Origin: Mesorhizobium sp. AR10
Lineage (GTDB): Bacteria > Pseudomonadota > Alphaproteobacteria > Rhizobiales > Rhizobiaceae
Length of the DNA: 64,000 nucleotides
Assembly (NCBI RefSeq): GCF_024746795.1
Contig: NZ_CP080524.1
Coordinates: forward strand, 6,063,964-6,127,963
Reading direction: 5' to 3'
Part shown: piece after piece, positions 1-64,000 of the stretch
Layout of the letters: each line of letters opens with the position of its first letter
Position numbering within the stretch: position 1 is the first letter of the stretch
Program-made: the position numbers and the translations under genes
The notes under the pieces: model-generated
Databases searched by the model: none
What the model saw: the letters and a program-made list of their open reading frames with translations, nothing else
Told to the model about the DNA's origin: nothing

Positions 1-60
1 CGACGTATAAGCGCGCCATCCCTCGAAAAAATCTCGGGATGGACCAGCCCGTCCCGGGCT
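1..60. other. oriT: Putative origin of transfer (oriT), left part missing
   Basis: The first bases read ACGTATAAGCGCGCC, which resembles the conserved nic core of RSF1010/Ti-type oriT sites (TAAGTGCGCCC class). Two stem-loops follow: CCATCCC (16-22) with GGGATGG (36-42), and AGCCCG (46-51) with CGGGCT (55-60). In Ti and rhizobial plasmids the oriT lies between the divergent traA and traCDG operons, and here traC starts 74 bases downstream, so the context fits. The window starts inside the element, so the other half and any traA cannot be seen. The call rests on motif resemblance and position. Confidence 0.45.
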
Positions 61-133
61 GTCTCGGCAACCCTCAAGCCTTCCGGCAAGCTCTCGCCTA
101 TCATTGCCGCATCAACAATCAATGGAGATAGCA

Positions 134-460
134 ATGCGAAAACCACGTGACTTCGACGCCGAACTGAAGGCGCTGGAAGACAGGGCCCGCGAGCTCAAAA
201 CGCGAAAGGTGCAGCAACTTGGCGAGCTGGTGATCGCCACCGGCGCCGATCAGCTCAGCACCGACGAACTGGCAGGCGCGCTGCTCGCAATCACTGAAAC
301 CAAAGACACCTCAAAGCGTGAAGCATGGGCCAAGCGTGGAGTGATGTTTTTCGAAAGCAGGCCCCGGCGAACTGCTCCGGCGTCTCAGCGCAACCTTCGC
401 AACGCTCCAGCGCAACCGGGCAGCACACAATCGCCGGCAGGCGGTTCTGGCTCGCAATGA
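134..460 (+). CDS. traC: Conjugal transfer protein TraC (Ti/ICE type)
   Basis: This 108-residue protein opens with MRKPRDFDAELKALEDRAR, a charged helical N-terminus, followed by the segment QLGELVIATGADQLSTDELA that is typical of TraC-like relaxosome accessory proteins of rhizobial conjugative elements. The tail from about residue 75 is basic and rich in P, S and Q. I chose the ATG at 134 because GGAG lies seven bases upstream; a longer reading from a TTG at 104 has no such site. traD follows after a single base, so the two are probably co-transcribed and translationally coupled. In Ti-type systems TraC and TraD help the TraA relaxase at oriT. No traG follows, so this is probably an incomplete transfer operon. 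Confidence 0.62.
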   Translation: MRKPRDFDAELKALEDRARELKTRKVQQLGELVIATGADQLSTDELAGALLAITETKDTSKREAWAKRGVMFFESRPRRTAPASQRNLRNAPAQPGSTQSPAGGSGSQ

Positions 461-461
461 C

Positions 462-710
462 ATGCGCACCTGGCAGGTCGAGCGACGCCGGCGCACCCGA
501 CATCTGATCGAGCTCGGCGGGCTCGTGGTCAAGGCAGGCATCGTTGATCTGACCAACGACGATCGCGCTACGATCTACGGAGCGCTCCTCTGGATCGCCG
601 CCAAGCTGCAGAGCGATGAAGGTGAGCATGCGCGCGACCTGTGGGCCGCGAAAGGAAGGCAGGCGTTCGATGGTGAACGGCGTGAGGAGCAGATGGGACG
701 GCGAACGTAG
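462..710 (+). CDS. traD: Conjugal transfer protein TraD (Ti/ICE type)
   Basis: This 82-residue protein carries the TraD signature ELGGLVVKAGIVDLTNDDRA followed by an IYGALLWIA helix and a charged C-terminus. The length matches the small TraD proteins of rhizobial plasmids and integrative elements, which act with TraC near oriT. It starts one base after the traC stop codon. In intact elements traG, the coupling protein, comes next. Here the following 500 bases contain no TraG-like reading frame, so the operon appears cut short after traD. The family call is from recognition of the sequence; that the transfer function is lost is inference. Confidence 0.7.
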   Translation: MRTWQVERRRRTRHLIELGGLVVKAGIVDLTNDDRATIYGALLWIAAKLQSDEGEHARDLWAAKGRQAFDGERREEQMGRRT

Positions 711-716
711 CCACAG

Positions 717-926
717 TTGGCGCAAGCAGCGGTCGGCACGAAGCCCGAACAGCAGACTTCCGCCGGTGCGCCAGCGCCGACGGCGCAGTCAAGCGCTTGC
801 ACAAGGAGGCTTTCGCGATCTTCCTTGCGACCGGCGACAATCTTCTCTCGCGGGGCCTTGATCCTGATGATGAAGGGCGCAAGGCTTGAGTTGGCGAAGC
901 TCGTCAAAGCAGGCGCTGCCTTATGA
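717..926 (+). pseudogene. Protein-like fragment in two frames, unidentified
   Basis: Between about 796 and 880 one frame reads KEAFAIFLATGDNLLSRGLD and then DPDDEGRKA before a stop. The frame shifted by one base continues plausibly as RLELAKLVKAGAAL and ends at 926. The join at about 870-885 looks like a single-base frameshift in a short decayed gene. I do not recognise the family. It lies where traG would be expected but does not resemble TraG. The evidence is only that the two halves read naturally when joined, so confidence is low. Confidence 0.25.
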
Positions 927-1060
927 GCAAATTTCAAATGCCAGAACGTGTTCCCCTTGAAACCTCCCACGCCCCACAGATGCGATCATGCACACTGCGC
1001 GTTGATAGAAACCCTATAGCCAGAGCCAGCGGCATTGCTCTGCACAGCTGGAACGAGCGG

Positions 1061-1086
1061 AAAAGCGAGGGAAGCTCCTCGCTTTA
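1061..1086. terminator. Hairpin upstream of mucR, terminator-like
   Basis: AAAGCGAGG (1062-1070) pairs perfectly with CCTCGCTTT (1077-1085) across a six-base loop. It could end transcription from the tra remnant before the mucR promoter. The rest of 927-1256 shows no convincing gene and probably holds the mucR promoter. Confidence 0.45.
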
Positions 1087-1256
1087 GATGAGATCGGCAA
1101 GGACACCTCAGCCGATGGGACGACAGACGCGAAACTTACTCCTGTCTTGTTGCGCAAGAGACGTGGATTTTCCGAAGAAACGTACTATTTGCGTCGTGGG
1201 CAGGCCAGAAAAATCAAACGTCGCTCAATTCATCCGTTCCAAAAGAAGGAAATTAT

Positions 1257-1787
1257 ATGACCACTGTTCTCGAACAAGACAATGCACTGGATACCGTGTC
1301 GATAACGGCTGACATTGTCGCCGCCTATGTATCGAACAATCCACTACCGGTTGGCGAGTTGCCGAAACTGATCGGCGACATCCATGCCGCCCTGAATGGC
1401 ATCGGCACGCCAGCTGTAGAGCCGGTGGTCAAGCAGGAGCCGGCAGTTTCGATCAAGAAATCGGTGACGCCCGACTTCCTCATCTGTCTGGAAGACGGAA
1501 AGAAATTCAAATCGCTCAAGCGACATCTTAAGCACTTTAACCTGACCCCCGACCAGTATCGCCAGAAGTGGAATCTGCCGGCCGACTATCCGATGGTGGC
1601 GCCGAACTATGCGGCGACCCGGTCGGTTCTGGCGAAATCAATTGGACTCGGGCGCAAAGCGCCAGCGCACACGTCTGCCGCGGCAGAAAAACGGAAACCG
1701 GTCGTGCGTGTGGCGGCAGCGAGAACAACTGCGGCTGCAATCAAGTCGCCGGTGAAGAACGCGCGCAAGGCGCGGGCCAAAGCGTAA
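1257..1787 (+). CDS. mucR: MucR/Ros-family zinc-finger-like transcriptional regulator
   Basis: This 176-residue protein matches MucR/Ros regulators. An N-terminal helical region contains [20 protein letters not shown], which in this family mediates oligomerisation. The DNA-binding core reads [18 protein letters not shown], followed by [20 protein letters not shown]. The finger ligands are C77, D80, H90 and H93: the usual second Cys is Asp, as in several Mesorhizobium paralogues reported to fold without zinc. After residue 130 comes an unusually long Lys/Ala-rich tail reminiscent of histone H1. The ATG at 1257 has an AAGGAA site upstream. MucR proteins repress or activate exopolysaccharide, motility and other genes by binding AT-rich DNA. 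Its place in the mobile region suggests it is an accessory paralogue. Confidence 0.9.
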
Positions 1788-1834
1788 CCTGCTGCATCTG
1801 AAAGAGGCCTAGGCTGCGCCTGACCTGAACATGG

Positions 1835-1862
1835 CGAAGCCCCGCCTTGCGGCGGGGCTTCG
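1835..1862. terminator. Terminator-like hairpin after mucR
   Basis: CGAAGCCCCGCC (1835-1846) pairs perfectly with GGCGGGGCTTCG (1851-1862) around a TTGC loop, starting 48 bases after the mucR stop. No long T tract follows, so efficiency as an intrinsic terminator is uncertain. Confidence 0.72.
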
Positions 1863-2139
1863 TGTATTGTCGGGTCACTCTGCGGTGCGGCGGGACCAGA
1901 TGACCGATCCTGGAGCGCCCAAGCGTCGTCATGTCATGGTCGACCGGCGCAATGTCACTCCGACGGCGGCCTGGCCGGAGTAAGCTTCTCACCTTGAATG
2001 ATTATTTTGGAAGGCGAGGCTCACGAAATCGGGCCACCTGAATAGCTTGGTAGGATTTCGCGAATCGATTTCGGCCACACAGGGCGCGCGAATTGTTCCG
2101 ATTCCGAATTTCTCGCAAGCACGGCAGCGAGATCGGACG

Positions 2140-3260
2140 ATGACGGGAGTACTGGCCACCATGCTCTTAAGATTGCCATCTGCGCTGGACGAGCTCGCGG
2201 GATACATCGACCGTTTCGTTGGGCTGGTCGGCCGCGAGCGGTGGTTTAAACGCGCTGACCAGCTCGATTTTGATCAACGGAAGTCGCCTTTTCGCTGGAA
2301 GATCGTGGCTGACTACCATTGGCTGGAGATGGCGATAAGCTACCAGGCTGATGTGCTCGCGAAGGAAGGTCGGCTTCTGCCAGAGCTTGCTGATGAGTTA
2401 ATCCTGACGGCGCTAAATTTCGCTGCCATCACCGTAGAGGTTCACTCGCAGCTATCGCCAAAAGGTAAACTGGTTCTGGAAGGTAGGCTCCGAGACGCCA
2501 TAAAGGCCGAGACCGGCTTCGCGTCCTTGTATCTGGAGCTTGATCTGGCTCAGCGCCTTATGGACAGCGGCTACGATGTCCAGTTCGCTGATATGGAAGG
2601 CAAAGCCAGGTTCGATTTACCATACAGCCGTGGGAACTTTGCTGCAGAGGTCGAGTGCAAGAGTCTCTCCGCTGATGCCGGATGACAGATCCATCGCAAA
2701 GATTTTTACCGCTTCATGGGGTTCATCGAGCCGGCTCAAACTGCTTATGCGAATCTAAAGCGGCAGGAGGTGTTGATAGTTTCGCTAAACTCCCGATTGC
2801 CGTCGAACACTGCTCATCAAGCGCATCTTGTCCGAGCCAGCGCGTCCATTCTACAGGACGGCGCTCCTTCGATCGCCGATGGCCCAGACTTCAAGCTGGA
2901 GCGTCGACCTTGCGCCGAATTTCTGGCTAACGCTCCTCTCAAGATCAGAAGGCTTTGTACAGAGCATGTTGTGCAGCATTCGGTCCCAACATCCATGTAT
3001 CTGGCGGGGGCGGAAACGATGGAGGCTGCTTTGTGGTGATGCGGAGTGAGCGCGAAGACGATACGTCCAAGCCGATGTTGGAAGCGATGCGCAAGGCGGC
3101 CAGCCATTTACAGGCAAACGACCCGCTTTCATCGCGATTCAAGAGCATGGCATCGAAGCTGCTGACTTGATGCTCCCGCATGTCCGCCGAAGGGCTGCTA
3201 TCCTGTCCTACGCGCTATTCGATCATTACGGCGCTGCGCACGTCAACGCGACTTGTATCA
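2140..3260 (+). pseudogene. Broken nuclease-like gene with three lesions
   Basis: A single protein can be followed across this stretch only by correcting three breaks. The first reading frame ends at an in-frame TGA at 2683-2685, directly after EVECKSLSADAG. The same frame then continues as QIHRKDFYRFMGFIEPAQTA, so the stop probably replaced CGA. Around 2935 the frame shifts to QDQKALYRACCAAFGPNIHV and then GGCFVVMRSEREDDTSKPM. Near 3119 a lost base shifts it again to PAFIAIQEHGIEAADLMLPH, which ends in TGFG near 3260. The EVECK segment after an acidic residue resembles a PD-(D/E)XK nuclease core, but that is inference and I cannot name the family. The end abuts a truncated gene on the other strand. 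The true start is uncertain (ATG 2140 or 2161). Confidence 0.65.
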
Positions 3261-3261
3261 C

Positions 3262-3462
3262 CGGCTTCGGCTCCAAGAAGCCGATGAAGCGTTCGGTTAG
3301 CCAATGCAACTCCCATTCGGGGTCATCCTGCTCCTTCTTGGAATATCCGGTTTCCAAGATTTGCAGGCTATCCTTCATCAGGTTAAGGCGGCCCGTCGCG
3401 CAGTGCGGGCAAGGCAGCTTCGGAAAGGCGCTGTAAGAAGTCCGCCAAAGATTTCGTTCCAC
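3262..3462 (-). pseudogene. Truncated DUF4145-like protein, N-terminal part only
   Basis: The N-terminal 65 residues look like a genuine protein: WRTSYSAFPKLPCPHCATGR contains a CPHC metal-ligand pair followed by a basic stretch, and then WELHWLTERFIGFLE. This layout, W and then P-C-P-x-C-x-x-G, resembles the start of DUF4145-type proteins, in which a second Cys pair normally follows the FLE segment. Here the frame runs instead into the end of the plus-strand pseudogene and stops after EPKPVIQ. It therefore seems to be cut at about 3265. The start is a GTG at 3460-3462. The family assignment is tentative. Confidence 0.48.
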
Positions 3463-3636
3463 AGGTCACCAAAAGCTGTTTGACCGCTTTGCATAAAGCA
3501 GTTGGCATTCGGCAGCCAGCTTCACGCCGTCGACGGCTCAAAACAGGGCCACTGTCAGAGCAAATTTAGATGACAGGCTTCACTGGCAGGGGTATTTTTC
3601 GACCCTTGATCATTGCTGGCATTGGGAGGCACAGAC

Positions 3637-3864
3637 ATGATTGACCGCATGAACATTGACCCCGCCCTATATCCGTCCGACCTGGAAGCCCTGAAAAGGA
3701 TTTTCATCCAGGTGTGCCAGGAATGCCAGGTGGTGCCCGGCTCGCCGGAAGCCGAAAGGCTTGCAGCCGATCTTGTCCGCCTTTTCCAGAGCGGTATGAA
3801 TGACGAGACCATGCTGCTCATTGCTGCGCGGGCGCGCCATCAGGATCTCAAACGGACAGGCTGA
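3637..3864 (+). CDS. Small conserved hypothetical protein, paralogue of the gene at 57073
   Basis: This 75-residue acidic protein contains YPSDLEALKRIFIQVCQE, then EAERLAADLVRLFQSGMNDE and TMLLIAARAR. The same pattern (aromatic-x-P, L-x-R-(I/V)-F, a helix with A..(L/I)(I/V), G-(M/I)-x-DE, LL) occurs in the 69-residue protein at 57073-57282, so the two are paralogues. The ATG at 3637 has GGGAGG seven bases before it. Function is unknown. It has no membrane segment or signal peptide and looks all-helical. It stands alone between two decayed regions, so it may be one of the few intact genes left in this part of the element. Confidence 0.6.
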   Translation: MIDRMNIDPALYPSDLEALKRIFIQVCQECQVVPGSPEAERLAADLVRLFQSGMNDETMLLIAARARHQDLKRTG

Positions 3865-3879
3865 CCAATAGCCGCTGGT

Positions 3880-4142
3880 GGTCCAGCACGGAGTGCCGAT
3901 CGCCAGTCTCACGTCGGACAGGAAGTGCCCGAGGTCATCGCCATCACGGGCAACGCGGCTCCACCGGTCGGCTGCGCTCTGGATCGCCCACAGCGGGAAG
4001 TCCGGCAGGCATTCGCCCAGATTTTGATGTCCAGCGCGTGTTGCTCCTCACTCGACTTCGAGCGGTAGCGGAGTTCAGCCATCGCTATCCGTATCGCCTC
4101 GCTACCATCGTTAAGCGCCCCGGCCTCATGAGCCGAAGCATC
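3880..4142 (-). pseudogene. Frameshifted fragment of an unidentified protein
   Basis: On the minus strand one frame reads EAIRIAMAELRYRSKSSEEQ and then HALDIKIWA. After a one-base shift the protein continues as ECLPDFPLWAIQSAADRWSR and then VARDGDDLGHFLSDVRLAIG. The natural join is at about 4017, where a single G appears lost. The FPLWAIQSAADRWSR pattern is reminiscent of phage or plasmid replication-accessory proteins, but I cannot name the family. The fragment runs into the neighbouring small gene at its 3' end. No start codon is evident upstream of the segment. Confidence 0.35.
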
Positions 4143-4330
4143 CTATCCGTCCCAAAAAAGGGCGGCCATCGGTCACCCCATCATCCTCAGGCAGAACTCA
4201 ATGGCACTTTTTCCACAGAAGGGTGCGTCGAAATTGGCACGTTCTCTTGTGCTTCCGTGGTGCTTGCGCGCAAAACGAGCAAGGATGCCAAAATCGTCTT
4301 GGACTAACCATTTGATATCTATGTTGAAAC

Positions 4331-4380
4331 TGGCGAGCCCGACAGGATTCAAACCTGTGATCTCTGCCTTCGGAGGGCAA
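4331..4380 (-). pseudogene. 3' half of tRNA-Arg(CCG), likely attachment-site remnant
   Basis: Read on the minus strand, this stretch carries tRNA positions 27 to 76. It has an anticodon stem TTGCC/GGCAG around the loop CTCCGAA (anticodon CCG), a five-base variable loop, a T-stem ACAGG/CCTGT, the 3' acceptor strand CGGGCTC, G73 and an encoded CCA. The T loop reads TTTGAAT, so the invariant C56 is changed. The D arm and the matching 5' acceptor strand GAGCCCG are absent beyond 4380. A tRNA 3' end without its 5' half is the typical scar left at the distal end of an element integrated by a tyrosine recombinase, and such an integrase gene lies 450 bases away. Confidence 0.75.
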
Positions 4381-4637
4381 GGCTAACTCTGTCCCCAAAT
4401 TTGGAAATTTTCGCCTAAGCTACGCGCGTCAGATAGCAGAAGAACGCCTCTTCGATAGTGGGTCTCGCGATGTAGCGCTCTCCCGCTACTAACCCCCGCC
4501 GGGCAGAGAGCCTTTCCCATTTGCACGCCGCAGCCGCCGATTAAAGCCCGAGCCGAACGCAGGCCCTTCACTGCACCAGGGAAGTCCGCCTACGCATAGG
4601 GCATGCTACATTCTTGGCCCTGCAGAAAGGCGAAGCC

Positions 4638-4871
4638 GTGAGGCGATATTCCCCCACGCTTCGACCAATGACTGCGCAGCGGATTGAGCGAGCGCTCGAC
4701 CGCGTCGCCGAGATTATCGTGGCGAGAGGCGACCATGGAGAGGCATGGCTCCCGCTATACGAGCTTTTGGAACGCGCCCTGCAGGATCATCGAGCGAAGG
4801 AGGAACGCCTCGCCGCAGTGCGCCAGCGTGTCAAACGATCGCTGGATCGAACGGCAGAACGATCTTCATAA
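4638..4871 (+). CDS. Small charged hypothetical protein
   Basis: The 77-residue product is rich in Arg and Glu and predicted to be helical: TAQRIERALDRVAEIIVARG, then LYELLERALQDHRAKEERL. Similar small proteins are common in Mesorhizobium accessory DNA, but no function is known. I prefer the GTG at 4638, preceded by AAAGG, over the ATG at 4668, which has no clear ribosome site. The last 41 bases overlap the 3' end of the convergent integrase gene. The 230 bases upstream, back to the tRNA fragment, hold no convincing gene. Confidence 0.5.
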   Translation: MRRYSPTLRPMTAQRIERALDRVAEIIVARGDHGEAWLPLYELLERALQDHRAKEERLAAVRQRVKRSLDRTAERSS

Positions 4872-6192
4872 GTTCCTCTTGCCACATCTTCATGTCGCCG
4901 CCCTCGCCGTATTTCGGACGGTCGATCGTGTGGCCCATCAGCATGCGCCGGAGCTCCTCGTCCAGCCTACCGTTCTTCATGCGGTCTTCGAATGAATGGC
5001 GCAGGGAATAGACGGTGTGATTATCGGTCGGGAACAAGTTGTGGCTCTTGAAGTGCTTGTTGAGCAGGGCTGACAGCGACGCCTCGCGATCCTTGTACCG
5101 CGGGAAGCCTCTGGGATGCTTTTTGAACACCTCAAGCGCCACGCCGACCAACGGCACCTTGCGCAACGACGAGGCGGTCTTGATCTCTCGTGGATCGTCG
5201 GGATCGTCGCGCGGCTCGACTGAAATGTGCGGCACCTCGTGGTCAACATGGATGACACCGGCATGCAGGTTCGCGAGTTCGCTTGGTCGGGCGCCTGTCT
5301 CAGCGAAGGCAAGCACGATTCCCCGCGCCTCCTCATTGAGCGCCGCAAGCGCGCCAGGCGCAAATATCTTGTCGCGAATCCAGTCGGTCGGAAACGGCGG
5401 CCGACTGCGCTTCGATTTGTCGGTGAATGACAGATCGGCGAACGGGTTCTTCTGTTCGGGGAAACCGAGATGGCGAAAGTAGTCGGCGTAGAGGGTTCGA
5501 AGGTTGCCTATGTTTCGGTTGCCCGTCGACGCTGAACGGTCCGGTCGCCCTTTGTCGGGCGCAACACGGTCCAGCCAATATTTATGTACCGCTCGCGCGT
5601 CGTCGCGCGTGATCTCGCTCATTGGCTTGTCTGCGACCAGGCCGATGAAGACATCGACGCTCATTTCGCGCTTTGCCTTCCAGCGCTTCTTCTGGTCAGG
5701 ACTTTTTGTGCGGATTTCGTCGCGGGCAATCTCGTTGAAGTATAGCTTCAGCGCTTCCGATATCTTGTCGTCAGGGCGGGCGACCGCGCCGCCAACCGCG
5801 TCGACAGATGGTGATTTGGCAGGCTCGCCTATCGTGCTCTCTACGCGCTGCAGGATCGTATCGAGGGGCTCGGCGACCAAGATCTCGGCGAGCGGCCGAT
5901 AGACGAATCCCAGAGACTCGGCGCGCTTGACGGCTTGGCGGTATCGGACACGCGCCGCCTGTGGACTTTCACCCAACATCAACGAAGCCCACAACGCATT
6001 GTCGGCAGCCTCGTGGAGATCTCTGGCGGTACGCGCCTTTATGCGGTCGGTGGTATCGAGGGCGCGGCGCACGAACACGCCACGCTCGTCGAGGTCCCTG
6101 ACCTCTCTGGGCACCCGGCGATAGTAATGGAAATGATCGCCCCTCAGTTGCAGAAAGCGGTCAGGATTATGCTCTTCGCGTCGTCTTCCCAC
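4831..6192 (-). CDS. int: Site-specific tyrosine recombinase (DUF6538-type integrase)
   Basis: This 453-residue integrase begins with a DUF6538-like N-terminal domain (FLQLRGDHFHYYRRVPREVR), then a core-binding region at about 145-245 and the catalytic domain from about 270. The catalytic residues visible are R302 in GARPSEL, K338 in EIKTASSLRK, R398 in YSLRHSF, H421 in LMGH and the nucleophile Y428. The His that usually precedes the second Arg (H-x-x-R) is Tyr395 here, a tolerated variation in the family. The start is a GTG at 6190-6192, next to a triple 12-base repeat. The gene sits between a tRNA-Arg 3' fragment and the 3' end of tRNA-His, the usual setting for integrases that insert into tRNA genes. 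It appears intact. Confidence 0.92.
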   Translation of the reverse strand: MGRRREEHNPDRFLQLRGDHFHYYRRVPREVRDLDERGVFVRRALDTTDRIKARTARDLHEAADNALWASLMLGESPQAARVRYRQAVKRAESLGFVYRPLAEILVAEPLDTILQRVESTIGEPAKSPSVDAVGGAVARPDDKISEALKLYFNEIARDEIRTKSPDQKKRWKAKREMSVDVFIGLVADKPMSEITRDDARAVHKYWLDRVAPDKGRPDRSASTGNRNIGNLRTLYADYFRHLGFPEQKNPFADLSFTDKSKRSRPPFPTDWIRDKIFAPGALAALNEEARGIVLAFAETGARPSELANLHAGVIHVDHEVPHISVEPRDDPDDPREIKTASSLRKVPLVGVALEVFKKHPRGFPRYKDREASLSALLNKHFKSHNLFPTDNHTVYSLRHSFEDRMKNGRLDEELRRMLMGHTIDRPKYGEGGDMKMWQEELMKIVLPFDPAIV

Positions 6193-6210
6193 GTTTCTAA
6201 AACACCATTT

Positions 6211-6246
6211 GTATCACAATAGGTAACACAATAGGTAACACAAAAT
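6211..6246. repeat. Three tandem 12-base repeats upstream of the integrase
   Basis: GTATCACAATAG, GTAACACAATAG and GTAACACAAAAT follow one another 18 bases upstream of the integrase start. Short direct repeats here could be binding sites for the integrase, an excisionase or a repressor. No function can be shown from sequence alone. Confidence 0.6.
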
Positions 6247-6321
6247 GGAAAATGGTCGCAAGGGCGATCACCAGCGGCGGAAAACTCTATAATAAATTCA
6301 ATTACTTAGTGAGAAAACCGA

Positions 6322-6398
6322 TGGTACCGTTGGCTGGGATCGAACCAGCGACCTCCGGATCCACAATCCGGCGCTCTAACCATCTGAGCTACAACGGC
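6322..6398 (-). tRNA. tRNA-His (anticodon GTG)
   Basis: The minus strand folds as a full cloverleaf. The acceptor strands are GCCGTTG and CAACGGT, the D arm has GCTC/GAGC, the anticodon stem CCGGA/TCCGG encloses TTGTGGA (anticodon GTG), the T arm is GCTGG/CCAGC, and CCA is encoded. Position 1 pairs G with U72, the discriminator is A73, and the base before position 1 is T, so no G-1 is encoded. That combination is the unusual tRNA-His of many alphaproteobacteria, whose HisRS does not require G-1. The 3' end faces the integrase gene and may be an integration target. Confidence 0.95.
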
Positions 6399-6507
6399 AC
6401 GTTTGCCTGAGGGGGATCGAGGTGAAAAGTTCATTCTCCGGGATCCGCTCTGTCGTTCGGCGATGCGTCCATACGGGCTATCGGAGTTTAATTCAAGGCT
6501 TTTGGCC

Positions 6508-6553
6508 GAGCATGGCTCCGAAAATCGGTTCCGATTTTCGGAAAGGATCACGC
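6508..6553. repeat. Palindromic intergenic repeat, divergent copy
   Basis: CCGAAAATCGG (6518-6528) and CCGATTTTCGG (6531-6541) form a perfect 11-base inverted repeat, preceded by GAGCATGG. It resembles the GAGCATGATC...CCGAAAA family found elsewhere in this window, but the core differs. No gene is evident in 6399-6650. Confidence 0.6.
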
Positions 6554-6651
6554 GCAGATGCAAGAGTCATACAGCGTCCTTTGCACGTCCAAGAGGACGC
6601 GCGGCGCTGGAGCAAAAGGCCGCTTCCCACTTCGGCTTCAACTTTCGCCGG

Positions 6652-6762
6652 ACAAAGAAAAAGGCCGGCGGGAGGAGGTGCCGGCCTTTTCCTGTTACGA
6701 GCCAGCGGGAGGAGGTGCTGGCTGGTCACCCCGGAGAGCAGAGGGAGGAGGTTCCACTCGCC
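6652..6762 (-). ncRNA. Triple hairpin RNA with anti-Shine-Dalgarno loops (cuckoo/CcsR-like)
   Basis: On the minus strand three successive stem-loops carry the identical ten-base loop ACCTCCTCCC. In plus coordinates the loops are 6743-6752, 6707-6716 and 6670-6679. The stems are AGTGGA/TCTGCT with two wobble pairs, GCCAGC/GCTGGC, and AAGGCCGGC/GCCGGCCTT. The last hairpin runs into TTTTTCTTT, so it is also an intrinsic terminator for minus-strand transcription. CCTCCTCCC loops define the cuckoo RNAs of Rhizobiales and the CcsR RNAs of Rhodobacter. The loop can pair with ribosome binding sites or be the target of an RNA-binding partner. The array lies 85 bases after the phasin stop codon, so it may be processed from the phasin 3' UTR or have its own promoter in 6760-6840. 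Confidence 0.72.
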
Positions 6763-6846
6763 GGGTATTCAGTTGGTCAACTTATTGCACATCTATTTGT
6801 CTGATAAAATGCGACGTTTTGTTGCATCCTCAGATCATGCGCAATG

Positions 6847-7302
6847 TCAGGCGACCTTGATTTCCTTCATGGCCTTCTCGAAGGCGGTCTTGATCGGCTT
6901 GGAGACGTCCTCGGCCGCCTTGGAAGCGACGGTCTGGAAGTCCTTGGCCTGCTCGACGGTCGTCTCGACGCGCTTGCGCAGGAATGCGGTCTGCAGCTCG
7001 ACGACTTCCGACAGCGACTTGGCGCCGATCAGAGCTTCGAGATGCGAGAAGCCGGCTTCGGCATTGGCGCGGAAAGCGGCGATGGTCTTCAGCGACAGGT
7101 CGCTGGAAACGGTCTTGGCGGTTTCAAAGGTGGACTCCAGAGCCTTCTGGGTCTCCTCGGCGCCGGTCTTCATCTTGGCATAGGCTTCCTTCGACTGCTC
7201 AACGCCCTTTTCGGCGAAAGCGCGGATCTGGTCGGTGGCCTTGGAAGCGTCAAAGCTCGGGAATTCAACGTTTTCGATCGTGTCAGTTTTGGTCCTGGAC
7301 AT
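6847..7302 (-). CDS. phaP: Phasin, polyhydroxybutyrate granule-associated protein
   Basis: This 151-residue, wholly helical, Ala/Lys/Glu-rich protein contains the phasin pattern EQSKEAYAKMKTGAEETQKA, then SLKTIAAFRANAEAGFSHLE and VVELQTAFLRKRVETTVEQA. Phasins coat polyhydroxybutyrate granules and control their size and surface. The start at 7302 follows AAGGATGGAAA. From memory, the S. meliloti counterpart beside cbrA is phaP1 (SMc00777), and the gene order here agrees. An 11-base inverted repeat 80 bases upstream is a candidate operator. Transcription would continue into the anti-SD hairpin array. Confidence 0.88.
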   Translation of the reverse strand: MSRTKTDTIENVEFPSFDASKATDQIRAFAEKGVEQSKEAYAKMKTGAEETQKALESTFETAKTVSSDLSLKTIAAFRANAEAGFSHLEALIGAKSLSEVVELQTAFLRKRVETTVEQAKDFQTVASKAAEDVSKPIKTAFEKAMKEIKVA

Positions 7303-7380
7303 TTTCCATCCTTTTCAGTGGCGGCGGCTTTGACAGAAAGCCGTCTCGTTCATGTATGATGGCAATATATAGGTTTTTTT

Positions 7381-7410
7381 GTGCATTGCAATATCTTTGT
7401 TGCAGTGCAC
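7381..7410. promoter_or_regulatory. Candidate phasin operator (PhaR/AniA-type)
   Basis: GTGCATTGCAA (7381-7391) and TTGCAGTGCAC (7400-7410) form an inverted repeat with one mismatch, spaced by eight bases, in the AT-rich region upstream of the phasin gene. PhaR-type repressors that sense polyhydroxybutyrate bind TGC/GCA-rich palindromes, so a PhaR site is likely but unproven. Confidence 0.5.
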
Positions 7411-7496
7411 CATAAATTCTTTCAGGCGTTAACCAAGCGCCCAGATTCCGACCGCTGCACGTTATGGCTTGTGGACCTTCGCCCCGCCGGCTTTTA

Positions 7497-7511
7497 TTAA
7501 CAAAGCGTTAA
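7497..7511 (+). promoter_or_regulatory. CtrA-type box (TTAA-N7-TTAA) upstream of the CbrA-like kinase
   Basis: TTAACAAAGCGTTAA matches the full alphaproteobacterial CtrA consensus exactly and ends 37 bases before the kinase start codon. Another half site, GTTAACC, lies near 7428. Binding by CtrA is inferred. Confidence 0.55.
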
Positions 7512-7548
7512 CTGCAATTTGCCCGCTCTGTAAGGGTTCGCCAAGCGC

Positions 7549-10500
7549 ATGCCGTCCGAAAACTACTCCTTCCTCGACGTCGCCGTGCTCGACTCGGTCC
7601 GCCAGCGCTTTGCCGCCGGCGACGCGATCGCCATCCTGTCCGCAGACCTCGAACAGGTGATCTGGGCCAACGGACCAGGAGCGGCGGTGTTCGGCTATCC
7701 GGACATCGAGGCCATCATCGGCGCCTCGGCGCAGCTGCCGCTGATCGCCAGGCGCCAGATCATGGCGACCAGCGGTTTTCCGGAGATTGGCAGCGATCGT
7801 GCCATCACGGTCAGGCTGGCGACCGGCTTGACCAGCCGCGCCGTCGGCTTCCTGGCCAGCGCGGTGACGATGCCGGATGGTGACAATGCGATCATGCTGG
7901 CGGTGCCGGCGGCGCAGACCGGCTCACGCAGTGCAGACGAGATTGCCAGGCGCGCCATCAGCGGCTTTACCGAAGACGGGCATTTCATCGCCTTTGTCGA
8001 CGCTGCGGGCGTCGTAGAAGCCGCTTCGGATGGTTTTGCGGCGCTCGGTATCTTGCCGCAGACGCTGGCCGCACTTGTCGCCGACGTGGCCGCCGAGAAC
8101 GACCGCATCGTCAAGCGCCTCGTCCCGGGCGGCACCGCTTCCTATCCAGCCGGTCTTGCCCAGCTGACCGACACACGGCACCTGCTGGTGGTGATCGACG
8201 AAGACCAGCTTGACGAAAGTCCTGTGGAGCGTGTCGGCGAGGTCGAAGGCGTTACCGCGGCATTGGCGGCGGCCGATGCCGCTGACCAGCCGGAGACGCA
8301 ACAGGACAACGAGCCGACGACTGCTGCCCCAACCACTGATCAACCGGCTGCCGCAAAAACTGTTGAAGACAACGACGTGCCGGCCGACGCTGCCGATACG
8401 ACCATGCAAACTCCGCAAGCAGCCGACAGCGATCGGCCTGCAGTTGGAACGCCGGCCCAACACGATCACTGGTACTTCAATGCCGGCGAGGATGATGCGC
8501 AACAGCCGAGCCAGCAGAATAACGCGGAGGCCAGAGAGCCGGCCGGGACGGAAGTTTCGACCGATGGGCTGAGCCAAGACCGCATCCCGACCGCTTCGCC
8601 GGCCAAACGCGGCTCCACCCCGGCGATCGACCGTTCGGCGCCCCCGCTGCGTTTCGTCTGGCGCACCGACGCCGACGGCAAATTCAGTTCCCTGTCGCCG
8701 GAATTTGCCGACATCGTCGGCAAGCCGGCCGCCGACGTGATCGGCCGCCGCTTCAAGGACGTCGCGGCGGCCTTCGGCCTCGACCCCTCGGGCGAGATCG
8801 CCGGCCTGCTCGAACGACGCGACACCTGGTCCGGGCGCTCGGTGCAGTGGCCGGTAGCCGGTACCGACCTGAAAATTCCTGTCGATCTGGCGGCACTGCC
8901 CGTCTACGGCCGCAGTCGCGCCTTCGAGGGCTTTCGCGGTTTCGGCGTTGCCCGCGCCAGCGATGCGGTGGTCGATTCCGAAGCGATCGGCATGGCGCTT
9001 GTCCCCAATGGCGAGGTACCCGCGACAGCGGAGCCAGCAGTCGATGAGACCGTGACGGAAGCGCCCAAGGCGGCTGACCCGTTCAAGGGCGAGGTGCCGG
9101 CGCTAACCATCGTGCCGAAGCAGGAGCGGCGCTTCGCCGACAAGGTGATCCGGCTGGCCGAGCATCGGCAGCCGGCCAATGACAAGCAGCCGGCAAATGA
9201 GAGGGGCCTGTCGACACTCGAGCGCAGCGCATTCCGCGAGATCGGCGAGCGGCTCAAGAAAGACAGCACGGCCGAGCAGCCGTTGGCTGAACAATCCGAT
9301 GCCGAAAAGCAGGCGGAACCGACTGCCCAGGCAGGAGCCGAAGCAACCGGGAAGGCTGACGAGCCGGCATTGAACGAAGCCGTTCCGGCGGGCGAAATGC
9401 CGGCAACCGGTCCCGAGAGCGAAGCGGTTTCTGCTGAGCCGCTGGAAAGCGATGCGGAAGACGAGAAGGATCTCGCGCGGCTCGACGGCGAGCAGCCGGA
9501 CGAATCCGCTCGCGAAAGCGTCGCCGACCAACCCACCGGGCCGGCAGTCTCGGGCTCCTTGCTCGATTATGCCAATCAGGAACCAACCGATGTCGCCGAC
9601 GGCAGCGACGAGGCGACGGTTTCCGAACCAACTGAGGCGGCAGCACAAGAGGCCGCCGATGCCGGCGTGCCGCCTATCGCTGCCGAGACGCCCGTTGCAG
9701 CCGGTGCAAACGCAGACGACGACAGCATGACATCGGCCGATTTCCGCGACGCCGAAGACAGCGAGGATTGGGTGCGGCCCGACATCGAGGCTGTCTTGCC
9801 CGCCGATGACGGCGTCGGCGGAACGGAGACGGCTCCTGTCGAGCGGCCGCGCCTCAAAGTGCCGCCGCTCAAAGTTGAAGGGTTCGTGCCATCGGCATTT
9901 TCGGCCGGAGACGAAACCAAAGCCCCTGATACCTCGATCCTCGGCAAGCTGCCGGTCCCCTTGCTGATCCATTCCGGCGACGAGCTTCATTATGCGAATG
10001 AGGAATTCCTCAGCCTGACCGACTATGACACGCTTGAGGACCTGAGCGATGCCGGTGGCCTCGGCGCGCTGTTTGCCGATCCTTATTCCGATGAGGGAGG
10101 CTCCGACGGAGCCGACCGCGCGCTGAAGCTGAAGACGCGTGACGGGCAGGAGTTCCCGATCGAGGCCATCCTGCGCTCGGTTCCGTGGCGCGGCGGCAAG
10201 GCACTGATGCTGGTCGTGCGCCGCTCCGGCGAGGACGAGGCACCGGCTGCGGCTCTACATAGCGCTGCCGACGAGCCGACCCAACCGGACATTCCGGAGC
10301 TCAAGAGCCGCATTGCCGAAATGCGCACCATCATCGACACTGCCACCGACGGCGTCGTGCTGATCGGCCGCGACGGAGCGATCCGTTCGATCAGCCGACC
10401 GGCGGAAGCGCTGTTCGGTTTCGACAGCGACGAGGTGACAGGCAAGCCCTTCGCCTCGCTGTTTGCCATAGAAAGCCAGCGCGCGGCGCGCGACTATCTC

Positions 10501-11418
10501 AACGGACTTTCCGAGCCTGGCGTGGCGAGCGTGCTCAATGACGGCCGCGAAGTGATCGGACGCGAGTCGCAAGGACGCTTCATTCCATTGTTCATGACCA
10601 TCGGCAGGCTGCCCAATGACAGCGGATTTTGCGCCGTGGTGCGCGACATCACGCAGTGGAAGCGGGCCGAAGAGGATTTGACGCAGGCGCGCGCGGTGGC
10701 CGAACGCGCCTCTTCGCAGAAGACCGATTTTCTCGCGCGCATCAGCCATGAAATCCGCACGCCGCTGAACGCCATCATCGGCTTTTCCGAGCTGATGGTG
10801 GACGAGAAATTCGGGCCGGTGGCCAACGACCGCTATCGCGACTATCTGCGCGACATCAACCGGTCGGGCAACCATGTGCTCGACCTGGTCAACGACCTGC
10901 TCGACATCTCGAAAATCGAAGCCGGCCAGCAGGAGATGGATTACGAGGCTGTGTCGCTCAATGACACGCTGGGCGAAACGGTGGCGATGATGCAGCCGCA
11001 GGCCAATCGCGAGCGTGTCATCATCCGTTCCAGCTTCGCCTCGCGGCTGCCGGAAGTGGTGGCCGATCTGCGCAGCGTGCGCCAGATTGCCCTCAACATC
11101 CTGTCGAACGCCATCCGCTACACGCAAGCCGGTGGCCAGGTGATCGTCTCGACCGCCTATGAACCCTCCGGCGATGTCGTCATGCGCGTGCGCGACACCG
11201 GCATCGGCATGAGCCAGGCCGAGATCGAGCAGGCGCTTAAGCCGTTCAAGCAGATCAATGCACTGAAGCGTGGGCGCGGTGACGGTACGGGTCTCGGACT
11301 GCCGCTGACCAAGGCGATGGTCGAGGCAAACCGGGCCCGGTTCACCATCACGTCGACGCCCGGCGAAGGAACTCTGGTCGAAGTCGGCTTTCCGTCGACC
11401 CGTGTGCTCGCCGATTAA
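7549..11418 (+). CDS. cbrA: PAS sensor histidine kinase of the PdhS/CbrA/PleC-DivJ type
   Basis: This 1,289-residue kinase has no obvious transmembrane segment. PAS-like domains occur near residues 360-460 (FVWRTDADGKFSSLSPEFAD), 800-870 (LLIHSGDELHYANEEFLSLT) and 920-1040 (DTATDGVVLIGRDGAIRSIS). They are separated by long acidic Ala/Glu/Pro-rich linkers. The dimerisation box HEIRTPLNAIIGFSELM has phospho-acceptor H1067. The ATPase domain has N1187 (NILSNAIRY), D1216 in DTGIGM, and GDGTGLGLPL. The H-box is typical of kinases that act on DivK and so on CtrA. In S. meliloti, cbrA lies beside the phasin and acsA2, and that order is repeated here. It probably controls cell cycle and envelope/symbiosis traits. 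The linker length is larger than in the published homologues I remember. Confidence 0.85.
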   Translation: MPSENYSFLDVAVLDSVRQRFAAGDAIAILSADLEQVIWANGPGAAVFGYPDIEAIIGASAQLPLIARRQIMATSGFPEIGSDRAITVRLATGLTSRAVGFLASAVTMPDGDNAIMLAVPAAQTGSRSADEIARRAISGFTEDGHFIAFVDAAGVVEAASDGFAALGILPQTLAALVADVAAENDRIVKRLVPGGTASYPAGLAQLTDTRHLLVVIDEDQLDESPVERVGEVEGVTAALAAADAADQPETQQDNEPTTAAPTTDQPAAAKTVEDNDVPADAADTTMQTPQAADSDRPAVGTPAQHDHWYFNAGEDDAQQPSQQNNAEAREPAGTEVSTDGLSQDRIPTASPAKRGSTPAIDRSAPPLRFVWRTDADGKFSSLSPEFADIVGKPAADVIGRRFKDVAAAFGLDPSGEIAGLLERRDTWSGRSVQWPVAGTDLKIPVDLAALPVYGRSRAFEGFRGFGVARASDAVVDSEAIGMALVPNGEVPATAEPAVDETVTEAPKAADPFKGEVPALTIVPKQERRFADKVIRLAEHRQPANDKQPANERGLSTLERSAFREIGERLKKDSTAEQPLAEQSDAEKQAEPTAQAGAEATGKADEPALNEAVPAGEMPATGPESEAVSAEPLESDAEDEKDLARLDGEQPDESARESVADQPTGPAVSGSLLDYANQEPTDVADGSDEATVSEPTEAAAQEAADAGVPPIAAETPVAAGANADDDSMTSADFRDAEDSEDWVRPDIEAVLPADDGVGGTETAPVERPRLKVPPLKVEGFVPSAFSAGDETKAPDTSILGKLPVPLLIHSGDELHYANEEFLSLTDYDTLEDLSDAGGLGALFADPYSDEGGSDGADRALKLKTRDGQEFPIEAILRSVPWRGGKALMLVVRRSGEDEAPAAALHSAADEPTQPDIPELKSRIAEMRTIIDTATDGVVLIGRDGAIRSISRPAEALFGFDSDEVTGKPFASLFAIESQRAARDYLNGLSEPGVASVLNDGREVIGRESQGRFIPLFMTIGRLPNDSGFCAVVRDITQWKRAEEDLTQARAVAERASSQKTDFLARISHEIRTPLNAIIGFSELMVDEKFGPVANDRYRDYLRDINRSGNHVLDLVNDLLDISKIEAGQQEMDYEAVSLNDTLGETVAMMQPQANRERVIIRSSFASRLPEVVADLRSVRQIALNILSNAIRYTQAGGQVIVSTAYEPSGDVVMRVRDTGIGMSQAEIEQALKPFKQINALKRGRGDGTGLGLPLTKAMVEANRARFTITSTPGEGTLVEVGFPSTRVLAD

Positions 11419-11498
11419 AGAGCGCCCGCTTCCGAAAGTCGGCTCCAGCTTCTTGCTGCGCGGATCTGCGATCCTGAACAATGGCCACGAGAAAAGAA

Positions 11499-11520
11499 AA
11501 GGCGTCCAAAAGGACGCCTT
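11499..11520. terminator. Terminator-like hairpin after cbrA
   Basis: AAGGCGTCC and GGACGCCTT pair perfectly around AAAA, 80 bases after the kinase stop codon. The rest of 11521-11740 shows no gene; it has TTAACAACTCCTTAC at about 11628, a near match to a CtrA box. Confidence 0.65.
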
Positions 11521-11740
11521 AAGTGATGGATTGCTGTCACAACGGGGCTTGAGCGAATGCAGATCCTCAGGGACTTCGAGGAACGGGATTTCTCCCTCAA
11601 GTTACGTGCGACTATCGACGCCGGCCCTTAACAACTCCTTACCGGCGTGGCGAAAAATTTACGAAAGTGTACCACTCGTGAAATCTAGGTAAATTCCACC
11701 GACATATTTCGTTAACCATGCCGAAGGCCATTTAGGCATT

Positions 11741-11784
11741 CATGCCGTTATCCCAAAACCGCTACACACTTTTGGGCGGCATGC
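11741..11784. repeat. Palindromic intergenic element (CCCAAAA/TTTTGGG type)
   Basis: CATGCCG...CCCAAAA is mirrored by TTTTGGGCGGCATG around a short centre. The element ends just before the aacS stop codon at 11786. A related element lies at 13806-13873, so the two flank aacS. Confidence 0.6.
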
Positions 11785-11785
11785 A

Positions 11786-13744
<1,959 letters not shown>

Positions 13745-13755
13745 GATCGTTCCTC

Positions 13756-13800
13756 TTAAAGCGCGTCGCGTTTGAAGGGATTCCTAACGACGCGCTTTAA
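13756..13800. repeat. Inverted repeat in the aacS promoter region
   Basis: TTAAAGCGCGTCG (13756-13768) and CGACGCGCTTTAA (13788-13800) form a perfect 13-base inverted repeat with a 19-base centre, 12 bases before the aacS start codon. The shape suggests a repetitive palindrome rather than an operator, but it lies in the 5' leader and could affect translation. Confidence 0.6.
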
Positions 13801-13805
13801 ACTCT

Positions 13806-13873
13806 GCTTCATGCCGGTCGCTGTCCCAAAAACGCCGCGCACCTCTCGGGGCAGGCTTTTGGGCGACATGCAT
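13806..13873. repeat. Palindromic intergenic element, second CCCAAAA/TTTTGGG copy
   Basis: TTCATGCCGGTCGCTGTCCC and following AAAA is mirrored by TTTTGGGCGACATGCA. The centre differs from the copy at 11741, but the arms are related. Confidence 0.5.
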
Positions 13874-14042
13874 TGGGCACCCTCGCTTATGCATATCGCG
13901 GCGCAGCAGAGCAAGATTTTGTTCGGTCGACCGCGCAGCATGTGCGCAAATGCCATCGCCGGGCCATAAAGACTTGAAATGCCTAAGCCTTGGGTTACAC
14001 CCGTTGGGCGATTTTTGTTGGAATGGAAGCATACGGGGCGAT

Positions 14043-15893
14043 ATGCCATCACCTTTGATCCGGCGCGGAGTATGGGCGATCGGCGTTGCCGTGCTCGTCA
14101 TCGCGCTGGTCGTCGCCGCCCTGCCGCTCATTGCCTCGACCCGTATCGTGCGCGACCGCATCGCCTGGGAGATGAGTGCGTGGAGCGGTTTCAGGGTCAC
14201 CATCGACGGCGCGCCGCGCATCGAGGTGTGGCCGAAGTTCCGGGCCATCCTGACCGACGTGACGCTTTCGCAATGGACGGAGACCGACGCGCCGCCGGTG
14301 ATCGAGGCCGAGCGGGTCGAGGTCGACCTTTCCGCCATGGCGGCGCTGCGCGGCGACGTGGCGTTTTCGACGGCGCGGCTGGTGCGGCCGACGATCAGGG
14401 TTCAGCGCATCGCAAACGGCCTGTTCCTGCCTGCCATACCGTCCGGCGGACGCATCACGCGCTCGATCGACACCGCTCGCGGCGTGGTCAACGCCGATCC
14501 CGCCAAGCCGGATCTGAGCAAGCTGCCGGCGGATCCGTTCGGCATCGTGGAGTTCAGGGACGGACGCGTGATCGCCTCCGTCGGCGGCAAGGACGACGAG
14601 ATCCTGAGCAGCCTGACCGGCCAGGCGAACTGGGCGGCGATGAACAGCAATGCGACGCTATCGGCGACCGGAATCTGGCGCGGCGAAAGCGTCGCCGTGG
14701 ACGCCGCCTCCCCGAACCCGCTGGTGCTGTTTGCCGGGGGTGCTGCGCCGATCTCGCTTTCCTTCAAGGCAGCACCGGCCACCTTCTCGTTCGACGGCAT
14801 GGCCAGCATGTCCGAAAATGCTTATTTCGACGGCCAGGCGAAATTTGCCGCCCCTTCGCTGAGGCGCGTGCTCGAATGGTCGCAGGCCGGCATCGCACTC
14901 GGTGCGGCGATCGGCTCCGTCTCCGTTTCCAGCAAGGTCACGGCGACGACGGGCCGGATAAAATTCGAGAACACCGCGGTGGCACTGGACAACAATCCGG
15001 GAATGGGGGCGCTGGACCTCTCCTTTGGTGAAGCGCTGCCGGTGATCTCCGGCACGCTTGCCTTCGATACGCTCGACCTCAGGTCGTTTCTGTCAGCCTT
15101 CACGCCGCTCGCGCCCGCCGGCGAAACCGGCCCCGGCGAAATCGACAGCAGCTTCGCCGACCGTATCAATCTCGATCTCAGAGTGTCGGCAGCGCATGCC
15201 ACCGCAGGTGCCATCCAGCTTGCCGACGTCGCCGCCGCCGCGCAGGTCAAGAACGGCCTTGCGGTCTTCGATATTTCGGATGCGTCGGCTTTTGGCGGCA
15301 ACATCCAGAGCAGTCTTCGTTTCGACCGCAAGCCGGAAGGTACGCAGGTCGAGATCCGGCTTCTCGCCTCCGACATCGATGGCGCCGCTTTCGGAACCGC
15401 GGCGGGCATGACACGGCTTGTGCCGGCCAGCACCGGGACCGTCTCTGTCATCCTCAAGGGGCCAGGCAAATCCTGGAACTCCATCTTCGAAAACGCCGAC
15501 GGCTCGGTCTCGGCGACGTTCGGACCGGGTGCACTGAGCGGGCTCAACCTGCCGGCCTTTCTCAAACACGCTGAACAAGGCGGATTCTTCGCCCTCGACG
15601 ACGTCGCGAACGGAACGCTGCCGATCGACGGAGCCGAACTCAAGGCGAGCATTTCCAAGGGCGTGGCGAGGCTCGACAAGGCCGAGGCCAATTCGGCGAA
15701 ATACAAGATCTGGCTTTCCGGTATCGCGTCCTATGCCGGACGCGGGCTGGCGCTGTCGGGCGGCGTCATCCAGCCGGAACAGGCAGCGACGCAGACGAAT
15801 GAGCAGGGTCCCAACCAGTCTTCGTTCTTCGTCGGCGGCACGTGGAGCACGCCGTTCATTTCGCCGGTCAGCCGGGGCGTTTCAGGCGAGTAG
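14043..15893 (+). CDS. AsmA-family envelope protein
   Basis: This 616-residue protein has an N-terminal transmembrane segment (VWAIGVAVLVIALVVAALPL) followed by the AsmA N-terminal domain (FRVTIDGAPRIEVWPKFRAI, then LTDVTLS). The long remainder is beta-rich, and an AsmA C-terminal domain occupies about residues 410-590 (LSGLNLPAFLKHAEQGGFFA). AsmA-like proteins are thought to span the periplasm and move lipids or affect outer-membrane assembly. I chose the ATG at 14043 because the protein then begins directly before the membrane helix; a reading from 13950 adds 31 unlikely residues. It is divergent from aacS and converges on potI. Confidence 0.82.
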   Translation: MPSPLIRRGVWAIGVAVLVIALVVAALPLIASTRIVRDRIAWEMSAWSGFRVTIDGAPRIEVWPKFRAILTDVTLSQWTETDAPPVIEAERVEVDLSAMAALRGDVAFSTARLVRPTIRVQRIANGLFLPAIPSGGRITRSIDTARGVVNADPAKPDLSKLPADPFGIVEFRDGRVIASVGGKDDEILSSLTGQANWAAMNSNATLSATGIWRGESVAVDAASPNPLVLFAGGAAPISLSFKAAPATFSFDGMASMSENAYFDGQAKFAAPSLRRVLEWSQAGIALGAAIGSVSVSSKVTATTGRIKFENTAVALDNNPGMGALDLSFGEALPVISGTLAFDTLDLRSFLSAFTPLAPAGETGPGEIDSSFADRINLDLRVSAAHATAGAIQLADVAAAAQVKNGLAVFDISDASAFGGNIQSSLRFDRKPEGTQVEIRLLASDIDGAAFGTAAGMTRLVPASTGTVSVILKGPGKSWNSIFENADGSVSATFGPGALSGLNLPAFLKHAEQGGFFALDDVANGTLPIDGAELKASISKGVARLDKAEANSAKYKIWLSGIASYAGRGLALSGGVIQPEQAATQTNEQGPNQSSFFVGGTWSTPFISPVSRGVSGE

Positions 15894-15929
15894 GCAGCTA
15901 CCCTCTCAGACTTGCCTACCCCGCGCCCA

Positions 15930-16748
15930 TCAGCCCCGCTGCGCAGCCTGCTCGTCGCGCTGGCGCTGGACCTCGCGGCGCTTGTTGGCGAGCGAAGCGA
16001 TGATGACGCCGATCGCGACTACGGCGATCAGGATGGTGCAGGCGGCGTTGATCTCCGGCGTCACACCGAGGCGAACCTGGCTGTAGATCTTCATCGGCAG
16101 CGTGGTGGCGCCGGGCCCGGAGGTGAAGCTGGCGATGACCAGATCGTCGAGCGACAATGTGAAGGCCAGCATCCAGCCGGACACGATCGCCGGCATGATG
16201 ACGGGCAGCGTGATCTGGAAGAAGGTCTTCACCGGTGGCGCGCCAAGATCCATCGCTGCTTCTTCCAGCGAACGATCGAGCGTGACCAGGCGCGACTGCA
16301 CCACGACGGCGACGAAACACATGGTCAGTGTGATGTGGGCAAGTGTTACGGTGAGAAAGCCGCGGTCGAGACCGACGGCGACGAAGAGCAGCAGCAGCGA
16401 CAGGCCGGTGATCACTTCCGGCATGACCAGCGGCGCAAACACCATGCCGGAAAACAGTATCCGGCCCTTGAAGCGCGTGTACCGCGTCAAGGTGAGTGCC
16501 GCCAGCGTGCCAAGCACGGTCGCCACGGTGGCCGAGATGACGCCGACGCGAGCCGTGACCCAGGTGGCGTCCATCAGACCCTGGTTGTGAAACAGCGAGA
16601 CATACCATTTGGTCGAGAAGCCGCCCCAGACGGTGACCAGCTTGGACTCGTTGAAGGAGAAGACGATGAGCAGGACGATCGGCAGATAGAGAAAGGCAAA
16701 GCCCAGCACGATCGAGGTGATGTTGAAGCGGCTCCAAGTCGTGTTCAT
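15930..16748 (-). CDS. potI: Spermidine/putrescine ABC transporter permease PotI-like
   Basis: This 272-residue inner-membrane protein has about six transmembrane segments and the permease EAA loop DRSLEEAAMDLGAPPVKTFF. Its ATG overlaps the potH stop by four bases (ATGA), a sign of translational coupling. With PotH it forms the membrane channel of the putrescine-type importer encoded here in the order potF, potG, potH, potI. Between its stop and the convergent AsmA gene, GTAGGCA (15890-15896) and TGCCTAC (15913-15919) may form a weak bidirectional terminator. The substrate is inferred from the binding protein and the gamma-glutamylputrescine genes at 26-29 kb. Confidence 0.92.
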   Translation of the reverse strand: MNTTWSRFNITSIVLGFAFLYLPIVLLIVFSFNESKLVTVWGGFSTKWYVSLFHNQGLMDATWVTARVGVISATVATVLGTLAALTLTRYTRFKGRILFSGMVFAPLVMPEVITGLSLLLLFVAVGLDRGFLTVTLAHITLTMCFVAVVVQSRLVTLDRSLEEAAMDLGAPPVKTFFQITLPVIMPAIVSGWMLAFTLSLDDLVIASFTSGPGATTLPMKIYSQVRLGVTPEINAACTILIAVVAIGVIIASLANKRREVQRQRDEQAAQRG

Positions 16749-17713
16749 CTGTCCTGCTCCTGGGCGCGGGCCTGGGCTCGCTGGAAGAGCATGATCGGCA
16801 CGATCAAGAGCAGCAGCAAGATGACGGCGACGGCCGACGACACCGGCCAGTCACGGTTGGCGAAGAACTCGTTCCACAACGTCTTGCCGATCATCAGCGT
16901 TTGCGACCCGCCGAGCAGGTCGGGAATGACGAATTCGCCGACGGCGGGAATGAACACCAGAAGGCAGCCGGCGATGACGCCGGGCAGCGACAGCGGAAAG
17001 GTGATTTTCCAGAAGGCGGCGGTCGGCGGGCAGCCGAGATCCTTGGCCGCCTCGATCAGCGAATAATCCATCTTTTCCAGGGACGAATAGAGCGGCAGCA
17101 CCATGAACGGCAGATAGGAATAGACAATGCCGATGAAGATCGCCGTGTAGGTGTTGAGGATGATCAGCGGCTGGCTGATGACGCCGGTGGCGAGCAGCAA
17201 CTGGTTGAGCAGCCCCTCGGGCTTGAGGATGCCGATCCAAGCGTAGACCCGGATCAGGAACGAGGTCCAGAACGGCAGGATCACCAGCATCAGCAGGGTT
17301 GGGCGGATGGTCGCCGGCGCACGCGCCATGCCATAGGCGATCGGATAGCCGACGATCAGGGTCAGGACCGTCGAGATTGCGGCGACGATGACGCTTGTCA
17401 CATAGGCGTTGAAGTAAAGCGCGTCCTCAGTCAGCCAGGTGTAGTTGTCGATACTGAGCTGTTTCAGCTGGGCGAAAAAACCGGAAATGCCGCCGCTGAA
17501 ATCCAGCACCGGCGTGTAGGGCGGTATGGCGATCGCCGTCTGCGACAGCGAGATCTTGAAGACGATGATGAACGGAATGAGGAAGAAGAACAGCAGCCAG
17601 ACATAGGGGATGATGATGACCAGACGGCTTACGAAAGCGGCGCTCAGCCTGGCCAGAGCGGACTTGTCCGCATCGATGGCCGGGGTTGTTACGGTGACAG
17701 CGGCATTCGACAT
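16745..17713 (-). CDS. potH: Spermidine/putrescine ABC transporter permease PotH-like
   Basis: This 322-residue permease has a longer N-terminus than PotI and about six membrane spans. The EAA motif reads DYSLIEAAKDLGCPPTAAFW. The first membrane helix (VWLLFFFLIPFIIVFKISLS) and the large periplasmic loop after it are typical of PotB/PotH. It begins nine bases after the potG stop and overlaps potI, so the three genes form one operon. Together PotH and PotI receive polyamine from PotF and couple to the PotG ATPase. Confidence 0.93.
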   Translation of the reverse strand: MSNAAVTVTTPAIDADKSALARLSAAFVSRLVIIIPYVWLLFFFLIPFIIVFKISLSQTAIAIPPYTPVLDFSGGISGFFAQLKQLSIDNYTWLTEDALYFNAYVTSVIVAAISTVLTLIVGYPIAYGMARAPATIRPTLLMLVILPFWTSFLIRVYAWIGILKPEGLLNQLLLATGVISQPLIILNTYTAIFIGIVYSYLPFMVLPLYSSLEKMDYSLIEAAKDLGCPPTAAFWKITFPLSLPGVIAGCLLVFIPAVGEFVIPDLLGGSQTLMIGKTLWNEFFANRDWPVSSAVAVILLLLLIVPIMLFQRAQARAQEQDR

Positions 17714-17722
17714 GACCGCCCC

Positions 17723-18862
17723 CTACCGCGTCAGCACGACGCCGGCGTCGGGCCGGAAAGAAACCCAGGCACGATCGTTCCAGCTCAGTGGATCCTCGGT
17801 GAGGCGTGCGGCATTCATGGTGCTGGCCCGCACGACCTGACCGTCATCCAGCCTGACGTGGTAGACGGTCATGTCGCCGAGATAGGCGATGTCATAGACC
17901 TCGCCCTCGATCGCATTGACGGCATCTGCAGGCTTCTTGGACGATATTTTGATCTTCTCCGGCCTGATGGCGAAGGTGACGGCAGCGCCAGCGGCGGCAT
18001 CGCCGGCATTCTCGGTGCGGATGGTGATGCCATTGCCGGCATCGATGCTGGCGGCGCCCGCCGCGCCGCGCGCGATCTTGCCTTCGAACATGTTCACATT
18101 GCCGACGAAACCGGCGACGAAGCGAGAGCCCGGCGCCTCGTAGACTTCCGCCGGCGTCGCCACCTGCATCACCTCGCCCTTGTCGATGATGGCGATGCGG
18201 TCGGCCATGGTCATCGCCTCTTCCTGGTCGTGGGTGACGACGACGAAGGTGAGGCCGAGATTCTGCTGCAGGTCCATCAACTCGAACTGCGTTTCCTCGC
18301 GCAGCTTCTTGTCCAGCGCGCCAAGCGGTTCATCGAGCAACAGAACCTTGGGCCGCTTGGCGACCGAGCGAGCGAGCGCGACGCGTTGGCGCTGGCCGCC
18401 GGACAGCTGGTGAGGCTTGCGCTTGGCGAACTGCTCCAGCTTGACCAGCTTCAACATTTCGGCGACGCGCGCCGCGATCTCGGGCTTCGGCATGCCGTCC
18501 TGCTTGAGGCCGAAGGCGATGTTGTTCTCGACCGTCATATGCGGGAACAACGCATAGGACTGGAACATCATGTTGACGGGACGACGATAGGGCGGGATGC
18601 CGCGCAAATCCTGGCCATCGAGCAGGATGCGACCGGCGGTCGGTTCCTCGAAGCCGGCCAGCATCCGGAGAAGCGTCGACTTTCCGCAGCCCGATGCGCC
18701 GAGCAGCGCGAAGAACTCGCGCTCGAATATGGTCAGCGTCAAATTGTTGACGGCGGTGAAATCACCGAACTTCTTGGTGACATTGTCGAATTGAATGTAT
18801 GGCTTGGCGTTCGGATCATTCCATGGCGCGAAATCCCTGCGGATGCTGCCAAGCGATTTCAT
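17723..18862 (-). CDS. potG: Spermidine/putrescine ABC transporter ATPase PotG-like
   Basis: This 379-residue ATPase has Walker A GASGCGKST, the signature LSGGQRQRVALARS, Walker B VLLLDEPLGALD and the switch His in VTHDQEEAM. A C-terminal TOBE domain follows (FAIRPEKIKI onwards). The length and domain order match PotA/PotG. It lies 87 bases after potF, with a strong hairpin in the gap that probably lowers expression relative to the binding protein. A very long antisense reading frame over this operon is a codon-bias artefact. Confidence 0.94.
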   Translation of the reverse strand: MKSLGSIRRDFAPWNDPNAKPYIQFDNVTKKFGDFTAVNNLTLTIFEREFFALLGASGCGKSTLLRMLAGFEEPTAGRILLDGQDLRGIPPYRRPVNMMFQSYALFPHMTVENNIAFGLKQDGMPKPEIAARVAEMLKLVKLEQFAKRKPHQLSGGQRQRVALARSVAKRPKVLLLDEPLGALDKKLREETQFELMDLQQNLGLTFVVVTHDQEEAMTMADRIAIIDKGEVMQVATPAEVYEAPGSRFVAGFVGNVNMFEGKIARGAAGAASIDAGNGITIRTENAGDAAAGAAVTFAIRPEKIKISSKKPADAVNAIEGEVYDIAYLGDMTVYHVRLDDGQVVRASTMNAARLTEDPLSWNDRAWVSFRPDAGVVLTR

Positions 18863-18912
18863 GTCCCTCTCCGTCCTGCTGGTTGCCCCGAAATTCTAGT
18901 CCCCAAATACCT

Positions 18913-18937
18913 GACCCCGGCAGAACCTGCCGGGGTC
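18913..18937 (-). terminator. Intercistronic hairpin between potF and potG
   Basis: GACCCCGGCAG and CTGCCGGGGTC pair perfectly (11 bp) around a three-base loop, 12 bases after the potF stop. No T tract follows. Such a hairpin commonly protects the binding-protein mRNA 3' end and attenuates the downstream transporter genes. Confidence 0.7.
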
Positions 18938-18949
18938 TGTCAATCTCGC

Positions 18950-20047
18950 TTACTGTCCGGTGACGATCTTGGTCCAACTGCGCGTGATGAGGCGCTGGGT
19001 CTTGGGATCGTAGGGCGAGACGGTATAGAGTTTTTCCAAGGTCGCAGCGTCCGGATAGATCGCCGGATCGTCAAGGATCGCCTTGTCTATGAACTGCTGC
19101 GACGCCTTGTTGCCGTTGGCATACAGCACATAGTTCGACGATTTGGCGATCACTTCCGGCTTCATCATGTAGTTGAGGAATTCGAGCGCCTCCGCCACAT
19201 GCGGTGCGTCGGCCGGTATAGCCATCTGGTCGAACCACATCTGCGCCCCTTCCTTCGGCACTGCGTAGCCGATTTCAACGCCCTGCTTGGCCTCGACTGC
19301 GCGGTTGCGCGCCTGGAACACGTCGCCCGACCAGCCGACCGCCAGGCAAATATCGCCATTGGCCAAGGCATTGATGTACTCGGACGAATGGAATTTGCGG
19401 ATGTAGGGCCGGATCTTCAGCAGAGTTTCTTCGGCCTTGGAGATATCGTCGAGTGACGTGCTGTTCGGGTCGAGACCGAGATATTTCAGCGTCGCCGGTA
19501 TGATGTCGGCCGGCGAGTCGAGCACATAGACACCGCAGTCCTTCAACTTGGCCAGACTTTCCGGATTGAAGAACACATCCCAGCTATCGATCTTGTCAGT
19601 GCCAAGTGCTGCCTGCACCTTCTTGAGGTTGTAGCCGATACCAACCGTGCCCCACATGTAGTTGATCGAGTATTCGTTGCCGGGGTCGTATTTGGCGGTT
19701 CGCTCCAGAACGGTGTCCCACATGTTGGAAATGTTGGGCAGTTTCGACTTGTCGAGCTTCTGGAACACACCCGCCTGGATCTGGCGCGCAAGGAAATTTC
19801 CGCTGGGTACGACGACATCGTAGCCGCTGCCGCCGGCAAGCAGTTTCGTTTCCAGGATTTCGTTGGAATCGAAGGTGTCATAGACAACCTTGATGCCGGT
19901 CTCCTTGGTGAAGTCGTCGATGATGGAGCTGTCGATATAGTCCGACCAGTTGAAGACGTTGACGACGCGATCCTCGGCATGAGCGCCGGGGGTGGAAAAA
20001 GCCAGAAATGCCGAGGTTGCCGAAAGCCAGAGCGCTTTGCGGATCAT
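18950..20047 (-). CDS. potF: Periplasmic putrescine-binding protein PotF-like
   Basis: This 365-residue protein has a signal peptide ending in GAHA at about residue 24. The mature part begins VVNVFNWSDYIDSSIIDDFT, the classic start of PotD/PotF proteins. Ligand-box features include TMLWGTVGIGYN-like NYMWGTVGIGYN and the aromatic segment LAVGWSGDVFQA. The ATG at 20047 is preceded by AAAGGAG. It delivers polyamines, probably putrescine, from the periplasm to PotGHI. Confidence 0.93.
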   Translation of the reverse strand: MIRKALWLSATSAFLAFSTPGAHAEDRVVNVFNWSDYIDSSIIDDFTKETGIKVVYDTFDSNEILETKLLAGGSGYDVVVPSGNFLARQIQAGVFQKLDKSKLPNISNMWDTVLERTAKYDPGNEYSINYMWGTVGIGYNLKKVQAALGTDKIDSWDVFFNPESLAKLKDCGVYVLDSPADIIPATLKYLGLDPNSTSLDDISKAEETLLKIRPYIRKFHSSEYINALANGDICLAVGWSGDVFQARNRAVEAKQGVEIGYAVPKEGAQMWFDQMAIPADAPHVAEALEFLNYMMKPEVIAKSSNYVLYANGNKASQQFIDKAILDDPAIYPDAATLEKLYTVSPYDPKTQRLITRSWTKIVTGQ

Positions 20048-20397
20048 GCTATTCTCCTTTGATGAGTGTTCCGTCGCCGGCTCGTCGCAGCGTTGGCGCG
20101 GCCGGGCATTTGTTTCAGATGGTTGACCATTCCAGGAAGCGCAAAGCGCGAACTGCCGACACGTTGGGAGGCGTTTGATGTGCGGCTGAATTGGGCCTTG
20201 TGCCCTTGTCGTGGCCTGAGTGGCGTTCCAGCGCCGTCAGTGGCTTTCGCCATGACACGGGCAGGAATACGACGATGGGATCCGGTCGCGAATGGACCGG
20301 CGGGGAGACTTGGCAAGATACGCCTGTCTTGTTGTTGCCGTGGCCGCAGCCTGCCCGGGCGGCAGCAGCATTGTCAATGGCAAACGCGTGCGCCGCA
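20048..20397. other. 350-base region without a gene, potF leader
   Basis: This stretch separates potF from the EamA gene on the same strand. Reading frames here have no ribosome site or family resemblance. It should contain the potF promoter. I see no clear operator palindrome. Confidence 0.5.
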
Positions 20398-21336
20398 TCA
20401 ATTAGGGGACGGTACGCCGGTGACGCCCGGCCGCGCCGGCCTCGTCTGGCGCTTGAACTCCAGCCCGATATGGACCAGCAGCGCGGCGACCACGACCGCG
20501 CCGCCGATGATGGTGCGCATCGAAGGCACCTCGGAATGGACAAGCCAGACCCAGATCGGGCCGAGGATCGGCTCGAAGGTGCCGAGCAACGCTGCGATTG
20601 CCGCCGGAACCAGCCGGGCGCCGGTGGCGAAGAAGGCAAGGCCAAGGCCGAGATTGATCACGCCGAAGGCAAACAGGAAAGCCATGTCGTGGCCGGAAAC
20701 GGCGAACTGCGCGGTTTGCGACGCCGCGAAAGCCGCTGCCAGCATCGTGCCGAGGCAGGTCGCCGGCGTCATGCGCACATGGGCGAAGCGCCGGGTGATG
20801 ACGGTGGCGATCGAGAACATGACGGCAATCAACAGCGCCAGGCCGTCGCCGATCGGCGATACGGCGCCGTCGAGCGATTCCGACACCATGATGGCGACGC
20901 CGGCGATGACGGCGGCGATGGCCACCCAGGTCGCGACGGTTACGCGCTCGCGAAACAGCACCCAGGCAAGCAATGCCGCCAGCAGCGGCACGCCGGCCTG
21001 CATCAAAAGGATGTTGGCGACAGTGGTGTAGGCGAGTGCGACGACAAATGACGTCGACGCCGTGGCGAAGCAGACGGCCACGGCAAGGCCGGGCAGGCCC
21101 ATGTCGCGGAACAATCGCAGCGTGCCGCGCCAGCCATCGCGCCAGGCCATGAAGCAGAGCAGAAAGGCAGCGGCCCAGACCGAGCGCCAGAAAACGACCG
21201 CCCAGCTGTCCCCGGTATCGATGAAACGGGCGATGGTGCCGCCGAAGCTCCACATCAGCGCCGACAGGATTATCAGCAGGAAGCCTATGCGCTCCTCTCG
21301 CGGCGAAACGACACTTGGTGATGCGGTATCGGTCAT
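20398..21336 (-). CDS. EamA/DMT-family transporter
   Basis: The 312-residue product has about ten hydrophobic segments arranged as two EamA repeats, the first starting IGFLLIILSALMWSFGGTIA and the second at about residue 170. This is the layout of drug/metabolite transporters that export amino acids or other small metabolites. The ATG at 21336 is chosen because earlier in-frame starts add a basic, unstructured extension. It follows an unrelated regulator gene with the same orientation and is upstream of potF. The substrate cannot be inferred. Confidence 0.85.
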   Translation of the reverse strand: MTDTASPSVVSPREERIGFLLIILSALMWSFGGTIARFIDTGDSWAVVFWRSVWAAAFLLCFMAWRDGWRGTLRLFRDMGLPGLAVAVCFATASTSFVVALAYTTVANILLMQAGVPLLAALLAWVLFRERVTVATWVAIAAVIAGVAIMVSESLDGAVSPIGDGLALLIAVMFSIATVITRRFAHVRMTPATCLGTMLAAAFAASQTAQFAVSGHDMAFLFAFGVINLGLGLAFFATGARLVPAAIAALLGTFEPILGPIWVWLVHSEVPSMRTIIGGAVVVAALLVHIGLEFKRQTRPARPGVTGVPSPN

Positions 21337-21484
21337 AGGTGCGACTGTCGGCGATTTCTGGGGCGGCACGATGCGCCACGGACGACAGAAACGTGCCTCT
21401 TTGGCGTAGCGCAAAGACGAAGGCCGGGCGTGATCCAGCCAACGGCGACCCGTTGTGGCAAAGGCGGTGGGCCTTGTCGCAACC

Positions 21485-22939
21485 TTACTGAAAATCGAAA
21501 GCGCTCAAGCCCGTCACCATCTCGTCGAGGCCAAGCGGACGTGTCACCGGCGGCTCGGCGCGGGCGAGACAACCGATGCGTTCGCACAGCCGGCAGGCGG
21601 GGCCGATCGGCGTGGCCGGGGCGGCGCCCTGTCCGGCCTTCCCGGATGCACCCGCAGCCACCGCTGGCAGCGCCCCGCCATAGACGATCTCGTCACGAAA
21701 GCCGATATCGCAGCCCAGCAGCAACGCCGTGCGGCGCGGACGCTCCGAAAACGAGCCTTGCGGTCCTTCCAGTGTGCGGGCAACGCAGAGGAACTCGGCG
21801 CCATCGGGCATTTCCACCGCCTCGACAAAGATCTGACCGGGTTGTGTGAAGGCGGCGTGGACAGGCAGCTTCGGACAGCCGCCGCCGAAGCGGCTTTGCG
21901 GAAAGCCCTGGCTGCCCGCCTTGCGAAAGCGATTGCCGGCATTGTCGACCTCCAGCATGAAGAACGGTACGCCCGACGTGCCCGGCCGCTGCAGCATAGT
22001 CAGACGGTTCGCCGCCTGCTCGAAGGAGACGTTGAAGCGCGAACGCAGCACGTCGATGTCATAGCGCGCGCGATGTGCTGCCGCATGAAAGGATTGATAG
22101 GGCATCATCAGCGCGTGGGCGGCATAGCGGCCGAGCTCGAAGCGGGCGAGCCGACGCGCCTCGTCCGTGGTCAGCTTCAGCGCCTGAATCTCGCCGGCCA
22201 CCGCGACCGTCATGCGGATCAGGCAAGCCTCCATCGCCACTTCGCGCAACTGGTCGAATGGCGACAGGCGCTCGGACAGAAACAGACGCTGCGAGTGGCG
22301 GTCGTAGCGGCGGCGCCAGTTCGGCATGGTGGCGACCGGCAGCACCTTGACCACGATACCGTATTCGCGCTTCAGCCAACCCTTCAGGGCAGCGAACAGA
22401 TCGTCGCCGGGATCGAGCACCGACGTGAACGCCTCGGCCTCCTCCTCGAGTGCCGCAAAATGGTTCGGCCGGCGCTCGAAAATCTCGTGCACCTCGTCGA
22501 TCGGCAGCCGCGCGCCGGAGAGTGCGGTGGCCCGGCCTTCGCGCGCCAGAAGTTCGTTGAGATCGGATAGGCGTTCAGCCTGCTCGCGATAGGCGCGAAA
22601 CAGCTTTATCATCGCGGCGGACGCGTTGGGCGCCGCCTCGGCAAGCTCGATCAATTCCTGGTCACCCGGCAGTTCGCCGATCAGCAGCGGGTCGGCAAAC
22701 ACTTCCTTCAAGGCTGATATCGACCCCCTCGCCTCGCCCTGCAACTCGTGCGGGTCGATCTTGTAGACGGATGCCAGTTTCAGGATCAGCTGGACCGTCA
22801 GCGGCCGCTGGTTGCGCTCGATCAGGTTGAGATAGGACGGCGAGATGCCGAGCCCTTCGGCCATCGCCGTCTGGGTCAGGCCCTTGGCGTTGCGGATGCG
22901 GCGGATGCGCGGCCCCGCGAAGATCTTCTGGTCGGCCAA
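21485..22939 (-). CDS. ScfR/RamB-like XRE transcriptional regulator of short-chain acyl metabolism
   Basis: This 484-residue protein has an N-terminal XRE helix-turn-helix (LTQTAMAEGLGISPSYLNLI), a middle IrrE/DUF955-like domain in which the usual HExxH is replaced by REVAMEACLIR, and a C-terminal short-chain acyl regulator domain ending with CRLCERIGCLARAEPP, a possible metal site. RamB, PrpR and ScfR proteins sense acyl-CoA or related metabolites and control glyoxylate and methylcitrate genes. It is divergent from aceA, so isocitrate lyase is the likely target. The start is TTG at 22939: AAGGA lies seven bases upstream, and no ATG is available. Confidence 0.85.
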   Translation of the reverse strand: MADQKIFAGPRIRRIRNAKGLTQTAMAEGLGISPSYLNLIERNQRPLTVQLILKLASVYKIDPHELQGEARGSISALKEVFADPLLIGELPGDQELIELAEAAPNASAAMIKLFRAYREQAERLSDLNELLAREGRATALSGARLPIDEVHEIFERRPNHFAALEEEAEAFTSVLDPGDDLFAALKGWLKREYGIVVKVLPVATMPNWRRRYDRHSQRLFLSERLSPFDQLREVAMEACLIRMTVAVAGEIQALKLTTDEARRLARFELGRYAAHALMMPYQSFHAAAHRARYDIDVLRSRFNVSFEQAANRLTMLQRPGTSGVPFFMLEVDNAGNRFRKAGSQGFPQSRFGGGCPKLPVHAAFTQPGQIFVEAVEMPDGAEFLCVARTLEGPQGSFSERPRRTALLLGCDIGFRDEIVYGGALPAVAAGASGKAGQGAAPATPIGPACRLCERIGCLARAEPPVTRPLGLDEMVTGLSAFDFQ

Positions 22940-22955
22940 TCGACTATCCTTGACA

Positions 22956-23024
22956 GGAATTTACACAATTCCGGAACGACACCCCTATGTCGGTCTTTTA
23001 CAACCTTGACAAATTTACAAGGCT
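22956..23024. promoter_or_regulatory. Candidate operators between the ScfR-like regulator and aceA
   Basis: GGAATT-N5-AATTCC (22956-22972) lies 17 bases from the regulator start. CCTTGACAAATTTACAAGG (23006-23024) is an imperfect palindrome further towards aceA. TTGACA and TTTACA words recur through the gap. These are plausible sites for autoregulation and aceA control, but no binding consensus was tested. Confidence 0.45.
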
Positions 23025-23188
23025 TTACGGTCAAACACAACACAGGTTTTCTCTTATTTTCCGGCAAATCTCGCGGTTTCTCTCGCTCTCTTCGCGGCGC
23101 AATGTAAATGATGTCACACACAAGCGGTGTAAAACCTCCCTTGAAGCTGCCGCTTCGAAAACGGCTATCGAAAATTCTGGAGTGACCA

Positions 23189-24478
23189 ATGACCGATTTT
23201 TACAACCTCGTCCCCTCGGCACCGGAAGGTCGCTTCGACGGCATCGAACGGCCTTACTCGCCGGCTGACGTGAAGCGGCTGCGGGGGTCGGTTCAGATCC
23301 GCCAGAGTCTCGCCGAGATGGGTGCGAACCGGCTGTGGAAGCTCATCCACGAGGAGGATTTCGTCAACGCGCTCGGCGCCATGTCGGGCAACCAAGCCAT
23401 GCAGCAGGTCCGCGCCGGACTGAAGGCGATCTATTTGTCCGGCTGGCAGGTCGCCGCCGACGCCAACACCGCATCGGCCATGTATCCGGACCAGTCGCTC
23501 TATCCCGCCAACGCGGCGCCTGAACTGGTCAAGCGGATCAACCGCACCTTGCAGCGCGCCGACCAGATCGAGACCTCCGAAGGCAACGGGCTTTCGGTCG
23601 ACACCTGGTTCGCGCCGATCGTTGCCGATGCGGAAGCCGGCTTCGGCGGACCGCTCAACGCTTTCGAGATCATGAAGGCCTTCATCGAGGCGGGTGCGGC
23701 CGGCGTCCACTACGAGGACCAGCTAGCGTCGGAAAAGAAGTGCGGCCATCTTGGCGGCAAGGTGCTGATCCCGACCGCCGCACACATCCGCAACCTCAAC
23801 GCCGCACGTCTGGCGGCAGACGTGATGGGCACGCCGACGCTGGTCGTCGCGCGCACCGATGCGGAAGCGGCAAAGCTGCTGACCTCAGACATCGACGAGC
23901 GCGACCAGCCCTTCGTCGACTATGACGCAGGCCGCACGGTGGAAGGCTTCTATCAGGTCAGGAACGGCATCGAGCCGTGCATCGCGCGGGCGGCCGCCTA
24001 CGCACCCTATGCCGACCTGATCTGGTGCGAGACCTCGAAGCCCGATCTAGCACAAGCCCGGAAGTTCGCCGAGGGCGTGCGCAGGCATCACCCGGACAAG
24101 CTTCTCGCCTATAATTGCTCGCCGTCGTTCAACTGGAAGAAGAATCTTGACGACGCGACGATCGCGAAGTTCCAGAGGGAACTTGGCGCCATGGGATACA
24201 AGTTCCAGTTCATCACGCTGGCCGGGTTCCACCAGCTCAACTTCGGCATGTTCGAACTCGCACGCGGCTACAAGGAGCGGCAGATGACGGCCTATTCCGA
24301 GTTGCAGGAAGCCGAATTCGCGGCGGAAGCCAACGGCTACACCGCGACCAAGCACCAGCGCGAGGTTGGCACCGGCTATTTCGATGCTGTGTCGATGGCG
24401 ATCACCGGCGGCCAGTCTTCGACCACGGCCATGTGTGAATCGACCGAGCACGCCCAGTTCAAGCCAGCAGCGGAATAG
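23189..24478 (+). CDS. aceA: Isocitrate lyase
   Basis: This 429-residue enzyme splits isocitrate to glyoxylate and succinate, the first step of the glyoxylate bypass used on acetate, fatty acids or polyhydroxybutyrate. The active-site signature KKCGH is at residues 183-187, with catalytic C185. [20 protein letters not shown] carries the metal-binding Asp residues, and [11 protein letters not shown] is also typical. The length matches the short bacterial class. The ATG follows GGAGTGACCA. The regulator upstream on the other strand and the polyhydroxybutyrate genes nearby fit a C2 metabolism cluster. Confidence 0.97.
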
Positions 24479-24540
24479 AAGCGACACGAATACACAGACT
24501 GAGGAAACGCCCCAAGGGGCATAGAACAGGGAGAAGACCA

Positions 24541-24783
24541 ATGGCTTCGATAAGCCGCGTCAAGGAACGAGCCGAAGAGCAGTCGACCACAATGAGCGTC
24601 GATCAGCAGGCGACCATCCGCATGCTGGCCAACGATCTGCACAGGCTGAACCAGTCGGTAATGAAAGCGGTCGAGGCGGGCGTCTCGGTGGAGCTCGTGC
24701 GCTCGGCACGCCACCATGGCGGCGACGGAAATTGGGGCGACCTGCTGATCCCGGTTATCGTCACCCAGCAGAGCCACGGCTGA
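24541..24783 (+). CDS. Small conserved protein downstream of aceA
   Basis: The 80-residue product has an N-terminal charged helix and the segments IRMLANDLHRLNQSVMKAVE and SVELVRSARHHGGDGNWGDL. A good ribosome site (AGGGAG) lies before the ATG. It lies 62 bases after aceA and is followed by a strong terminator, so the two genes probably share a transcript. I recognise it as a conserved rhizobial hypothetical but know no function. There are no membrane segments or cysteines. Confidence 0.7.
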   Translation: MASISRVKERAEEQSTTMSVDQQATIRMLANDLHRLNQSVMKAVEAGVSVELVRSARHHGGDGNWGDLLIPVIVTQQSHG

Positions 24784-24840
24784 ACGCACCCTACGGCGCC
24801 GAGCGCTCTTTGGGCACTTTGCGCATGGCAAAATTTGGGT

Positions 24841-24873
24841 TCACCCGCGCGGCTTTTGCGCGGGTGACTTTGC
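24841..24873 (+). terminator. Intrinsic terminator of the aceA transcript
   Basis: TCACCCGCGC (24841-24850) and GCGCGGGTGA (24858-24867) pair perfectly around GGCTTTT and are followed by CTTTG. The remaining stretch to 25119 holds no gene that I can support; it is AT-richer near 24930 and probably contains the next promoter. Confidence 0.75.
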
Positions 24874-25119
24874 CTTTGCACGACCAATTCACTACTGCCA
24901 AGAACAAAACTTGCCTTAAATTTTAATGCTTGCCGCTATATTCTAGAAGACTGCCATTTCTGCTTGACACAGGTGGCGATCTCACGCCAATTGGCTCTCA
25001 GATTTCAACCCTGCATTGAAACCCGAGACGAGCGGCCAGCCCTGCCCATGTGTCCAGCAGATCGCCAGACAGAGACTGTAACACACCCGAATGTGAGGGA
25101 CCGGAACGCAAACGCCGAG

Positions 25120-25515
25120 ATGATCATGGATTTCTCCCATGTGCTCGTCGTCGGAAAATCGCCGATCAACCGGGTTGTGGTGTCGAAGATCGTCGAAAAG
25201 TCCGGGCTCAAGCCGATCTCAGAGTCGCCTGAAATGGCGGCAAAGACATTGCGGTCTATGATTCCGGGGGCTGTTGTCCTCGATGGCGGCGTCGACAACA
25301 AGGACTGCGACGCCCTGATGGCCGGCATCGACGCGCTGCGGCGGATGTCGGGCAAGTCGCTTCCCTCGGTGATCTTGCTTTCAACCAAGAATGGCACAGC
25401 GGAGAGCCTGGGCCTGTCGAGCGTGGTCGATGTGGTGGTCACCAAACCAATCACCACCGAAAGACTACAGCCGGTGATCGATCGGCTGATCGGACTGGGG
25501 CGTAGCTGTTCGTAG
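25120..25515 (+). CDS. Degenerate response-regulator receiver domain protein
   Basis: The 131-residue protein is a single receiver-like fold: HVLVVGKSPINRVVVSKIVE, then AVVLDGGVDNKDCDALMAGI, SVILLSTKNG and VVVTKPITTERL. The Asp in VVLDGG and the Lys in TKP are kept. The acidic pair that normally follows the first strand (DD) is replaced by GK, so the metal pocket looks defective and this may be a pseudo-receiver. The ATG at 25120 starts just before the first strand; a second ATG lies at 25126. It stands alone between aceA and a HAD gene, with no kinase beside it. Confidence 0.75.
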   Translation: MIMDFSHVLVVGKSPINRVVVSKIVEKSGLKPISESPEMAAKTLRSMIPGAVVLDGGVDNKDCDALMAGIDALRRMSGKSLPSVILLSTKNGTAESLGLSSVVDVVVTKPITTERLQPVIDRLIGLGRSCS

Positions 25516-25550
25516 TCCGCTCGAGTTGGCCGAAACGTCGAGACGCGCCA

Positions 25551-26267
25551 TCAACCGATTTTGCCGATGCTTTCGATCAGCGCAGGCAACTCCCCAAGGT
25601 CGGAGATCTGGCGGAAACGTGGAGCGTCGAGCGGCGGCTCGACATGTTCCAGCACCCAGGTCAGATCATGCGGCACGTGGACGCCCCAACTGCCGGCCTC
25701 GATGGCCGGCACCACGTCGGACTTGAGCGAGTTGCCTACCATCATGCCCTTCTCGGGGCCGTCGCCGTGGCGGCTGAAGATCCTGCTATAGGTGGCGGCG
25801 CTCTTGTCGCTGACAATCTCGACGGCATCGAACAGATCGCCCAGGCCGGACCCGGCCAGCTTGCGTTCCTGGTCGAAGAGGTCGCCTTTGGTGATCAGTA
25901 GCAGGCGATAGGCGCCGGCGAGTTTTTCCACCGTCTCGCGCGCATGAGGCAACGCCTCGATCGGATGGCCAAGCATGTCGCGGCCCGCGGCAAGGATCTC
26001 GGCGATGGTCGAGGCCGGGACGCGGCCTTCGGTGACCTCGATCGCCGTCTCGATCATCGACAGGGTAAATCCCTTGATGCCGAAACCATAGATTGCGAGG
26101 TTGCGCTTCTCGGCCTCCAGCAATCTTGCCGAAATGTGCGCCTCCTCGGCATGCTCGCCGAGCAGCGCGGCAAAGCGCTTCTCGGTCATGCGGAAGAACT
26201 GCTCGTTCTGCCACAGCGTGTCATCGGCATCGAAGCCGATCGTCGTCAATTTGCTGCTGTCTTGCAT
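25551..26267 (-). CDS. HAD-superfamily hydrolase
   Basis: This 238-residue protein has all HAD motifs: the nucleophile motif IGFDADDTLW (DxDDT), motif II LLLITKGD, the motif III lysine region, and motif IV MMVGNSLKSDVVPA. The cap lies between about residues 20 and 100. HAD proteins with DADDTLW often hydrolyse sugar phosphates or nucleotides; the substrate is not predictable. It is divergent from the glutamine-synthetase-like gene. In S. meliloti a HAD gene occupies the same place by memory. Confidence 0.85.
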   Translation of the reverse strand: MQDSSKLTTIGFDADDTLWQNEQFFRMTEKRFAALLGEHAEEAHISARLLEAEKRNLAIYGFGIKGFTLSMIETAIEVTEGRVPASTIAEILAAGRDMLGHPIEALPHARETVEKLAGAYRLLLITKGDLFDQERKLAGSGLGDLFDAVEIVSDKSAATYSRIFSRHGDGPEKGMMVGNSLKSDVVPAIEAGSWGVHVPHDLTWVLEHVEPPLDAPRFRQISDLGELPALIESIGKIG

Positions 26268-26421
26268 TCGATGTATTCAACCGAGGTACTGAGTTTAAGG
26301 GAGATCGAAACTAGAGCCTTTCTGGAACGATTTTCAACTGTGGAGCGAACGCAACCCGGCTCCCCTTCCCTTCCATCACCGCGCACGGCTATACTCCAAA
26401 ATCCGCAACCCAATCTGGTGA

Positions 26422-27859
26422 ATGATGCCGCCTGCAAAAAAGGAAGTCCGTCCGTCGAGCCGCGGAGGACGCGTCCGCACGCCTGCTTTCGTGAAAAATC
26501 AACGTGGCGTGAAAAACTGGAAGGAAGTCAGCGCCTGGCTGGAATGGCGCGGCATCGAGGACATCGAATGCATTACGCCCGACCAGGCGGGCGTCGCGCG
26601 CGGCAAGATGATGCCGTCGAAGAAGTTCACCTCGAACACCTCGCTGGCGCTGCCTTCGGCGGTATTCATGACGACGATTTCCGGCGGCTATCCGGAGGAC
26701 GGCAATGGCTTCCACTACCCGGAAGACGACGGCGACCTCAAGCTGATGCCGGACCTTTCGACACTGACCGTGGTGCCATGGGAAGAAGACCCGACGGCGG
26801 CGGTCATCTGCGATCTCGTCCACCAGGACGGCCGCTCGGTGGAGTTCACGCCGCGCAACGTGCTCAAGCGCGTGGTCGCGGCTTATGACAGGCGCGGGCT
26901 GAAGCCGGTTGTGGCGCCAGAGATCGAATTCTACCTCGTGCGCAAGAACCCCGATCCGGACTATCCTCTGACGCCGCCGGTCGGGCGTTCGGGACGGGCG
27001 ATCGGCGGCGGCGCCGGCTATTCGATCGCCGGCGTCAACGAATTCGACGAACTGATCGACGACATCTACCATTTCTCCGAGAGCCAGGGCCTGGAGATCG
27101 ACACGCTGATCCACGAGGAAGGTGCCGGCCAGCTCGAGATCAATCTGCGCCACGGCGATCCGGTCGAACTCGCCGACCAGGTGTTCATGTTCAAGCGCAC
27201 CATCCGCGAGGCGGCGCTGAAGCACGAGATCTACGCCACCTTCATGGCCAAGCCGATCCAGGGGCAGCCCGGTTCGGCGATGCATATCCACCAGTCGATC
27301 ATCGACAAGAAGACCGGCAAGAACGTCTTTTCAGCCGAAGACGGCTCGGAAACCGACGCCTTCTTCCATTTCATCGGTGGCATGCAGAAGCATGTGCCCA
27401 ACGCGCTGGTGATGTTCGCCCCCTACGTCAATTCCTACCGCCGGCTGACGCAGGCAGCCTCGGCGCCGGTCAACAACAAATGGGGCTACGACAACCGTAC
27501 CACGGCCTTCCGGGTGCCGCGCTCCGATCCAGCGGCGCGGCGCGTCGAAAACCGCATCCCCTCCTCTGACGCCAATCCCTACCTGGCGCTGGCCGCATCG
27601 CTCGCCTGCGGGCTGATCGGCATGACCAACAAGATCAAGGCCGAACCGCCGGTGCTGACCACCGCCAACGAGGACGAGATCGATCTGCCGCGTGGCCTGC
27701 TTGAAGCCGTCGATCTGTTCGAGGCTGACGAGGAACTCTGCGCGCTGCTGGGCAAGTCGTTTGCTGCGACCTACGCCGCGATCAAGCGCGCGGTAGTTCG
27801 AGACCTTCATGGAAGTGATCAGCCCGTGGGAGCGGGAGTATCTGCTGCTGAATGTGTAG
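26422..27859 (+). CDS. puuA: Glutamine synthetase family protein, probable gamma-glutamylputrescine synthetase; frameshift near the 3' end
   Basis: The protein has the glutamine synthetase fold: an N-terminal beta-grasp domain (IEDIECITPDQAGVARGKMM), metal and ATP ligands in VVAPEIEFYLV, HEEGAGQLEINL and GSAMHIHQS, and the adenylate loop NNKWGYDNRTTAFRVP. Nearby PuuB-like and PotFGHI genes suggest gamma-glutamylputrescine synthetase. As sequenced, the frame ends at 27867 with an atypical tail, VVRDLHGSDQPVGAGVSA. Dropping one base near 27794 restores the family C-terminus ETFMEVISPWEREYLLLNV ending at 27859. This is either a real +1 frameshift or a sequencing error. The start ATG at 26422 has only a weak ribosome site. 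Confidence 0.88.
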
Positions 27860-27879
27860 GGGAGTAGGGGAGTAGGGCG
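27856..27879 (+). repeat. Tandem 8-base repeat, left border of the four-helix-bundle cassette
   Basis: GTAGGGGA occurs twice followed by GTAGGGCG. The restored puuA stop codon lies inside the first unit, and the repeat supplies the purine-rich ribosome site for the next gene. The inverse sequence borders the other side of that gene. Confidence 0.75.
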
Positions 27880-27880
27880 A

Positions 27881-28249
27881 ATGGCTGAAAAAACGGGTTC
27901 TTACAAGGACCTGATCGTGTGGCAGCAAGCAATGGATCTTGCGGTGGCGGTTTACGGCGCGACGAAATCCTGGCCCAAGGAGGAGCTTTATGGACTGACC
28001 AGCCAAGTGCGGCGTGCCGCAAGTTCGGTGCCGTCGAACATAGCGGAAGGCTATGGCAGAGAGATCCGAGGTTCCTATCAGCAATTTCTCCGTATAGCCC
28101 AAGGATCACTGAAGGAACTGGAAACCCAGCTTCTGATCGCTGAGCGTATCGGCATCGCACCGAAAGCGACGGCGGCTTCATTACTGGCGAGTGCCGAAAG
28201 TGCGGGAAAGCTTCTTCGACTTCTAATCCGGAAACTCTCAGACGACTAG
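27881..28249 (+). CDS. Four-helix-bundle protein (23S rRNA intervening-sequence protein family)
   Basis: This 122-residue protein matches the S23/IVP family: YKDLIVWQQAMDLAVAVYGA, then the conserved LTSQVRRAASSVPSNIAEGY and SYQQFLRIAQGSLKELETQL. Members are small helical bundles found as free genes or inside 23S rRNA intervening sequences, and the related Avd protein serves diversity-generating retroelements. No reverse transcriptase is present here. The gene is wedged between puuA and puuB-like genes and bordered by inverted tandem repeats, so it looks like an inserted cassette. Its molecular role is unknown. Confidence 0.9.
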   Translation: MAEKTGSYKDLIVWQQAMDLAVAVYGATKSWPKEELYGLTSQVRRAASSVPSNIAEGYGREIRGSYQQFLRIAQGSLKELETQLLIAERIGIAPKATAASLLASAESAGKLLRLLIRKLSDD

Positions 28250-28252
28250 CGT

Positions 28253-28284
28253 ACCTACTCCCCTACTCCCCTACTCCCCTACTG
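28253..28284 (-). repeat. Tandem 8-base repeat, right border of the four-helix-bundle cassette
   Basis: CTACTCCC is repeated three times and then CTACTG follows. It is the reverse complement of the left border unit and starts three bases after the four-helix-bundle stop codon. Confidence 0.75.
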
Positions 28285-28290
28285 AGCATC

Positions 28291-29577
28291 ATGCCCTACC
28301 AATCCCCCATTTCCCCCGGCCGCTCCTGGTATGAGGACACGGCCGGCCCCCGGCCCGAATATCCGGCTCTCGATGGCGACCGGACATGCGACGTCGTCAT
28401 CGTCGGGGGTGGTTTCACCGGCCTGTCGGCGGCGGCTCACCTCGCCAAGGCAGGCGCAAATGTCGTGCTCGTCGAGGCGCACCGCCTCGGCGACGGCGCA
28501 TCGGGTCGCAATGGCGGCCAGCTAGGCACCGGCCAGCGCGCCTGGGCCGAGGAACTGGAAGCGGAATACGGCTTCTCGCGCGCCAAGGCGCTGTTCGACC
28601 TGGCCGAAGAGGCAAAGGCGCATCTCCTCGAATTCGCCGCCGTCAACAAAATAGAGATCGACTACATGCCCGGCCAGATGTCGGTGGCGCACAAGCAGCG
28701 CTATGTCGACGACTACAAGGCGCATGCCGAGATCATGGCCAACCGTTTCGGCTATCCGCACATCGCCTTCATGGACGCAAGCGAGACGGCGGAGCGGTTG
28801 GGCTCTACGCATTACTTCGGCGGCACCCGCGACACCGGCACCGGACACATCCAGCCGCTGAAGCTGGTGATCGGAACGGCAAAGGTGGCAGCACAGGCGG
28901 GTGCGCAGCTGTTCGAGCAGACGCCATCGACCGGCATCACCTCCGGCGGCGGCAAGGTCAGGGTTACGACGCCGAGAGGCACGATATCCGCCGAGAAATG
29001 CCTGATCGGCGTCAATGCCTATGGCGGCACGCTCGAGCCGGTGAGCGCCGCGCATATCATGCCGATCGGCTCCTTCATCGGCGCGACCGTGCCGCTGGGC
29101 GCGGATTCCAGGGTGCTGCCGGGCGGCGAAGCAGTCGACGATTCACGCTTCGTGGTGCGCTATTTCCGCAAATCGAAAGACGGACGGCTGCTGTTCGGCG
29201 GACGTGAGATCTATGGCGTCAACGATCCGAAGGACATCCACATCCACATCCGCCGGCAGATTTCCGAGCTCTATCCGGACCTCAGGGATGTCGAGATCAC
29301 CCATGGCTGGGGCGGTTATGTCGGCATCACGGTGCCGCGAAAACCGTTCGTGCGCGAGGTGATGCCCAATGTGATCTCGGCCGGCGGCTATTCCGGTCAC
29401 GGCGTCATGCTGTCTAATTTCTTCGGCAAACTCTATGCCGAGACCGTTGCCGGCAACCGCGATCGGCTGAAGCTGATCGAGGACCTGAACATCCCGGCCT
29501 TTCCCGGCGGCCGGCGTTTTCGCACGCCATTGCTCTTCCTGGCGCTCAACTGGTTTGCCCTGCGGGACCGGATCTAG
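28291..29577 (+). CDS. puuB: FAD-dependent oxidoreductase, probable gamma-glutamylputrescine oxidase
   Basis: This 428-residue DAO-family flavoprotein begins SWYEDTAGPRPEYPALDGDR, then the Rossmann motif VVIVGGGFTGLSAAAHLAKA and the downstream GASGRNGGQLGTGQR. The C-terminal FAD segment NVISAGGYSGHGVMLSNFFG is also typical of PuuB-like enzymes that oxidise gamma-glutamylputrescine. Paired with the puuA-like gene and the putrescine transporter, it suggests use of putrescine as a carbon or nitrogen source. The four-helix-bundle cassette separates it from puuA; it may originally have followed directly. The exact amine substrate is inferred. Confidence 0.87.
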   Translation: MPYQSPISPGRSWYEDTAGPRPEYPALDGDRTCDVVIVGGGFTGLSAAAHLAKAGANVVLVEAHRLGDGASGRNGGQLGTGQRAWAEELEAEYGFSRAKALFDLAEEAKAHLLEFAAVNKIEIDYMPGQMSVAHKQRYVDDYKAHAEIMANRFGYPHIAFMDASETAERLGSTHYFGGTRDTGTGHIQPLKLVIGTAKVAAQAGAQLFEQTPSTGITSGGGKVRVTTPRGTISAEKCLIGVNAYGGTLEPVSAAHIMPIGSFIGATVPLGADSRVLPGGEAVDDSRFVVRYFRKSKDGRLLFGGREIYGVNDPKDIHIHIRRQISELYPDLRDVEITHGWGGYVGITVPRKPFVREVMPNVISAGGYSGHGVMLSNFFGKLYAETVAGNRDRLKLIEDLNIPAFPGGRRFRTPLLFLALNWFALRDRI

Positions 29578-29578
29578 T

Positions 29579-29611
29579 GCAACGAATGATACCGCCTGAA
29601 ACATTCGTTGC
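29579..29611. terminator. Hairpin after the puuB-like gene
   Basis: GCAACGAATG (29579-29588) and CATTCGTTGC (29602-29611) pair perfectly around 13 bases immediately after the stop codon. It may be a terminator or a copy of a palindromic repeat. Confidence 0.6.
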
Positions 29612-29826
29612 TCGGGCGACACATTGCTGAATCGTAAACAAGTGTGCAGAATCCTCGCCTTAGGGCGCAGTGATGCCACAATCTCCGGCGAAGGATGCCG
29701 GTTCTGGGCGAGTCGACGGGGATTTCTGCGGGCATGCCCGCGCGAATTTTGGGACTGACGCCGATCGAATGCCGGCTTTCCGGCACTGATCGTAAGAACG
29801 TCGGCCCGCATATGGAGGTGGCAAGA

Positions 29827-30675
29827 GTGAACGAGCCCTTCAGTTTCGGTGCGCCGGAACGACGGCGCTTTGCCATGCAGTTCGGCTACGACATGCGGCC
29901 CTCTTTCTGGCAGGAAGTCCGGTCGAACTCGCATCTGGTGATCGCCGCGGTCGGCACCGCAGCGCTGCTCAGCGTGGCGGCGGTGGCGCTATGGCTGGCA
30001 TTGCCGGCCAATGACAGGCAAGCGATTGCAAGCCCCGAGCAGACCGTTCCGACCATTCCGGTGAAAACGACGAAAATTATTCCTGCCGCGACGGTTGCCG
30101 CTGTGGCGGCGCCGCAAGCCGCGCGCAAGAGCGACGCGGTTTCCCCGACGGTGGCTGCCAAAGCAGCCGAGATAGCGGCGCTGGCGCCGAACGATCCCCG
30201 CTGGACCGCACCGGACTCGAAGACCGCGTCCAGCCCCGAAGCAACGTCATCCGATCAGGCGACAGACCAGGTCACTCAGGAGACGCCGTCCGCGGCGTTC
30301 GCCGAACCGGCAGCGCAGACCGATGGCACGACACTGCTTTCCAAAGTCGCTGCTGCCAAAAACGCGGCTACGGACGACAATCCTGATGGCGCGCAAACTG
30401 CCGCCATCCCCACCCCGAAGCCGCAACTGTCGACTGCGACCGAGGGCGATGGCAGTCAGGCCCAGGCGCAGCCCCAAAAAGTGAGCGCGGTCAGCACCGG
30501 ACGCATCCTCAAGGCTGTAACCATGCGAGCCAGCCCGAAGAAGAATGCGACCGCCATGGTCACTGTGCCCGCCAAGACGTCGGTGCAGGTGATGAGCTGC
30601 AAGAAATGGTGCCAGATCGTCTACAATGGCAAACGCGGCTGGGTCTACAAGAGCTTCATCAAGACCGGCGCCTAG
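29827..30675 (+). CDS. SH3-domain protein with one membrane anchor
   Basis: This 282-residue protein has a cytoplasmic N-terminus, one transmembrane segment (AAVGTAALLSVAAVALWLAL, roughly residues 45-65) and a long Ala/Thr/Pro-rich linker. It ends in a bacterial SH3 domain of about 65 residues: RILKAVTMRASPKKNATAMV, then CKKWCQIVYNGKRGWVYKSF. Such domains often bind peptidoglycan. I chose the GTG at 29827 because GGAGG lies seven bases upstream; an ATG at 29812 lies before that ribosome site. A similar single-gene arrangement is common in rhizobia. Its partner is unknown. Confidence 0.82.
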   Translation: MNEPFSFGAPERRRFAMQFGYDMRPSFWQEVRSNSHLVIAAVGTAALLSVAAVALWLALPANDRQAIASPEQTVPTIPVKTTKIIPAATVAAVAAPQAARKSDAVSPTVAAKAAEIAALAPNDPRWTAPDSKTASSPEATSSDQATDQVTQETPSAAFAEPAAQTDGTTLLSKVAAAKNAATDDNPDGAQTAAIPTPKPQLSTATEGDGSQAQAQPQKVSAVSTGRILKAVTMRASPKKNATAMVTVPAKTSVQVMSCKKWCQIVYNGKRGWVYKSFIKTGA

Positions 30676-30689
30676 AACTGTTCTGCCAC

Positions 30690-30709
30690 ACCGGGCTCCG
30701 GAGCCCGGT
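30690..30709 (+). terminator. Terminator-like palindrome after the SH3 gene
   Basis: ACCGGGCTCC and GGAGCCCGGT form a perfect ten-base palindrome without a loop spacer, followed by CAAAAAG, 14 bases after the stop codon. Confidence 0.55.
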
Positions 30710-30756
30710 CAAAAAGACCGTTTGCGCTGGCATGCCATGCGTGGCCCGGCCGGGTC

Positions 30757-30802
30757 AGAGCAGCACGATCTTTTCCGAACCGGAGGTTAGCGATCATGCT
30801 CT
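30757..30802. repeat. Palindromic intergenic repeat, variant copy abutting a stop codon
   Basis: AGAGCAGCACGATCTTTTCC is paired at the other end with GATCATGCTCT. The ends match the family at 43643 and 60130, but the middle is GAACCGGAGGTTAG, as in part of the copy at 60048. It ends inside the stop codon of the SDR gene. Confidence 0.7.
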
Positions 30803-31562
30803 AGATGCATCGCCCGCCATCGACCTCCAACGCTACACCGGTGATGAAGGCGGCCTCGTCCGAAGCAAGCCAGAGCGCGGCGTTGGCGATATCGAGCGGG
30901 GTCGAAAGCCGGCCAAGCGGGATCGATGCGCGGAATTTCTCGCGGATCTCGGGTGTATCGGCTCCCATGAATTTCTCCAACATGCCGGTCTCGCCGGCGA
31001 CCGGACAGAGACAGTTGACGCGGATGTTCTTGGGCGCGAGCTCCACCGCCATCGACTTGGTCGCCGTGATTGCCCAGCCTTTCGAGGCGTTGTACCAGGT
31101 GAGGCCGGGCCGTGGCCGGAGCCCGGCAGTGGAAGCGGTGGTCAGGATGACGCCGCCGCCTTGCCGGTCCATGATCGGCACCACAGCGCGTGCGGCGTGG
31201 TAGATCGCCTTCATGTTGACGGCAGTGATCAGGTCGAACGTCGTCTCGTCGATGTCGAGCATGTCGCCGTTGCGATGGGTGTAGCCCGCATTGTTGACCA
31301 TGATGTCGATGCGGCCAAAGGCGCTTCTTGCGGCATAGACCATCTCGTCGAATTCGGAACGCAACGAGACGTCCGTCTGGGTCCAGATCGCCGCCTCGCC
31401 GATCTCGTTGGCCACACGTTCGGCGCCCTTGGCGTTGAGGTCGGCGACGACCACCCTGGCGCCCTCCTCGGCAAAGCGCTTGGCCATGCCCTCGCCGAAA
31501 CCTGACGCGGCGCCGGTGAGGATGGCCACCTTGTTTTCCAGACGCATGCTTTTCTCACTCAT
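30801..31562 (-). CDS. Short-chain dehydrogenase/reductase
   Basis: The 253-residue enzyme is a classical SDR: nucleotide motif ILTGAASGFGEGMAKRFAEE, NNAG in IMVNNAGYTH, catalytic Ser in TTASTAGLRP, and the YxxxK motif in TWYNASKGWAI. The C-terminus ends FITGVALEVDGGRCI. The substrate, probably a sugar or a hydroxy acid, cannot be deduced. The ATG at 31562 overlaps the stop of a 33-codon upstream frame by ATGA; a second ATG at 31547 is possible. The stop codon lies at the edge of a palindromic repeat. Confidence 0.88.
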   Translation of the reverse strand: MSEKSMRLENKVAILTGAASGFGEGMAKRFAEEGARVVVADLNAKGAERVANEIGEAAIWTQTDVSLRSEFDEMVYAARSAFGRIDIMVNNAGYTHRNGDMLDIDETTFDLITAVNMKAIYHAARAVVPIMDRQGGGVILTTASTAGLRPRPGLTWYNASKGWAITATKSMAVELAPKNIRVNCLCPVAGETGMLEKFMGADTPEIREKFRASIPLGRLSTPLDIANAALWLASDEAAFITGVALEVDGGRCI

Positions 31563-31660
31563 GACTTAAGGACAATCGTCCCGGCAGCGACATGGCCCCG
31601 AGCTCCCGCGGGCATCAAGACGCCGTATTCGGCCAAGGTCGTCGAAAGATCTCCATCCAT
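31559..31660 (-). CDS. Possible 33-residue leader peptide coupled to the SDR gene
   Basis: This short frame reads MDGDLSTTLAEYGVLMPAGA and ends TIVLKS. AAGGAG lies about ten bases before its ATG, and its TGA overlaps the SDR start as ATGA. The good ribosome site and exact overlap suggest it is translated and helps deliver ribosomes to the SDR gene. It could also be the tail of a lost gene. No family is recognised. Confidence 0.35.
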   Translation of the reverse strand: MDGDLSTTLAEYGVLMPAGARGHVAAGTIVLKS

Positions 31661-31756
31661 CCTCGATTTCTCCTTTGGCTTTCGCTCCGATCCCGCTCTA
31701 TGTTGCAGCTGCGAAGGCTTCCCGGAACCATCGCCCGCCGACAAGCCTCCGGGTTG

Positions 31757-31811
31757 TGCCAGTGTCAAGAGGCAGGTTCCGACACCAAGATGTGACACCA
31801 TGGCACTGGCA
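31757..31811. promoter_or_regulatory. Inverted repeat in the zwf promoter region
   Basis: TGCCAGTG (31757-31764) and CACTGGCA (31804-31811) are perfect inverted arms spaced by 39 bases, with GACAC words between them. They lie 63 bases before zwf, next to an AT-rich stretch, and could bind a sugar-responsive regulator. This is a positional inference. Confidence 0.3.
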
Positions 31812-31873
31812 AATTTAAATCGATTAGATTATATCAGCCGCGTCACAGCGACCGGTGCCAGAGCGGACAGACC

Positions 31874-33343
31874 ATGACCAGCCAGATCATCCCCGTCGAT
31901 CCTTTCGACTTCATCATTTTCGGCGGCACCGGCGATCTGTCGGAACGCAAGCTCCTGCCGTCGCTCTACCATCGCCAGCGCGACCATCAGTTTTCCGAAC
32001 CGACGCGGATCATCGGCACGTCGCGTTCGAAAATGACCGACGAGGAATTCCAGGCTTTCGCCAGGCAGGCGATTTCCGACCATGTCAAACCGGCCGATAT
32101 CGACACCAAGGAACTGAAGACGTTCCTTGCCCGCCTTTCCTACGTCTCCGCGGACGCGACCACAGGCGCGGGCTTCGACAAGCTGAAGAAGGCGATCGGC
32201 GACAGCGACCGCATCCGCGCCTTCTATCTGGCGGTGGCACCGGCACTGTTCGGCGATATTTCGCACAAGCTCAAAGAGCACAAGCTGATCACACCGAATT
32301 CGCGCATCGTGCTGGAGAAGCCGATCGGGCGCGACCTCGCCTCGGCGCGCGCGCTCAATGATCTGGTTGGCGACGATTTCCATGAAAGCCAGATTTTCCG
32401 CATCGATCACTATCTCGGCAAGGAAACGGTGCAGAACCTGATGGCGCTGCGCTTTGCCAATGCGCTCTACGAGCCGCTCTGGAATTCCGCCAATGTCGAC
32501 CATGTGCAGATCACCGTGGCCGAGACCGTCGGCCTGGAAGATCGCGTCACCTACTACGACAAGGCCGGCGCGCTGCGCGACATGGTGCAGAACCATATGC
32601 TGCAGCTTCTCTGCCTCGTCGCCATGGAGGCGCCGTCGTCGATGGACGCCGACGCGGTGCGCGACGAAAAGCTGAAGGTGCTGCGGGCGTTGAAGCGCAT
32701 CAACGGCAACGAAGCGCCGAAGCATACGGTGCGCGGCCAGTATCGCGCCGGCGCCTCCGCCGGCGGGCCGGTGAAAGGCTATGTCGAGGAACTCGGCAAG
32801 GACAGCAACACCGAGACCTTCGTCGCCATCAAGGCCGAGATCGGCAATTGGCGCTGGGCGGGTGTTCCGTTCTACCTGCGGACCGGCAAGCGGCTGGCGA
32901 CCCGGGTTTCGGAAATCGTCATCGAGTTCAGGCCGATCCCGCATTCGATCTTCGGCGACAGCGCCGGGCCGATCTTCGCCAATCAGCTGGTCATCCGGCT
33001 GCAGCCCGACGAGGGCGTCAAGCAGTTCATTATGATCAAGGATCCAGGACCAGGCGGCATGCGGCTGCGCCAGATCCCGCTCGACATGAGCTTCGCGCAG
33101 TCCTTCGACGGCCGCGCGCCGGATGCCTATGAACGGTTGATCATGGATGTGATCCGCGGCAACCAAACGCTGTTCATGCGCCGCGACGAAGTCGAGGCGG
33201 CATGGAAATGGATCGATCCGATCCAGCACGCCTGGGAAAGCGCGAGGCAGGAGGCGCAAGGGTATACCGCCGGCACATGGGGCCCCTCGGCCTCCATTGC
33301 GCTGATCGAACGCGACGGGCGGACATGGCACGAGAGCAATTGA
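31874..33343 (+). CDS. zwf: Glucose-6-phosphate 1-dehydrogenase
   Basis: This 489-residue enzyme oxidises glucose-6-phosphate to 6-phosphogluconolactone with NAD(P). The nucleotide motif is FGGTGDLSERKLLPSL, and the active-site signature is RIDHYLGKETVQNLMALRFA near residue 175. The length is normal. It is the first gene of a tight zwf-pgl-edd operon: pgl begins inside its last 19 bases. In rhizobia this operon feeds hexoses into the Entner-Doudoroff pathway. Confidence 0.97.
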   Translation: MTSQIIPVDPFDFIIFGGTGDLSERKLLPSLYHRQRDHQFSEPTRIIGTSRSKMTDEEFQAFARQAISDHVKPADIDTKELKTFLARLSYVSADATTGAGFDKLKKAIGDSDRIRAFYLAVAPALFGDISHKLKEHKLITPNSRIVLEKPIGRDLASARALNDLVGDDFHESQIFRIDHYLGKETVQNLMALRFANALYEPLWNSANVDHVQITVAETVGLEDRVTYYDKAGALRDMVQNHMLQLLCLVAMEAPSSMDADAVRDEKLKVLRALKRINGNEAPKHTVRGQYRAGASAGGPVKGYVEELGKDSNTETFVAIKAEIGNWRWAGVPFYLRTGKRLATRVSEIVIEFRPIPHSIFGDSAGPIFANQLVIRLQPDEGVKQFIMIKDPGPGGMRLRQIPLDMSFAQSFDGRAPDAYERLIMDVIRGNQTLFMRRDEVEAAWKWIDPIQHAWESARQEAQGYTAGTWGPSASIALIERDGRTWHESN

Positions 33344-34041
33344 ACCACGCCGCCTACAACTGGCATGCGTTTGCCGCACGCCAGGACCTGGCGGCAGCAC
33401 TTGCCGGTCACGTTGCCGGCCGCCTGACAAAGGCGATCGAGGAGCGCGACGCAGCCGTTCTGGCCGTTTCCGGCGGTACGACACCGGCGAAATTTTTCGC
33501 AGCGCTGTCGAACATCCCGATCGCCTGGAACAAGGTCACGGTGACGCTGGTCGACGAACGTTGCGTGCCGGCCACCTCGCCGCGCTCCAACGCCGGACTG
33601 GTTGCCGCCAATCTGTTGCAGGACGCGGCCGCGGCCGCGCGTTTCGTGCCGCTCTACCAGGACGCCACCAGCATCGAGGATGCGGCGGCGTCCGACAGCA
33701 GGATGTTGCGGTCGCTGCACTGGCCGCTCGATGTCGTCGTGCTTGGCATGGGAACCGATGGCCATACCGCATCGTTCTTTCCAGACGCTGACGACCTGGA
33801 GAAACTGCTCGATCCGTCCTCGACAAGGGTCGTGCTGCCGGTTCACGCGGCAAGCGCCGGTGAGCCACGCCTGACGCTATCGCTGGCGCGGCTGGTCAGT
33901 GCCGGCTTCGTCGCTCTGCACATCGAAGGCGAGGACAAGCGCACCGCATTCGAGAACGCGATGGGGCCGGGAACGCGAAAGCCCATTCGCGCCGTGTTCG
34001 ACGCAGCCGAGAGGCCCGTAGAGGTCTTCTGGGCACCCTGA
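33325..34041 (+). CDS. pgl: 6-phosphogluconolactonase
   Basis: This 238-residue protein has the sugar-phosphate isomerase-like fold of Pgl: [20 protein letters not shown], then [20 protein letters not shown], and the motif [20 protein letters not shown]. It hydrolyses 6-phosphogluconolactone. I set the start at ATG 33325, which overlaps zwf by 19 bases; a longer reading inside zwf adds residues that are not conserved. Its stop lies 70 bases before edd. Confidence 0.94.
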
Positions 34042-34111
34042 TTTCAACTTGCTGATGGTCCCGGCTGATAGCCGGAAGGTTTCCGGGACCTCGCCTGAAA
34101 GGACCTGTAAC

Positions 34112-35935
34112 ATGACCGCCAGACGCGATATCGAAGCCATCACCGAGCGGATCCGCCAGCGCTCCAAACCAGGCCGCGAGCGCTATCTCGGCCGCATCGC
34201 CGAGGCGTCGAACCGCACCGCCAACCGGGCGGTGCTGTCCTGCGGCAATCTTGCCCACGGTTTTGCGGTCTGCAGCCCGTCGGAAAAGGTGGCGCTCGGC
34301 GGCGACCGGGTGCCGAACCTCGGCATCATCACCTCCTACAACGACATGCTGTCGGCGCATCAGCCGTTCGAGACATTTCCCGCGCTGATCAAGGACGCAG
34401 CGCGCGAAGCCGGCGGCATCGCGCAGGTGGCAGGCGGCGTGCCGGCGATGTGTGACGGCGTTACCCAGGGCCAACCGGGCATGGAGCTGTCGCTGTTTTC
34501 GCGCGATGTGATCGCCATGGCCGCCGCGATCGGTCTGTCGCACAACATGTTCGACGCCGCCGTCTATCTCGGAGTCTGCGACAAGATCGTGCCCGGGCTG
34601 GTGATCGCCGCGCTCACCTTCGGCCATCTGCCGGCGGTGTTCATCCCGGCCGGGCCGATGACAACGGGCCTGCCCAACGACGAAAAGGCCAAGATCCGCC
34701 AGCTCTATGCCGAGGGCAAGGCGGGACGGGCCGAACTGCTCGAGGCCGAGTCCAAATCCTATCACGGACCGGGAACCTGCACCTTCTACGGCACCGCAAA
34801 CTCCAACCAGATGCTGATGGAGATCATGGGCCTGCACACGCCGGGCGCCTCCTTCGTCAACCCCGGCACGCCGCTGCGCGAGGCGCTGACCCGGGAGGCG
34901 ACGAAGCGCGCGCTGGCGATCACCGCGCTCGGCAACGCCTACACGCCGGCTGGCCGGATGATTGACGAGCGCTCGATCGTCAACGGCATCGTCGGCCTGC
35001 ATGCCACCGGCGGCTCGACCAACCACACCATCCACCTCATTGCCATGGCCGCCGCGGCCGGCATTGCCATCACCTGGCAGGATATTTCGGACTTGTCGGA
35101 GGCCGTGCCACTGCTGGCGCGGGTCTATCCGAACGGTCTCGCCGACGTGAACCATTTCCACGCCGCCGGCGGGCTCGGCTTCCTGATCCGGGAACTGCTC
35201 GACGAAGGCATCCTGCATGAAGACGTGCAGACAGTGTGGGGTGAAGGGTTGCGTCCCTACGCGGTCGAGGCCAAGCTCGGGGCCGATGGCGGCGTGGTGC
35301 GCGAGGCCTCTCCACGGACAAGCGGCGACGAGAAGGTGCTGGCGCCGTTCAAGAAGGCGTTCCAGCCGACAGGCGGGCTCAAAGTGCTTTCGGGCAATCT
35401 CGGCCACGCCGTGATCAAGACCTCGGCGGTGAAGCCGGAGCGGCGCATCGTCGAAGCGCCGGCCAAGGTTTTCGACAGCCAGCAAGGGCTGAACGAGGCG
35501 TTCAAGGCCGGTACGCTGACCGGCGATTTCATCGCCGTGATCCGCTTCCAGGGTCCGAAAGCCAACGGCATGCCTGAACTGCACAAGCTGACCACCGTGC
35601 TCGGCATTCTACAGGATCGCGGCCAGCGCGTGGCGCTGGTGACCGACGGGCGCATGTCGGGCGCTTCCGGCAAGGTGCCGGCGGCGATCCATGTGACACC
35701 GGAGGCGGTCGAGGACGGGCCGATCGCCAGGATCCATGACGGCGATATCGTCAGGCTCGACGCCGAAGCAGGGACGCTGGAAGTGCTGGTGCCGGCCGGA
35801 GATTTTGCACTGCGCCGGACGGCGGACGCCGACCTGATCGGCAATGAATTTGGTTTCGGCCGCGAGCTTTTCGCCGGCTTCAGGCAATTGGTGGGGCGCG
35901 CCGACCATGGCGCGAGCGCATTCGGAACGGCGTGA
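34112..35935 (+). CDS. edd: Phosphogluconate dehydratase
   Basis: This 607-residue iron-sulfur dehydratase converts 6-phosphogluconate to KDPG, the committing step of the Entner-Doudoroff pathway. Cluster cysteines occur in [30 protein letters not shown] and VCDKIVPG. The C-terminal signature is [26 protein letters not shown] precedes the ATG at 34112. KDPG aldolase is not in the window. A strong terminator follows 20 bases after the stop. Confidence 0.97.
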
Positions 35936-35954
35936 CTGTATTGCCTTCTCCATG

Positions 35955-35983
35955 AAAAAGGGCGGCTCGTGGCCGCCCTTTTT
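35955..35983. terminator. Bidirectional terminator between edd and the VWA gene
   Basis: AAAAAGGGCGGC (35955-35966) pairs with GCCGCCCTTTTT (35972-35983) around five bases. A-tract and T-tract flanks let it serve both convergent genes. Confidence 0.9.
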
Positions 35984-36000
35984 GCGTTGCTCAGGCGATC

Positions 36001-37659
36001 CTATTGCACAGTCAGCTCGGCTCGCTCGCCGGCCTTGACCGTCACGGTGCCTTCCTTCGAGCTGTTGTCCGATTTCTCCGATACAACCGCGTAGTCACCG
36101 GCCGGTATCGCCGCCTGATACTTCTGGTCGTAGGCATAGCCAAGCGACTTGCGTTTGCCGTTGATATCCTTCTTGGCCTCGAAAACCTCGATCTTCGAGG
36201 CGCCGGGGGCGGTGATTGCCAGCACGCCGGCATTCATGGCGACCTTCACATCCTGGAATTCGCCGACCTTGACGGTGAACGGCTGCTCGACGACGGCCAG
36301 ATCGACCGTGGCGACCAACACATAGTCATCGGGCGGCAGATCGAACTTGCTGTCGGGACCATAGGAATAGGTCACCTCTTCGCGCGTTCCGTCGATCTTC
36401 TTTTTGGCTTTGACTACCCTGAAGCCGATGCCCGAACCGTCAGCCTTGTCGCCGCCGGCAGTATAGTAGGCGTTGGCAACGACATGTCCGACGCCAACGA
36501 TTATGTCCTTTTCGACCGTCTTGCCGGCAGCGAGCGGAATCGTCTCGGTCGCCACGCCCTGGCCGATCGTGACAGTCACTTTCTCATCGCCGGCCGGCAA
36601 CACGACTTTCGTGTTTCCATAGTAGGTCGCGGGCATGTCGGCGCCCGGAAAGTCGATCACGACAGCCGCGCCATCGACGACATCCGCCCCCTCGCTTGGT
36701 CGCGGATGAATGATCAGCGTGCCGGCGTTCAAGGTGAAGAGCGGCTGGTAGACCTGGCCTGCCTCGATCTTGATCTTCTGTTCCACCTTGGCCTCGCCGT
36801 CGATCGCGACGACAATGTAGTCGCCCGGCTCCAGGTTGCCCTTGTAGGCGCCGTATTCGGTGCTGACCGAATCGCCGCGCGCACCATCGGATTTCGCCTT
36901 GTAGATTTCCCAAGCATTGCCCTCGGTGATGGGATCGTCGCCCTCGGCAAGCACCACTGTCGGCAGGAAATTGAATTCCGGCTTCGCAGGCTCAGGCGCC
37001 GGTGCGGGAGCCGGTACCGGTTCGGGCGCAGGCGCCGGTGCAGCGACAGTTTCGACCAAGGCCTCTTGCAGCGCTTTCTCGTCCGAGGCCTGGATGTATT
37101 TGCCGCCGGTATTGTCGGCCAGGCAGGCGATCTGTTTTCCCTCGTCAGCGGTCAGACCAAAGCCGACGACGTCGGCGGTGAAATCGATGCCGGACGCCTC
37201 CAGTTCCTTGCCCAGCGCACAAGGGTCGCCGCCGCATGTTTCAAGCCCGTCGGTGATCAGAACGACGGTGGCCTTGTCCTCGGTGTATTTCAACGCCTCG
37301 GCCGCCTGCTTGACGGCAGCGGTCAGCGGCGTCTTGCCGAGGAACTTCAGGCTGTCGGCGGTGGTGGCAATAGCACCCGCCGACCCTGCCTGCGGCGGCA
37401 CGATCAGCTCGATGTCGTCACAACTGCCTTTCTCGCGATGGCCATAGGCCATGAAGCCGATTTCCTTGTCGGCGGGGACCGACTGCAACACGGTTCTGAG
37501 CGATTCGCGGGCGATTTCGAGCTTGGGCTTGCCATCGATCTGCGCCCACATCGAGCCGGAGGCATCGAGAACGATGATGACCCGGTCGGCAGCAAAGCCG
37601 AGCGTCGTCATCGACAAAAGGAGGATCGCCGCAGCGACGCTCCGTGCAAGTCCCGCCAT
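36001..37659 (-). CDS. Exported von Willebrand factor A domain protein
   Basis: The 552-residue protein starts with a signal peptide (ILLLSMTTLGFAADR) and a VWA domain at about residues 24-205. The MIDAS residues are DASGSM, a Thr in the second loop, and Asp in LITDGLETCGGD. A Pro/Ala repeat linker (PAPAPEPVPAPAPAPEPAKP) follows, and then three or four beta-rich modules with the pattern of a charged strand, YG, then LPxGDYVVV (for example FDLPPDDYVLVATVD). It is likely a periplasmic metal-dependent adhesion or scaffold protein. It stands alone. The long antisense frame over it is an artefact. Confidence 0.85.
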   Translation of the reverse strand: MAGLARSVAAAILLLSMTTLGFAADRVIIVLDASGSMWAQIDGKPKLEIARESLRTVLQSVPADKEIGFMAYGHREKGSCDDIELIVPPQAGSAGAIATTADSLKFLGKTPLTAAVKQAAEALKYTEDKATVVLITDGLETCGGDPCALGKELEASGIDFTADVVGFGLTADEGKQIACLADNTGGKYIQASDEKALQEALVETVAAPAPAPEPVPAPAPAPEPAKPEFNFLPTVVLAEGDDPITEGNAWEIYKAKSDGARGDSVSTEYGAYKGNLEPGDYIVVAIDGEAKVEQKIKIEAGQVYQPLFTLNAGTLIIHPRPSEGADVVDGAAVVIDFPGADMPATYYGNTKVVLPAGDEKVTVTIGQGVATETIPLAAGKTVEKDIIVGVGHVVANAYYTAGGDKADGSGIGFRVVKAKKKIDGTREEVTYSYGPDSKFDLPPDDYVLVATVDLAVVEQPFTVKVGEFQDVKVAMNAGVLAITAPGASKIEVFEAKKDINGKRKSLGYAYDQKYQAAIPAGDYAVVSEKSDNSSKEGTVTVKAGERAELTVQ

Positions 37660-37771
37660 GGAAATCTCCTCAAGTCCGCCCTGGTTTGGGCGGGAAAGCT
37701 ATTTGACGCCGCGTCAGGGCACAAGCCCGGTGTGAGGGGCCCAATGGCAAACTTCTGAGCGAGCGCGAAAA

Positions 37772-38734
37772 TTAGTAGGTCGTGCGCCGCTCTTCGGAGG
37801 GTGGCCGGCCAAATTGCAGCCGATAGCTCTGGGCAAAATAGGAATGCGAGGTGAAGCCGGTGGCGATCGCCACGTCGAGGATAGGCATGTTGGTCTGGCG
37901 CAGCAATTCACGCGCCCGCTCGAGCCTGAGCCGCATGTAGTAACGGCCGGGCGTCACACTGAGGTGGCGCAGGAACAGGCGTTCGACCTGGCGTACCGAC
38001 AGGCCCGCCGACTTGGCGAGCTGTACCGCCGACAGCGGCTCGTCGAGGTGGTCGGCCATCAGCTCGACAATGCGCCGTAACTTTTCCGACTTGCCGGTCA
38101 GGTCGCGTTCCGGTCCGACGCGCTGGCGGTCTCCAGCGGAGCGGATGCGCTCGTGCTGGAACTGGTTGGCGACGCCATTGGCGAGGTTCGAGCCGAAATC
38201 GCTGCGCACGATCTCAAGCATCAGGTCGATCGAGGTGGTGCCGCCGGCGCAGGTATAGCGCTTGCGGTCGATCTCGAAGACGTTGCCGGTGCAGTTGATG
38301 TCAGGAAAGCGCTCGACGAAGCCGGCGCGGTTTTCCCAATGGATGGTGCAGCGATAGCCTTCGAGCTGGCCTGCCTCGGCGAGCAGATAGGAGCCGACCG
38401 ACAGTGCGCCAAGCGCGTTGCCGCGCCGGCCCCAGCTGCGCAGTGCCGCCAGCACCTTGCTCTTGCCGGGAAACTCCGTCGTCAGCCCGACCGAGACAAA
38501 CAGGATGTCGACCGGCGGCAGATCGGCAACAGCGTAGTCGATCTTGAGCGGCAGGCCGTTGGAGGCCATGACGGGATCGCCATCGGCCGACACCGTCGTC
38601 CAGCCATAGAAATCGTGGCCGAGCAGCCGGTTCGCCGAGCGGAACGTATCGATCGCCGCGGCCAATGAAAACATGGAAAACTTGTCGACCAGCAGGAACG
38701 CAAACTGCCGGCCGCCTTGAACGGGATCATTCAT
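37772..38734 (-). CDS. GlxA-family AraC-type transcriptional regulator
   Basis: This 320-residue regulator has an N-terminal DJ-1/PfpI-like domain (FAFLLVDKFSMFSLAAAIDT to about 190) and a C-terminal AraC DNA-binding domain (LAKSAGLSVRQVERLFLRHL, then DVAIATGFTSHSYFAQSYRL). The nucleophile position in the PfpI fold reads GALSVGSYLL, without Cys, as in sensory members such as GbdR and CdhR. The ATG at 38734 is preferred over an upstream TTG. It lies 54 bases after folD on the same strand. The link with one-carbon metabolism (glycine betaine or sarcosine breakdown) is inference. Confidence 0.85.
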   Translation of the reverse strand: MNDPVQGGRQFAFLLVDKFSMFSLAAAIDTFRSANRLLGHDFYGWTTVSADGDPVMASNGLPLKIDYAVADLPPVDILFVSVGLTTEFPGKSKVLAALRSWGRRGNALGALSVGSYLLAEAGQLEGYRCTIHWENRAGFVERFPDINCTGNVFEIDRKRYTCAGGTTSIDLMLEIVRSDFGSNLANGVANQFQHERIRSAGDRQRVGPERDLTGKSEKLRRIVELMADHLDEPLSAVQLAKSAGLSVRQVERLFLRHLSVTPGRYYMRLRLERARELLRQTNMPILDVAIATGFTSHSYFAQSYRLQFGRPPSEERRTTY

Positions 38735-38787
38735 GACCGGCCGTTCTACAGGGACAGTGAGGTTCGGCAAAGTTGGCGGCTTTCTGG

Positions 38788-39687
38788 TCAGAAGGAAGGC
38801 CGTTTCAATCCGGCCGCAAGATAGGCGGAGGCTACCGTGTTGGCCATCAGCATGGCAATGGTCATCGGCCCGACGCCGCCAGGCACCGGCGTGATGGCGC
38901 CGGCAGCCTTCGCTGCCTCGGCAAAGGCGACGTCGCCGACGAGGCGGGTCTTGCCTTCGCCCTTTTCAGGTGCGGCGATACGGTTGATGCCGACATCAAT
39001 GACGGTGGCGCCTGATTTGACCCAGTCCCCCTTGACCATTTCGGGCCGGCCGACGGCGGCCACCAAAATGTCCGCGGTGCGGGCGAGCGCAGCCAAGTCC
39101 TTCGTGCGGCTGTGCGCGATGGTGACGGTGCAGTTGGCGGCGAGCAGAAGGTTGGCCATCGGCTTGCCGACGATGTTGGAGCGACCGACGACCACCGCAT
39201 TGAGACCGGACAGATCCTTGCCGCGCACGCGCTCGATCAGCAGCATCGAGCCGGCCGGCGTACAAGGAACGAAGGCAGTCTCGAGTTCGCCGGTGCCGAG
39301 CTTGCCGACATTGATGAAGTGGAAGCCATCGACATCCTTTTCCGGCGCAATCGTCTGGATGACCTTGCCGGCATCGATATGGGCTGGAAGCGGAAGCTGC
39401 ACCAGGATGCCGTTGATGGCCGGATCGGCGTTGAGGTCGCCGATGATCTTCAGCAGTTCCTGTTCGGAAGTCTCTGCCGACAGCGTGTGCTGGACCGAAT
39501 GAAAACCGCATTCCTTGGCGGTACGGGATTTGGAGGCGACGTAGACCTGGCTCGCCGGATCCTCGCCGACGATGACCACCGCAAGACCAGGCTTCTGCGC
39601 CCCCTTGGCCGTCAATTCGGCGGTCAACGCCTTGACCGTGCGCACCACGTCTTCGGCCACACTCTTTCCGTCAATCAGTTCGGCCAT
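38788..39687 (-). CDS. folD: Bifunctional methylenetetrahydrofolate dehydrogenase/cyclohydrolase
   Basis: This 299-residue FolD carries [20 protein letters not shown] with the catalytic Lys, [20 protein letters not shown], and the nucleotide motif [20 protein letters not shown]. It interconverts 5,10-methylene- and 10-formyl-tetrahydrofolate. AAGGAT lies before the ATG. The C-terminus ends normally (GLKRPSF). Confidence 0.96.
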
Positions 39688-39813
39688 AAACTATCCTTCA
39701 ACACCGTTCCATTGGAGCGGCATTTTCACGAAAAATCGATTGGGCAATCCCGCCAATGCGCCGTCATATGCCGTAAACTCGAAACCGGCATGTTTTATTC
39801 TGTGCCGAGGGCC

Positions 39814-42147
39814 TCAGAAATAGCGGCGGCGCGAGCGGCTTTCGGTGAGTTCGCGGACCGCTTCGCGGAATTCGCGCAGGCTGGCGCGGATTTCGTCGAT
39901 CTGGCCCTGCTGTTCGGCGGGGTTCGGGAGAGGCGGTGCTGCGGCCATCGGGGCTCGGGAATAAGCTGCCTGCCCAACATAGGGTGCCGTCGGCTGCGGA
40001 TAGGGGTAGCCGGCCGGCGGCTGCATCTGCCCAGTCTGCACCAGCGGATAGCCCGGATCCTGCCCATGGGGATATGGCTGCGTGTGCGAGGCCGGGTGTA
40101 TTGGCTGTGGCGGCGGCGTGTGAGAGGGCAATGGCGGCTGGATGGCCTGCGTAGGTGCTGGCTTTTCACTGGGCGCCTTGCCAGGCATGATCTTGCCCAC
40201 CGCTGAGAACAGCGCACCAAGCGGACCTGAACGTTCGGTGCGGGTGGCCTCGACTGGCGCGGCGGGTGGTGCGGGCACCCGATAAGCCTCGTCCTCGAAG
40301 GGTATCCGCCGCTCGTCCATCCTGCGGCGCGACCGGGAATTGGCGGTTTCCCGCAGGCTTTCATAGATGCCGCGCATGGCACCGAGGCCGACACCGGAGG
40401 CAAAGCCGAGCAGCAGGCCGGCAAGCGCCACCACGGCGCGCGACGGCCCGTTTGGTTCGAGTGGGGGTCGAGCCTCGGTCATCAGATTGATGTTGGTCGT
40501 GTTGATGTTCTCCTGTTCGCCGGTCTCCTTGGCGCGCAGAAGATAGCGTTCGTAGACCGAACGCTTGGCGGTGGCATCGCGCTCCAGTTCGCGCAAAGCA
40601 ACCAGGTCGCTGTTGACGTCGCCGCTTTGAACCTTGGCCTGCGCCAAGCGAGAAGCGAGGTCCTGCTCGAGCTGGACCGAGCGCTTGAGGTCGACCTGCA
40701 GCGACGAGGCAATGCGGCTGAGCTCTGCGGCGATGCGCTCGCGCGCGCCGGCAAGCTGGGCAGTGAGTGCCTGGAGTTCGGGATGACGCGGCCCAAGCCG
40801 CACAGCGGCGCGGTCGGCCTCCTGCTTCAGCGTCGCATATTGCGAGCGCAGATCGCTCATCGTGTTGGAGTTGATCTCTTCCGGCAAGGTGCCGGTCAGA
40901 ACCGAATTGACGTCTTTCGAACGCGCCGACGCCGCCCGGGCATTCAGTTCCAGCGTGCGGGCGCGGGCGACGGAGAGCTGCTCGTTGAGCTTCAGCATCT
41001 GGTCGTCGCTGATCAGATGGCCCTGCGCGTCGACAAGACCGTGCGTGGCCCTGAAATCCTCGACCTTGCGCTCGGCCGTCTCGACATCCTTGCGCAAGTC
41101 ATCGAGCTTGGACGTCAGTTGGTTCGTCGCACGTCCGGCCATACCGAACTGGTAGTTGGCGGTCTCCTGCTGGAAGACGTCCCTCGTCGTGTTGGCGATG
41201 AGGGCCGACTTTTCGCCATTCTGCGTGATGGCGCTGATGGAGACGACAAAAGTCTTGCCGCTGCGCTCGACCGACAGGCTCTCGGCCAGATTGCCAACCG
41301 CCAGCGCCTGGCGGCGAACCTCATCGGCGCCACCCGGCCCGTCCTGGCGCGACAATATGGAGCGGATGAGTGACATGATGCCGAGGCCACCGGACCCCTG
41401 TCCGTTGAACTCCGGATCATCAACGAGATTGAGATCCTTGACGACCTTGTCGAGAACCTTGCCGGACGTCACCATCTTGATCCGGGTTTCGACGACGGCC
41501 AACGCGGCATCAGGTTGCCCGACGGGTTGGGTGAGATCGTTGTCGGAAAGCTTCAGGTCGCCCGGCTCGATGACCACCTGGGTGGTGGCTTCATATTTCT
41601 TCGGCGTCGACAGGGCGACGGCGATGCCGAGCACCGCGCCCAGTATCGTCGTCGTGACGATCAGCATCTTCGACCTGGCAATGCCGCGGACGACCTGCAT
41701 CGGATCGATCAGCGGCTTCCATTCCTGGCTGTCGACATCCTCGCGAGAAGGCCGTTGCTCGTCACCGGCGTATCGCGGCTCGTATGCGGCATGGGCGCGG
41801 TAGGCTTCCGATCCGCCGGCAGGCTCTTCCCGCAGCCCGGCCGGCGGGTAGCCGCCGCGGACGGCCTCGTTTGCTTCAAGCCCTGGCTCAGCGGCTGAAC
41901 CGGGTCCACGGCCAGCCTGAAGCTGTGCGGTATCGGCGGCCGCATCGAGCGATGGATTCGACCGCGCCTCACGTTGCGAGCGAGCGAGACGATGACGCGT
42001 GGCGGCGTCCTCGTGCCATGCCGGGTTTGCCCGGTCGCCGATCGAAACCAGCGATGCGTCGGTCTCGTCCTCGCCACGCATAGCCTGGCCAAGCGCCAGC
42101 AAGGAGCGCTCGCGCTTCCAGTCTTCACGGTTTTCCCTGTCACCCAT
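39814..42147 (-). CDS. Polysaccharide co-polymerase of the GumC/ExoP type without kinase domain
   Basis: This 777-residue inner-membrane protein has a long, disordered cytoplasmic N-terminus of about 165 residues. A Wzz domain follows with the first membrane helix (MLIVTTTILGAVLGIAVALS) and a large periplasmic coiled-coil region rich in Arg/Glu (about 330-570). The second membrane helix is VVALAGLLLGFASGVGLGAM. The C-terminal 150 residues are Pro/Gln-rich, and no Walker motifs are present, so a tyrosine kinase would have to be separate. Such proteins set chain length and export of Wzx/Wzy polysaccharides. It is divergent from the flippase gene and anchors the cluster that follows. Confidence 0.88.
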   Translation of the reverse strand: MGDRENREDWKRERSLLALGQAMRGEDETDASLVSIGDRANPAWHEDAATRHRLARSQREARSNPSLDAAADTAQLQAGRGPGSAAEPGLEANEAVRGGYPPAGLREEPAGGSEAYRAHAAYEPRYAGDEQRPSREDVDSQEWKPLIDPMQVVRGIARSKMLIVTTTILGAVLGIAVALSTPKKYEATTQVVIEPGDLKLSDNDLTQPVGQPDAALAVVETRIKMVTSGKVLDKVVKDLNLVDDPEFNGQGSGGLGIMSLIRSILSRQDGPGGADEVRRQALAVGNLAESLSVERSGKTFVVSISAITQNGEKSALIANTTRDVFQQETANYQFGMAGRATNQLTSKLDDLRKDVETAERKVEDFRATHGLVDAQGHLISDDQMLKLNEQLSVARARTLELNARAASARSKDVNSVLTGTLPEEINSNTMSDLRSQYATLKQEADRAAVRLGPRHPELQALTAQLAGARERIAAELSRIASSLQVDLKRSVQLEQDLASRLAQAKVQSGDVNSDLVALRELERDATAKRSVYERYLLRAKETGEQENINTTNINLMTEARPPLEPNGPSRAVVALAGLLLGFASGVGLGAMRGIYESLRETANSRSRRRMDERRIPFEDEAYRVPAPPAAPVEATRTERSGPLGALFSAVGKIMPGKAPSEKPAPTQAIQPPLPSHTPPPQPIHPASHTQPYPHGQDPGYPLVQTGQMQPPAGYPYPQPTAPYVGQAAYSRAPMAAAPPLPNPAEQQGQIDEIRASLREFREAVRELTESRSRRRYF

Positions 42148-42336
42148 TGTCTTGGAGCTTTACTCTCTGGCGGCTTGGGAGCGGCGGTCTGCCAATCGTT
42201 AAGCCACGCTAAACAGGCATAGGAAACAAACCGTTAATTTTGGCGGTTTGCAAACACAAGTTTCTCTCTTCGGTTGTATGTTTCAAGAGGCTCAGAACCG
42301 CACGTTAAGCTTTCCGGCCTAGGCTTTGCGCAGGAC

Positions 42337-43632
42337 ATGACGCAGGCCAGTGACATACCGCAAAGGCGGACCCTCGCCCGGATCGGCGCTTTTGTGGCCG
42401 AACGACGGGGGCTGGTTCGCGACTATCTCTCGGCGATCAGCGGCGCCGGCGGACGGTTGGTGTTTTCGCTCGCCTATTTCATCGCACTGGCCAACACGCT
42501 GTCCATCGCCGAGTTCGGCATGTTCGCCACCGCATCGGCGGCCGGGGTCATGCTGTCGCGCATCCTCGCCTTCGGCTTCATCTCGGCGCTCTATCGCACC
42601 GCCACCATCCGGCCCAACCTGATCGGCACTTTCACCGCAGGCTTCCTGCTGCTTGGCGTGGTGTCGTTGCCGCTGCTGGCCGCGGCCTCATACGGCGTCT
42701 ACCTGATCTTCTTTGCCAGCACCGTACCGCTATCGGTCTTTGCGGCGATCGTCTTTGCCGAGGCGCTTTTGTGGCGGCCGGTCGAGGTGGCGCTGATCGT
42801 CAACAACGGCCTCGGCAAATTCGGCCGCGCCGCCGTGCTGACGATCGCGGCGACGGCCTTGCGGGCGCTCGGCGCCGTGCTGTTCATGTTCGCCGCGGAG
42901 CGGACCGTGGGCGTCTGGTCCTGGTACTATATCGGCGCCAACGCCGCTTCGCTGCTGCTCGCCTTCGGGTTTTTCTACCCGCGCCAGCGGCTGCGGCTGC
43001 GGCTGGCGCTTTATCTCAGGCGGCTCGCCGATTCCATCTATGTGGCCGGCGCCGAGGTGCTGTTCTACCTGCAGATGGAGTTCGACAAGCTGCTGGTGCT
43101 GGCGATCAGCGGACCGCATCTGGCCGGCATCTATGCCATCATCATGCGGCTGGTCGACCTGACGGCGATCCCGATCCGCACCTTCTCGATGATGCTGGTG
43201 CAGCGGATGATGCGAGCGCCGGAACTTCTGTCACGCCTTGCGGTCAAGAGCGGCATCGAGGGCGGCGTGTTCCTGGTGTCGACACTGGCACTGGCGACGC
43301 TTGCCATCGTGCTGCATTTCTTTCCCAACGCGCTGGGCAAGAATGTTGCGGAGGCAGCACCCCTGGTGGCGCTGGCGATCTGTGTGCCTGGCCTGCGCAA
43401 TCTGGTCGAATACCAGGCCGAGCTTCTGTTTGCGCGCGGCCAGACAGCGGTCAGGGCGCTCAACCTCGGCCTGCTTGCCGGGCTGAAGGCAGTGCTCTTG
43501 ACCTATGTGCTGATCACCATCCCGGACACGCCCAATCTGGTCCTGTCGCTGAATGTCGTCTTCCTGCTGCTCTATCTCGCCTCGACGTTGCTCACCTATT
43601 CGGCGATGCGCAAACCGGCAAAGCCGGTCTAG
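42337..43632 (+). CDS. Lipopolysaccharide/exopolysaccharide flippase (Wzx-like)
   Basis: The 431-residue protein has about twelve hydrophobic segments starting GRLVFSLAYFIALANTLSIA, the layout of MATE/MVF-type polysaccharide flippases that move undecaprenyl-linked oligosaccharides across the inner membrane. The ATG at 42337 is selected; a longer reading from a TTG at 42274 adds an unlikely leader. The gap before the co-polymerase gene contains TTAA-N7-TAAA (near 42198), a weak CtrA-box-like word. A palindromic repeat begins 11 bases after the stop codon. Confidence 0.85.
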   Translation: MTQASDIPQRRTLARIGAFVAERRGLVRDYLSAISGAGGRLVFSLAYFIALANTLSIAEFGMFATASAAGVMLSRILAFGFISALYRTATIRPNLIGTFTAGFLLLGVVSLPLLAAASYGVYLIFFASTVPLSVFAAIVFAEALLWRPVEVALIVNNGLGKFGRAAVLTIAATALRALGAVLFMFAAERTVGVWSWYYIGANAASLLLAFGFFYPRQRLRLRLALYLRRLADSIYVAGAEVLFYLQMEFDKLLVLAISGPHLAGIYAIIMRLVDLTAIPIRTFSMMLVQRMMRAPELLSRLAVKSGIEGGVFLVSTLALATLAIVLHFFPNALGKNVAEAAPLVALAICVPGLRNLVEYQAELLFARGQTAVRALNLGLLAGLKAVLLTYVLITIPDTPNLVLSLNVVFLLLYLASTLLTYSAMRKPAKPV

Positions 43633-43642
43633 AGTCTTTTTT

Positions 43643-43691
43643 GACCATGATCTTTTCCGAAAACCGGTTTCCACTTTTCGGGATCATGGTC
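43643..43691. repeat. Palindromic intergenic repeat, full copy, supplies a stop codon
   Basis: GACCATGATC...CCGAAAACCGGTTTCCACTT...GATCATGGTC is a 49-base imperfect palindrome. Near-identical copies lie at 50655, 60048 (longer) and 60130. The TGA stop codon of the following minus-strand gene (43684-43686) lies inside its TGATC arm. Confidence 0.88.
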
Positions 43692-44613
43692 TATCAAGCC
43701 CGATCAGGCGGCGGATGCGGCCGATGTCCGTCCCAATGAAGGACTGCATGCCGATCGCCACCTGTTCCGGCGCCATGGCGGCGACGAAGCGGCGGAACTC
43801 TTCATCCGACAGCGCTTCGCCCGTCCAGTGGACGCGGCAGAACTCTTGCGAGCCATGGAAATGGCCGGCGCCGGCAAGCACGTCGTCGACATAGCGGCCG
43901 TAGATCATGCATTCGGAGAATTTCCGCGCCGAGCCGACGACCTGAACCCAGTTGCGGCCATGCACTTTCTCGATTTCGGCGCACATCGCCGTCACGGTTT
44001 GCCGGCGCCAGGCAATCAGCGTCGAAATGTAGTCGTGGGTTGAAACCCTGGAGGGATCGATGCCGAGTGCCGATCCCGCATTGCGTGACCAGATGCGATG
44101 CTCGTCATGACCGTCACCGGACAGTACGCCGTCACGCCGGAACAGCCGCACCTTGCCGTCGCGCCAGAAGACGTTTGTGTCGAACGGCTTGAGGAAGGCG
44201 ACGTCGGAATCGCAAAAGATCAGCACGTCTTCGGACGCGTATGCGGCGATGGCGATGCGGCGCAGCTGCTGCACATGCCACCCGCGCAACGGCATGGTCT
44301 TGAGGCTGAGCCAGATGCGGCGGCGAAACAGGCTGAGCGGATCGTCGAATACATGCAGCCAGCGCGGCAACAGATCCCGTTCGTCGACCACGGTGCGGTG
44401 GCCGTTTTCCAGCTGGCGAAACAACGCCACGTCGCGATGCTCGACCAGAACATAGTGATGCGCCACACCGGAAACGTGGCGGTCGAGGGTTTCGCATAAC
44501 AGGCGGCAGCGCTCGAAATCCGGCGCGTAGCTGGCGGTCACCACGGCTGCCGTCGGCATCTGCCGAAGGGCATCGGTTTCGGCCCCGGGGCTTGGTACGA
44601 ACCGGCTGTTCAC
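43684..44613 (-). CDS. DUF6492-type putative glycosyltransferase
   Basis: This 309-residue protein begins VNSRFVPSPGAETDALRQMP and then AVVTASYAPDFERCRLLCET. It carries the DxD motif LIFCDSDVAFLKPF, the metal-sugar nucleotide site of GT-A glycosyltransferases. The GTG at 44613 overlaps the TGA of the wecG-like gene and has GGAGAG six bases upstream, so it is translationally coupled; longer readings add a basic leader within that gene. Its last codons and stop lie in a palindromic repeat. It probably adds a sugar to the polysaccharide repeat unit; donor and acceptor are unknown. Confidence 0.75.
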   Translation of the reverse strand: MNSRFVPSPGAETDALRQMPTAAVVTASYAPDFERCRLLCETLDRHVSGVAHHYVLVEHRDVALFRQLENGHRTVVDERDLLPRWLHVFDDPLSLFRRRIWLSLKTMPLRGWHVQQLRRIAIAAYASEDVLIFCDSDVAFLKPFDTNVFWRDGKVRLFRRDGVLSGDGHDEHRIWSRNAGSALGIDPSRVSTHDYISTLIAWRRQTVTAMCAEIEKVHGRNWVQVVGSARKFSECMIYGRYVDDVLAGAGHFHGSQEFCRVHWTGEALSDEEFRRFVAAMAPEQVAIGMQSFIGTDIGRIRRLIGLDRP

Positions 44614-45404
44614 CAGATCTCTCCGGCAGGTTCGGGTTTGCGCGACAGTTTCTGGCGGATGACGCGAAACAGGAACAGCGGGTTGCCGACCACGTAGCGG
44701 CGCCAGAGGCGGCCCGGTTCGACCCATAGGCGAAACAGCCATTCGAGCCGCAACCGGCGCATCCACAGCGGCGCCCGCGGCATCGTGCCGCTGAGGAAAT
44801 CGAGCAGTGCGCCGACGGCGATCGGCAGCGTGCAGTGGCGCGCATCGATATGGCGCGTGATCCACATTTCCTGACGCGGCACGCCCATCGCAACAAGCAG
44901 CACGTCGGGTCGCAATTTTGCGATCCGATCGACGATTCCCTGCTCCTCGGCAGCGGAGAAATAGCCATCATGGATGACCACGAAATTGTGCTGGACAGCG
45001 AGCGCTGCCAGTCTGGTCGACGCCGCCTCGGCGTTGACGCGCTTCGCGCCGAGCAGCCCCACGGTCAGCGGCCGGGTTGATGCCTGCAGGAAGGCAGGGA
45101 TGAAATCGGTGCCATTGAGATTGTCCGGAAACGGCGCCCCGTACAGCAGCTTCGCCGCCACATCGACACCGACGCCGTCGGGCAGGATGAGAAAATCGCC
45201 GAGCGCTTCGGCAAACACCGGGTCCGAATAGGCGATGTTGGCATTGTGGGCATTGAGAAAACTGACCTTGGTGAAGCGTCGCTCGGCAACCAGCCGGGCC
45301 AAAAGGACGATCGCATCGTCCCAGCCGATGGCAAGGACCGGAATGCCAAGGATCATATTCAATTTGTCGAGCCCCAACGCGGCGCGGGCGGTAAGCATGT
45401 TCAT
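44610..45404 (-). CDS. WecG/TagA/CpsF family glycosyltransferase
   Basis: This 264-residue protein is typical of WecG/TagA: ILGIPVLAIGWDDAIVLLAR, then FLNAHNANIAYSDPVFAEAL, LILPDGVGVDVAAKLL, VGLLGAKRVNAEAASTRLAA and the C-terminal VALGVPRQE-like LLVAMGVPRQEMWI. These GT26 enzymes transfer ManNAc(A) or related sugars to lipid-linked intermediates. The ATG overlaps the stop of the upstream GT4 gene by ATGA, and its own stop overlaps the next start. The three minus-strand genes form a tight operon. Confidence 0.93.
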   Translation of the reverse strand: MNMLTARAALGLDKLNMILGIPVLAIGWDDAIVLLARLVAERRFTKVSFLNAHNANIAYSDPVFAEALGDFLILPDGVGVDVAAKLLYGAPFPDNLNGTDFIPAFLQASTRPLTVGLLGAKRVNAEAASTRLAALAVQHNFVVIHDGYFSAAEEQGIVDRIAKLRPDVLLVAMGVPRQEMWITRHIDARHCTLPIAVGALLDFLSGTMPRAPLWMRRLRLEWLFRLWVEPGRLWRRYVVGNPLFLFRVIRQKLSRKPEPAGEIW

Positions 45405-46573
45405 GCAAGCACCTCCTGCCTGACCGGGCCGAGCTTTTCCAGGCCAAGCCTGATCGCGGCATCGAGTGCCCCCACCTGCCGGCGATGGAAGGCACTGCCA
45501 TCGACATCCCTGACATCGGCCGCTGCCGCCTCGAGCGCGCCGGCGAAGGCAGCCGGATCGTCTGATACCACGCAGTTGGCCGGGCGATGGTCGATGCCGC
45601 GCAGCGATCGGCTGGTCGCAACCGAAGGCAGGCCGAGTTCGAAGGTTTCGATGGTCTTGAGCTGCACGCCGCTGCCGGCGGTGCTGATCAGCGGGATGAC
45701 TGCGGCGCCGCGCACGAAGGCCTGCGCGTCCGGCACGCGCCCGACGAATTCGACGCCCGGATGCGTCGAGGTGACATCAGACGGCATGTTGCCGGCGATC
45801 CTGACGCGAAAATTCCGCCTGAGATGCGGCACGACCTTTTCCAGGAACCAGTCGAGGCCGATGCGGTTCGGCTGCCAGGTCCAGGTGCCGATCAGGGCCG
45901 CGTCGCAATCGGTGCGGCGCGGACCCTCTTTCGTCGGCGCCTCGGGGCTGGTCACCAGCGGCAGCGCCGCCGAACGATCGTCGGAGGCAACGCCGAGTGC
46001 TGCGCGGTCTTCCTCGGCCAGGGTGAAGACGAAGCGTGCCCGGCGGCAGAGCCGTTCTTCCATGGTCTTGAGCAGCTTGGCCTCGCGGCGAAACAGCAGG
46101 CGCTGGAAAAAGCTGCCAGCGGCCGCCGCATTCTCTTCGGCCGAGCGATGCTCTACGTTGTGGGCGACGAAGATCGACGGCCGGTCGTCGAAGAGCTTTT
46201 CGAAGGCGCCGGCGAACTGCACCGAATTCAGGACATAACCGTCGAAGGGGCCGGCGCGCTCGACGGCGGCACGGACTTCGCTCTCGGAGATGACACGCAA
46301 CTTGACCGACGCGAAGGTGAGGCCGGACAGCATCGCCTTGGCAACCCAGATGAGTTTTTGCAGCGACGAAGCACTTTCGGTGCGCACATCGATGGCGCCA
46401 AGCACGACGGTGTTTTCAGGGTCGCTGGCTACCTTGCCGGGCCAGATGAAGCCGGTCACGGTGACGCGTGCGCCAGCGCGCCGCAAGGCGGCGATAATGG
46501 CGGCGTTGGCAATCTCGTAGCCCGAAGCGAGAGCGCCGTCGGGCACGATCGATGTGGCGAACAGCAGATGCAT
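45401..46573 (-). CDS. Glycosyltransferase family 4 protein
   Basis: The 390-residue protein starts MHLLFATSIVPDGALASGYE and has the GT-B fold of GT4 enzymes. A possible donor-binding region runs through LIGTWTWQPNRIGLDWFLEK, VPHLRRNFRVRIAG and the later PLISTAGSGVQLKTIETFEL with its conserved Glu residues. It would transfer a sugar from a nucleotide donor during repeat-unit assembly. It is the first gene of the three-gene minus-strand operon and is divergent from the GT2 gene; the promoter region lies at 46574-46745. Confidence 0.87.
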   Translation of the reverse strand: MHLLFATSIVPDGALASGYEIANAAIIAALRRAGARVTVTGFIWPGKVASDPENTVVLGAIDVRTESASSLQKLIWVAKAMLSGLTFASVKLRVISESEVRAAVERAGPFDGYVLNSVQFAGAFEKLFDDRPSIFVAHNVEHRSAEENAAAAGSFFQRLLFRREAKLLKTMEERLCRRARFVFTLAEEDRAALGVASDDRSAALPLVTSPEAPTKEGPRRTDCDAALIGTWTWQPNRIGLDWFLEKVVPHLRRNFRVRIAGNMPSDVTSTHPGVEFVGRVPDAQAFVRGAAVIPLISTAGSGVQLKTIETFELGLPSVATSRSLRGIDHRPANCVVSDDPAAFAGALEAAAADVRDVDGSAFHRRQVGALDAAIRLGLEKLGPVRQEVLA

Positions 46574-46745
46574 CTCACCTATCCTGTGCCTCTGCCTGTA
46601 TCAAAGCGGGGTGAACCCTTGATTAAGTGACGGCAATCGGCGGCTGGGAGCCGCGGACTTGCAGGCTTCTCCGCGAAAGGTGATTAACGAAACGTTATCA
46701 TCGCGGTGCTATCGAGGACCAAACTCACCCTGCGGCTGGACACGG

Positions 46746-47744
46746 ATGATCCCTTTGCCATCGGACGGTTCGGTATCGATCGCGGGACGGTCGGCGGGGC
46801 TTGCCACCGCGACTGTCGAGGCGGTCGTCACGCTGCCGACCTTCAAACGGCCGCAGCAGGTGCTGGAAACGCTGGCTTCGCTCAAGGCGCAGAAGACCGG
46901 CAGACGCTTCGCCGTCATTGTCATGGAGAACGAGGCCGAAGCGCGCGCCGGCGCCAAGGCTGCGCTGCCGCTGTTCGAGCGCGGCGACATTGCCGGCATG
47001 GTCATCATCGCGCATGAGCGCGGCAATTGCAGCGCCTACAATGCCGGCTGGCAGACGGCGATCCAGCATTTCCCTGATTTCAAGCATTTGCTGGTCATCG
47101 ACGATGACGAGATCGCCGACCCTGATTGGCTGGAGCGCATGTGCAAGGCGGCCGAGACGCTCGGCGCTGACATTGTCGGCGGCCCGCAAGTGCCTGATTT
47201 TGCCGATCCCGCCCATGCCAGATGGGCGGAACACCCGGTCTTTGCACCCCCCTACCGGGAGACCGGGCGCGTGCCCGCGCTCTATTCGTCCGGCAACCTT
47301 CTGGTGGGACGCAACGTGCTCACCGCCATGGGGCCGCCTTTCCTCGACCTGAAATTCAACTTCATGGGCGGCGGAGATTCCGACTTCCTCAGCCGGTCGG
47401 CGCAAAAAGGCTTCGTGCTTGGCTGGTGCGCGGAAGCGAAAGTCCATGAGAGCGTGCCGGCCCGGCGTGTCGAAGCCGACTGGATCCGCGCCCGCAGCCT
47501 GCGCAACGGTGTGATCTCGACGCTGGTCGAAAAGAAGAAGCGCGCCGGGACACCGTTTGCGGGCGCCAAGATCTTCCTGAAGAGCCTGGCGCTGCTTGCC
47601 GCCTCGCCGTTTCGCGGCGCAATCAGGCTGGCGCAAACAGGATCACTGGCGACAGCCTTGTATCCCGTCCATGTCGCCCTCGGCCGCGTGTTTGCCGAAT
47701 TCGGATATGCCAATGAGCAATACCGGCAGCCTGAGAAGAACTGA
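46746..47744 (+). CDS. Glycosyltransferase family 2 protein
   Basis: The 332-residue protein has a GT-A fold: AVVTLPTFKRPQQVLETLAS, the acidic LLVIDDDEIADPDWLERMCK (DDD), and FNFMGGGDSDFLSRSAQKGF, the (E/D)D-type catalytic loop. It lacks membrane helices, so it is likely a cytosolic sugar transferase. The ATG at 46746 is a probable start. TTAA-N7-TTAT at 46684-46698 is one base from a CtrA box. Its last 38 bases overlap the polymerase gene. Confidence 0.85.
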   Translation: MIPLPSDGSVSIAGRSAGLATATVEAVVTLPTFKRPQQVLETLASLKAQKTGRRFAVIVMENEAEARAGAKAALPLFERGDIAGMVIIAHERGNCSAYNAGWQTAIQHFPDFKHLLVIDDDEIADPDWLERMCKAAETLGADIVGGPQVPDFADPAHARWAEHPVFAPPYRETGRVPALYSSGNLLVGRNVLTAMGPPFLDLKFNFMGGGDSDFLSRSAQKGFVLGWCAEAKVHESVPARRVEADWIRARSLRNGVISTLVEKKKRAGTPFAGAKIFLKSLALLAASPFRGAIRLAQTGSLATALYPVHVALGRVFAEFGYANEQYRQPEKN

Positions 47745-49032
47745 GCGCGCGCCGCTGAGCGCAGCGTTCACCCGCGACGGCGTCGCCACTGCGATCGCGG
47801 CGCTGCTGTTCACCATCATCCTGGTGTCCTTCCGGCCCTTCCAGCCGGCCGGCGCGGAAATGACCGGCGATGGCGGCGACATCGTCAACCAGCTCGGTTT
47901 TGGCTCGCTCGGCGCCTTCTCGGTCTTCTCGCTGATGGCCTTCGCAGAGCCGCGCGTGGTGCGCTCGTTGCTCAGCCCGTCCTGGATGCTGATGCTGGGT
48001 TTCTTCATGCTCTCGGTGGTGCTGGCGACCGACCCACCATCGGCAATGCGCGCCGCTTCCTTCACGCTGATCGGCATCCTGACGATGGCGACGATCCTGG
48101 TGCTGCCGCGTGACGCCGATGCGTTTTCCAAAGTCATCATCTTTACCGTCGTTGTCGTCATGGGCCTCTCCTACATCGGCCTCATCGTCTTTCCCAATGA
48201 GGCCCTGCACACGGCGGCTTCGACCGAGCCGGAACATGCCGGCCTGTGGCGCGGCGTCTTCACCCACAAGAACATCGCCGGGCCAATCATGGCCTGCTTC
48301 AGCTTCGCCGGGCTCTATCTCTATCGGCGCGGGCAGCGGCTATGGGGCGCAGCAATCTTCTGTGCAGCGATGATCTTCATGCTGCACACCGGTTCGAAGA
48401 CAACCGCCGGACTGGTGCCGTTTTCAATCCTGATCGTGGTGCTGCCGAGCCTGATAGGCATGCGGCTCGGCACGCCGATCCTGTTTGCCCTGGCGGTCAT
48501 CGCCACGGCGGTCGGCACGCTGGGCATCGTCTTCCTGCCGCCGGTAAAGAATCTGGCGGCAATCTATTTCCCTGACCTGACCTATACCGGACGCACGACG
48601 CTGTGGGAGTTCGCAGGCAGCATGCTGGCGAAGAAACCCTGGACCGGCTACGGCTACGAAAGCTTCTGGGGAACAGCGCTGCTGCTGAACCAGGACCAGC
48701 CCTTCGACCGGCCCTGGGACATCAGAACCATCGTTCACGGCCATGACGGCTATCTCGACATCGCCGTGCTGATGGGCATTCCGGCGCTCTGTGTTGCGGT
48801 CTACACCTTCCTCATCGCGCCGCTGCGCGACTACATGCGCATTCCGCTGCGCAAGGAAAACATCTATCTCGGCGACTTCTTCATGATGGTGGTACTGTTT
48901 ACGGCGCTGAACGCCTTCCTCGAAAGTTTCTTCTTCCATCGTGGCGATCCGGTCTGGCTGTTCTTCGTGTTTGGCGTGCTCGGCCTCAGGCAAGTGTCGC
49001 TGCGGCCGATCGCGGTGCGCGACCCTAACTGA
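47707..49032 (+). CDS. ExoQ/O-antigen-ligase-like polysaccharide polymerase
   Basis: The 441-residue membrane protein has about eleven hydrophobic segments and a Wzy/WaaL signature in the large periplasmic loop: WRGVFTHKNIAGPIMACFSF, then TYTGRTTLWEFAGSMLAKKP and HGHDGYLDIAVLMG. It most resembles ExoQ polymerases, which join lipid-linked repeat units. The start is one of two ATGs at 47707 or 47713, overlapping the GT2 gene; the upstream reading is out of keeping with the family. With the co-polymerase and flippase it completes a Wzx/Wzy-type pathway. Confidence 0.85.
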   Translation: MPMSNTGSLRRTERAPLSAAFTRDGVATAIAALLFTIILVSFRPFQPAGAEMTGDGGDIVNQLGFGSLGAFSVFSLMAFAEPRVVRSLLSPSWMLMLGFFMLSVVLATDPPSAMRAASFTLIGILTMATILVLPRDADAFSKVIIFTVVVVMGLSYIGLIVFPNEALHTAASTEPEHAGLWRGVFTHKNIAGPIMACFSFAGLYLYRRGQRLWGAAIFCAAMIFMLHTGSKTTAGLVPFSILIVVLPSLIGMRLGTPILFALAVIATAVGTLGIVFLPPVKNLAAIYFPDLTYTGRTTLWEFAGSMLAKKPWTGYGYESFWGTALLLNQDQPFDRPWDIRTIVHGHDGYLDIAVLMGIPALCVAVYTFLIAPLRDYMRIPLRKENIYLGDFFMMVVLFTALNAFLESFFFHRGDPVWLFFVFGVLGLRQVSLRPIAVRDPN

Positions 49033-49044
49033 GCCATTGTCCCG

Positions 49045-49091
49045 ACAAGGGCTTCCCCGCTTTGTCGCGAACGTCTAAGGGAAGGCCCTTG
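49045..49091 (+). terminator. Inverted repeat between the polymerase gene and proC
   Basis: ACAAGGGCTTCC (49045-49056) and GGAAGGCCCTTGT (49079-49091) are inverted arms with one bulged base. It may terminate the polysaccharide transcript or structure the proC leader. Confidence 0.45.
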
Positions 49092-49107
49092 TTTCGGAGG
49101 GCGTTCA

Positions 49108-49923
49108 ATGACGATCAGGCTTGTTCTCGCCGGCTGCGGCAATATGGGTTACGCCATGCTCTCGGGTTGGCTGAAGTCCGGCAAGCTCCCGCCGGCAGCG
49201 GTGTTCGTGGTCGAGCCCAATGCCGAGTTGCGCAATCGCGCCGAAGCGCTGGGCTGCGGCGCGGCGACGGATGCCGGCGCCATTCCGGTTGACGCCGTGC
49301 CGGCCCTCGTCGTCATCGCCGTCAAACCACAGGTGATCCGCGACGTGACCTATGCCTACACGCGTTTCGGCGATGGCCGCACCACTTTCGTCAGCATCGC
49401 GGCGGGAACACCGGTCGCCACCTTCGAGGCCATCCTGGGCAATCGCGCGCCGATCGTGCGCTGCATGCCCAACACGCCGGCGGCCATCGGCAAGGGCATG
49501 ATGGTGGTGTTTTCCAACCGGCTGGTGTCCGACGACACCAAGCGCTTCGTCGCCGACCTGCTTTCGGCAAGCGGAGAAGTGGCTGCTATCGACGATGAGG
49601 GCCTGATGGACGCAGTGACGGCGGTGTCCGGATCGGGACCTGCCTACATCTTCCATTTCATCGAAGCGCTGACCGCCGCGGCCGAAAAGGCCGGCTTGCC
49701 AACCAAAACTGCCAAGCTTCTGGCCATGCAGACGGTTTATGGCGCGGCATCGCTTGCTGCCGAAAGCGGCGAGGAGCCGGGCGTGTTGCGCCAGCAGGTG
49801 ACCAGCCCCAACGGTACGACGGCGGCCGCCCTTGCCGTGCTGATGGGCGAGGACCGGCTGACGCATCTGCTCACCGAAGCAGTGGAAGCGGCGCGGCTGC
49901 GGTCGATCGAACTGGGGAAATAA
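49108..49923 (+). CDS. proC: Pyrroline-5-carboxylate reductase
   Basis: This 271-residue enzyme makes proline from pyrroline-5-carboxylate with NAD(P)H. It opens LVLAGCGNMGYAMLSGWLKS (Rossmann GxGxxG variant) and carries VRCMPNTPAAIGKGM and the ProC signature MDAVTAVSGSGPAYIFHFIE. CGGAGGG lies before the ATG. The length is normal. Confidence 0.96.
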   Translation: MTIRLVLAGCGNMGYAMLSGWLKSGKLPPAAVFVVEPNAELRNRAEALGCGAATDAGAIPVDAVPALVVIAVKPQVIRDVTYAYTRFGDGRTTFVSIAAGTPVATFEAILGNRAPIVRCMPNTPAAIGKGMMVVFSNRLVSDDTKRFVADLLSASGEVAAIDDEGLMDAVTAVSGSGPAYIFHFIEALTAAAEKAGLPTKTAKLLAMQTVYGAASLAAESGEEPGVLRQQVTSPNGTTAAALAVLMGEDRLTHLLTEAVEAARLRSIELGK

Positions 49924-49937
49924 TAGTGGCTACGGGC

Positions 49938-50330
49938 TTAGGCGAGATCGGTATGCGAAAAGTCATTGCCCTTGTAGAGCAGTGCAAAGCCACGGCCTTT
50001 GGCACAAGCGTAAGACAGGCAGTCGGCAAGATTAAGTTGGGCCGGATGCCCGCGCCCCTTTCCATAGTCTGAAAAGGCCTGGATCGCGAGCTTTGCATCG
50101 CCGGCATCGATCGGCACAATCTCAATTTCGGCCTCTCGGAGAAAGGCCTCTATGGCGGCTTCCGCGACAGGCGGCTCGACGGCAAGCATCGTGGAGAGCC
50201 GCATGGCCGCTTCAAGCACCACCAGCGCAGAGGTTATCCTTCGCGGTGCTGCCTCAATGCGGTTGCTCCAATCACCGGCATCCTCTTCTCCTGAAAGAAT
50301 TGCGACAACCACTGAGGTGTCGACAAACAT
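49938..50330 (-). CDS. vapC: VapC-type PIN-domain toxin ribonuclease
   Basis: The 130-residue protein begins MFVDTSVVVAILSGEEDAGD and carries the PIN acidic residues: D4, the Glu in SALVVLEAAMRL, and Asp in LNLADCLSYACAKGRGFALL, with the last Asp in YKGNDFSHTD. These coordinate metal for RNA cleavage. The ATG shares one base with the stop of the antitoxin gene (TGATG), the usual coupling of vapBC operons. A GTG start at 50345 is less likely. Confidence 0.93.
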   Translation of the reverse strand: MFVDTSVVVAILSGEEDAGDWSNRIEAAPRRITSALVVLEAAMRLSTMLAVEPPVAEAAIEAFLREAEIEIVPIDAGDAKLAIQAFSDYGKGRGHPAQLNLADCLSYACAKGRGFALLYKGNDFSHTDLA

Positions 50331-50572
50331 CAGGGATGCCCCCACATGTCGTCGATCTCATCCTTGTTGACAGCGCGGCCGCCCTCGCCTGCCCTGGCTT
50401 TGAATTCGTTGGCAATGACAGCGAGGCGTTCGGCCAGGGGAACGCGTCCGCTTTCGCGCTTCAACTCGGATTCAAGCGCTTCGATGACCGCCTCGGTCAT
50501 CGAAATCTTGCGTTTAGCGGCAAGCTCTCGTGCCAGTGCGCGCGCACGCGGATCCCTGATCTGGAGATTCAT
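50330..50572 (-). CDS. vapB: VapB-type antitoxin
   Basis: The 80-residue protein begins MNLQIRDPRARALARELAAK, then RKISMTEAVIEALESELKRE, the ribbon-helix-helix-like N-terminus of Rv0623/PSK-type antitoxins. The acidic C-terminus (DEIDDMWGHP) would occlude the toxin active site. The ATG at 50572 follows AGGA; a longer reading from 50686 runs through a palindromic repeat and is not real. VapB and VapC together autoregulate their promoter. Confidence 0.9.
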   Translation of the reverse strand: MNLQIRDPRARALARELAAKRKISMTEAVIEALESELKRESGRVPLAERLAVIANEFKARAGEGGRAVNKDEIDDMWGHP

Positions 50573-50654
50573 TTTGCCGATCCTCAGCGAACGTTCGTCA
50601 TTGCAATATAGTGCACTTGTCATGACAAAGCCACAGATGGCTAACTTGTTGCTT

Positions 50655-50703
50655 GAGAATGATCTTTTCCGAAAACCGGTTCCCACTTTTCGGGATCAAG
50701 TTC
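50655..50703. repeat. Palindromic intergenic repeat, full copy, supplies a stop codon
   Basis: GAGAATGATCTTTTCCGAAA and following ACCGG through CGGGATCAAGTTC form the same 49-base palindrome as at 43643. The TGA stop codon of the minus-strand oxidoreductase gene (50696-50698) is inside it. Confidence 0.88.
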
Positions 50704-52012
50704 TGCCGTACAGCATCTCGTCCTGCAGCCGGCGCAAGGCGAACAGCCTGGTCGTCTGGTCGGGCGCGGCGTTGCCGGCGGTCAGCAGTTCGCCCTTCCT
50801 GACAGGTTTCAGCACCTTGCCGCCTTCGAGCAGGCCGACGGGCATGGCGCGATGGGCGCGGGCTTCCTCGACCGTCATGGTCCAGGAGCGGTAGCAGGTC
50901 TCGCCGATGGCATCGAAGGTCTCTCCGGCCGCCAGATCGCGCTTGGCGACGGCGCAGACCTCCGCAACCGGCCGCGGCAACGGCACCATGTCCGGCCGGC
51001 CGTAAAGCGCGATGCGGGCGGCGGTCAGCGGCACTTCCAGCGAGGTCAGGTGATACGGCCGGAAGAAGCTATAGTAGGGACCGTGGCCGATATGCAGATC
51101 GTCCATGCGCTCGATGATACGCGGATGCGTCGCCTCGACGATGACGAAGACGCCGGGCGCCACACCCTTGCCGACCGTGTAGTCGACGACGCCCTTCTTC
51201 GACAGGATGCCGCCGGCCTCGCGCGGGATGAGCACCTTTGCCAACTCGTCGCGATCGGCCTTGGGGCCGTGCATGCCCGGAACGTCAGGCACCAGCCCGG
51301 TGGCATTGGCGATGGCGCACATCTCGACCATGGTCTTGGAGCCGTCGACGAACTCGACCAGCATGCGCGGGTTCATGTTGCGACGGAGCGCTTCGTCGCG
51401 ATAGTCGTCGGGAACGGCGTCATGGTTGAGCGGATTGTTCTTGCCCTTGCCGGCCGACACGATGGTGTAGCCGAGCGCTGAAGCGAACTCAATCAGCTCC
51501 ATGCAGCTCGACGGCTCGTCGCCGGCGCCGACCGAATAGACGACGCCGAGCCGGTCGGCCTGCTGCTTCAGGTAGCAGCCGATGGTGACGTCGGCCTCGA
51601 CGTTCATCATCACCAGATGCTTGCCGTGCTCCATCGCCTTCAGGTCGAAATCAGCGGCAACACCGGGCTTGCCAGTGGCGTCGATGACGACGTCGATCAG
51701 CGGGTTGGTGACCAGCAACTCATTCGAGGTGATGGCGATCTTGCCGCTCTCGATCGCCTGGGTGACATTCGATGCGGTGTCCGCTTCGACCGCCATCGCC
51801 TCGTCGCCATAGGCGATGCGGATGGCGTCACGCGCGGTATGCGGACGCCGCGTCGAGACGGCGCAGACCGAAATGCCAGGCATCAGCATGCCTTGCGTGA
51901 CCAGATCGGTGCCCATCTCGCCGGAGCCGATGATGCCGATGCGCACCGGACGGCCCTCGGCGGCGCGCTTGGCGAGATCGCGGGCAAGCCCGATCAGGGC
52001 GACATTGGTCAT
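50696..52012 (-). CDS. NAD(P)-dependent oxidoreductase with SAF domain (homoserine dehydrogenase-like, COG4091)
   Basis: The 438-residue protein has an N-terminal Rossmann domain (RIGIIGSGEMGTDLVTQGML), a central catalytic region similar to homoserine dehydrogenase, and a C-terminal SAF domain (KRDLAAGETFDAIGETCYRS). Proteins of this COG4091 type are sometimes called predicted homoserine dehydrogenases and often occur with sugar-acid catabolism genes; here it is alone. The ATG at 52012 is preferred because the longer frame upstream lacks similarity. The stop codon lies in a palindromic repeat. Confidence 0.85.
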   Translation of the reverse strand: MTNVALIGLARDLAKRAAEGRPVRIGIIGSGEMGTDLVTQGMLMPGISVCAVSTRRPHTARDAIRIAYGDEAMAVEADTASNVTQAIESGKIAITSNELLVTNPLIDVVIDATGKPGVAADFDLKAMEHGKHLVMMNVEADVTIGCYLKQQADRLGVVYSVGAGDEPSSCMELIEFASALGYTIVSAGKGKNNPLNHDAVPDDYRDEALRRNMNPRMLVEFVDGSKTMVEMCAIANATGLVPDVPGMHGPKADRDELAKVLIPREAGGILSKKGVVDYTVGKGVAPGVFVIVEATHPRIIERMDDLHIGHGPYYSFFRPYHLTSLEVPLTAARIALYGRPDMVPLPRPVAEVCAVAKRDLAAGETFDAIGETCYRSWTMTVEEARAHRAMPVGLLEGGKVLKPVRKGELLTAGNAAPDQTTRLFALRRLQDEMLYGRT

Positions 52013-52109
52013 GCAGGAACGTCCACTGCTTTTTGGTTTGAAGCGGGAATAGCAGGGAACCGTCCCCGTTTGCCAATGAAACCGGCTGACGGCGGCAATT
52101 TCTCGCGTT

Positions 52110-55100
52110 TTAGTGCAATTCAGCCAGCAGAGCCCGTGCCTCGGCAAGGTTTTTTTCGGAGCCGGCGGCGAGGTCGTCCATCTTGCGATCCCTGAAGATG
52201 ACAAGTGCGTCCTGGCAGGCGGCGATGGCTTCCTGCGCCATCGCTTTCTCCTTGCGGGCGGCGCCTAGATCGACCAGCACGTCGCACAGGCTGTCCTGGG
52301 TGAAGGCGATGCCAGGCACCGAGTTGATCTTCTTCTGCACGGCGATCGCCTCACGCAGGATCGGCACCGCCTCCTCGAAGCGGGCGACGTTGTTTTCAGC
52401 GCGGCCGGCCATCGTCAGCGCATAACCGACCTCGTTCTGCACGCTTGCCCAGCGGTCGGGGTCGCGGTCGCGGCCGACCGCATCGGCCAGCGCCCGGTTG
52501 ACGGCAATCTCCTCGTCGAACACCGCCGGTTCCGGCGCCTTGTCGCGGATCATGCCAAGAACGCGGGCGAAATCGCCTTGCGTCCGCGCCCATTGTTCCG
52601 CACGATCGCGGCTGCGCACGCTCTGTATGGTGCGGTAGATGCCTGCCGAGCGCTTCAGCAAAGCGACATCGTTGCGCCAGTAGCCAAGCCTCGACAGCGC
52701 GCCGGCCAGATTGGTCTGGTTGCGAAGCCACTCATCGGCGTCCTTGTCGCGGGCAATCACGGTGAGCGCCGCCTCATAGGCCTGAACCGACTTCGCCATG
52801 ATTTCCGGATCGGAGGTGGCGCTTGCCTGCATCATCAGCGCGTTGCCAAGAGCGCCTTCGACCCAGGCCCAAAGGGTGCGGTCCGGCATCGTGGTATAGA
52901 CGGCCAAAGCCGCCTCAAGCGCGGTCGCCGCCTTCTGGTAGAGAGACGGGTCGCCGCTCGCGGCGGCAAGGTAGTAATAGGCGCTGCCGAGTTCGTTCTG
53001 CAGCTGGGCGTGATCTTCCGGCACGTCGGCAATGTCATAGAAAGGCAATGCCGCCTCGAGCGACGTCACCGATTGGCTGAAATCCTCGCTATCCTGCGTC
53101 TGGTTACCCAGAACCAAAAGCACGTGCCCCAAACCCCATTGTGTCGCCGCAAAGGAGTCCGGGTCGCTGTCGCGGGTTTGCACTTCGAGAGCGGCGCGAT
53201 AAGCCGCCACCGAACGCTTGAGCGCCTCCACGGAACCGCCATCGGCCTTGCCCAACATGGAAAGCGCTGCGCCCAGCCGGTATTGCGTGATCGCCCAGTC
53301 TGCCGGGGTGCTCTGTCTGGTCCGCACGGTGAGCGCTGATTCATAAGCGACAACCGCCTGTTCGAAGATCGCCTTGTCGCGTGCACGGTAACCCCAGGTT
53401 GACAGCGTGTCGCCGAGACTGTGCTCTATCGAGGCGAAATCGAGCGGGGCGGCGGTGGCGGCATAGACCTCCAAGGCCTTGCTGTAGGCAGCCGCCGACT
53501 TCTGCAGATAGTCGGTTCCCGTGTCGCGATTTCCGAGCGTTGCATAAACGAAGCCGAGATTCTGCTGTAGCGAGGCCCAGTCGAGCGGCAGCTTTTCGCG
53601 CGTATATTCGCTGAGCGCCGCCTCGTAGGCTGCTACCGCCTCGAGCAACGTGGCATTGTCGTTCTGCCGGGCGCCAAGACGATGCAGCGCGTTGCCGAGC
53701 GTCAGCTGGCCGTTCGCCCAGTCGGCCGGCGCGTGCTCGTGCGTCCGAACCGAGAGCGCTGCCTCCGCCGCCTCCCGCGCGCGCAGCAACGTGGCGACAT
53801 CGCCGGTGATCTCGCCGATCGACTCGAATGCCGTGCTCAAATTGTTCTGGATCGTCGCCCACTGCGCCGGGGCGCGGTCGCGCGTCATTTCCTCAGCCGC
53901 CGCCTGGAAGGCCGCAACCGACTGCTCAAGTGTGGCTACATCTTTCTCGAGCTCACCAAGGTGAAAGAGAGCCGCGCCCAGATTGATCTGGCTCAGTGCC
54001 CAGTCGAGCGGCACGCGATCCCGGCGATACTCTGTCAGCGCGGCGCGATGGGCTGACATCGCGGCGCGAAAGCTGTCGCTCGTCGTCTCGCGTTCGCCAA
54101 GTTCGGACAACACGATGCCGAGGTTGTTCTGCGTCGCTGCCCATTCGAGCGGCAGCTTTTTCGACCCCTGAACCTCGAGCGCCGAGCGGAAGGCGGCGAC
54201 CGCCTTTTCGAGCAGCGCCGTGCCATTCTCGCGCCGGCCGAGCTGCCAGTATACGGCGCCGAGATTGCCAAGGGTGGAAGCCCAGTCATCCGGATAGGCT
54301 TCGCGCGAATAGACTGTCAGCGCCTGCTCGAAGGCCGCTGCCGCCTTGTCGAGATTGTCGCGACCGGCCTCGCGCTCGCCCAGTGTCGACAGGGTGATTG
54401 CGATATTGTTTTCGGTGGCCGCCCAGCGGGTCGGCGCATTTTCGCGCGACACATAGGTCAGACTTTTTTCATAAGCCGCGACGGCCTGGAGCAGGAAGGC
54501 GTTGTCGCCCGAAAAAGAGCCGTGCGCGGAGAGCGCCTCGGCTTCCGCCGACTTATAGGTCCAGGCGTCCCCGTCGCTCCATTTTTCCACCTCGTCATAG
54601 GCCTTGGCGTAATCTTGCGCCGCCTTCAGGTAGTCGAAAGACAGCTCGTAGGTGTTCGCGCTGCTGGCAAAGACGTCCGCGAATTCGAGCCGGCGCGCCT
54701 TGAGGTCGGCCTCGGCCTGATCGACGGTCTTCGACAGCTCGCCGACGCGCACCTTGGCCTGCTCGTGGAATTTCTTGGCGGCATCGAGCGCGCCTTCCTG
54801 CACCGCCTGTTCGGCCAGTTTCGACAGCCTGACGATTTCCGAATCCTGGCTCTTCAGCGTCGCCTGTTCGGCCAGCACCTGCTTCAGCCGCTCGGTCTGG
54901 CCGCGCAGCAATTTGTCGAGTTCGGCAGGGTCTTTCGGCGTATCGGCACCGAGTGTCTTCAACATGGCGTAGAGCGCGTCCATCGGCACGCCGCCGTCGC
55001 GCGAGATCGATTCGATCTGACGGCGTTCCGGGTCGGGCAGCGCCGAGATGGTGAGCAGCAGCCGGCGGCGCTCAGTGAGTATCTCACCCTCGTCGCCTCT

Positions 55101-55979
55101 TGGTGCCTCGGCAGGCGTGCCGAAATAGAGCAGCCGGCGCAGGCTCTCATTGACCCATGGCCGCTGCTGGCCGTTGGTCTTGAGATAGACCTCCTCGCCG
55201 ATCATGCGCAGCACGGTGCCGAATTCCTCGCCGCCCATCGTATCGATGTGGCGCAATATGGCCGCCGCATAGGGGCTGTTGCCGTCGGCCGGGCCATCGA
55301 GCGCCACCTTGCCGGGTTCGGCGGCAAAGCCGATGACCTGGCCGAGGCTGTCGTCGGCCGAACCCTTGACCGGCGCGTTGTTGTTCAGCGCCACGACGCT
55401 GCGCGTTTCGCCGAGACCGCCGGCGCCGATCGGCTTGCCTTCGTCGCCCGGCGTCAGCTTCAGCAGTGTGCCTGGCGGGAACGGATCGTTGCGGCAAGCG
55501 TCGAGCAGCACGATGGTGACCGGCACCTTGGCCTTGAGTTCGGCCATGATGGACGACAGCGGCACCAGCTTTTCGCCGGCATCGTCGAGCGCCGAGATGT
55601 CGGCATCGACAGGCACCAGGAAACTCTCGCCGCCGGCCTCGATGCCGTGGCCCGAATAGTAAATGATGGCAACGTCGGCGCCCTCGGCGTCGTCGACGAA
55701 CCCTTCAAGGTCGCGCCGCAATTTGCGCGCATCGCGATTGGTGGCGACATCGGTCTCGAAACCGAGCTTGTCGAACATTTCCTCGATGGCGCGGGCGTCG
55801 TTTTCAGGATTGGGTAGCTTGCCGACATGCTCGTAGTCGGACTGGCCGATGATGAGGGCGACGCCTTTCAGCGCTTTTGGTTCTTGGGCCAAGGCAGGGG
55901 CAAGCGCGCACAGGCAAAACACCAGTGCAGCGGCCACGCAGATCCGCGCACTCTCAACTGTCATTCGCCCAAGCAGCAT
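52110..55979 (-). CDS. Exported caspase-like (peptidase C14) protein with about 15 TPR-type repeats
   Basis: This 1,289-residue protein has a signal peptide (CVAAALVFCLCALAPALAQ). A caspase-like domain follows at about residues 35-270: VALIIGQSDYEHVGKLPNPE, catalytic His111 in YYSGHGIE and Cys162 in LLDACRND (numbered from the ATG at 55979). A coiled-coil segment (about 380-450) leads to about 15 repeats of 50-60 residues with the core W-A-x-x-Q-x-N-L-G-x-A-L-x-x-L-G, for example LPLEWAATQNNLGIVLSELG. Both dyad residues are present, so proteolytic activity is plausible, probably after basic residues as in metacaspases. The signal peptide places it in the periplasm. No partner gene lies beside it. 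Confidence 0.87.
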   Translation of the reverse strand: MLLGRMTVESARICVAAALVFCLCALAPALAQEPKALKGVALIIGQSDYEHVGKLPNPENDARAIEEMFDKLGFETDVATNRDARKLRRDLEGFVDDAEGADVAIIYYSGHGIEAGGESFLVPVDADISALDDAGEKLVPLSSIMAELKAKVPVTIVLLDACRNDPFPPGTLLKLTPGDEGKPIGAGGLGETRSVVALNNNAPVKGSADDSLGQVIGFAAEPGKVALDGPADGNSPYAAAILRHIDTMGGEEFGTVLRMIGEEVYLKTNGQQRPWVNESLRRLLYFGTPAEAPRGDEGEILTERRRLLLTISALPDPERRQIESISRDGGVPMDALYAMLKTLGADTPKDPAELDKLLRGQTERLKQVLAEQATLKSQDSEIVRLSKLAEQAVQEGALDAAKKFHEQAKVRVGELSKTVDQAEADLKARRLEFADVFASSANTYELSFDYLKAAQDYAKAYDEVEKWSDGDAWTYKSAEAEALSAHGSFSGDNAFLLQAVAAYEKSLTYVSRENAPTRWAATENNIAITLSTLGEREAGRDNLDKAAAAFEQALTVYSREAYPDDWASTLGNLGAVYWQLGRRENGTALLEKAVAAFRSALEVQGSKKLPLEWAATQNNLGIVLSELGERETTSDSFRAAMSAHRAALTEYRRDRVPLDWALSQINLGAALFHLGELEKDVATLEQSVAAFQAAAEEMTRDRAPAQWATIQNNLSTAFESIGEITGDVATLLRAREAAEAALSVRTHEHAPADWANGQLTLGNALHRLGARQNDNATLLEAVAAYEAALSEYTREKLPLDWASLQQNLGFVYATLGNRDTGTDYLQKSAAAYSKALEVYAATAAPLDFASIEHSLGDTLSTWGYRARDKAIFEQAVVAYESALTVRTRQSTPADWAITQYRLGAALSMLGKADGGSVEALKRSVAAYRAALEVQTRDSDPDSFAATQWGLGHVLLVLGNQTQDSEDFSQSVTSLEAALPFYDIADVPEDHAQLQNELGSAYYYLAAASGDPSLYQKAATALEAALAVYTTMPDRTLWAWVEGALGNALMMQASATSDPEIMAKSVQAYEAALTVIARDKDADEWLRNQTNLAGALSRLGYWRNDVALLKRSAGIYRTIQSVRSRDRAEQWARTQGDFARVLGMIRDKAPEPAVFDEEIAVNRALADAVGRDRDPDRWASVQNEVGYALTMAGRAENNVARFEEAVPILREAIAVQKKINSVPGIAFTQDSLCDVLVDLGAARKEKAMAQEAIAACQDALVIFRDRKMDDLAAGSEKNLAEARALLAELH

Positions 55980-56177
55980 CGCCCACCCCGGAACCCGCAC
56001 GGCGCTTTCTTCCGCACGGACATGGCATCATGATGGCCGGCCTGTGGCAAGTCTTCGGGCCAGCGGTGTTCGTGTCATGGGGCCGCTGGCCACAGGCTGG
56101 CTTTCACAGCGCGACCGGATAATGTTCCCTCGTCGAGTTCGTTTCCGGCCCGGCGAGGCTTTTTGAGGGAGGTTGGC

Positions 56178-56951
56178 ATGACAACGGAATTCACGCCGAA
56201 ATTCGATCTGACCGGCAAGGTGGTGCTGGTCACCGGCGCCTCGCGCGGCATCGGGCGCGCCTGCGCTCTCGCTTGCGCCGGCTCAGGCGCCGACATGATC
56301 GTCGGCGTGCGCAGCAAGGCGGACGGCGCAGATCTTGTCGCCGAGATCGAGCGCATCGGCCGGCGGGCGCTGGCCGTGCAGATGGATCTCACCGATCTGG
56401 CGACGGTGCGAAAAGCTGTCGTTGAGGCGCACGCCGCATTCGGGCGCATCGACGTTCTAGTCAACAATGTCGGGCTTGGGCCCGAAAACCTGGCGGAGAA
56501 CGTCACCGAGGAAGATTTCGACCTCACCGTGAACGTCAACCTCAAGGGCACGTTCTTCACCACCCAGGCGGTGGGGCGGCTGATGATCGCCGAAAAATCC
56601 GGGCGCATCATCAACATCAGTTCGCAGGCCGGCACGGTGACTCTGAAGGGCGAAGCCATCTACTGCATGAGCAAGGCAGCGATAAACCATTTGACGCGCT
56701 GCCTGGCGGCGGAATGGGCGCAGCACCGGGTCACCGTCAACAGCGTGGCGCCGACCTTCATCTGGACCGACGGAACGCGGCCCTCGCTCGCCGATCCGGA
56801 TTTTCATGCGCATGTGCTGGGCCACATTCCGCTCGGCCGCATCGGCGACCCGATCGATGTCGCGGGAACCGTGGTGTTCCTGGCCTCGCCCGCGGCGTCG
56901 ATGATCACCGGGGCAAATATATTGGTCGATGGCGGCTGGTCGGTGGCGTAG
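56178..56951 (+). CDS. Short-chain dehydrogenase/reductase
   Basis: The 257-residue enzyme has VVLVTGASRGIGRACALACA, NNVG in DVLVNNVGLG, Ser in NISSQAGTVT and YCMSKAAINH (YxxxK). It ends MITGANILVDGGWSVA, typical of gluconate or sorbose dehydrogenase-like SDRs. GGGAGG precedes the ATG at 56178. A decayed copy of the last 25 codons lies 330 bases downstream. The substrate is unknown. Confidence 0.88.
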   Translation: MTTEFTPKFDLTGKVVLVTGASRGIGRACALACAGSGADMIVGVRSKADGADLVAEIERIGRRALAVQMDLTDLATVRKAVVEAHAAFGRIDVLVNNVGLGPENLAENVTEEDFDLTVNVNLKGTFFTTQAVGRLMIAEKSGRIINISSQAGTVTLKGEAIYCMSKAAINHLTRCLAAEWAQHRVTVNSVAPTFIWTDGTRPSLADPDFHAHVLGHIPLGRIGDPIDVAGTVVFLASPAASMITGANILVDGGWSVA

Positions 56952-57072
56952 GGCGGACGGGGATTCGCCTATCGCGATCTCAAAAGGGCGGAAATCGAGG
57001 ATGTAGCTCGTTCAGTCGCCCCATCTCCTTTCACACCAGATGGGCGTATACTTCCTGGAAAGGGAGGCGGGC

Positions 57073-57282
57073 ATGCCCATCAATCGCAAGATCAAAGAGG
57101 CGAGCCACTTCACGCCGTCCGAGGTAAGGCTCCTTGGACGCGTCTTCGAGCAGGCAAAGCGCGAAGGTGACTCTGAGGCCAACCGGGAAGCGCTGGCCTC
57201 TCGTATCATCGCCAACTATATGGCCGGAATCACCGATGAGGCCGAACTTCTCGCCTTGTCACGACAGCCGCTTGGCCGGTGA
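57073..57282 (+). CDS. Small conserved hypothetical protein, paralogue of the gene at 3637
   Basis: The 69-residue protein contains FTPSEVRLLGRVFEQAKREG, then EALASRIIANYMAGITDEAE and LLALSRQPLGR, which aligns along its length with the protein at 3637-3864. The ATG at 57073 has GGGAGG upstream, very like that paralogue. It sits between an SDR gene and a decayed copy of that gene's 3' end, so it appears to have arrived with a rearrangement. Function is unknown. Confidence 0.65.
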   Translation: MPINRKIKEASHFTPSEVRLLGRVFEQAKREGDSEANREALASRIIANYMAGITDEAELLALSRQPLGR

Positions 57283-57354
57283 CACAGCTTCGTCGGCGGT
57301 ATCGACGATCGTCGGCGCCAAGATTCTGACCGGCGGCTGGTCGGTTGCGTGAGC
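57283..57354 (+). pseudogene. Decayed 3' end of an SDR gene
   Basis: The frame reads SSAVSTIVGAKILTGGWSVA and stop, which aligns with SPAASMITGANILVDGGWSVA at the end of the SDR at 56178-56951, with one codon lost. Nothing of the rest of that gene remains. It is a remnant of a duplication or of a second, deleted SDR. Confidence 0.6.
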
Positions 57355-57384
57355 TACCGGTCGCCATGGCGGACAAGGCGCGGT

Positions 57385-57906
57385 TCAACCTTTCCGGCTG
57401 CGTTCGGCTTTTCCAGGAGCGGGTTGCGTCTCGCCTATGCCTGACCTGGCTGAGAAACTATGCAGCAGACCCGCCACAAGAAGCACCAGCAAAGTCCCGA
57501 ATGCTGCGATCTGCCAAAGACCAAGCCCGCAAGCTACTCCAATCGCCCCCGACATCCACATGCCGGCGCCTGTCGTCAGCCCATGGACCTCGCCTCTTGA
57601 GAACATGATGGATCCCGCGGCCAGGAACGCGACGCCGGCGGTCACTGCCTCTACGACCCGGATCGGGTCGACCTTCGCGGACTCTTGCGCAAACATCGGC
57701 GCGTGAACGATTTCTATTGTCAGAATGCCAAATGTGGCGGCTGCCACACAGACCAGAATATGGGTACGAAGCCCTGCCGGTCGATTTCTCCATTCCCTCT
57801 CGAACCCGATCGCCGCACCGAAGAGCGCGGCCAACAAGAGCCTCGCTGCAATCACCGGGAAAGGAACATAGGTTGGATGGCCAAATTCTTCGACAAGCTG
57901 TTCCAT
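57385..57906 (-). CDS. mgtC: MgtC/SapB family membrane protein
   Basis: The 173-residue protein has four or five membrane helices and the MgtC signature: RLLLAALFGAAIGFEREWRN, RPAGLRTHILVCVAAATFGI, then VAFLAAGSIMFSRGEVHGLT and TTGAGMWMSGAIGVACGLGL. It lacks the long C-terminal ACT-like domain, so it resembles the short MgtC forms that help with low magnesium or acid stress. The region after it (57907-58132) shows no gene. Confidence 0.88.
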   Translation of the reverse strand: MEQLVEEFGHPTYVPFPVIAARLLLAALFGAAIGFEREWRNRPAGLRTHILVCVAAATFGILTIEIVHAPMFAQESAKVDPIRVVEAVTAGVAFLAAGSIMFSRGEVHGLTTGAGMWMSGAIGVACGLGLWQIAAFGTLLVLLVAGLLHSFSARSGIGETQPAPGKAERSRKG

Positions 57907-58132
57907 TGGTTCTCCGTCCCAACCGACCGCCGCTAACGCGCCGGGACGGATCGGGTTCCCAAGGCACCCGCGATTGACGCCAGGCCACTGTTTGCTGGCG
58001 AGTTGAGATGGAGCCTGCCCCCGCTATGCCGATGGCCAAATGTGCCAAGGGGGGAACGTCCCACCGCCGGCAATCAAACGCTTGACGCTCGACTGATTGC
58101 GCATTCAGTTGTGAACCAAAGGGGGAAACGGC

Positions 58133-58207
<75 letters not shown>

Positions 58208-58366
58208 CGCCGATGGCGGGGCTTCTGCCATATCGAACCGGCAAGCGCAAGGCCAAGAGCGAGGATGTGTGAAAGCCTTTGCCGGAGGCTTTTCAGGACA
58301 TGCCGGCGCCACAATGTTGGCTATGCCTGAATAACAGGTTGGCTAGTCGCAAGCCGGGACGGAACC

Positions 58367-58567
58367 ATGAACGACACGCCGATTCCACCGAAAAAGGGAG
58401 GCACCAGCCGCAAGGACCGGCTTGCCGACCAGTTGCGCGCCAATCTGCAGAAGCGCAAGGCACAGTCGCGCTCGCGGCGCACCGGCGACGCCGACAAGCG
58501 GCGCGCCGGGGACGTCGACAACCGACCTGACGGGCTCGTCGCGGCAAAGGACGTGCAAAAAGACTAA
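58367..58567 (+). CDS. Small basic conserved protein upstream of murA
   Basis: The 66-residue protein is Lys/Arg-rich: MNDTPIPPKKGGTSRKDRLA, then DQLRANLQKRKAQSRSRRTG. Similar small basic proteins occur just upstream of murA in other rhizobia, so it is probably real. A nucleic-acid-binding role would fit the charge but is not shown. It is followed by a hairpin before murA. Confidence 0.6.
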   Translation: MNDTPIPPKKGGTSRKDRLADQLRANLQKRKAQSRSRRTGDADKRRAGDVDNRPDGLVAAKDVQKD

Positions 58568-58583
58568 CCCGAACCGGCCGCCC

Positions 58584-58621
58584 TTGGCTCAAGTGCCAAG
58601 AAATCCTATTTCTTGAACCAA
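58584..58621 (+). terminator. Hairpin between the small basic protein gene and murA
   Basis: TTGGCTCAAG and CTTGAACCAA pair with one mismatch. The alternative inner stem AAGAAAT/ATTTCTT overlaps the right arm. Two mutually exclusive folds in a murA leader could serve attenuation, but simple termination is equally likely. Confidence 0.45.
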
Positions 58622-58694
58622 GCCGGCCAATGGTCTAGACGGACCGATACTCAAACTGACGAAACCGGCCTTTCGGCCGAGGGGACTCTCTTCC

Positions 58695-59987
58695 ATGGAT
58701 CGCATCAGAATTGTCGGCGGCAACCAGCTTGCCGGAAGCATCCCGATCTCGGGCGCGAAAAACGCTGCCCTGCCGCTGATGATCGCCGCGCTGTTGACCG
58801 ACGACACGCTGACCCTGGAAAACGTACCGCATCTGGCCGATGTCGAGCAGTTGATCCGCATCCTCGGCAACCATGGCGTCGACTATTCGGTCAACGGCCG
58901 CCGCGAAAAGCAGAATGAGGGCTATTCGCGCACCATCAATTTCTCCGCCCGCAACATCGTCGACACCACAGCACCCTACGAGCTGGTGTCCAAGATGCGG
59001 GCGTCCTTCTGGGTGATCGGGCCGCTGCTGGCCCGCATGGGCGAGGCAAAAGTGTCGCTGCCGGGCGGTTGTGCCATCGGCACGCGCCCGGTCGATCTTT
59101 TCCTCGAAGGCCTGCAGGCGCTGGGCGCCGATATCGACGTCGACACCGGCTATGTCATCGCCAAGACCAGGAACGGCCGCCTTGTCGGCAACCGCTACGT
59201 GTTCCCGAAAGTGTCGGTCGGCGCCACCCATGTGCTGATGATGGCGGCTTCGCTGGCCAAGGGCGAGACTGTGCTCGAAAACGCCGCTTGCGAGCCCGAG
59301 ATCGTCAACCTGGCCGAATGCCTCAATGCCATGGGCGCCAAGATCTCCGGCGCCGGCACGCCAACCATCACCATCGACGGCGTCGAATCGCTGTCCGGCG
59401 CCCGCGTCAGGGTTATCCCCGATCGCATCGAGACCGGCACCTATGCCATGGCGGTGGCCATGACCGGCGGCGATGTGGTGCTCGAAGGCGCGCGTGCGGA
59501 TTTGCTGCAGACCGCGCTCGACGTGATTGCCCAGACAGGTGCCGAGATCACGCCGACCAATTCAGGCATCCGCGTCAGGCGCAATGGCGCCGGCATTGCG
59601 CCGGTCGATGTGACGACGGCGCCCTTCCCGGCCTTCCCGACCGACCTGCAGGCGCAGTTCATGGGCCTGATGACCATGGCCAAGGGCAAGTCGCGCATCA
59701 CCGAGACGATCTTCGAGAACCGCTTCATGCACGTCCAGGAACTCGCCCGGCTCGGCGCCCACATCACGCTTTCCGGCCAGACCGCGATCGTCGAGGGCGT
59801 TTCCAAACTGAAAGGCGCGCCTGTGATGGCGACCGACCTGCGCGCCTCCGTGTCGCTGGTCATTGCCGGCCTGGCGGCCGAAGGCGAGACCACCGTCAAC
59901 CGGGTCTATCATCTCGACCGCGGCTTCGAGCGGCTGGAAGAAAAGCTGTCGGGCTGCGGCGCGGTGATCGAGCGGATTTCGGCGTAG
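58695..59987 (+). CDS. murA: UDP-N-acetylglucosamine 1-carboxyvinyltransferase
   Basis: This 430-residue enzyme starts peptidoglycan precursor synthesis. It begins [20 protein letters not shown], then AKNAALPLM. The catalytic Cys is in [20 protein letters not shown], the fosfomycin target, so the enzyme is of the sensitive type. The C-terminus ([20 protein letters not shown]) is normal. Confidence 0.97.
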
Positions 59988-60047
59988 TCGAAATCCACAG
60001 GGTTTGCGGCGCGGTCGCACGAACCGGAAAGACCTGGATTCTCGTTT

Positions 60048-60117
60048 GAGCAATGATCTTTCCGGAACCGCAGGTCAGCGAAAGCAAAAACCGGTTTCCA
60101 CTTTCCGGGATCATGCC
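60048..60117. repeat. Palindromic intergenic repeat, longer composite copy
   Basis: GAGCAATGATCTTTCCGGAA is followed by CCGCAGGTCAGCGAAAGC and then AAAAACCGGTTTCCACTTTC and GGGATCATGC. It combines the arm of the variant at 30757 with the core of the common type. Confidence 0.75.
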
Positions 60118-60129
60118 GTTTTTTTGTTT

Positions 60130-60178
60130 GAGCATGACCTTTTCCGAAAACCGGTTTCCACTTTTCGGGATCATGCTC
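60130..60178. repeat. Palindromic intergenic repeat, full copy
   Basis: GAGCATGACCTTTTCCGAAA to TTTTCGGGATCATGCTC, 49 bases, matches the copies at 43643 and 50655. It directly follows the copy at 60048, so two elements are in tandem between murA and the DUF2948 gene. Confidence 0.88.
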
Positions 60179-60220
60179 TAACAGAAGGCTGAACAGTCAA
60201 CTTTCAGGTGCAAAATCCGT

Positions 60221-60655
60221 ATGGACGCTCTCAAGCTTGTCGCGCTCGACGATCAGGATCTGAGCATCGTCTCGGCCCATGTCCAGGACGCGGTGATGAA
60301 GGTCTCGGACCTCGAATTCCTGCCGTTGGCCAAGCGCTTCGTGCTGACCATGAACCGCTTCGTCTGGGAGGCGAAGTCAGGCCTGTTCCGCCAGCACAAT
60401 GAGCGGCGGCAGGCCGTGCTGCATTTCGACCGGGTGCTCGGCGCCAAGACCAGCGGCATTGCCCGCGACAAGCCGGCTGAAATCCTGTCCCTGCTGGCGA
60501 TCAGCTTCGTCGAGATCAGCAAGCCTGCCGGCATTGTCGAACTGATCTTCTCGGGCGGCAGCGCAGTTATGCTGGATGTCGAGTGCATCGAGGCGCGGCT
60601 TGCCGATATCGGTGGCGCCTGGGGCGCCACGTCACGCCCCGTCCATAGGGCATGA
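60221..60655 (+). CDS. DUF2948 family protein
   Basis: The 144-residue protein begins MDALKLVALDDQDLSIVSAH, then VQDAVMKVSDLEFLPLAKRF and ILSLLAISFVEISKPAGIVE, the DUF2948 pattern. It is conserved immediately before hisD in many alphaproteobacteria, but its function is unknown. The hisD start lies 11 bases after its stop, so they share a transcript. There are no membrane segments. Confidence 0.9.
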   Translation: MDALKLVALDDQDLSIVSAHVQDAVMKVSDLEFLPLAKRFVLTMNRFVWEAKSGLFRQHNERRQAVLHFDRVLGAKTSGIARDKPAEILSLLAISFVEISKPAGIVELIFSGGSAVMLDVECIEARLADIGGAWGATSRPVHRA

Positions 60656-60665
60656 GCAGGATCCG

Positions 60666-61958
60666 ATGGCCATCACGCTTCGCCAGTCCGACGCCGATTT
60701 CGAGCAGCGTTTTGCGGCGTTCCTGCTGACCAAGCGGGAAGCGTCGGCGGATGTCGACGCCGTGGTGCGCGAGATCGTCGCGCGCGTGCGCGCCGAGGGC
60801 GACGCGGCACTGATCGAATACACGAAAAAATTCGACCATGCCGACCTGAAAAGCCTCGGCATCGCGGTGTCGAAGGACGACATCGCCAACGCCTACAAAG
60901 CCGCAGACCCGCAGACCATCGAGGCGCTTGCATTCGCGCGCGAGCGTATCCGCGCCCACCATGAGCGGCAGCGGCCGCAGGACGACCGCTATACGGACGC
61001 CATCGGCGTCGAACTCGGCTCACGCTGGACGGCGATCGAAGCGGTCGGGCTCTATGTGCCGGGCGGCACAGCGAGCTATCCAAGCTCGGTGCTGATGAAC
61101 GCTGTGCCGGCCGTCGTCGCCGGCGTCGAGCGCATCGTCATGGTGGTGCCGGCTCCAGGCGGCATCATCAACCCGCTAGTGCTGGTGGCGGCCGATATGT
61201 CAGGCGTGTCGGAGATCTACCGTGTCGGCGGCGCACAGGCGATTGCCGCCCTTGCCTATGGCACCGAGACGATCAAGCCCGTCGCCAAGATTGTCGGCCC
61301 CGGCAATGCCTATGTCGCTGCGGCCAAGCGCCAGGTGTTCGGCACCGTCGGCATCGATATGATCGCCGGACCGTCAGAAGTACTGGTGGTGGCCGACGGC
61401 AGCAACGATCCCCACTGGATCGCCGCCGACCTGCTCGCACAGGCCGAGCACGACGTGTCGGCGCAGTCGATCCTGATCACCGACGACCCGGTCTTCGGCA
61501 AGGCCGTAGAACAAGCAGTCGAGCGCCAGTTGCAGAGCTTGTCGCGGGCCGAGACGGCGGCGACAAGCTGGCGCGATTTTGGCGCGGTGATCCTGGTTCA
61601 AACGATCGAGGCGTCGCTGCCGTTGGTCGACCGTATCGCCGCCGAACATGTCGAGCTCGCCATCGACGATGCCGAGGGTTTCCTGGCCAAGATGCGCAAC
61701 GCCGGGGCGGTGTTTCTCGGCCGTCACACGCCGGAAGTCATCGGCGACTATGTCGGTGGCTCCAACCACGTGCTGCCGACGGCGCGCTCGGCGCGCTTCT
61801 CGTCGGGCTTGTCGGTGCTCGATTTCGTCAAGCGCACCTCGATCCTCAGGCTTGGGCCTGAGCAGCTGCGGGCACTGGCGCCTGCGGCAATCGCGCTGGC
61901 CAAGGCGGAAGGCCTCGACGCGCATGGGCGTTCCGTCGCCATACGGCTGAACATGTAG
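60666..61958 (+). CDS. hisD: Histidinol dehydrogenase
   Basis: This 430-residue enzyme performs the last two steps of histidine synthesis with zinc and NAD. The signature is YIPGGTASYPSSVLMN-like VGLYVPGGTASYPSSVLMNA, then GPGNAYVAAAKRQVFGTVGI, DMIAGPSEVLV, and the catalytic AEHVELAIDD and VGGSNHVLPTARSARF. AGGA precedes the ATG at 60666; an upstream in-frame reading inside the DUF2948 gene is not conserved. Confidence 0.97.
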   Translation: MAITLRQSDADFEQRFAAFLLTKREASADVDAVVREIVARVRAEGDAALIEYTKKFDHADLKSLGIAVSKDDIANAYKAADPQTIEALAFARERIRAHHERQRPQDDRYTDAIGVELGSRWTAIEAVGLYVPGGTASYPSSVLMNAVPAVVAGVERIVMVVPAPGGIINPLVLVAADMSGVSEIYRVGGAQAIAALAYGTETIKPVAKIVGPGNAYVAAAKRQVFGTVGIDMIAGPSEVLVVADGSNDPHWIAADLLAQAEHDVSAQSILITDDPVFGKAVEQAVERQLQSLSRAETAATSWRDFGAVILVQTIEASLPLVDRIAAEHVELAIDDAEGFLAKMRNAGAVFLGRHTPEVIGDYVGGSNHVLPTARSARFSSGLSVLDFVKRTSILRLGPEQLRALAPAAIALAKAEGLDAHGRSVAIRLNM

Positions 61959-61964
61959 GCCACT

Positions 61965-62450
61965 ATGTCGGACTACGATCGAACCCACGCAAGGCTGATC
62001 GATGTCGAACTCGACGAATCGATCGGCCGCTCGACGCCCGATGTCGAGCATGAGCGGGCGGTAGCGATCTTCGACCTGATCGAGGAGAACCGTTTTCAGC
62101 CGATCAATGACGACGGCGCCGGGCCCTACCGGCTGAAGCTGTCGCTGGCCGAGCAGCGCCTGGTCTTCGCCGTGACACGCGAGGATGGCGATGCCGTGGT
62201 CACCCACATCCTGTCGCTGACGCCGCTGCGGCGCATCGTCAAGGACTACTACATGATCTGCGAGAGCTACTACGACGCCATCCGCACCTCGACGCCCAGC
62301 CATATCGAGGCGATCGATATGGGCCGGCGCGGCCTGCACAATGAAGGCTCGCAGACGCTGATGGACCGGCTCGCCGGCAAGATCGACATCGACTTCGACA
62401 CGGCGCGACGGCTGTTCACGCTGGTCTGCGTGCTGCACTGGCGAGGCTGA
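61965..62450 (+). CDS. UPF0262 family protein
   Basis: The 161-residue protein begins [20 protein letters not shown], then [20 protein letters not shown] and [20 protein letters not shown], all typical of UPF0262, a family found almost only in alphaproteobacteria. It starts six bases after hisD and is followed without gap by the phosphatase gene. Function is unknown; the DUF2948-hisD-UPF0262-phosphatase order is a conserved operon. Confidence 0.95.
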
Positions 62451-62451
62451 A

Positions 62452-62904
62452 CTGCCCGCCCCTCTGCCTCGCTCGATCCTGTTCCTGTGCGGCATGAACG
62501 CCGTGCGCTCGCCGATGGCAGAGCAGTTGGCGCGCCACATACTGCCCACACCGATCTTCATCGCCTCAGCCGGCGTGCACCGCGGCGAACGCGACCCATT
62601 CGTCGACGCCGTCTTGGCCGAGGACGGTCTCACGCTGGGCGAGCGACAGCCGAGAGCGATGGACGATCTGGAGGACGACTATTTCGACCTGATCGTCACG
62701 CTGGCGCCGGAAGCGCATCACGCCGCGCTCGAACTCACTCGCTCACTCGCCGTCGACGTCGAATACTGGCCGATGCCCGACCCGACGGATGTGGGCGGCA
62801 GGCGAGAGCAGATCATGGCCGCCTATCGCGACGTGCGCGAACGGCTGAAGGCGCGCATAAGCCGACGTTTCTTGCTTCCGGAAGCAAAAAACGCGACGGA
62901 TTAA
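62452..62904 (+). CDS. Low-molecular-weight phosphotyrosine phosphatase-like protein, start codon unusual
   Basis: The protein carries the phosphatase loop C-x5-R in SILFLCGMNAVRSPMAEQLA. The catalytic Cys lies upstream of the first ATG (62494), so a start there would remove the active site. In frame, only non-ATG codons remain upstream before the UPF0262 region: CTG at 62452 or 62464. I propose CTG 62452, directly after the UPF0262 stop, giving 150 residues. LPAPLPRSILFLCGMNAVRS is the resulting N-terminus. Such proteins dephosphorylate Tyr or arsenate-like substrates; the target is unknown. Confidence 0.75.
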   Translation: MPAPLPRSILFLCGMNAVRSPMAEQLARHILPTPIFIASAGVHRGERDPFVDAVLAEDGLTLGERQPRAMDDLEDDYFDLIVTLAPEAHHAALELTRSLAVDVEYWPMPDPTDVGGRREQIMAAYRDVRERLKARISRRFLLPEAKNATD

Positions 62905-63016
62905 GCGTGTTCACAAGCGGGCGATTATCATATAGGTTCCGCCGAAATTCCGGCTAGAGTCGGATGATTTCAGGTCCGCTCGACCTGAAATCTGAATCCG
63001 CCTCTAAATCAAAGAG

Positions 63017-63069
63017 TAGAGCATGATGTCGTCCGAAAACCGCTTCACACTTTTCGGCATCATGCTCTA
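63017..63069. repeat. Palindromic intergenic repeat, divergent copy before infA
   Basis: TAGAGCATGATG...CCGAAAACCGCTTCACACTT...CATCATGCTCTA is a 53-base palindrome of the same family with a changed core. It ends 35 bases before the infA start codon, where the infA leader should be. Confidence 0.8.
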
Positions 63070-63103
63070 GGCGCTGGAACTGCAATCCAAGCAAAGGTAT
63101 CGA

Positions 63104-63322
63104 ATGCCGAAGGAAGAAGTCCTCGAGTTTCCGGGTGTCGTGACGGAATTGTTGCCCAACGCGATGTTCAGGGTGAAGCTCGAAAACGAACACGAAATCA
63201 TCGCCCATACGGCCGGCCGCATGCGCAAGAACCGCATCCGCGTGCTGACCGGCGACAAGGTCCTGGTCGAGATGACGCCCTACGATCTGACCAAGGGCCG
63301 CATCACCTATCGTTTCAAGTAA
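63104..63322 (+). CDS. infA: Translation initiation factor IF-1
   Basis: The 72-residue protein [20 protein letters not shown], then [20 protein letters not shown] and [20 protein letters not shown], is a full IF-1 with the S1/OB fold that occupies the ribosomal A site. It is followed 21 bases later by maf. Confidence 0.97.
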
Positions 63323-63343
63323 GAGAACCCGGCCCGGACCGCG

Positions 63344-63970
63344 ATGAGCATTTTGCAGAAGCTCGTGCTTGCCTCGGGTTCGCCGCGCCGGATCGAACTG
63401 CTTCAGCAGGCCGGCATCGAGCCGGACCGCGTGCTGCCGGCCGATGTCGACGAGACGCCGCTGCGCGCCGAGCATCCGCGCTCGCTGGCCAAGCGGCTGT
63501 CGGTGGAAAAGGCCGAGAAGGCGCTGGCGTCGCTGAAGAGCGAAGACGACTATACGCCGGGCTTCGTGCTGGCCGCCGACACGGTGGTCGCCGTAGGGCG
63601 GCGCATCCTGCCCAAGGCCGAGACGCTCGACGACGCCGCCAACTGCCTCGGGCTGCTCTCCGGCCGTTCGCACCGGGTCTATTCCGGGATCTGTCTGATC
63701 ACGCCGGGCGGCAAGCAGCGCTTACGGCTGGTCGAGACGCGGGTGCGTTTCAAGCGGCTGCCGCGCGAGGAGATCGACGCCTATGTCGCCTCGGGTGAAT
63801 GGCGCGGCAAGGCCGGCGGCTATGCCGTCCAGGGCCTGGCCGGTTCCTTTGTCGTCAAGCTTGTCGGCTCCTACACCAACATCGTCGGCCTGCCGCTCTA
63901 CGAGACGGTGGCGCTTCTGACCGGCGAGGGCTTCAAGGTGCATGCCAGCTGGCTGGTCGCGCGCCCATGA
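63344..63970 (+). CDS. maf: Maf-family nucleoside triphosphate pyrophosphatase
   Basis: The 208-residue protein starts [20 protein letters not shown] with the Maf SxSPRR motif, then VDETPLR and [20 protein letters not shown] (catalytic Asp in AADT) and [20 protein letters not shown]. Maf proteins hydrolyse non-canonical or methylated nucleotides and are linked to septum control. It is intact and overlaps the next start region by ATGA at 63967. Confidence 0.95.
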
Positions 63971-63983
63971 GTACGGGAAGACC

Positions 63984-64000
63984 ATGAGTTCGGGGCGGCC
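63984..64000 (+). other. Possible start of the next gene, cut by the window edge
   Basis: An ATG at 63984 opens a frame that runs off the window after five codons, with GGGAAGACC before it. In relatives a small zinc protein (YacG) or a similar gene often follows maf. Nothing more can be said. Confidence 0.3.

Follow-up and report, generated by a model that had tools for sequence, protein, structure and literature searches.

The best described relatives of the array reported here belong to the ar14 family, that of Sinorhizobium NfeR1, which the available accounts portray as three hairpins with variable stems and an ultraconserved CCUCCUCCC left unpaired (PMC10746234, PMC7143759, PMC3927594). 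SmelA075 of S. meliloti is described likewise in one of them (PMC3927594). As far as the published account of NfeR1 goes, its loops silence mRNAs redundantly at the translation start, and the RNA is trans-encoded and has a promoter of its own, together with an NtrC site of the form TGC-N11-GCA (positions -116 to -101) and an LsrB site (-72 to -60) (PMC10746234). A second route to RNAs of this kind is reported for CcsR, which RNase E releases from the ccaF1 3' UTR (PMC8625941, PMC10253847), and MmgR of S. meliloti is presented as a small RNA with a link to phasins and storage, affecting phasin synthesis (PMC7143759). Here, we compare these systems with a locus in a 64-kb stretch of Mesorhizobium DNA, called the window below.

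Structure and family of the array

Folding a 121-nt stretch of the window's minus strand yields three hairpins, at 6730..6765 (hairpin 1), 6700..6723 (hairpin 2, with a 7-pair core) and 6656..6693 (hairpin 3), each with ACCTCCTCCC in its loop. Their 10-nt loops, at 6743-6752, 6707-6716 and 6670-6679, all read ACCUCCUCCC, and the fold and the motif positions together confirm a preliminary description of this DNA, which had noticed three minus-strand hairpins with the same ten-base loop. The word CCTCCTCCC occurs three times in the 64-kb window (6670-6678, 6707-6715 and 6743-6751), always on the minus strand. A count of three is weak evidence alone, being reached by 4 of 100 shuffles; the three occurrences lie within 82 nt, each inside a hairpin loop. 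At -57.1 kcal/mol, the predicted energy of the stretch compares with a shuffle value of -36.56 (sd 3.58; z -5.74), and none of 200 shuffles folded as well. This z-score and the conservation of stems and pairs described below lead us to reject a chance origin of the array.

The stems differ among the three hairpins. Hairpin 3 has 14 pairs and is followed by TTTTTCTTT, so the last hairpin does run into a T tract (6654-6662, minus strand), as had been claimed, and we presume that it is the intrinsic terminator of both the RNA and the phasin mRNA. A terminator scan that covered loops of 3-8 nt reported no terminator at hairpin 3, whose loop has 10 nt.

The Rfam model of ar14 (RF02344) matches positions 6654..6769 of the minus strand with 75.1 bits (cut-off 58.8) over all model positions 1-123, and this covariance model search bears out the proposed membership in the anti-SD hairpin RNAs. 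The array lies where the preliminary description had put it, at 6652..6762, but the whole element as delimited by Rfam is a 116-nt RNA with somewhat different ends. Three hairpins with CCUCCUCCC unpaired in every loop and variable stems with kept pairing, the features of ar14, are found in the window array (the latter in 18 arrays, with the window's own fold as the structure), as is the row of anti-SD hairpins that characterises cuckoo RNA and the CIN1 locus. Judged from its sequence, the array is a regular ar14 member, and an anti-SD hairpin RNA. Three loops are the normal ar14 state; since three hairpins define the family, the triple is not unusual, contrary to the earlier view that set it against pairs, and the Rfam match and the published three-hairpin description mean that the array as such is already known.

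Covariation of the stems was assessed in 18 arrays, 4 from the genus and 14 from 13 other genera. Standard pairs occupy 94.0% of the pair cells (84.0% in shuffles), and 63 cells are changed on both sides (18.8 in shuffles); slid structures reach at most 61.0% standard cells and 11 double-change cells, although the tested structure is the window's own fold and has an advantage over slid versions. The pair cells kept amount to 84.4% in hairpin 1, 100% in hairpin 2 and 99.2% in hairpin 3. Among 46 three-loop loci we counted 33 distinct stems for hairpin 1, 16 for hairpin 2 and 13 for hairpin 3, and uninterrupted stems of at least 7 pairs flank 157 of 183 loops, versus 19 of 1460 random upstream places in the same loci. 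The claim that stems vary while pairing is kept is borne out, mainly between genera; within the genus hairpins 2 and 3 hardly vary: the stretch holding them has a mean conservation of 0.98 (89 rows), which places compensation mostly between genera. The conservation profile leaves out three loci (L063, L064 and L065).

The array might be only a decorated terminator or 3' end stabiliser of the phasin mRNA, devoid of any action in trans. Hairpin 3 is indeed terminator-like, and plain hairpins stand in its place in some genera (as second hairpins in L094 and L100, and in L348 and L349). A terminator, however, needs no fixed loop, and the loop letters stay while the stems are rewritten between genera and show a conservation of 1.0 within the genus set, which counts against this reading and makes it improbable in our view.

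The phasin gene and its neighbours

The gene upstream of the array is a phasin gene, as the preliminary description had it: the minus-strand ORF at 6847..7302 (151 aa) matches PF09361 with 59 bits (cut-off 24.9). No DUF1127 gene is present directly upstream of the window array, the place being taken by the phasin. A sigma-70-like match at 7364..7391 on the minus strand (9/12 matches) is a candidate promoter ahead of the phasin gene and the only such match on 6600-7500 (shuffle mean 0.2). On the other side, a tRNA-His (GTG) found by ARAGORN at 6322..6398 (minus strand) is the downstream neighbour that marks the syntenic place. Directly behind it lies a recombinase-like ORF (4831-6192, minus strand), an arrangement as in a tRNA-integrated element; its phage-integrase and DUF6538 matches are weak, both below the Pfam cut-offs, and a search of the window for a second tRNA 3' end, as an att site of this neighbouring integrase would provide, found none.

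Because the phasin leader contains AGGA, which is able to pair with the loop, one could imagine an autoregulation in which the loops target, in cis, the SD site of the phasin itself. The match comprises 4 bases only, and the median pairing energy is similar with and without an array (-7.2 kcal/mol in loci with arrays, n=43; -7.1 in the genus, n=107; -6.8 without arrays, n=70). Pairing in cis with the phasin SD thus finds no support, and we regard such autoregulation as very improbable indeed.

Conservation within the genus

An ar14 search of 61 genomes of the genus gave a match in all 61, above the cut-off in 60, while 14 control genomes gave none. For the genus set the best phasin was fetched from 30 of 31 genomes, and the phasin-array link is above the Rfam cut-off of ar14 in 28 of the 30 genus phasin loci, the window's own included. 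The order in the genus loci is phasin, array, tRNA-His. A phasin query in named genomes, of which the best 80 of 379 relatives were kept (77 of the 80 titles being Mesorhizobium), showed three CCTCCTCCC within 300 nt of the phasin stop in 77 of these best 80 loci, so that the loss of loops in close relatives, which would have spoken against the preliminary description, was not seen. The exceptions noted in the genus are L059, L230 and L251, where the sequence ends at a contig end, L064, with two CCTCCTCCC and no Rfam match, and L241, with one altered loop. Downstream, a tRNA-His word is present in 68 of the 78 loci having enough sequence, a count that relies on one short word and misses variants. 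In G012 and G145 the array lies behind the main phasin, and none lies behind the secondary phasins (L089, L099 and L109).

Distribution in other genera

A hairpin-3 pattern with up to 3 mismatches was matched in 18 of 151 genomes of the family, which we take to be GTDB's Rhizobiaceae: the window's own, one congener and 16 others. Each of the 16 matches outside the genus is closely preceded by a phasin in the same orientation. A phasin match was present in 113 of the 151 genomes drawn from the family, and phasin loci were read in 110; these loci exclude the window's own genome (read apart), G176, G061 (in-frame stop) and a fragment (G197:C3:118846), and the main phasin of G012 was counted in the genus set. 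At least one CTCCTCCC lies within 160 nt behind the stop in 43 phasin loci of these 110 genomes, and the reverse motif was found behind the phasin in 0 of 116 loci. It was the hairpin-3 pattern that first led to 16 of the 116 loci, whose phasins all appear in the phasin-match list too; the 100 loci chosen by phasin homology alone comprise 73 without a loop, 9 with one, 13 with two and 5 with three. Counted by genus, loops stand behind the phasin in 32 of 80 genera outside the window's own (15 with three, 11 with two, 6 with one). Since 48 of the 80 have no loop and 17 have two or one, the trait is often absent or reduced. The ar14 cut-off was passed by 17 of 20 and 3 of 7 loop-bearing loci in two Rfam batches, and by none of the four loci without loops that were given to Rfam. 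The genus and many other genera thus keep phasin and array in this order, so that the location given in the preliminary description is a conserved one.

In Shinella (L348) and S. meliloti (L349) the order of phasin and tRNA-His is kept, and the 400 nt that follow the phasin lack CTCCTCC; visual inspection suggests that the array is replaced in both by a plain hairpin with T residues. Six named records of a plasmid collection (two Phyllobacterium, Shinella, S. meliloti, S. fredii and Aminobacter; 6 of 83 matching records), these two among them, all have no CTCCTCC within 400 nt of the phasin stop. Two loci of another genus (L094 and L100, genus code g31) retain just the first anti-SD loop, the loop of their second hairpin being short and plain. 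Mapped onto a phasin tree (122 rows, few columns), the array label requires 14 changes, versus about 38 in shuffles; the well supported branches force only 3 array changes, and the tree is compatible with gain or loss. The series of three, two, one and no loops represents natural material on the gain, reduction or loss of such RNAs.

Of 101 family genomes, 79 carry a triple array, as do 23 of 150 order genomes, of which 18 belong to other families; the backward pattern used as a control was found in one genome in each draw. Among 60 array loci from order and family genomes, 25 lie behind an ORF that matches a DUF1127 profile built from the window genus, 2 behind a phasin and 33 behind neither. 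Six overlapping triple matches behind a DUF1127-type ORF in another family of the order (G219:C6:917491-917790) indicate about eight anti-SD loops in a row. The window's own genome holds six ar14 copies. Two tandem copies, with a total of six anti-SD loops, lie there behind a DUF1127 gene (L001/L002, C2:3696528-3696829), and the DUF1127 ORF of this genome (PF06568) ends 6 nt ahead of its array RNA.

The gap site and the promoter question

Outside the genus, the distance from the phasin stop to the first loop is 24-39 nt in 39 of 43 loci; a gap of this size cannot accommodate a promoter, though one may lie inside the phasin gene. In the window, 77 nt separate the phasin stop from the start of the array RNA, about 60 nt more than in other genera, and the gap contains the sequence TGC-N11-GCA (6810..6826, minus strand), a putative regulator site to judge from its conservation. 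It is present in the gap of 78 of 79 loci of the genus set, with a column conservation of 0.95 versus 0.73 before and 0.66 after it, and at that distance from the first loop in 0 of 43 loci of other genera. Compared over ar14 copies, it lies at -57 to -60 in 6 of 6 phasin-linked copies and 6 of 6 stand-alone copies adjacent to a LacI-type gene, and in 0 of 6 DUF1127-linked and 0 of 5 other copies, three of these five having a looser CGC-N11-GCA at -56 or -63. The chance of TGC-N11-GCA in a 4-nt window is 0.002; as copies within a class are orthologs, the shared offset amounts to about one independent coincidence and not twelve. Regardless of position, the window holds 23 occurrences where 32.7 are expected. 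The LacI-adjacent copies (L005, L271-L274 and L279) carry the site at -57 to -59 and match it again about 28 nt beyond that point; the LacI-type gene next to L271 was checked by Pfam.

Between the phasin stop and the array we found no match to the NfeR1 signature CTTAGAC-N17-CTATAT (up to 3 mismatches), and no sigma-70-like core was recognised there. The signature does match with 3 mismatches once inside the phasin gene, at 7226-7255 (6 matches in the window, 2.07 expected). The LsrB site TGCA-N6-GCAT is absent from the 150 nt ahead of the window's copy, where TGC-N11-GCA is present. The 77-nt gap and the conserved site make an own promoter likely in the window genus, and the array RNA there probably also has one, for which this region is the candidate. 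A separate promoter fits these two features, which weaken the phasin-transcript step for the window; the suggestion of a 3'-UTR-derived RNA is thus better supported in other genera than in the window's own.

This raises the question of whether the ar14 gene of the genus stands alone under a regulated promoter of its own, with the phasin as a mere neighbour and hairpin 3 ending both transcripts. The long gap, the near-universal gap site, with an offset equal to that of the LacI-adjacent copies and lacking in the DUF1127-linked ones, and the existence of an own promoter in NfeR1 would all agree with such a gene. On the other hand, the linkage to the phasin is strict in the genus and recurs in 32 other genera, most loci of other genera have a gap that could not hold a promoter, and neither an NfeR1-like nor a sigma-70-like core lies between phasin stop and array. 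We therefore consider a purely stand-alone gene unlikely.

A proposed phasin-hosted repressor and its possible targets

Our preferred interpretation, to which we assign a probability of roughly 0.6, is that the phasin transcript hosts an ar14 repressor RNA, with hairpin 3 as the phasin terminator, and that this RNA acts in trans on strong SD sites. If hairpin 3 ends the phasin mRNA, as its structure suggests, phasin transcription would also make the array, which cleavage could then free, in the manner reported for CcsR RNAs hosted by DUF1127 genes. Each CCUCCUCCC loop would pair with strong SD sites of other mRNAs and block their translation; the phasin copy has loops of the NfeR1 type, which by analogy suggests a like silencing action. 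The targets may mostly be mRNAs of uptake systems, and cells that make the storage-granule protein would in that case reduce nutrient uptake. In the window genus the RNA would probably have its own start as well, governed by the TGC-N11-GCA located 57-60 nt ahead.

The sequence GGGAGGAG is found 3-11 nt before an ATG at 38 sites in the window's own genome (6 for the backward pattern), two of which lie on the strand opposite ar14 copies. ORFs taken from 30 of the 38 sites include 21 of at least 80 aa; the 20 scanned include, as plain counts, 9 transport components and one dehydrogenase acyltransferase (E2) subunit. These ORFs fit the theme reported for NfeR1 (ABC transporters) and one of those reported for CcsR (pyruvate dehydrogenase). 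Such sites would serve every ar14 copy of the genome, not the phasin copy alone.

A phasin as the host gene of an ar14 array looks new, in that a non-exhaustive search of the literature joining phasins with anti-SD RNAs met no description of a phasin host; an earlier mention is possible. The anti-SD arrays known so far are separate RNAs or tails of DUF1127 genes, and the phasin, with arrays behind it in many genera and a stepwise reduction in some, would be a further host; carbon storage in rhizobia and their relatives would in this way be linked to a multi-target repressor. More tentatively, and with more doubt than confidence, we suggest that the phasin-hosted arrays constitute a separate ar14 lineage, where granule making directly yields a broad repressor of nutrient uptake, and that the window genus has gained a second input through the NtrC-type TGC-N11-GCA. 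If this were true, carbon storage and nitrogen status would meet in one RNA.

Comparison with known systems

MmgR, in the account that links it with phasins, is not described as encoded behind a phasin gene, unlike the window array (PMC7143759). According to the published descriptions, ar14 / NfeR1 (Smr14C2, SmelC397) and SmelA075 share with the window array the three hairpins, the CCUCCUCCC loops, the variable stems and the presence of several copies per genome. As a small RNA, NfeR1/ar14 measures about 115-125 nt and NfeR1 is Hfq-independent; the window element is predicted at 116 nt. NfeR1 is portrayed as trans-encoded with its own promoter, whereas the window array has a phasin as its host gene, and the distance of the window's TGC-N11-GCA differs from those given for both the NtrC and the LsrB sites of NfeR1. 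The place between phasin and tRNA-His in S. meliloti has no loop, unlike that of the window; the NfeR1 locus itself is known to us from descriptions. With cuckoo / CcsR1-4 (CIN1 locus), the window array has in common that anti-SD hairpins directly follow a protein gene and lie in its 3' UTR. The host reported there is a DUF1127 gene, from whose mRNA the RNAs are cut, while in the window it is a phasin, the DUF1127-hosted kind being present elsewhere in the genome. It is the short-gap phasin arrays of other genera that these DUF1127-hosted arrays resemble.
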